A stretch of 18,259 nt of DNA, taken from Oscillospiraceae bacterium (GTDB lineage: Bacteria > Bacillota > Clostridia > Saccharofermentanales > Saccharofermentanaceae). A program made the translations under genes and the position numbers. Location of the stretch: positions 1 through 18,259 of the forward strand of contig CADBNJ010000181.1 of the NCBI GenBank assembly GCA_902795955.1. Reading direction: 5' to 3'. Of the stretch, positions 1-18,259 are shown one piece after another. A model generated the notes under the pieces. That model made no database searches and was not told the origin of the DNA. It saw only the letters and a program-made list of their open reading frames with translations. How positions within the stretch are numbered: position 1 is the stretch's first letter; each line of letters starts with the position of its first letter.

Positions 1-1496
1 GCTTCGGTCGTAGGCGCTGCCGGATCATAGATCCTGAAACTGACAAACTTCATATTTGAATAATTACCTACGCCGTTCAGGGTCAACGTCGCTGTCCCCA
101 CAAGGGTATTGGAAGAGAAATCATAAGTGTAATCAGTACCTCTCACCAGTTCCCGTTCACCGTCAAACACCGTGAATTCCGGCTTGACCGCAGAGCCTGT
201 ATATGGCATGTCTGTAATTCCGGTCACTGTAATATCCGAACTGTCTATGTCCTTCGCACTTATCGGGAACTTCACTTCTCTCGTTCCGTTGTAGTCTCCG
301 CTGCCGTTGATCGTTAACTTACCATATCCGGCATTAACATTGTCAGTAGCATAATATGTATAATCCTTCCCGTTCTCAAGAACAATGCCGTTATTTGTTA
401 CCGTAATATTCGGTGTAAGACTGCTTCCGTTATAGGTGACCGGATCGACACTGACTGAGATACCGGAGCTGCTGATGGCAACAGGCTTCACCTCAATACG
501 AATATTACTGCTTGTAGTCATTCCCTGATAAGAGATATTGGCAGTAATATAGCAATTGCCTACACCGACGGCCTGATAATAGGAACCGTCAACGATCTTG
601 ACAACGCTCTCATTGGAGGAAGACCATGTTACATCATATCCGGAATCGATCCTCATTCCCAGGAAGCATCCGGTATACTCGATCGTCTGGACGTCTTCAC
701 CCCAAGTCCAGGTCAGATACTCAAGCTGCATTGCTTCAGGCTTGCCCATAAACACATTTACTGATGGACAGGGATTCTTTGTGCCGATATTGGTCTCATA
801 ATGCTTGCCGTATTTGGCCTGTGTTACATATGACAGAAGACCCATCATATCCATGTCGAAAGGAACGTCTACTGTATTTACACTGTTATTGACACCGGGA
901 TCCGTAGTGTCTGATGATGCTGAATATCCGAACTCCTGTACCCAGTAATGGCTGTTGCCGACAACAACGTGAGCAATTCCGATACTCTTAAATCCGGAAT
1001 TGAGCATATTACGTCTGTGACCCTGACCTGCATAATCGCAGTCATTCTCCTGCCACGCCTCGAAAGCCTTCTCGTATGTATCGAGAGAATCAAGTGTACC
1101 GCACGCGATATTCTCTCCGCTCGTACTGACTCCGTTAACGGTGATGGAGAAAACTGAATCGCCGTTAGGTCTCTTGTGCTCTGCAAGGAGAACTATCTCA
1201 TAGGCTCTCTGCATTGCGATCTGTTCAAGGTTATAATCCCACTGAAGATTACCGAGTTTGCCGGCTGATATACTCGTCTTAGTCTTATTGTCCGGATTCC
1301 AGTACCAGTTCTTGCCGGTCCTCCATTGATTGAGGGAACTGAGCATCTCTCTGGCTGATGATTGATCATATGTGAAAGTAAGTGAATAATATGCAATATT
1401 GGAAGCTGTTACAATCCTTGCAACCAGCGCCACAGACAGTATTATCGCAAAGGCAGCCGCTATGTATCTTCTGCAACTGTATAAATAGGATCTCAT
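1..1496 (-). CDS. Secreted CAP-domain (SCP/PR-1-like) protein with Ig-like and tandem repeat domains, C-terminus cut by window edge
   Basis: The frame is open from ATG at 1496 to the window edge (498 codons, no stop), so the C-terminus is missing. Residues about 8-30 are a hydrophobic signal or anchor segment after a short basic N-terminus. Residues about 47-192 form a CAP domain: a His in EHKRPNGDS (about 107), GENIACG (127-133), a YEKAFEAWQEND helix, and GHRRNMLN (159-166). Then comes a bacterial Ig-like segment (WSSSNESVVKI region), followed by two tandem repeats of about 62 residues. Each repeat has Y-N/T-GS near its start, a K/GTDYTY motif in the middle and GxGxY near its end, as in surface proteins of gut Clostridia. 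The ATG has an AAAGGGGG SD 8 nt upstream. Bacterial CAP proteins are exported, but their substrates are mostly unknown, so the function is open. The domain call is firm; the role is not. Confidence 0.85.
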   Translation of the reverse strand, partial: MRSYLYSCRRYIAAAFAIILSVALVARIVTASNIAYYSLTFTYDQSSAREMLSSLNQWRTGKNWYWNPDNKTKTSISAGKLGNLQWDYNLEQIAMQRAYEIVLLAEHKRPNGDSVFSITVNGVSTSGENIACGTLDSLDTYEKAFEAWQENDCDYAGQGHRRNMLNSGFKSIGIAHVVVGNSHYWVQEFGYSASSDTTDPGVNNSVNTVDVPFDMDMMGLLSYVTQAKYGKHYETNIGTKNPCPSVNVFMGKPEAMQLEYLTWTWGEDVQTIEYTGCFLGMRIDSGYDVTWSSSNESVVKIVDGSYYQAVGVGNCYITANISYQGMTTSSNIRIEVKPVAISSSGISVSVDPVTYNGSSLTPNITVTNNGIVLENGKDYTYYATDNVNAGYGKLTINGSGDYNGTREVKFPISAKDIDSSDITVTGITDMPYTGSAVKPEFTVFDGERELVRGTDYTYDFSSNTLVGTATLTLNGVGNYSNMKFVSFRIYDPAAPTTE

Positions 1497-1506
1497 GCCT
1501 GTATCC

Positions 1507-1551
1507 CCCTTTGATAGATGTATATTTATATTTTACCATCTGATCAAAGGG
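1507..1551. repeat. Imperfect inverted repeat flanking the CAP-gene promoter
   Basis: On the minus strand CCCTTTGATCAGATG (1551-1537) faces CATCTATCAAAGGG (1520-1507) across a 16-nt AT-rich spacer. The arms pair as 9 bp plus 5 bp with one bulged C. The spacer holds the candidate -10, and the downstream arm contains the SD of the CAP gene. It could be a DNA operator, or an RNA hairpin in transcripts that read through from the gene upstream. There is no T-run after either arm, so it is not a classical terminator. Confidence 0.7.
1530..1538 (-). promoter_or_regulatory. Candidate extended -10 promoter of the CAP gene
   Basis: The minus strand reads TGGTAAAAT, an extended -10 (TGn followed by a 5/6 match to TATAAT). 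No good -35 lies at the usual distance. The start site would be near 1523, giving a leader of about 28 nt that includes the SD. The motif is in an AT-rich stretch, so it could be coincidental. Confidence 0.45.
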
Positions 1552-1579
1552 CAAATGTAACATTATTTAAAATAAAGTA

Positions 1580-2407
1580 TTATGCAATCTTACCCCAGAC
1601 AAAGACATTTCCGCGGTTATCCTTACTGTATTTGACAGAATCCTGATCCATATCCGCGGGGATCTTAATATCATCTTCACTGCACATTCCGATAACATAT
1701 TCGCCATATTTATACCATTTGCCGGCAGTAAAATAACCCAGATACTCTTCTAAAGTCAGATCATACTCAGCAATGATCTCAGCGTGCGGGTGACCTACAT
1801 ACCTTATATGCCACGGCTCATATTCAAAGCCGGTAACATCTTCCCTGCCTTCCGGATATCTGATAATAAAACCGTACTCATGGCAGTATTTGTTGACATA
1901 CATGCCTACCTTGGACTGTATGAAGCCCTTGCCGGCAAAATTCTTTACATAAACATCTATGGCAAGTCCGGTCTGATGTTCGGATTCACCCGGGAGCGCC
2001 GCTATCTCAGAGCCTTCCTCGTCATAAACCCGCTGCTGGTCATCAAATGATCTGTACGTGCTCGATACAAAAAGCCTGTCATTCATGTTATTGCGTACAT
2101 AGTCGGACAATTCCCCATACGCATCAACGACTGCCCTGCCCATCGGCACGTCCGTATCCCTGTAGAATACGATATCAGGCTCATAATCAGCTGACAAAGT
2201 AAACTGCTTGTTGACAAGTATCAGATCAGGAACATATTCTTCAGGTTCGGTTCTTACCGTATCAGTTGCCTTATACTCTTCAAGAACAAACGCCTTTTTG
2301 GGCAGGAACTTATCAAGAGCTCCCGTCCAGTACAGATAACCTGCTGCGAGTGCAAGCAACACTACTGCCGTAACTGCAATTGATATTATCTTTGACTTTT
2401 TGCTCAT
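1580..2407 (-). CDS. VanY-family D-alanyl-D-alanine carboxypeptidase
   Basis: This 275-residue membrane-anchored peptidase has a basic N-terminus and one transmembrane segment (about 8-28). The catalytic domain of the peptidase M15/VanY family follows: STYRS (116-120), the zinc motif SEHQTGLAID (His144, Asp151) and EPWHIRY (His200, with Glu197). These are the expected metal ligands and catalytic residues for removing the terminal D-Ala from peptidoglycan stem peptides outside the membrane. A stretch of about 60 residues continues after the domain. The ATG overlaps the recO stop (ATGA), so translation is probably coupled; the SD is weak. It is the last gene of the phoH-led operon. No vanA/vanS-type resistance genes are nearby, so ordinary wall maturation is likelier than glycopeptide resistance. 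I see no clear terminator after it. Confidence 0.9.
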   Translation of the reverse strand: MSKKSKIISIAVTAVVLLALAAGYLYWTGALDKFLPKKAFVLEEYKATDTVRTEPEEYVPDLILVNKQFTLSADYEPDIVFYRDTDVPMGRAVVDAYGELSDYVRNNMNDRLFVSSTYRSFDDQQRVYDEEGSEIAALPGESEHQTGLAIDVYVKNFAGKGFIQSKVGMYVNKYCHEYGFIIRYPEGREDVTGFEYEPWHIRYVGHPHAEIIAEYDLTLEEYLGYFTAGKWYKYGEYVIGMCSEDDIKIPADMDQDSVKYSKDNRGNVFVWGKIA

Positions 2408-3138
2408 ATCTCAAATCTTTCCTTATAGTTCTTCTCGAAATGATACGATATGTACCGCAAGGTAAAATCACTTAAAGATGATACCATACTGTCAGAGCAT
2501 GTCATCGCAAAAAGATCCTTGATATCACATGAAGCCATATAATTCAAAGCTTTGACCGCAACTCCGGACAGAACGGAATAATCCCCCTGCCGCCGCCCGG
2601 CAAAGATATCACCTCCTGAGTTGCTCACATAATAAATCCCGTCATCCGTTACGGGAAGCTGCGTATCGTTGGTCATCTCATATATAACGGTCAGCCCGAG
2701 TATTGACAGAATCCTCCAGTTGAATGAGGCAACAAACTGCTTATATTTCCCGGCAGAGGACGCAAGATAATAATATGCATAGACCGCCAGTTCATAAGCT
2801 TCTTCAAAGTTCTCACTCTGACCTGATGAATCGATGAGAATATCAGCGAAATGTGCTGCGGCAGTTATGGTATCGAGATCGGTCATTATACGGCTGTTAC
2901 TCTCGATTATATTGCCCGAACGGAAGTAAAGGTACCCGTGAGAATCTGATACGGTTATGTCGCAGAGCATATATGGAACAGAGACGAAGGCATTGCTGCT
3001 GTTCATCTTACCGGTACCCTTGGCATAGATATCGAGGAGCCCGCGTTCCTTTGTCAGGAACTTAAGAACACGGTCCTTCTCCTTGTACTCTCTGCTCGCC
3101 AGGATAACACCCCGCAAAGTTACGGGTTCAGATGCCAT
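2404..3138 (-). CDS. recO: DNA repair protein RecO
   Basis: RecO helps load RecA at single-strand gaps with RecR/RecF and anneals SSB-coated strands. The 244-residue length is usual. The N-terminal OB-fold start (TLRGVILASREYKEKDRVLKF) and the position directly after era are typical of Firmicutes. The ATG at 3138 is preferred over an in-frame ATG at 3225, because it follows the era stop by one base, has a GAGGA SD 8 nt upstream, and matches the family N-terminus. The segment that carries a four-cysteine zinc site in many RecO proteins reads TDDGIYYVSNSGGDIF here and lacks the cysteines. It is co-transcribed with ybeY-era and vanY. Confidence 0.88.
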   Translation of the reverse strand: MASEPVTLRGVILASREYKEKDRVLKFLTKERGLLDIYAKGTGKMNSSNAFVSVPYMLCDITVSDSHGYLYFRSGNIIESNSRIMTDLDTITAAAHFADILIDSSGQSENFEEAYELAVYAYYYLASSAGKYKQFVASFNWRILSILGLTVIYEMTNDTQLPVTDDGIYYVSNSGGDIFAGRRQGDYSVLSGVAVKALNYMASCDIKDLFAMTCSDSMVSSLSDFTLRYISYHFEKNYKERFEI

Positions 3139-3139
3139 A

Positions 3140-4624
3140 TCAGTCTTCCTCTTTGGTAAAACCGAACTGCCGGAGCATAGTGTCGTCGTTCTTCCAGTCT
3201 TCCCTGTACTTAACAAAAAGATCAAGGTAACACTTACATCCCGTCATGTTCTCGATACTCTTCCTTGCAGCAGTTCCGATGCGCTTGAGCATCTGACCGT
3301 CCTTACCGATGAGAATGGCTTTGTGAGACTTGCGTTCGCAGATGATCGAAGCTTCAATAACGACCATATCGCGGTCATATTCATCTTCGGAATCATCTTT
3401 ATACCTGTCCTCAAACTTAGTGACCTCAACAGCGACACCGTGAGGGATCTCCTGATTAGTAAAGTGAAGGACCTGTTCTCTGATGAATTCCCTTGCCATC
3501 TCCCTCTCGGTCTGATCCGTAAGATACTCTGTGTCATAAAGCCTGGGACCTTCAGGAAGGTTGTTCTTGATGACATCCATCAGAAGTTCAACATTCTTAC
3601 CTGATCTTGCACTGACGGGAACTATGTCCTTAAATTCAAAGACCTGCGAATAACTGGCGATAATGGGAAGCTGGTCTTCCTTCCTGATCTCGTCTGTCTT
3701 GTTGATCGCCAGGATAACGGATTTGCCTGACTTTCTGCACTTCTCAAGAAGATCAAGCTCCACCTTGCCGGGCTTTGGGAACCTCCCGTCTGCTATAAAC
3801 AGGATAAGGTCAGAATTCTTCGCAGTATTATAAGACCTGTCGACCATGATCTCAGCCATCTTGGACTTTGGAGCATGTACTCCCGGCGTATCGACAAATA
3901 TTATCTGGGAATCATCCGTATTATAGATGGATCTGATGTTGGTCCTTGTCGTCTGCGGCTTATGAGATACAATCGCAACCTTCATACCCGAGATGTAATT
4001 GAGCAACGTTGATTTACCGACGTTAGGCCTGCCCAGGATGGCAACATATCCCACATGATCACAATGTGTTCCTGCAGAGTATACCGGCTCATCATCTTCC
4101 GCCGCCTCTTCATCAAACCCAAGCCCGAGATCTGCCATCAGGAGTTTTTGCTTCGATATCATCCTTCGTTCTTCGCTCTGCTTCATGTGATCGTATCCGA
4201 GCAGATGCAGAAGTGAATGAGCGATCAGGAACAACACCTCACGTTCAACCGTATGACCGTATTCTTCAGCCTGCTTAACGGCAACGTCATGACAAAGCAC
4301 TATATCACCGAGATTGAATACCCTGTTGCCGTCATTGTCGAGTTCATAATCACATTCCGATACCGGCCCCGCGAGCTTGCCTTCTCTGAATTCAAGCATA
4401 GGGAAAGACAATACGTCGGTTACCTTATCGATCCCTCTGTTATCGCTGTTGATCTGACGTATCTCTTCTTCAGATACGGACATCAGGCTGCAATAACTGT
4501 TCCTGATCAGAGGAATAACTTCAGAAGACACATACTTTGTATCTTCAATGAGTTCGCTAAGCCTGGTTATCAGAGCTTCGTGCTCATTCAAAATTGCTTG
4601 GTTTTGTTGTATTTTGATTATCAT
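3140..4624 (-). CDS. ybeY-era: Fused YbeY endoribonuclease - Era GTPase
   Basis: One uninterrupted 494-residue ORF. Residues 1 to about 168 are YbeY: the conserved Arg63 in NRGIDKVTDVLSF and the three-His metal site HSLLHLLGYDH (His136, His140, His146; the usual Gly after the first His is Ser). After an acidic linker (about 171-182, DEEAAEDDEP) comes a complete Era: P-loop GRPNVGKST (198-206), DTPG (245-248), NKTD (308-311), SAR (338-340) and a C-terminal KH domain with IGKDGQMLKRIG (439-450). YbeY matures and checks 16S rRNA 3' ends; Era binds the same region during 30S assembly. No Met or SD lies near the Era start (between residues 163 and 213), which argues against separate translation. 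The ATG at 4624 overlaps pgpH by 41 nt and has a poor SD. An in-frame ATG at 4663 with AGGA 8-9 nt upstream would add 13 residues. Confidence 0.93.
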   Translation of the reverse strand: MIIKIQQNQAILNEHEALITRLSELIEDTKYVSSEVIPLIRNSYCSLMSVSEEEIRQINSDNRGIDKVTDVLSFPMLEFREGKLAGPVSECDYELDNDGNRVFNLGDIVLCHDVAVKQAEEYGHTVEREVLFLIAHSLLHLLGYDHMKQSEERRMISKQKLLMADLGLGFDEEAAEDDEPVYSAGTHCDHVGYVAILGRPNVGKSTLLNYISGMKVAIVSHKPQTTRTNIRSIYNTDDSQIIFVDTPGVHAPKSKMAEIMVDRSYNTAKNSDLILFIADGRFPKPGKVELDLLEKCRKSGKSVILAINKTDEIRKEDQLPIIASYSQVFEFKDIVPVSARSGKNVELLMDVIKNNLPEGPRLYDTEYLTDQTEREMAREFIREQVLHFTNQEIPHGVAVEVTKFEDRYKDDSEDEYDRDMVVIEASIICERKSHKAILIGKDGQMLKRIGTAARKSIENMTGCKCYLDLFVKYREDWKNDDTMLRQFGFTKEED

Positions 4625-6689
4625 TTTCCGGGTATTTGATCCTTTCGTGGAATGCACCTGCATAGAAATTCCTGAACGATTTGATGATCTTCTCGATATC
4701 ATCGAAAGAAAGACCGGAATCAACCAGCTGATCCTGTTCTATCTTGCCTTTGACGAGCTTCCTGATGAGAGCCTCACAGCTGTCAAGATCAGTCTTGCCG
4801 GCAGATCTCAAAGCCGCTTCACATGTATCGGCCAGCATGATGATCGCAGACTCCTTCGAGGAAGGAATCCTTCCCCGATAGCGGAAATTATTGACATCAG
4901 GCATATCGAGGCCCTGCGCCCTGGCCTCCTCGCAGGCTTTGTTGTAGAAGTATCCGGGGTAGGTTGTGCCGTGGTGCTCATCTATAACCTTAATGATCGC
5001 CTCGGGGAGCTTATTCTTCCTTGCGAGACGGACACCTGCCTCGGTGTGCGAAGTGATGATCTGTACACTCTCCATAATGCTGAGCTCATCGTGAATGTTC
5101 TTGCCGTCATGCTGATTCTCCGTGAAGTATTCGGGATTCTCCAGCTTACCGATATCGTGGAAATAGCTTGCAGTCTTGCAGAACAGAGCGTCGGCACCGA
5201 TTGCTTCTGCAGCGGAATCAGCGAGATTCGCGACCATGAGAGAGTGCTGATATGTTCCCGAAGCCTCAATAAAAAGTCTCTTCAGCAGCGGGTTACCCGG
5301 CTGTGATAATTCGATGAGCCTGATAGGCGTCACGCGCTTGGAGAACAGTTCATATATAGGCAGCAGTCCGACTGCAATTACGAGCGAACCGATTACTGAC
5401 AGACAGGTCATCATAGCGGAATTGATGTATTCATTCCTTGCCGAGTTGGAGAAGAAATTAAATGCAAGAGAAGCAACTACCGAAGCCAGTGTCGGAAGAA
5501 TGATTATTGATGCGCTGTTGAAGTGATTCTTGGTCTTGCCGGCTACGCAGCTGCATATAAATATCGCGACAAGCTGGACGAACAGCATCTCGATGTCGAA
5601 ATGGTAGATCGGCCATATCATCAGAAGATTTGTTACAGAGAATATGATCGATGCGGATATCCCCATATACATGGCACATATCGCCGTAAAGAACACTTCA
5701 ATTACGAGCATCTGGGATATCTCTGACAGATATATCGACGCAGCAACGGGGATAAGGAAAGTGATTATCAGGATGTAGAAGACACTCAGGTCGATAGAGA
5801 AATCGAATTCCTTAACGCTTATGTAGAAGACACATGCCATGAACACTATAACGATGTAAACAGCAACTCTCGCCAGAATGAAATAATCGAATCCCGAATC
5901 CGAGATAAGATCAAGATCGCTGAGCAGCTGGTACGTATGCTCGGTGATAACATCGCCGGCTCCTACTATCTTGGCACCTCTCTCGATCATGACCGGGTTC
6001 TCCAGAGCCGCTCTGTAAGCGTTATTCTCCGCATCTTCGGTTGCATCCTCGTCGAACACCGAATTCGGCTGCAGAAGAAGGCTGAAAACGCTCTGGAGTG
6101 CATCACCGTAGATGGAATACGACGGATTAGTTTCCTTGAAAGAATCGATCTGGGATACTATCGCATTCTCCAGTTCGACTTCGGTAATATCGCCGTTCAT
6201 GAGAAGCTCAACGATTGAAGTTCCCTTGTATTCGATATAGCTGTATGTTGATTTATTTGCGGTAAAAAATACCTTGATAACCTCTTTGTCAAATTCCTTG
6301 CCAAACTCATTATTAAGTTCAGTACACAGATTATCGACGGCTACGGTAGCCGAGAACTGATCGATCTCACCGTTATTGCTGTATTTGTCACGGGAATCAT
6401 CGATGCGTGAGAAGAACAGCTCTACCCTGGCAATGTTATCCGAGGCGACTTCATTATTCCTTACAAAGATAGCAGGCACCTTGGTCCTGGCGGCATTCGC
6501 ATCATACTCGGTCTGGTAATTATCGGTGATCGTTCTTGCCGCATAGATATCAGATTCCGATATCGAGCCTACAGAATAATTATAACTGTCAGGAAGATAT
6601 CCGTAGAACACGATGAGAGTCACAAGAAGAACAACAAGTATCATTACGATTATCTGCTGAAGCTTTGTTCCGAATGAATTAACGTTCAT
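4584..6689 (-). CDS. pgpH: 7TM-HD phosphodiesterase, PgpH/YqfF family (c-di-AMP hydrolase)
   Basis: The 701 residues match the usual length of the family (about 700). In order: an N-terminal transmembrane helix (11-31), a large extracytoplasmic domain (about 35-265), a multi-helix membrane region (about 268-448), and a cytosolic HD domain. The HD domain has the ligands QHSLMVANLA (His482), FHDIGK (His511-Asp512), SHTEAG (His548) and EHHGTTY (571-577). Family members such as Listeria PgpH hydrolyse c-di-AMP to pApA and so affect potassium, osmotic and wall balance; this activity is inferred by homology. The ATG at 6689 overlaps the phoH stop by one base (TAATG), with AAGGTG about 8 nt upstream. 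The position between phoH and ybeY is classical for Firmicutes. Confidence 0.93.
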   Translation of the reverse strand: MNVNSFGTKLQQIIVMILVVLLVTLIVFYGYLPDSYNYSVGSISESDIYAARTITDNYQTEYDANAARTKVPAIFVRNNEVASDNIARVELFFSRIDDSRDKYSNNGEIDQFSATVAVDNLCTELNNEFGKEFDKEVIKVFFTANKSTYSYIEYKGTSIVELLMNGDITEVELENAIVSQIDSFKETNPSYSIYGDALQSVFSLLLQPNSVFDEDATEDAENNAYRAALENPVMIERGAKIVGAGDVITEHTYQLLSDLDLISDSGFDYFILARVAVYIVIVFMACVFYISVKEFDFSIDLSVFYILIITFLIPVAASIYLSEISQMLVIEVFFTAICAMYMGISASIIFSVTNLLMIWPIYHFDIEMLFVQLVAIFICSCVAGKTKNHFNSASIIILPTLASVVASLAFNFFSNSARNEYINSAMMTCLSVIGSLVIAVGLLPIYELFSKRVTPIRLIELSQPGNPLLKRLFIEASGTYQHSLMVANLADSAAEAIGADALFCKTASYFHDIGKLENPEYFTENQHDGKNIHDELSIMESVQIITSHTEAGVRLARKNKLPEAIIKVIDEHHGTTYPGYFYNKACEEARAQGLDMPDVNNFRYRGRIPSSKESAIIMLADTCEAALRSAGKTDLDSCEALIRKLVKGKIEQDQLVDSGLSFDDIEKIIKSFRNFYAGAFHERIKYPENDNQNTTKPSNFE

Positions 6690-7639
6690 TATCTGTCACC
6701 TTCCACTCTCTTGCCGTACCGTTCATACGCATCGACTATCTTCTGAACCAGGCTGTTCCTTACTATATCACAATTATGCATCGACACTATCGATATGCCT
6801 TCTATTCCGCTTATGACTTCCATGGCATCATGAAGACCGTCCGGCACTCCTCTCGGAAGATCGACCTGAGTAAAATCACCGCATACACAGGCCTTGCAGT
6901 TAAGTCCGAGTCTCGTCAGGAACATCTTCATCTGTTCCTTCGTCGTATTCTGTGCTTCATCCAGAAGCACAAAACAATCATCGAGATTACGTCCTCTCAT
7001 AAACGCCAGAGGGGACACTTCTATCAGACCCTTCTCATAATATCTCTCAAAAAGATCTCTTCCGAGCAAAGCCTCTATGGCATCATAGATAGGCCTCATG
7101 TAGGGATTGACCTTCTCTTCTATATCACCCGGCAGGAATCCGAGGCGCTCTCCGGCCTCGATAGCAGGCCTCGTAAGGATTATCTTGGACACTTCCCTGT
7201 TCCTGAACGCCCTGACAGCCATTGCAACCCCGAGAAACGTCTTGCCGCATCCGGCAGGTCCGCTGCAGATAACGATATCAGATCTTCTCAGCGCATCGAG
7301 ATAGACTCTCTGTCCGAGAGTCCTTGCCTTGACCGGCCTTCCTGTCGGCGTCGTATAATACACTTCATCCGCCGAATTAACAAACTCATTGAGCGCGCCT
7401 TTGCCGGCAAGAAAGATAATATAATCAACCGTTCTGTCATCAACCGGATTATCTTCTGTCAGCTTATCAAGAGCCGACAGAGCCTCCTCCGCATGAAGCA
7501 GATTAAGATTATCGTTCCCCTCAAGGATGATGTCACTGCCGTCAGTATCACACAGTACGGAGAAAGCAGATGATATCTTACTGAAGATACCACCTGATGA
7601 CAGTTCAGAGACGTTGATATTGCTTAATCTGTTTATCAT
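6689..7639 (-). CDS. phoH: PhoH-family ATPase
   Basis: This 316-residue cytosolic P-loop protein has an N-terminal KH-like segment (about 35-90), Walker A GPAGCGKT (127-134) and Walker B VLLDEAQN (224-231). TRPAIEAGERLGFLPGD and GDFTQVDLP are diagnostic of the PhoH/PhoL family. It is a putative RNA-linked ATPase; the link to ybeY and era is a long-standing genomic association, and the exact role is not settled. It heads the phoH-pgpH-ybeY/era-recO-vanY operon. There are two in-frame ATGs, at 7645 and 7639. I prefer 7639: the -10 hexamer ends at 7646, directly against the first ATG, so a transcript from this promoter would begin near 7639 and exclude it. Neither ATG has an SD. The first ATG could be used only in read-through mRNA from rluD. 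Confidence 0.93.
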   Translation of the reverse strand: MINRLSNINVSELSSGGIFSKISSAFSVLCDTDGSDIILEGNDNLNLLHAEEALSALDKLTEDNPVDDRTVDYIIFLAGKGALNEFVNSADEVYYTTPTGRPVKARTLGQRVYLDALRRSDIVICSGPAGCGKTFLGVAMAVRAFRNREVSKIILTRPAIEAGERLGFLPGDIEEKVNPYMRPIYDAIEALLGRDLFERYYEKGLIEVSPLAFMRGRNLDDCFVLLDEAQNTTKEQMKMFLTRLGLNCKACVCGDFTQVDLPRGVPDGLHDAMEVISGIEGISIVSMHNCDIVRNSLVQKIVDAYERYGKRVEGDR

Positions 7640-7645
7640 ACTCAT

Positions 7646-7674
7646 ATTATCCGATTATTCGCTCAAAAGGTCAA
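7646..7674 (-). promoter_or_regulatory. Promoter of the phoH operon, predicted leaderless
   Basis: -35 TTGACC (7674-7669), 17-bp spacer, -10 GATAAT (7651-7646), then 6 nt (ATGAGT) to the ATG at 7639. The 5/6 matches at both hexamers with ideal spacing, inside a 29-bp intergenic gap, make this one of the best promoters in the window. The expected start site falls on or next to the A of the ATG, and there is no SD. Confidence 0.75.
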
Positions 7675-8583
7675 TTACATCGGGGTAAGTCCTGCCAGAA
7701 CATTCTTGTAATAATCAGGTATATCACACTCAAAAAACAGCTTCTCTCCGGTTATGGGATGGACAAATTCGACAGACGTGCTGTGGAGGGCCTGTCCTTC
7801 AAGTCCGAATGACATTTTCTTAGTTGCGTAGAACGGATCACCGACCACGGGATGGCCGATATAATTAAGATGAACCCTGATCTGGTGGGTTCTTCCCGTC
7901 TCCAGCTTAAGAAGGAGATCTGTCGCTTCACAATACCTTCCGACCACCTCGAAATGCGTCACCGCATACTTGCCGTCGCCCTTTACGCTCATCTTGCGTC
8001 GGTCCTTGCCGGATCTTCCGATGGGCGCATCGATAGTTCCCCTGTCGCTCTTGATCACACCGTAGGCAATTGCCCTGTATTTACGCACAACATCGTGATT
8101 TGCTATCATTTCGGCAAGCTTAACATGCGTATCATTGTCCTTGCATGCGAGCATGAGCCCGGATGTATCCTTGTCTATCCTGTGCACGATCCCCGGTCTT
8201 AAGACGCCGTTTATATCAGACAGATGCCCCTCACAGTGCTTGAGCAGAGCGTTGACAAGTGTGCCGTCAGAGTGGCCTGCACCGGGATGAACTACCAGTC
8301 CCCTCGGCTTGTTGATAACGAGGAGATGCTCATCCTCGTAAACTATATCAAGAGGAATATCCTGCGGTATGTTGTCACTCTCAACCGGATCGGGAATATC
8401 GATCGATACAACATCATTCCTGCCTACAGGTGTTCCGGCCTTGGTTACGATGACCCCGTTGATGCTGACGGCACCTTCGCTGATGAGAGTCTTAAAATAC
8501 GATCTCGAATAATCGCTGTTCTTACCGGAAATGAATACATCCAGACGCTGCCCGTCTGAATCCGAGGTATATTCGCGCCTCAT
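7675..8583 (-). CDS. rluD: RluD-type 23S rRNA pseudouridine synthase
   Basis: The 302 residues have an N-terminal S4 RNA-binding domain (about 12-60) and an RluA-family catalytic domain with HRIDKDTSG (134-142; catalytic Asp137) and ETGRTHQIRVH. This class converts uridines to pseudouridine; RluD proper acts in helix 69 of 23S rRNA. The exact target here is inferred from family and context. The gene follows lspA with an ATGA overlap and an AAAGGA SD about 7 nt before the ATG, as in many Firmicutes (ylyB locus). I see no terminator between it and the phoH promoter. A second RluA-family gene lies on the plus strand of this window. Confidence 0.9.
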   Translation of the reverse strand: MRREYTSDSDGQRLDVFISGKNSDYSRSYFKTLISEGAVSINGVIVTKAGTPVGRNDVVSIDIPDPVESDNIPQDIPLDIVYEDEHLLVINKPRGLVVHPGAGHSDGTLVNALLKHCEGHLSDINGVLRPGIVHRIDKDTSGLMLACKDNDTHVKLAEMIANHDVVRKYRAIAYGVIKSDRGTIDAPIGRSGKDRRKMSVKGDGKYAVTHFEVVGRYCEATDLLLKLETGRTHQIRVHLNYIGHPVVGDPFYATKKMSFGLEGQALHSTSVEFVHPITGEKLFFECDIPDYYKNVLAGLTPM

Positions 8584-9158
8584 GCTTTGTCCTTTACCTT
8601 CCTGTGGAACAGTTCATTCCAGAAAGCGTCAAAATCCTTGGACGAGAAAAGTATGTACACTATCAGCAACAGTGTTCCTATGACTGCATAGCAATCTGCC
8701 AGATTAAATATCGGGAAAGTGTAGCTTCCGAAATCAAACCTTATGAAATCAATAACGTATTTGTAAGCAAACCTGTCGCAAAGGTTGCCGACCGCACCGG
8801 CCGCGATCATAGCAAGACATACACCTATCTTACTATGTTCGTGAAGTATCGCAAATACGACCAGTCCTATGAGGATAAGTCCGAATACTGCCGATATTCC
8901 GGTAAGAACATAAATCCCCCACGGCTTATCAGCAAGGAAACTGAATGCACTTCCCGTATTGCGCACATAGTGTATCGAGAAGAAGCCGCTTATTATGTCG
9001 CTCTTGTCGCCAAGAGCCATCTTAGATGTAATTGAATTCTTTGCTATCTGATCTGCAACAACCAGCAAAAGAATAAACATTAAGGCTGAAGTCACCCTGG
9101 TATGCTTATATCTGATGTCGCTAATAACTGTCTGCTCTGTAGTATTATTCTCACTCAT
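8580..9158 (-). CDS. lspA: Lipoprotein signal peptidase (signal peptidase II)
   Basis: This 192-residue integral membrane aspartyl protease removes the signal peptide of diacylglyceryl-modified prolipoproteins. Four hydrophobic helices are visible (about 22-40, 78-104, 110-126, 154-172). Conserved motifs are ADQIAK (Asp36), YVRNTGSAFS (64-73), GNLCDR, VIDFIRF (Asp137) and FNLADC (Asp155); the last two Asp residues are the expected catalytic pair. The N-terminus is about 20 residues longer than in many homologs and polar. In-frame ATGs occur at 9167 and 9158. I choose 9158 because the first overlaps a perfect TATAAT (9171-9166), so an mRNA from it would start at about 9158. No SD is seen. It is followed by rluD with a 4-nt overlap. 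Confidence 0.92.
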   Translation of the reverse strand: MSENNTTEQTVISDIRYKHTRVTSALMFILLLVVADQIAKNSITSKMALGDKSDIISGFFSIHYVRNTGSAFSFLADKPWGIYVLTGISAVFGLILIGLVVFAILHEHSKIGVCLAMIAAGAVGNLCDRFAYKYVIDFIRFDFGSYTFPIFNLADCYAVIGTLLLIVYILFSSKDFDAFWNELFHRKVKDKA

Positions 9159-9165
9159 AAGACAC

Positions 9166-9194
9166 ATTATACATAAAAAGAAGGATTATTCCAT
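9166..9194 (-). promoter_or_regulatory. Promoter of lspA-rluD, predicted leaderless
   Basis: A perfect -10 TATAAT (9171-9166) sits 7 nt before the ATG at 9158. At 17-bp spacing the -35 is weak (ATGGAA, 9194-9189, 3/6). TG lies directly before the -10. The promoter overlaps the hairpin and T-run at the end of ymdB. Confidence 0.6.
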
Positions 9195-9199
9195 CCTTT
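9175..9199 (-). terminator. Weak intrinsic terminator after ymdB
   Basis: Just past the ymdB stop, the minus strand has AAGGAT (9198-9193), a 6-nt loop, ATCCTT (9186-9181), then C and TTTTT (9179-9175). The 6-bp AT-rich stem is weak, so termination is probably partial. The T-run runs straight into the lspA -10. Confidence 0.45.
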
Positions 9200-9206
9200 A
9201 TTAAGC

Positions 9207-9989
9207 CTACTCATACTCGGTAAAGCGCGTAACAGACCTGCATCTGCCGTAATCGTCAACATCTATGATCACACCGTTCATGAACCCGGGCCCGTCAGCC
9301 GGTTCGTACCTCCTCGGCAGCTTATATGCAAGTCTTGCAAGTGACGTCTCAATATCCATTCCGAGCACCGAATCGACTGCGCCCGTCATGCCGCTGTCAG
9401 TAATATATCCGGTACCTCCGGGAAGCACCCTGTTATCCGATGTCTGGACGTGCGTGTGAGTACCGATCACCGCAGTTGCCATGCCGTCGAAGAAGTAACC
9501 CAAAGCCTGCTTCTCCGAAGTCGTCTCCGCATGGAAATCAACGATCACGGTGTCACACTTCTCCTTATCCTTAAGCCTTCCGATCAGCTCCTCGCCCTTA
9601 TCGAAAGGGCTGTCTGCCGACATTCCCACATTGATCTGCCCCATGAGATTGATCACGCCGATCCTGTGCCCGCATTTATCTATTATGCAGTAATCCCTGC
9701 CGGGCCACTCCGACGATACATTGGAAGGTCTCACAACATTGTCAAAATTCTGTATCTGCCTCAGGAAATCATAATTAGAGAAAGCATGATTGCCGAGCGT
9801 GATGATATCGCAGCCTGTAAGCATCAGTTCATTAACGATCTTCTCTGAGCAGCCCAGTCCGTGGGCTGCATTCTCGGCATTGCAAATGACAACATCTATA
9901 TCATTGTGGACAATAAGATCAGGAAGAACGGTCTTGACGACGCGCCTCCCGCAGTTACCAACAACATCACCGATAAAACAGATCTTCAT
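9207..9989 (-). CDS. ymdB: YmdB-family metallophosphodiesterase
   Basis: The 260-residue cytosolic dimetal phosphoesterase matches the YmdB/TIGR00282 family end to end. Motifs are FIGDVVGNCGR with Asp8, NAENAAHG (Glu39/Asn40), GNHAF (Asn67-His68), DFHAETTSEK, and GTHTHVQTSDNR, which supplies further metal-binding histidines. The Bacillus subtilis homolog is a 2',3'-cyclic-nucleotide phosphodiesterase that affects biofilm and sporulation choices. As in Bacilli it lies next to rny, but here a strong terminator and a separate promoter lie between them. An in-frame ATG upstream at 10046 is rejected, because its 19 extra residues would be read from terminator and promoter DNA and match nothing in the family. 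The ATG at 9989 has no SD and follows a -10 by 7 nt. Confidence 0.92.
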   Translation of the reverse strand: MKICFIGDVVGNCGRRVVKTVLPDLIVHNDIDVVICNAENAAHGLGCSEKIVNELMLTGCDIITLGNHAFSNYDFLRQIQNFDNVVRPSNVSSEWPGRDYCIIDKCGHRIGVINLMGQINVGMSADSPFDKGEELIGRLKDKEKCDTVIVDFHAETTSEKQALGYFFDGMATAVIGTHTHVQTSDNRVLPGGTGYITDSGMTGAVDSVLGMDIETSLARLAYKLPRRYEPADGPGFMNGVIIDVDDYGRCRSVTRFTEYE

Positions 9990-9996
9990 AAAAGAG

Positions 9997-10024
9997 ATTT
10001 TACCATAAAAGGCAGGCCAGACAA
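9997..10024 (-). promoter_or_regulatory. Promoter of ymdB, predicted leaderless
   Basis: -35 TTGTCT (10024-10019), 16-bp spacer, extended -10 TGGTAAAAT (10005-9997), then 7 nt (CTCTTTT) to the ATG at 9989. The sequence before the ATG is pyrimidine-rich with no SD. Confidence 0.7.
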
Positions 10025-10031
10025 CTATCAG

Positions 10032-10044
10032 GCCTTCGGAAGGC
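10032..10044. repeat. 13-bp perfect palindrome upstream of the ymdB promoter
   Basis: GCCTTCGGAAGGC is self-complementary around a central G. It lies 7 bp upstream of the ymdB -35 and directly after the T-run of the rny terminator. It could be a small operator or a chance remnant; nothing else supports a role. Confidence 0.4.
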
Positions 10045-10075
10045 AAAAAAAGAACCGCCTCTTGCGAAGCGGCTC
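10045..10075 (-). terminator. Strong rho-independent terminator of rny
   Basis: On the minus strand a 10-bp stem (10075-10066 with 10061-10052, including two G-U pairs) is closed by a GCAA loop of the GNRA class and followed by seven T (10051-10045). It lies about 67 nt after the rny stop. There is no T-run on the other side, so it acts in the minus direction only. Confidence 0.92.
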
Positions 10076-10142
10076 TTCCTATTGGACTTTGGTGAATCCC
10101 AAACTGATATAAAACAAAACTAAGGTAATAATTGTAATTGCT

Positions 10143-11705
10143 TTATTTAGCAAAATCTGTAGCTCTTGTCTCGCGGATCACGCTGACCTTGACCTGACCG
10201 GGATAAGACAGCTCATCTTCGATGCGCTTACATATCTGTCTGGCCTTAATTACCATCTCATCATCGGATATCTTATCCGGTGACACGATTACGCGGATCT
10301 CACGTCCTGCCTGAATGGCATAACTCTTCTCGACACCGTCAAAGCTTGTAGCGATCTCCTCAAGCTTCTCGATCCTCTTGATGTATGTCTCAAGATTCTC
10401 TCTTCTGGCACCGGGACGTGCGGCAGAGATTGCATCTGCAGCGGCCACAAGAACAGCAACTGCCGTCCTGGGCTCAACATCACCGTGATGTGCTTCAATT
10501 GCATTGATGACATCAGGTGATTCGTGGTACTTTTTGGCGATCTCAACGCCAAGCTGAACATGGGTTCCTTCCTGTTCAAAATCAACGGCCTTACCGATAT
10601 CGTGCAAGAGACCTGCTCTCTTCGCAAGATTAACATCGAGTCCCAGTTCGCTTGCCATAAGTCCTGCAAGCCAGGAGACTTCGATGGAGTGCTGAAGTAC
10701 GTTCTGACCGTAACTTGTTCTGTACTTCAGCCTTCCGAGTATCTTAACCAATTCAGGATTGAGGTTCATGACACCTGTATCAAATACGGCTCTCTCACCT
10801 TCCTGCTTCATAACCTGGTTAAGTTCCTTCTCGGACTTCTTTACCATCTCCTCGATTCTTGCGGGATGGATCCTTCCGTCCACGACAAGCTTCTCAATGG
10901 TAAGTCTGGCGATTTCTCTTCTGATGGGATCAAATGACGACAGGATGATCGCTTCAGGTGTGTCATCAATGATCAGATCAACACCTGTGATCGTCTCGAT
11001 GGCACGTATATTACGACCTTCACGTCCGATGATCCTTCCCTTCATCTCGTCATTAGGGAGATTAACCACTGATACGGTAACTTCAGAGACATAATCGGAT
11101 GCAAAACGCTGAATGGAATTAACAATAATATCCTTTGCAATGCGATCTGCTTCCTGCTTTGTCTTCTCTTCCATCTGTTTGAGCATTGCAGCAAGATCAT
11201 GACTGTACTCTCTCTCAGCCGCTTCAAGGACCAATGCCCTTGCATCGCTGATCGACAGACCGGATACCTTCTCGAGTTCAGTCTGCTTACGGGCTTCGAT
11301 CTCCCGTGCACGCTGTTCGAGTTCAGCGATCTTGATCTGTTTGTCTTCGATCTCCTGCTGCTTCTTCTCAACAGAGGCCTGAATACGCTCAATGTTCTCT
11401 TCCTTCTGTTCGAGTCTGTTACGTTCCTTTGCAATCTCCTGACGTTTCTCCCTGGCTTCGTTCTCTAATTCGTGACGAGCCTTGGATACTTCCTCCTTAG
11501 CCTGCAAAAGAAGTTCCCTCTTATTGCTCTCCCCTTCCTTCTGGGCATTTGCAATTATCTTCTCGCTGTCTGCGAGAGACTTGGCAAGATCTTCCTTCAG
11601 CTGCTTCTGCTGTGCAGACAGACCGCGCTTGTAGAAGATCGATGTGCATATTAACCCAAGGACGAGGCCAACAACAAGACCAATGATTAAAAATAACCAC
11701 TCCAC
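10143..11705 (-). CDS. rny: Ribonuclease Y
   Basis: The 520-residue membrane-anchored endoribonuclease initiates mRNA decay in many Gram-positives. In order: one transmembrane helix (about 3-23), a long charged coiled coil (about 30-190, rich in E/K/Q), a KH domain with GREGRNIR (227-234), and an HD domain with [12 protein letters not shown] (His339), LLHDIGK (His368-Asp369) and EAHHGD (405-409). Length and order match the family. The start is GTG at 11705, preceded by GGAGGTGA; the gap from GGAGG to GTG is 12 nt, slightly long. No other start in frame fits. It has its own near-consensus promoter, a leader of about 66 nt and a strong terminator, so it is probably monocistronic. Confidence 0.95.
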
Positions 11706-11750
11706 TGTTGGTACTCACCTCCAATATTAAGTTGTCAAAGTTCGATTTGT

Positions 11751-11771
11751 AAAAGTGGCTCTGACAAGCCA
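11751..11771 (-). other. Small hairpin in the rny 5' leader
   Basis: At the predicted 5' end of the rny mRNA, TGGCT (11771-11767) pairs with AGCCA (11760-11756) around a 6-nt loop, followed by CTTTT. The stem is only 5 bp. It could stabilise the 5' end or be a weak attenuator; RNase Y mRNA is autoregulated in some species, but nothing here proves that. Confidence 0.3.
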
Positions 11772-11777
11772 TTTATT

Positions 11778-11806
11778 ATAATAAAAATAATTGAACGCTA
11801 TGTCAA
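11778..11806 (-). promoter_or_regulatory. Promoter of rny
   Basis: Perfect -35 TTGACA (11806-11801), 17-bp spacer, -10 TATTAT (11783-11778, 5/6). A perfect TATAAT also starts 3 bp downstream (11780-11775) but at 20-bp spacing. The start site is expected near 11771. It is divergent from the plus-strand rluA-like promoter, with about 30 bp between the -35 boxes. Confidence 0.8.
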
Positions 11807-11836
11807 CCTTTCGAAGGGCTTCCGGATTACAAAAAA

Positions 11837-11865
11837 TTGACTTTTTGCATCAAAGAGCCCAAAAT
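11837..11865 (+). promoter_or_regulatory. Promoter of the plus-strand RluA-family gene, predicted leaderless
   Basis: -35 TTGACT (11837-11842, 5/6), 17-bp spacer, -10 CAAAAT (11860-11865, 4/6), then 6 nt (ACGCTC) to the ATG at 11872. The geometry is the same as at phoH. The nearest purine-rich stretch (AAAGAG) is about 14 nt from the ATG, too far for a good SD. Confidence 0.6.
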
Positions 11866-11871
11866 ACGCTC

Positions 11872-12798
11872 ATGAAAATTAATTATACAGTACCCGGCAA
11901 AGATGACGGACGCGAGATAATGCGCATTCTCGGTACCGAATTCAAGATGAGCCGCCAGATGATAAAGAAGCTTAAGTTCGGCGGCACCGTCGAGCTCAAC
12001 GGCGTGCATGCCACAGTCAGAGAGCGTGTTAAGCCGGGAGATGTCCTGTTTTGCGAGATGGAAGAGACGTGCGGAATTATAAAGCACCCGGACGGGATCA
12101 TTTTCAGACACGAGGACGAACACTACATCGTATGCGACAAGCCCTCAGGGATCGTAACACACCCCACACACGGCCATCTTGACGATTCCCTTCTGACCAG
12201 ATTGTCCGACGGAACCCTTCACCCGGTAATAAGGCTCGACCGCGAGACCAGCGGTCTCATACTTATAGCAAAAAACGGCTATTCACACAACACTTTATCG
12301 GTTTACGGGAATCTGAACAAGAAATATCTGGCTGTATGCTACGGCAGATTTGACGAAGACAGCGGTACGATAGATGCTCCCATAGCAAGACGCGAGGGAT
12401 CTGTCATGATCCGCGAAGTAACTCCTGACGGCAAGAGATCCGTCACTCATTACAGGACTCTCCACTATGATGAAGCCGGAGATCTGTCCCTTGTCGAATT
12501 CGAGCTTGAGACCGGCCGGTGCCACCAGATAAGAGTTCACTCGCTCTATAAGGGACATCCGCTTGCGGGAGACGGGCTGTACGGTCCTAATTCAAACGAT
12601 AACCCTTCTGATCTGTATCCTGATTCGAAGACTATAGACGGGATCATTGGAAGATGCGCTCTTCATGCATATTATCTGTCTTTGTATGATCCTTTCGAGA
12701 AGTGCGGCAGGGTGTTCAGATCTCCGCTGCCCGATGACATGAGAAATCTCTTCTCATCTCCTGAACTGGTTGATGAGATTCTTGGCAAGATTTACTGA
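11872..12798 (+). CDS. RluA-family pseudouridine synthase
   Basis: The 308-residue RNA pseudouridine synthase has an N-terminal S4-like domain (about 10-60) and a catalytic domain with IRLDRETSG (120-128; catalytic Asp123; Ile where many relatives have His) and ETGRCHQIRVHS. It is the only plus-strand gene in the window. It diverges from rny and runs 45 bp into the 3' end of recN. An in-frame ATG at 11791 would extend it by 27 residues through promoter DNA with no family similarity. ATG 11872 matches the family N-terminus and sits 6 nt after a -10. The target RNA (23S rRNA or tRNA) cannot be told from sequence; similarity to the RluD-type gene at 7675-8583 is only at family level, so they are probably not recent duplicates. 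Confidence 0.88.
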   Translation: MKINYTVPGKDDGREIMRILGTEFKMSRQMIKKLKFGGTVELNGVHATVRERVKPGDVLFCEMEETCGIIKHPDGIIFRHEDEHYIVCDKPSGIVTHPTHGHLDDSLLTRLSDGTLHPVIRLDRETSGLILIAKNGYSHNTLSVYGNLNKKYLAVCYGRFDEDSGTIDAPIARREGSVMIREVTPDGKRSVTHYRTLHYDEAGDLSLVEFELETGRCHQIRVHSLYKGHPLAGDGLYGPNSNDNPSDLYPDSKTIDGIIGRCALHAYYLSLYDPFEKCGRVFRSPLPDDMRNLFSSPELVDEILGKIY

Positions 12799-14445
12799 TT
12801 CATCATCAGATTTGCCTGACAATAACCGCGACACTTCAAGCACCTTGCCGTCACTGTCAAGCTTCGTAACCGTTGCAGAGGTATTGTCTTCGCTCCTGTT
12901 CTTCGTAAGCATGTAATTATTGTCTGCAGCGGCGCATATCTGGGATGTATGCGAGACACAGAGAACCTGGTGCTGATCCCCTATGGAATGCAGCTTATAG
13001 GCGATCGCAACTGATGCCTTGCCCGATACGCCCATATCGATCTCATCGAAAACAAGAGTCGGGATGCTGTCACATCTGCTCAGTATATTCTTGACCGCAA
13101 GCATTATCCTTGAGGCCTCGCCACCGGATACTATCGAAGACAGAGGCTTGACTTCCTGACCTGGATTGGCGCTGAACATGAACCTGATATCATAAGTGCC
13201 GTGAGACGAGAAGAACCTGTCATTAGGCCTCTTTGTGAATTCGACTTTGAATATGGAATCCGGCATCTCCAGATCCGCAAGTTCCTTAACAATATCTGAT
13301 TCGAGCTCTTCTGCAGTCTTCCTGAGCACCTTATCAAGATCTCCGGAGGCAATGAGAAGTTCAGACTCCAGGACATGACGCTTCTTCTTAAGCTCTGAGA
13401 CTATCTCTTTATTATTCTCGAACGAATCAAGTTCGGCTTCCGCATCACTCCTGAACTTCAGTATATCCTCGACCGTGTCTCCGTATTTGGATCTCAATTC
13501 ATATATCTTACTGATCCGGCGGTCTGTATCTTCCTTGACCTGGGGATCATAATCGAGTTCTTCAAGAAGCGATATTACTTCCTCGCTGACAGCTTGAATC
13601 TCGAGGAGAGATGAAGACAGTCTCTGCTCCAGATCACCGGTATTGACAGTCTCGCTCTTTATCTTGCCGATAACAGATGCGGCCATAGATAACTTGGAAA
13701 TTACGCCGCGGTCATTTCCCTGATCATCCAGGCATTCACATGCGGCCTGAAGTGATCCGGCGATCCTGGCACCTTCCGCCATCTTCCTCTTCAAAGCGAG
13801 AAGCTCCTCCTCCATGCCTGGGTGAAGCTCGGCTTCGTCTATCTCGGATATTGCAAACTCAAGGTATTCCCTGCGCCTCTTGAGGAGCTCGGGAGACTGT
13901 GAGAGATTGCGTATCCTGAGGACAAGTTCCTTGTATCCTGCGAGTTTCTCATCATAAATAACTTTGGCTTTTCTGACATCTTCCCCGCCGAAAGCAAAGA
14001 GCATATCACAATTACGGTTCTCGTCAAAGATAACCTGCGTATCATTCTGTCCGTGAACATCGACAAGGTAGCTTGCGAGTTGTCTGAGAACTGCCAGTAC
14101 AACAGTCTTGCCGTTGATGCGGGCAGTACTCTTGCCTTCACTGCTGATCTTACGGCTGATTATGAGAGTTCCTTCTTCAGGTTCTATATCCGTATCTTTG
14201 AGAAATGCTTCAAATCCCTCATCTGTTACATCAGCTATATCAAAAACAGCCTCAACGTAAGCATATCCGGAATCAGACCTGATGATATTGCGGCTGGCCT
14301 TATCCCCCATGATGAGGCCCAGGGCATCAACAAGAAGGCTCTTGCCCGCACCTGTCTCACCGGTTATGACATTCAGTCCCCTGCCGGGCTCAAAAACAGC
14401 ATGAGAAATAACAGCAAAATTACTGATCTCAAGTCTTGTCAGCAT
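12754..14445 (-). CDS. recN: DNA repair protein RecN
   Basis: The 563-residue SMC-like ATPase acts early at double-strand breaks. N-terminal Walker A GETGAGKS is at 29-36, followed by coiled-coil arms (about 150-370). The C-terminal lobe has an ABC signature SGGEASRIMLAVK, Walker B TLVFDEIDMGVSG and a switch His in CVSHTSQI. Length is normal (about 555-575). The ATG overlaps the argR stop by 7 nt, with AGGTG about 2-6 nt upstream. argR-recN adjacency is standard in Clostridia and Bacilli. There spoIVB and spo0A commonly follow; here the gene ends inside the 3' end of the convergent rluA-like gene, and no intrinsic terminator is visible. Confidence 0.95.
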   Translation of the reverse strand: MLTRLEISNFAVISHAVFEPGRGLNVITGETGAGKSLLVDALGLIMGDKASRNIIRSDSGYAYVEAVFDIADVTDEGFEAFLKDTDIEPEEGTLIISRKISSEGKSTARINGKTVVLAVLRQLASYLVDVHGQNDTQVIFDENRNCDMLFAFGGEDVRKAKVIYDEKLAGYKELVLRIRNLSQSPELLKRRREYLEFAISEIDEAELHPGMEEELLALKRKMAEGARIAGSLQAACECLDDQGNDRGVISKLSMAASVIGKIKSETVNTGDLEQRLSSSLLEIQAVSEEVISLLEELDYDPQVKEDTDRRISKIYELRSKYGDTVEDILKFRSDAEAELDSFENNKEIVSELKKKRHVLESELLIASGDLDKVLRKTAEELESDIVKELADLEMPDSIFKVEFTKRPNDRFFSSHGTYDIRFMFSANPGQEVKPLSSIVSGGEASRIMLAVKNILSRCDSIPTLVFDEIDMGVSGKASVAIAYKLHSIGDQHQVLCVSHTSQICAAADNNYMLTKNRSEDNTSATVTKLDSDGKVLEVSRLLSGKSDDESVNLAKNLINQFRR

Positions 14446-14912
14446 TCACCTGCTCCAATTACAAGATCATTCAATGTTGACACGAGCGCGGCTGCCTCAT
14501 CCATTCCCGAGGAGGCCACAAACACCGTATCATCACCGGCGATCGTTCCTACGATACCTGACAGATGCATGGAATCGAGAGCTGACGCAGCTGCCTGAGC
14601 CATGCCGGGAAGAGTCTTGATGACAACGATATTCATTGCATTCTCTATTGTCCTGACGGAATTGGAGAACACCGCCAGAAGACGGCCGGGAGCCGAATCG
14701 CCGGTCCTGTCGAGAACTGCATATTTGGTGCTTTTATTGGGAAGCGTTACCTTGATGATCCCCAGATCCTTGATATCTCTGGATACGGTAGCCTGGGTGG
14801 TATTGATCCCGGATTCACGCACCAGAGACGTAAGCTCTTCCTGCGTCGTTATATCCTGCTCCCTGATAAGCTTAAGTATCATTTCCTGTCTGGAGTTCTT
14901 AGCTGTTTTCAT
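14439..14912 (-). CDS. argR: Arginine repressor ArgR/AhrC
   Basis: The 157-residue hexameric regulator binds ARG boxes when arginine is present. The N-terminal winged helix is at about 5-70, with QATVSRDIKDLG (40-51; Ser44-Arg45 contact DNA in the family). The C-terminal oligomerisation and arginine-binding domain is at about 80-150, with GTIAGDDT (122-129; Asp pair for arginine). The ATG lies within the last 14 nt of nadK and has an AAGGGGAG SD at good distance, so it is SD-initiated within the operon. No arginine biosynthesis genes or clear ARG boxes are in this window, so its regulon lies elsewhere. Confidence 0.95.
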   Translation of the reverse strand: MKTAKNSRQEMILKLIREQDITTQEELTSLVRESGINTTQATVSRDIKDLGIIKVTLPNKSTKYAVLDRTGDSAPGRLLAVFSNSVRTIENAMNIVVIKTLPGMAQAAASALDSMHLSGIVGTIAGDDTVFVASSGMDEAAALVSTLNDLVIGAGEC

Positions 14913-15771
14913 AAAAGCTCCCCTTCATGATTATCTTCCTGCGGATAACATTAAAGAATCCTTCGGGATTAAAGTCTATCGTCTTGAGCATTTTACCGTA
15001 TGCTTTGATGACAACCCGGTCATTATCCTCAAAATCCACAAGATCACGTCCGTCAAGACATATGATCGGAGGTGTCTCAAAAGGTTCAACAATGACCTCG
15101 ACAATACTGTCAGGACTGACGACATAGCTGAATCCGCTGAATGTATGAGAGCAGTTTGTCGTAATTATCATATCCCTCATTTCCGGCATAAGGACCGGGC
15201 CGCCTGCGGCAAGATTATATGCAGTCGAGCCGGTTGCCGTGGATATTATCAGACCGTCCCCTATAAATCTCTCCGCGACCTGTCCGTCCACCTTAAGGAG
15301 AAGCTTTACCGTATGCAGCTTTGCACCCCGCCCGATCGAGCAGTCATTAAGGCTCAGTCCCCTCTTCTTAAGCACACCGTCTTTGTTATATACGCTGACA
15401 TCAAGTCTGTTCCTTAACAGGATCTTGTAATCACCCTTAACGAGCCTGCCGATGCAGTTATCAAGATCCTGTTCGTCGATCTGCGCAAGGAAGCCTATAC
15501 TTCCTTTATTGATCCCGATGAATGCGGCATCAGTACCGCCATACTCGGCTACAGTGGCGAGGAAAGTACCGTCGCCGCCGACCGATATTATCACATCAGG
15601 CGATGCATCGGACAGATCTTCGTAAACAACGCCGTCCAAAGGAGGAAAACCCTCCTTATCCTCAGGCTTGAGAACCGGGACAGCCCCGTACTTAAGTATT
15701 GCCTGTGCCGCTTTATATGCACAGGCATAACCCTTATCTCTGTTCGTATTAACTTTAATTCCGATGCGCAT
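14899..15771 (-). CDS. nadK: NAD kinase
   Basis: The 290-residue cytosolic enzyme phosphorylates NAD to NADP. Motifs are VGGDGTFL (Gly-Gly-Asp-Gly at about 65-68), GINKGSIGFLA, LNDCSIGRGAK in the position of the usual NE/D motif, and TATGSTAYNLAAGGP, where Ala replaces the usual Pro of TPTGSTAY. Two in-frame ATGs occur at 15777 and 15771. I choose 15771, because the -10 TTTAAT ends at 15778 against the first ATG and the protein then begins MRIGIKVN. There is no SD. The tlyA gene that usually sits between dxs and nadK in Clostridia is absent; only 45 nt separate the dxs stop from this start. Confidence 0.93.
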   Translation of the reverse strand: MRIGIKVNTNRDKGYACAYKAAQAILKYGAVPVLKPEDKEGFPPLDGVVYEDLSDASPDVIISVGGDGTFLATVAEYGGTDAAFIGINKGSIGFLAQIDEQDLDNCIGRLVKGDYKILLRNRLDVSVYNKDGVLKKRGLSLNDCSIGRGAKLHTVKLLLKVDGQVAERFIGDGLIISTATGSTAYNLAAGGPVLMPEMRDMIITTNCSHTFSGFSYVVSPDSIVEVIVEPFETPPIICLDGRDLVDFEDNDRVVIKAYGKMLKTIDFNPEGFFNVIRRKIIMKGSFYENS

Positions 15772-15777
15772 ATGCAT

Positions 15778-15786
15778 ATTAAACCA
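15778..15786 (-). promoter_or_regulatory. Extended -10 promoter of nadK-argR-recN, predicted leaderless
   Basis: The minus strand reads TGGTTTAAT (15786-15778): TGn plus a 5/6 -10, followed by 6 nt (ATGCAT) and the ATG at 15771. No convincing -35 is present (TGTATT at 17-bp spacing, 2/6), so activity would depend on the extended -10. It lies in the 39-bp gap after dxs. Confidence 0.5.
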
Positions 15787-15816
15787 TTAATCTGAATAAA
15801 AATACAGTGCTGAGAG

Positions 15817-17688
15817 TCATTTTTTGTTCAATATCCTGTTGAAGATGCTCTCTGAATCTATACCTGCGATCTCCCTCTGCCTCTCAACGGATGCGGCACT
15901 TATCATGTCATCCTCAACGGCTATTGGCGTAACCTTGATGCCCGGAGCGATCTTCTGGAGTTCGTTGCGGATCGCCTCTCCTGCTCCTCCGGACAAAACG
16001 CCTTCCTCGCAAACATATACTCCGGAAGCCTTACCGATCAAGCTGATCAGAGCCTCGGAAGGAACGGGCTTAACAAGCGACAGATTTATGTGCTTGCCGT
16101 AAAGCCCCGCTTTCGCGAGTCTTGAATAAGCAATCTCGCACTCCCTGCACATCACCCCAACAGATATGAGAGCATAGTCATTGCCGTTATCAGCAACAAG
16201 GTGCGGGAGTACGCACTCAGACGGATCGCCGTACAGTGCATTGCCGTAATCAGAAGAACCTCTCGGATATCTGACGGCGCAAGGGCCGTTGATCTCATTT
16301 ATGCAGTAATGAAGGATATTCCTGAGGTCGTCGTAATCCCTTGCGGCGAATAAAGTCATCGACGGCATGGAATTCATGAACGAGATATCCCTGAGTCCGT
16401 GATGAGTATGTCCGTCATGGCCGACAAATCCTGCCCTGTCGATCGCGAAAACAACATGATTATTCATGAAGCAGCAATCGTGAACGATCTCATCATATGC
16501 CCTCTGAAGGAAAGATGAATATATGGCAACAACAGGAATGAATCCCGATATTGCCAGGCCCGATGCCATCGTCACACAGTGCTCTTCGGCTATTCCGCAG
16601 TCAAAAAACCTCTTTTTGTACTGCGCTGCAAATTCCGTAAGTCCCGTACCCATTGCCATGGCAGCACAGACGGCTACGATCTTGTCATTATGCGAAGCCT
16701 CGTCGATAATCGCCTTGCCGAACGCCGTGGTGAAAGTCTCCTTGCCCGACGGCACTACGCCCTTATCAAGGTCAAAGGGTCCGACTCCGTGATAATCAGA
16801 GGGATGCTCTTCTGCAAATCTGTAGCCTTTGCCCTTGGAAGTCGCGACGTGAATGAGAACAGGATCCGCGATATCTTTGACGGCGTTGAACGTATCGATC
16901 ATCGTCTCGATATCATGCCCGTCAACAGGTCCGTAATACACGATCCCAAGGTCCTCGAATATGGACGGAGTCTTCCTGTACGTAATAAATCGGAACCAGT
17001 CCTTGATAGCCAGTATAAACCTGATCAGGGGCCCGCCTATCAGCGGTATCTTCTTGAGGAATGATTCCGTCGACCTCTTGGCTTTGATATATCCGCGCTT
17101 TGTTCTTATCTTTGCAAGATGCTTGGATAAGCCTCCGACATTCTTATCGATGCTCATCTCGTTATCGTTAAGTATAACGATCATCTTCGTCTTGGATATT
17201 CCGAGATCGTTAATGCCTTCCAGTGCAAGTCCTCCCGTCAGAGCGCCGTCACCGATCACAGCAACGACGTAATTATCATCCCCCTTGAGATCTCTTGCCC
17301 TGGCCATTCCAAGAGCCGCCGAGACTGATGTGCTTGAATGTCCCGTATCGAAAGCATCATACTTGCTCTCATTGATCCTGGGGAACCCGGACACTCCGCC
17401 TTCCTGCCTCAGCGTATCGAACTCCCCGAACCTGCCGGTCAGGAGCTTATAGGAATAAGTCTGATGTCCCACATCAAATACGATCTTGTCTTTCTCATAG
17501 TCAAATACAGTGCTCAGTGCGATCGTAAGTTCCACTGCACCGAGGCTGCTGGCAAGATGGCCGCCGTTGTTGGAGACTGTTCTCAATATCTTATCGCGCA
17601 GTTCGGACGCAAGCACCCGCCTGTCGTCAGCTGACATGTTGACGAGATCGAACTTGCTTATCTTAGGTCCCAAAAAACGGTATTCCAA
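15817..17688 (-). CDS. dxs: 1-deoxy-D-xylulose-5-phosphate synthase
   Basis: The 623-residue thiamine-diphosphate enzyme condenses pyruvate and glyceraldehyde 3-phosphate in the first step of the MEP isoprenoid pathway. Motifs are GGHLASSLGAVE (His44), DVGHQTY (72-78), the ThDP/metal motif GDGALTGG (146-153) ending in ILNDNEMS (Asn174 and Asn176), GPVDGH, CGIAEEH with the catalytic Glu, and AGFVGHDGHTHHG in place of the common GLVGADGxTHxG. The start is TTG at 17688, one base after the ispA stop. A GAGGT SD 8 nt upstream and the alignment of the N-terminus support it, and no nearby ATG fits. It is co-transcribed and coupled with ispA. Confidence 0.95.
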   Translation of the reverse strand: MEYRFLGPKISKFDLVNMSADDRRVLASELRDKILRTVSNNGGHLASSLGAVELTIALSTVFDYEKDKIVFDVGHQTYSYKLLTGRFGEFDTLRQEGGVSGFPRINESKYDAFDTGHSSTSVSAALGMARARDLKGDDNYVVAVIGDGALTGGLALEGINDLGISKTKMIVILNDNEMSIDKNVGGLSKHLAKIRTKRGYIKAKRSTESFLKKIPLIGGPLIRFILAIKDWFRFITYRKTPSIFEDLGIVYYGPVDGHDIETMIDTFNAVKDIADPVLIHVATSKGKGYRFAEEHPSDYHGVGPFDLDKGVVPSGKETFTTAFGKAIIDEASHNDKIVAVCAAMAMGTGLTEFAAQYKKRFFDCGIAEEHCVTMASGLAISGFIPVVAIYSSFLQRAYDEIVHDCCFMNNHVVFAIDRAGFVGHDGHTHHGLRDISFMNSMPSMTLFAARDYDDLRNILHYCINEINGPCAVRYPRGSSDYGNALYGDPSECVLPHLVADNGNDYALISVGVMCRECEIAYSRLAKAGLYGKHINLSLVKPVPSEALISLIGKASGVYVCEEGVLSGGAGEAIRNELQKIAPGIKVTPIAVEDDMISAASVERQREIAGIDSESIFNRILNKK

Positions 17689-17689
17689 T

Positions 17690-18259
17690 TCAGTTACCTC
17701 TGTTCCTGAGATAGCCGGTCAACTCACGGTATTCGTCAACGAACAGGCCGTCTTCCGCCATCTCATCAAGTATCCTGTGACACTTGTCTATCTCCTCATC
17801 GAGCTTGCCGCATGCCTCATCGTATCCGAGGAGCGTAACGAAAGTCGATTTGTTATCACGTTCATCCTTGCCGCAGCTCTTGCCGAGCGTATTGGCATCG
17901 GATGTTACATCAAGTATGTCATCTCTGATCTGGAAAGCAAGTCCTATGTGCTTTGCCAGCCTTCTCAAAAGGCAGGCATATCTGTCACTCTCCCCGCTGT
18001 TTTGATCGATACCCTTGATCAGATAATACGGGGTAACAACCGCGCTCTCGATCAGGGCTCCCGTCTTCTTCTCCTGAAGTTCATAGAGTCTGTCAAGACT
18101 GATGTCCTTGCCCTCGGAATCTATATCGATACTCTGACCGCCGATCATCCCGCTGATGCCTGCAAGCTCTGCGATCTTATAGGAAGCGTAGGAATACTGC
18201 GGTTTGGTCAGAGTGATCTTCATAAGGCGCTCCATCGCAGAATTGAGGAGCAGGTCACC
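17690..18259 (-). CDS. ispA: Polyprenyl (farnesyl/geranylgeranyl) diphosphate synthase, N-terminus outside the window
   Basis: The frame is open to the right edge (189 residues visible), so the Met at 18235 is internal: the codons before it read GDLLLNSA, the conserved segment just after the first Asp-rich motif in this family. Visible motifs are KKTGALIES, GGQSIDI (40-46 of the visible part) and the second Asp-rich motif FQIRDDILDV (DDILD at 113-117), followed by GKSCGKDERDNKSTF, typical of IspA. The first DDxxxxD, which helps set chain length, is not visible, so farnesyl versus geranylgeranyl product cannot be decided. Pairing with dxs is the standard isoprenoid operon arrangement in Clostridia. 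Confidence 0.92.
   Translation of the reverse strand, partial: GDLLLNSAMERLMKITLTKPQYSYASYKIAELAGISGMIGGQSIDIDSEGKDISLDRLYELQEKKTGALIESAVVTPYYLIKGIDQNSGESDRYACLLRRLAKHIGLAFQIRDDILDVTSDANTLGKSCGKDERDNKSTFVTLLGYDEACGKLDEEIDKCHRILDEMAEDGLFVDEYRELTGYLRNRGN

What the first reader, a model, noticed from the sequence alone, without database searches (positions are those of the whole stretch)
7637..15786. Five transcription-unit heads predicted to be leaderless, with a fixed -10 to ATG distance
phoH, ymdB, lspA, nadK and the plus-strand rluA-like gene have no SD, and each has a -10-like hexamer ending 6 or 7 nt before the ATG: GATAAT-6-ATG, TAAAAT-7-ATG, TATAAT-7-ATG, TTTAAT-6-ATG and CAAAAT-6-ATG. 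Three have a recognisable -35 at 16-17 bp (TTGACC, TTGTCT, TTGACT), and two have a TGn extension. Transcription would start on or next to the A of the start codon. Genes inside operons (argR, recN, dxs, rluD, pgpH, recO) have SD-like sequences instead. Leaderless starts are common in Actinobacteria and Deinococcus but are not the textbook mode in Clostridia. If general in this genome, it is a split initiation system: leaderless at unit heads, SD inside operons.
Basis: partly seen in the sequence, partly recalled or inferred. Interest (0 to 1): 0.7.

Follow-up and report, generated by a model that had tools for sequence, protein, structure and literature searches.

The report
Leaderless gene starts in rumen Clostridia
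Five genes in this rumen bacterium have their promoter pressed right up against the start codon, so their messages probably begin at the start codon with no ribosome-binding leader; in related species some of the same genes still have a leader, but in this genome most genes do not work this way.

Summary
All five starts have the stated -10 hexamer 6 or 7 nt before the ATG and no SD; a motif-blind gene caller picks the same ATGs. Conservation argues against chance: sought without regard to spacing, the best promoter lies 6-7 nt from the start in 27 of 29 sequences of the near clade (window and L001-L005). For nadK, an ARG-box-like operator and the -10 form a rigid block, 9 nt apart. In 6 of 6 near-clade sequences 6 nt follow the -10; in 19 of 21 other species with the operator, 24-33 nt, usually with an SD, separate the matching hexamer from the same ATG. 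So the leader was lost (or gained) as a block while promoter and start codon stayed. ymdB differs in the same way inside the near clade.

The general claim fails. In the genome sample the box lies at 6-7 nt in about 7% of heads (90% bootstrap 3.5-12%) and at 20-44 nt in about 64%. rny and the CAP gene in this window are SD-led. Three of the five 'heads' follow a same-strand gene by 35-48 nt. TATAAT-N6/7-ATG is in excess in 78 of 78 sampled genus genomes (pooled ratio 1.63; 1.12 in 190 other class genomes). No transcript data.

The parts
7637..7639 (-). phoH start codon; predicted transcription start at its A
7646..7651 (-). phoH -10 GATAAT, 6 nt before ATG
   Evidence: GATAAT in 6 of 6 near-clade sequences
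7669..7674 (-). phoH -35 TTGACC, 17 bp spacer, at the end of the rluD gap
   Evidence: TTGACC at 17 bp in 6 of 6 near-clade sequences
9156..9158 (-). lspA start codon
9166..9171 (-). lspA -10 TATAAT, 7 nt before ATG
   Evidence: 5 of 5 near-clade sequences at 7 nt
9987..9989 (-). ymdB start codon
9997..10002 (-). ymdB extended -10 (TGG)TAAAAT, 7 nt before ATG
10019..10024 (-). ymdB -35 TTGTCT, 16 bp spacer
10036..10088 (-). terminator-like hairpin with T run after rny, in front of the ymdB promoter
   Evidence: -22.6 kcal/mol, z -3.3; not listed by the scan
11837..11842 (+). rluA-like gene -35 TTGACT, 17 bp spacer
11860..11865 (+). rluA-like gene -10 CAAAAT, 6 nt before ATG
   Evidence: box at 6 nt in 40 of 54 sequences
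11872..11874 (+). rluA-like start codon
15769..15771 (-). nadK start codon
15778..15783 (-). nadK extended -10 (TGG)TTTAAT, 6 nt before ATG
15793..15806 (.). ARG-box-like 14-mer, 9 bp upstream of the nadK -10; landmark for the leader change
   Evidence: 1 match, 0.05 expected; 27 species
11703..11722 (-). rny GTG start with upstream GGAGG: a leadered head, counter-example
   Evidence: by eye; SD in 6 of 6 near-clade sequences; promoter 11806..11778
1494..1510 (-). CAP-domain gene ATG with AGGGGG before it: counter-example (head status inferred)
   Evidence: by eye; domain

Best explanation
The five starts are leaderless (or nearly so, 0-1 nt): RNA polymerase with the housekeeping sigma factor binds the -35/-10 directly before the gene and begins on or next to the A of ATG, and the ribosome starts on the 5'-terminal AUG without SD pairing. 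At least for nadK, phoH and ymdB they are alternative forms of ordinary leadered promoters: promoter (and, at nadK, operator) and start codon stayed, and the 20-30 nt SD leader between them disappeared. In this genome they are a minority (roughly one head in ten or fewer) beside SD-led heads and SD-led operon genes. Shown: motifs, spacing, conservation, block difference in leader length, genome and genus enrichment. Inferred: the transcription start itself, translation of the leaderless message, the direction of change (loss of the leader), and any benefit.
For: Motif-blind calls give the same starts. Best promoter, sought over the upstream 70 nt without regard to spacing, lies 6-7 nt from the start in 27 of 29 near-clade sequences: phoH 6/6, nadK 6/6, rluA-like 6/6, lspA 5/5, ymdB 4/6; in other genus members phoH 1/31, ymdB 0/32, nadK 0/35, lspA 0/14, rluA-like 27/48 (52). 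Box without SD in 26 of 29 near-clade sequences. Other genes with a box at 5-8 nt: rny 0/57, recN 0/43, argR 0/43, pgpH 0/37, dxs 1/33; rluD 8/49, and those 8 rows are the rluA-like gene picked by mistake. nadK operator-9 nt-hexamer block: 6 of 6 near clade with 6 nt to ATG; of 21 others with the operator, 19 have TTAAAT and 24-33 nt, 2 (L017, L022) have another hexamer there. ymdB: L003 and L005 keep TAAAAT 22 and 27 nt away with an SD (19, 52). Gap to the upstream gene: nadK 38-50 nt in the near clade, 55-87 in 26 of 30 others (34, 35, 319 and 332 in the rest); phoH 31-35 against 40-54 in 26 of 31 others (7-26 in the rest). Around rny, strict boxes at 6-7 nt in 13 of 32 near-clade heads other than the rluA-like gene, 17 of 371 in other genus members, 1 of 109 in eight outgroup loci. 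Own sample: 19 of 198 heads against 5.3 expected, internal 1 of 137; of the 19, base -1 is T or C in 18 and the start is ATG in 15. Genus ratio above 1 in 78 of 78, pooled 1.63; 190 other class genomes 1.12. Outgroup ymdB SD-led in 10 of 10.
Against: No transcript or ribosome data. The -35 signal over all candidates is weak (mean 2.0 of 6 matches at 17 bp, 1.2-1.9 at other spacers). A start-agnostic count (any ATG opening 80 or more codons) gave in the own sample 50 at 6+7 nt against 33.7 with a spread of 15.6 caused by codon phase, and the count over all ATGs shows no excess (61+69): not decisive. Absence of SD in the 19 is partly mechanical, since the box occupies the SD position. The G007 sample gives only 1%, though its whole-genome ratio is 1.61. 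The exact operator 14-mer was not found before nadK in 14 of 35 other genus members. The anti-SD could not be read. The deep forks of the rny tree are unresolved, and with three states nadK needs 4 changes, ymdB 4, rluA-like 3, lspA 2, phoH 1, so loss of the leader is not formally separated from gain for nadK and phoH.
Confidence: 0.85

Rival explanations
1. The genes are co-transcribed with, or led from promoters further upstream of, their neighbours, and the -10-like hexamers are AT-rich sequence kept to leave the start region unstructured (non-SD, S1-type initiation).
For: phoH, lspA and nadK follow same-strand genes at 35, 48 and 45 nt with no terminator listed. Under the loose rule AT-rich hexamers are common at many distances.
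Against: Hexamer, -35 or TGn and exact spacing are conserved rather than mere AT content; nadK carries a fixed operator block; other genes of the locus do not show the box at that place.
Confidence: 0.1
2. A genome-wide split system: leaderless at unit heads, SD inside operons.
For: Named operon genes of the window have SD-like sequences (by eye); strict boxes at 6-7 nt are nearly confined to heads (19 of 198 against 1 of 137).
Against: About 7% of heads have the box at 6-7 nt, about 64% at 20-44 nt; 106 of 198 heads have 4 or more SD nt; rny and the CAP gene in this window are SD-led.
Confidence: 0.04
3. Leaderless promoters are favoured where a promoter must fit a short gap between same-strand genes (compaction, or insulation from read-through), rather than at isolated heads. 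This could be true together with the best explanation.
For: Strict boxes at 6-7 nt in 12 of 92 same-strand gaps of 26-55 nt (0 of 92 at the control spacing 11-12) against 10 of 228 larger same-strand gaps, p 0.012; gaps shrink together with the leader.
Against: Without the window's genes and the G084 nadK it is 8 of 88 and p 0.11; divergent heads have 11 of 150 (6 at the control spacing); the rluA-like gene and ymdB are not in such gaps.
Confidence: 0.3

Closest known systems
TA-led leaderless genes of bacteria (Zheng et al. 2011, PMC3160421, passages seen)
   Same: -10-like signal about 10 bp upstream of the start and no SD; changes between SD-led and TA-led orthologs are described for Actinobacteria.
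   Different: [quoted passage not shown] here a genus of rumen Clostridia, with an operator landmark showing the leader changing as a block.
Leaderless transcriptome of Mycobacterium tuberculosis (Cortes 2013, PMC3898074, search listing only)
   Same: Leaderless and SD-led genes in one genome (recalled).
   Different: Measured there; here predicted, and roughly one head in ten or fewer.
TSS-mapped Clostridia: C. difficile (PMC7438776), C. phytofermentans (PMC5171806), three solventogenic clostridia (PMC9045289), and RNA-seq of C. acetobutylicum (PMC4533764); passages seen
   Same: Leaderless starts exist: 15 genes; 4% of one TSS class; 2-3% of transcripts; 212 transcripts.
   Different: In C. 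[quoted passage not shown] here the SD is absent and the box spacing is conserved across species.
ARG box / ArgR (AhrC) operators (consensus recalled, from no call)
   Same: 14-mer TGNATWWWWATNCA in front of a unit that holds argR.
   Different: Binding not tested; here it stands before a leaderless nadK.

Membership tests
Bacterial leaderless gene | -10 box ending about 6-7 nt before the start codon | tested here: met
   5 of 5 in the window; 27 of 29 near-clade sequences
Bacterial leaderless gene | no SD before the start | tested here: met
   5 of 5 in the window; 26 of 29 near-clade sequences have the box and no SD
Bacterial leaderless gene | mRNA 5' end at the start codon | not testable with these tools
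   no transcript data
Bacterial leaderless gene | translated from the leaderless message | not testable with these tools
   no ribosome profiling or proteome
Split initiation system (leaderless heads, SD internal) | most heads leaderless | tested here: not met
   about 7% of 198 sampled heads
Split initiation system (leaderless heads, SD internal) | SD specific to internal genes | tested here: not met
   4 or more SD nt in 87 of 137 internal genes and in 106 of 198 heads
ArgR operator | ARG-box 14-mer near the promoter of an argR-containing unit | tested here: met
   consensus recalled
ArgR operator | bound by ArgR with arginine | not testable with these tools
   none

The most novel reading that the evidence does not exclude
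In this lineage of rumen Clostridia, SD-led promoters are repeatedly turned into leaderless ones by block loss of the 20-30 nt leader, with operator, -10 and start codon kept in place, so that closely related species express the same operon from the same promoter by two different translation-initiation modes.
Probability: 0.55. Interest if true: 0.6.

Novelty: new member of a known kind. Interest (0 to 1): 0.45.

Why it matters
It offers natural pairs of promoters (nadK, phoH, ymdB) with and without an SD leader, so the cost and benefit of leaderless initiation could be tested outside Actinobacteria and Deinococcus. It also warns that start prediction and expression design that assume an SD may go wrong for a share of genes in this genus.

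Tried and rejected
Anti-SD in 16S: no 16S in the own genome or in 12 other genomes, one of them a single contig, though 9 of 14 control genomes ring; probably withheld, so untestable. One search used a wrong (E. coli-type) 3'-end pattern on 78 genomes; a better one on 12; both found none.

Start-agnostic ORF count: swamped by codon phase. 6+7 nt against twice the mean of other spacings: own 50/33.7, G084 40/22.8, G051 49/26.7, G007 17/19.8, G018 20/15.9. From its 'all' row for the own sample I reckon that spacings 6-7 and 11-12 differ about 1.1-fold by phase alone, close to the class ratio 1.12; hence the class is the baseline.

Spacing 6 alone against the reversed pattern: higher in 13 of 13 genus genomes; in 8 genomes of other families of the order 7/9, 15/2, 30/27, 35/23, 12/7, 34/33, 4/12, 20/10.

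Free motif EM on G007 and G018 drifted to other motifs; replaced by a fixed motif. A first ortholog rule missed nadK because it demanded A at position 2; relaxed for all genes.

Mixture values (own 7%, G084 9%, G051 4%, G007 1%, G018 0.1%) rest on 482, 269, 360, 400 and 160 kb. At spacing 7 in L006-L056, 7 of 15 rows are rny with a mis-called start (my reading of place and N-terminus).

Literature searches. 'Saccharofermentans' with 'leaderless' gave 0 papers; only open-licence PMC papers are held. Lomsadze 2018 is not held.
Full report
What the window is. RNase Y of the window is 92-99% identical to five loci (L001-L005; record titles Mageeibacillus sp., Clostridiales bacterium, Saccharofermentans sp., Ruminococcaceae bacterium YRB3002) and 75-83% identical to 52 further loci with similar titles (L006-L056, L060). 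Genomes given as 'same genus' have the same range of identity (70 of 78 with a match), so I treat those loci as the genus; that is an inference. The own genome G000 is a 1.86 Mb draft in 349 contigs, 69% complete. Gene names were checked with NCBIfam and Pfam.

Check of the observation. All five hexamers, spacings, the three -35s and the two TGn extensions are as written. A gene caller that scores coding hexamers only picks the same ATGs: 7639, 9158, 9989, 11872, 15771. The named operon genes show purine-rich SD-like sequences (by eye). 'Transcription-unit head' is secure for the rluA-like gene (divergent from rny) and ymdB (hairpin and T run behind rny, z -3.3). phoH, lspA and nadK follow same-strand genes at 35, 48 and 45 nt; no terminator is listed in those gaps and they fold no better than most shuffles, but the scan missed the rny hairpin too.

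Genome-wide test. 482 kb of the own genome (window plus contigs 1-80) gave 335 genes with enough upstream sequence, 198 heads and 137 internal. A -10 with at least 5 of 6 matches sits 6 or 7 nt from the start in 19 heads against 5.3 expected from the other spacings, and in 1 internal gene against 2.4. Four of the 19 are in the window; 15 remain against about 5.2 by scaling. The larger peak is at about 28-36 nt, the leadered genes. A mixture model with one fixed motif puts 7.3% of heads (90% bootstrap 3.5-12.1%) at 6-7 nt and 64% at 20-44 nt; G084 8.8%, G051 4.3%, G007 1.1%, G018 of another family 0.1%. The 19 have base -1 T or C in 18, ATG in 15, SD in 0; the other heads have T or C in 112 of 179 and an SD in 106 of 179. 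The lack of SD is partly forced, since the box takes its place. A start-agnostic count was not decisive.

Genus and class. Whole-genome counts of TATAATN{6,7}ATG against TATAATN{11,12}ATG: 6400 against 3915 in 78 sampled genomes of the genus, ratio above 1 in 78; 29599 against 26542 in 190 sampled other genomes of the class, ratio 1.12, above 1 in 150. Much of the 1.12 can be codon phase (my reckoning). The genomes are related, so the p-value does not count independent events.

Orthologs. In the near clade (window, L001-L005) the best promoter over the upstream 70 nt is 6-7 nt from the start in 27 of 29 sequences; in the rest of the genus it is so in 1 of 31 for phoH, 0 of 32 for ymdB, 0 of 35 for nadK, 0 of 14 for lspA and 27 of 48 for the rluA-like gene. 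By the box-without-SD rule the near clade has 26 of 29. The rluA-like gene keeps a box at 6 nt in 40 of 54 sequences; 12 have an SD and no box, 2 neither. rny, recN, argR and pgpH have 0 of 180 boxes at 5-8 nt, dxs 1 of 33; the 8 of 49 for rluD are rluA-like rows picked by mistake. Over all called heads of the rny region other than the rluA-like gene, strict boxes at 6-7 nt are in 13 of 32 near-clade heads, 17 of 371 in L006-L056 and 1 of 109 in eight outgroup loci. lspA in other genus members overlaps the gene before it by 8 nt in 12 of 14 cases, so there it is an operon gene.

The landmark. A 14-mer of the ARG-box form (consensus recalled) lies at 15793-15806 (1 match, 0.05 expected), before the nadK-argR-recN genes. 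It occurs within 110 nt upstream of nadK in 27 of 41 sequences, each followed by 9 nt and a hexamer. Near clade, 6 of 6: TTTAAT, then 6 nt, then ATG. Others: TTAAAT in 19 of 21, then 24-33 nt, usually with a GGAGG-like SD, then the matching ATG; L017 and L022 differ. Operator and hexamer have not moved against each other; only the stretch between hexamer and ATG differs. The gap to dxs is 38-50 nt in the near clade and 55-87 nt in 26 of 30 others. phoH shows the same pattern (TTGACC-17-GATAAT-6/7; elsewhere the best promoter is 19-22 nt away in 23 of 31), and ymdB differs inside the near clade: L003 and L005 keep TAAAAT but with 22 and 27 nt and an SD.

Direction. On the rny tree phoH changes state once; with a third state 'neither', nadK needs 4 changes, ymdB 4, rluA-like 3, lspA 2. 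The main branches of the genus meet in an unresolved fork, so for phoH and nadK loss of the leader is the likelier but not the proven direction. For ymdB the ten outgroup sequences are all SD-led, which favours loss.

Mechanism. Shown: sequence, spacing, conservation, enrichment. Inferred: transcription begins at or next to the A; the ribosome starts on the 5' AUG as known for leaderless mRNAs (general knowledge). A benefit is open: strict boxes are commonest in same-strand gaps of 26-55 nt (12 of 92; 10 of 228 in larger gaps, p 0.012), but this loses significance without the genes that prompted it (8 of 88, p 0.11). Zheng et al. mention that leaderless genes would not be translated from leakage of an upstream operon (passage), which would suit phoH, lspA and nadK.

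Literature. Zheng 2011 found leaderless genes among Firmicutes in Lactobacillales and Mycoplasma (passages). Few are reported in C. difficile (15 genes), C. phytofermentans (4%) and three solventogenic clostridia (2-3%); an RNA-seq study lists 212 leaderless transcripts in C. acetobutylicum. So the kind is known; I found no paper on this genus in the library searched.

Noticed in passing
15793-15806: ARG-box-like 14-mer in front of nadK-argR-recN, present in 27 of 41 nadK upstream regions; suggests ArgR autoregulation with nadK and recN in the same unit.
   Followed up: partly
3140-4591 (-): YbeY and Era are fused in one 483-aa ORF; 33 of 35 matched loci cover both parts in one piece. YbeY-Era fusions in some Clostridia are known (PMC10582724, passages).
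   Followed up: partly
11770-11872: Divergent rny and rluA-like promoters lie back to back; in many other genus members what looks like the rny -35 (TTGACA on the other strand) falls just before the rluA-like -10 (by eye).
   Followed up: no
G089, G122, G169, G191, G230 (family f8) and G247, G263 (family f64): Two other class families, f8 with genomes of 0.8-1.1 Mb, also show a raised TATAATN6-7ATG to N11-12 ratio (1.2-2.1); possible further leaderless-rich Clostridia, small counts.
   Followed up: no
9176-9200 (-): A small hairpin with a T run behind ymdB overlaps the lspA promoter region; it folds no better than shuffles.
   Followed up: partly
G000 and 12 other G genomes: No 16S rRNA match, even in a one-contig genome, while control genomes ring; rRNA seems withheld from the held genomes.
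   Followed up: no
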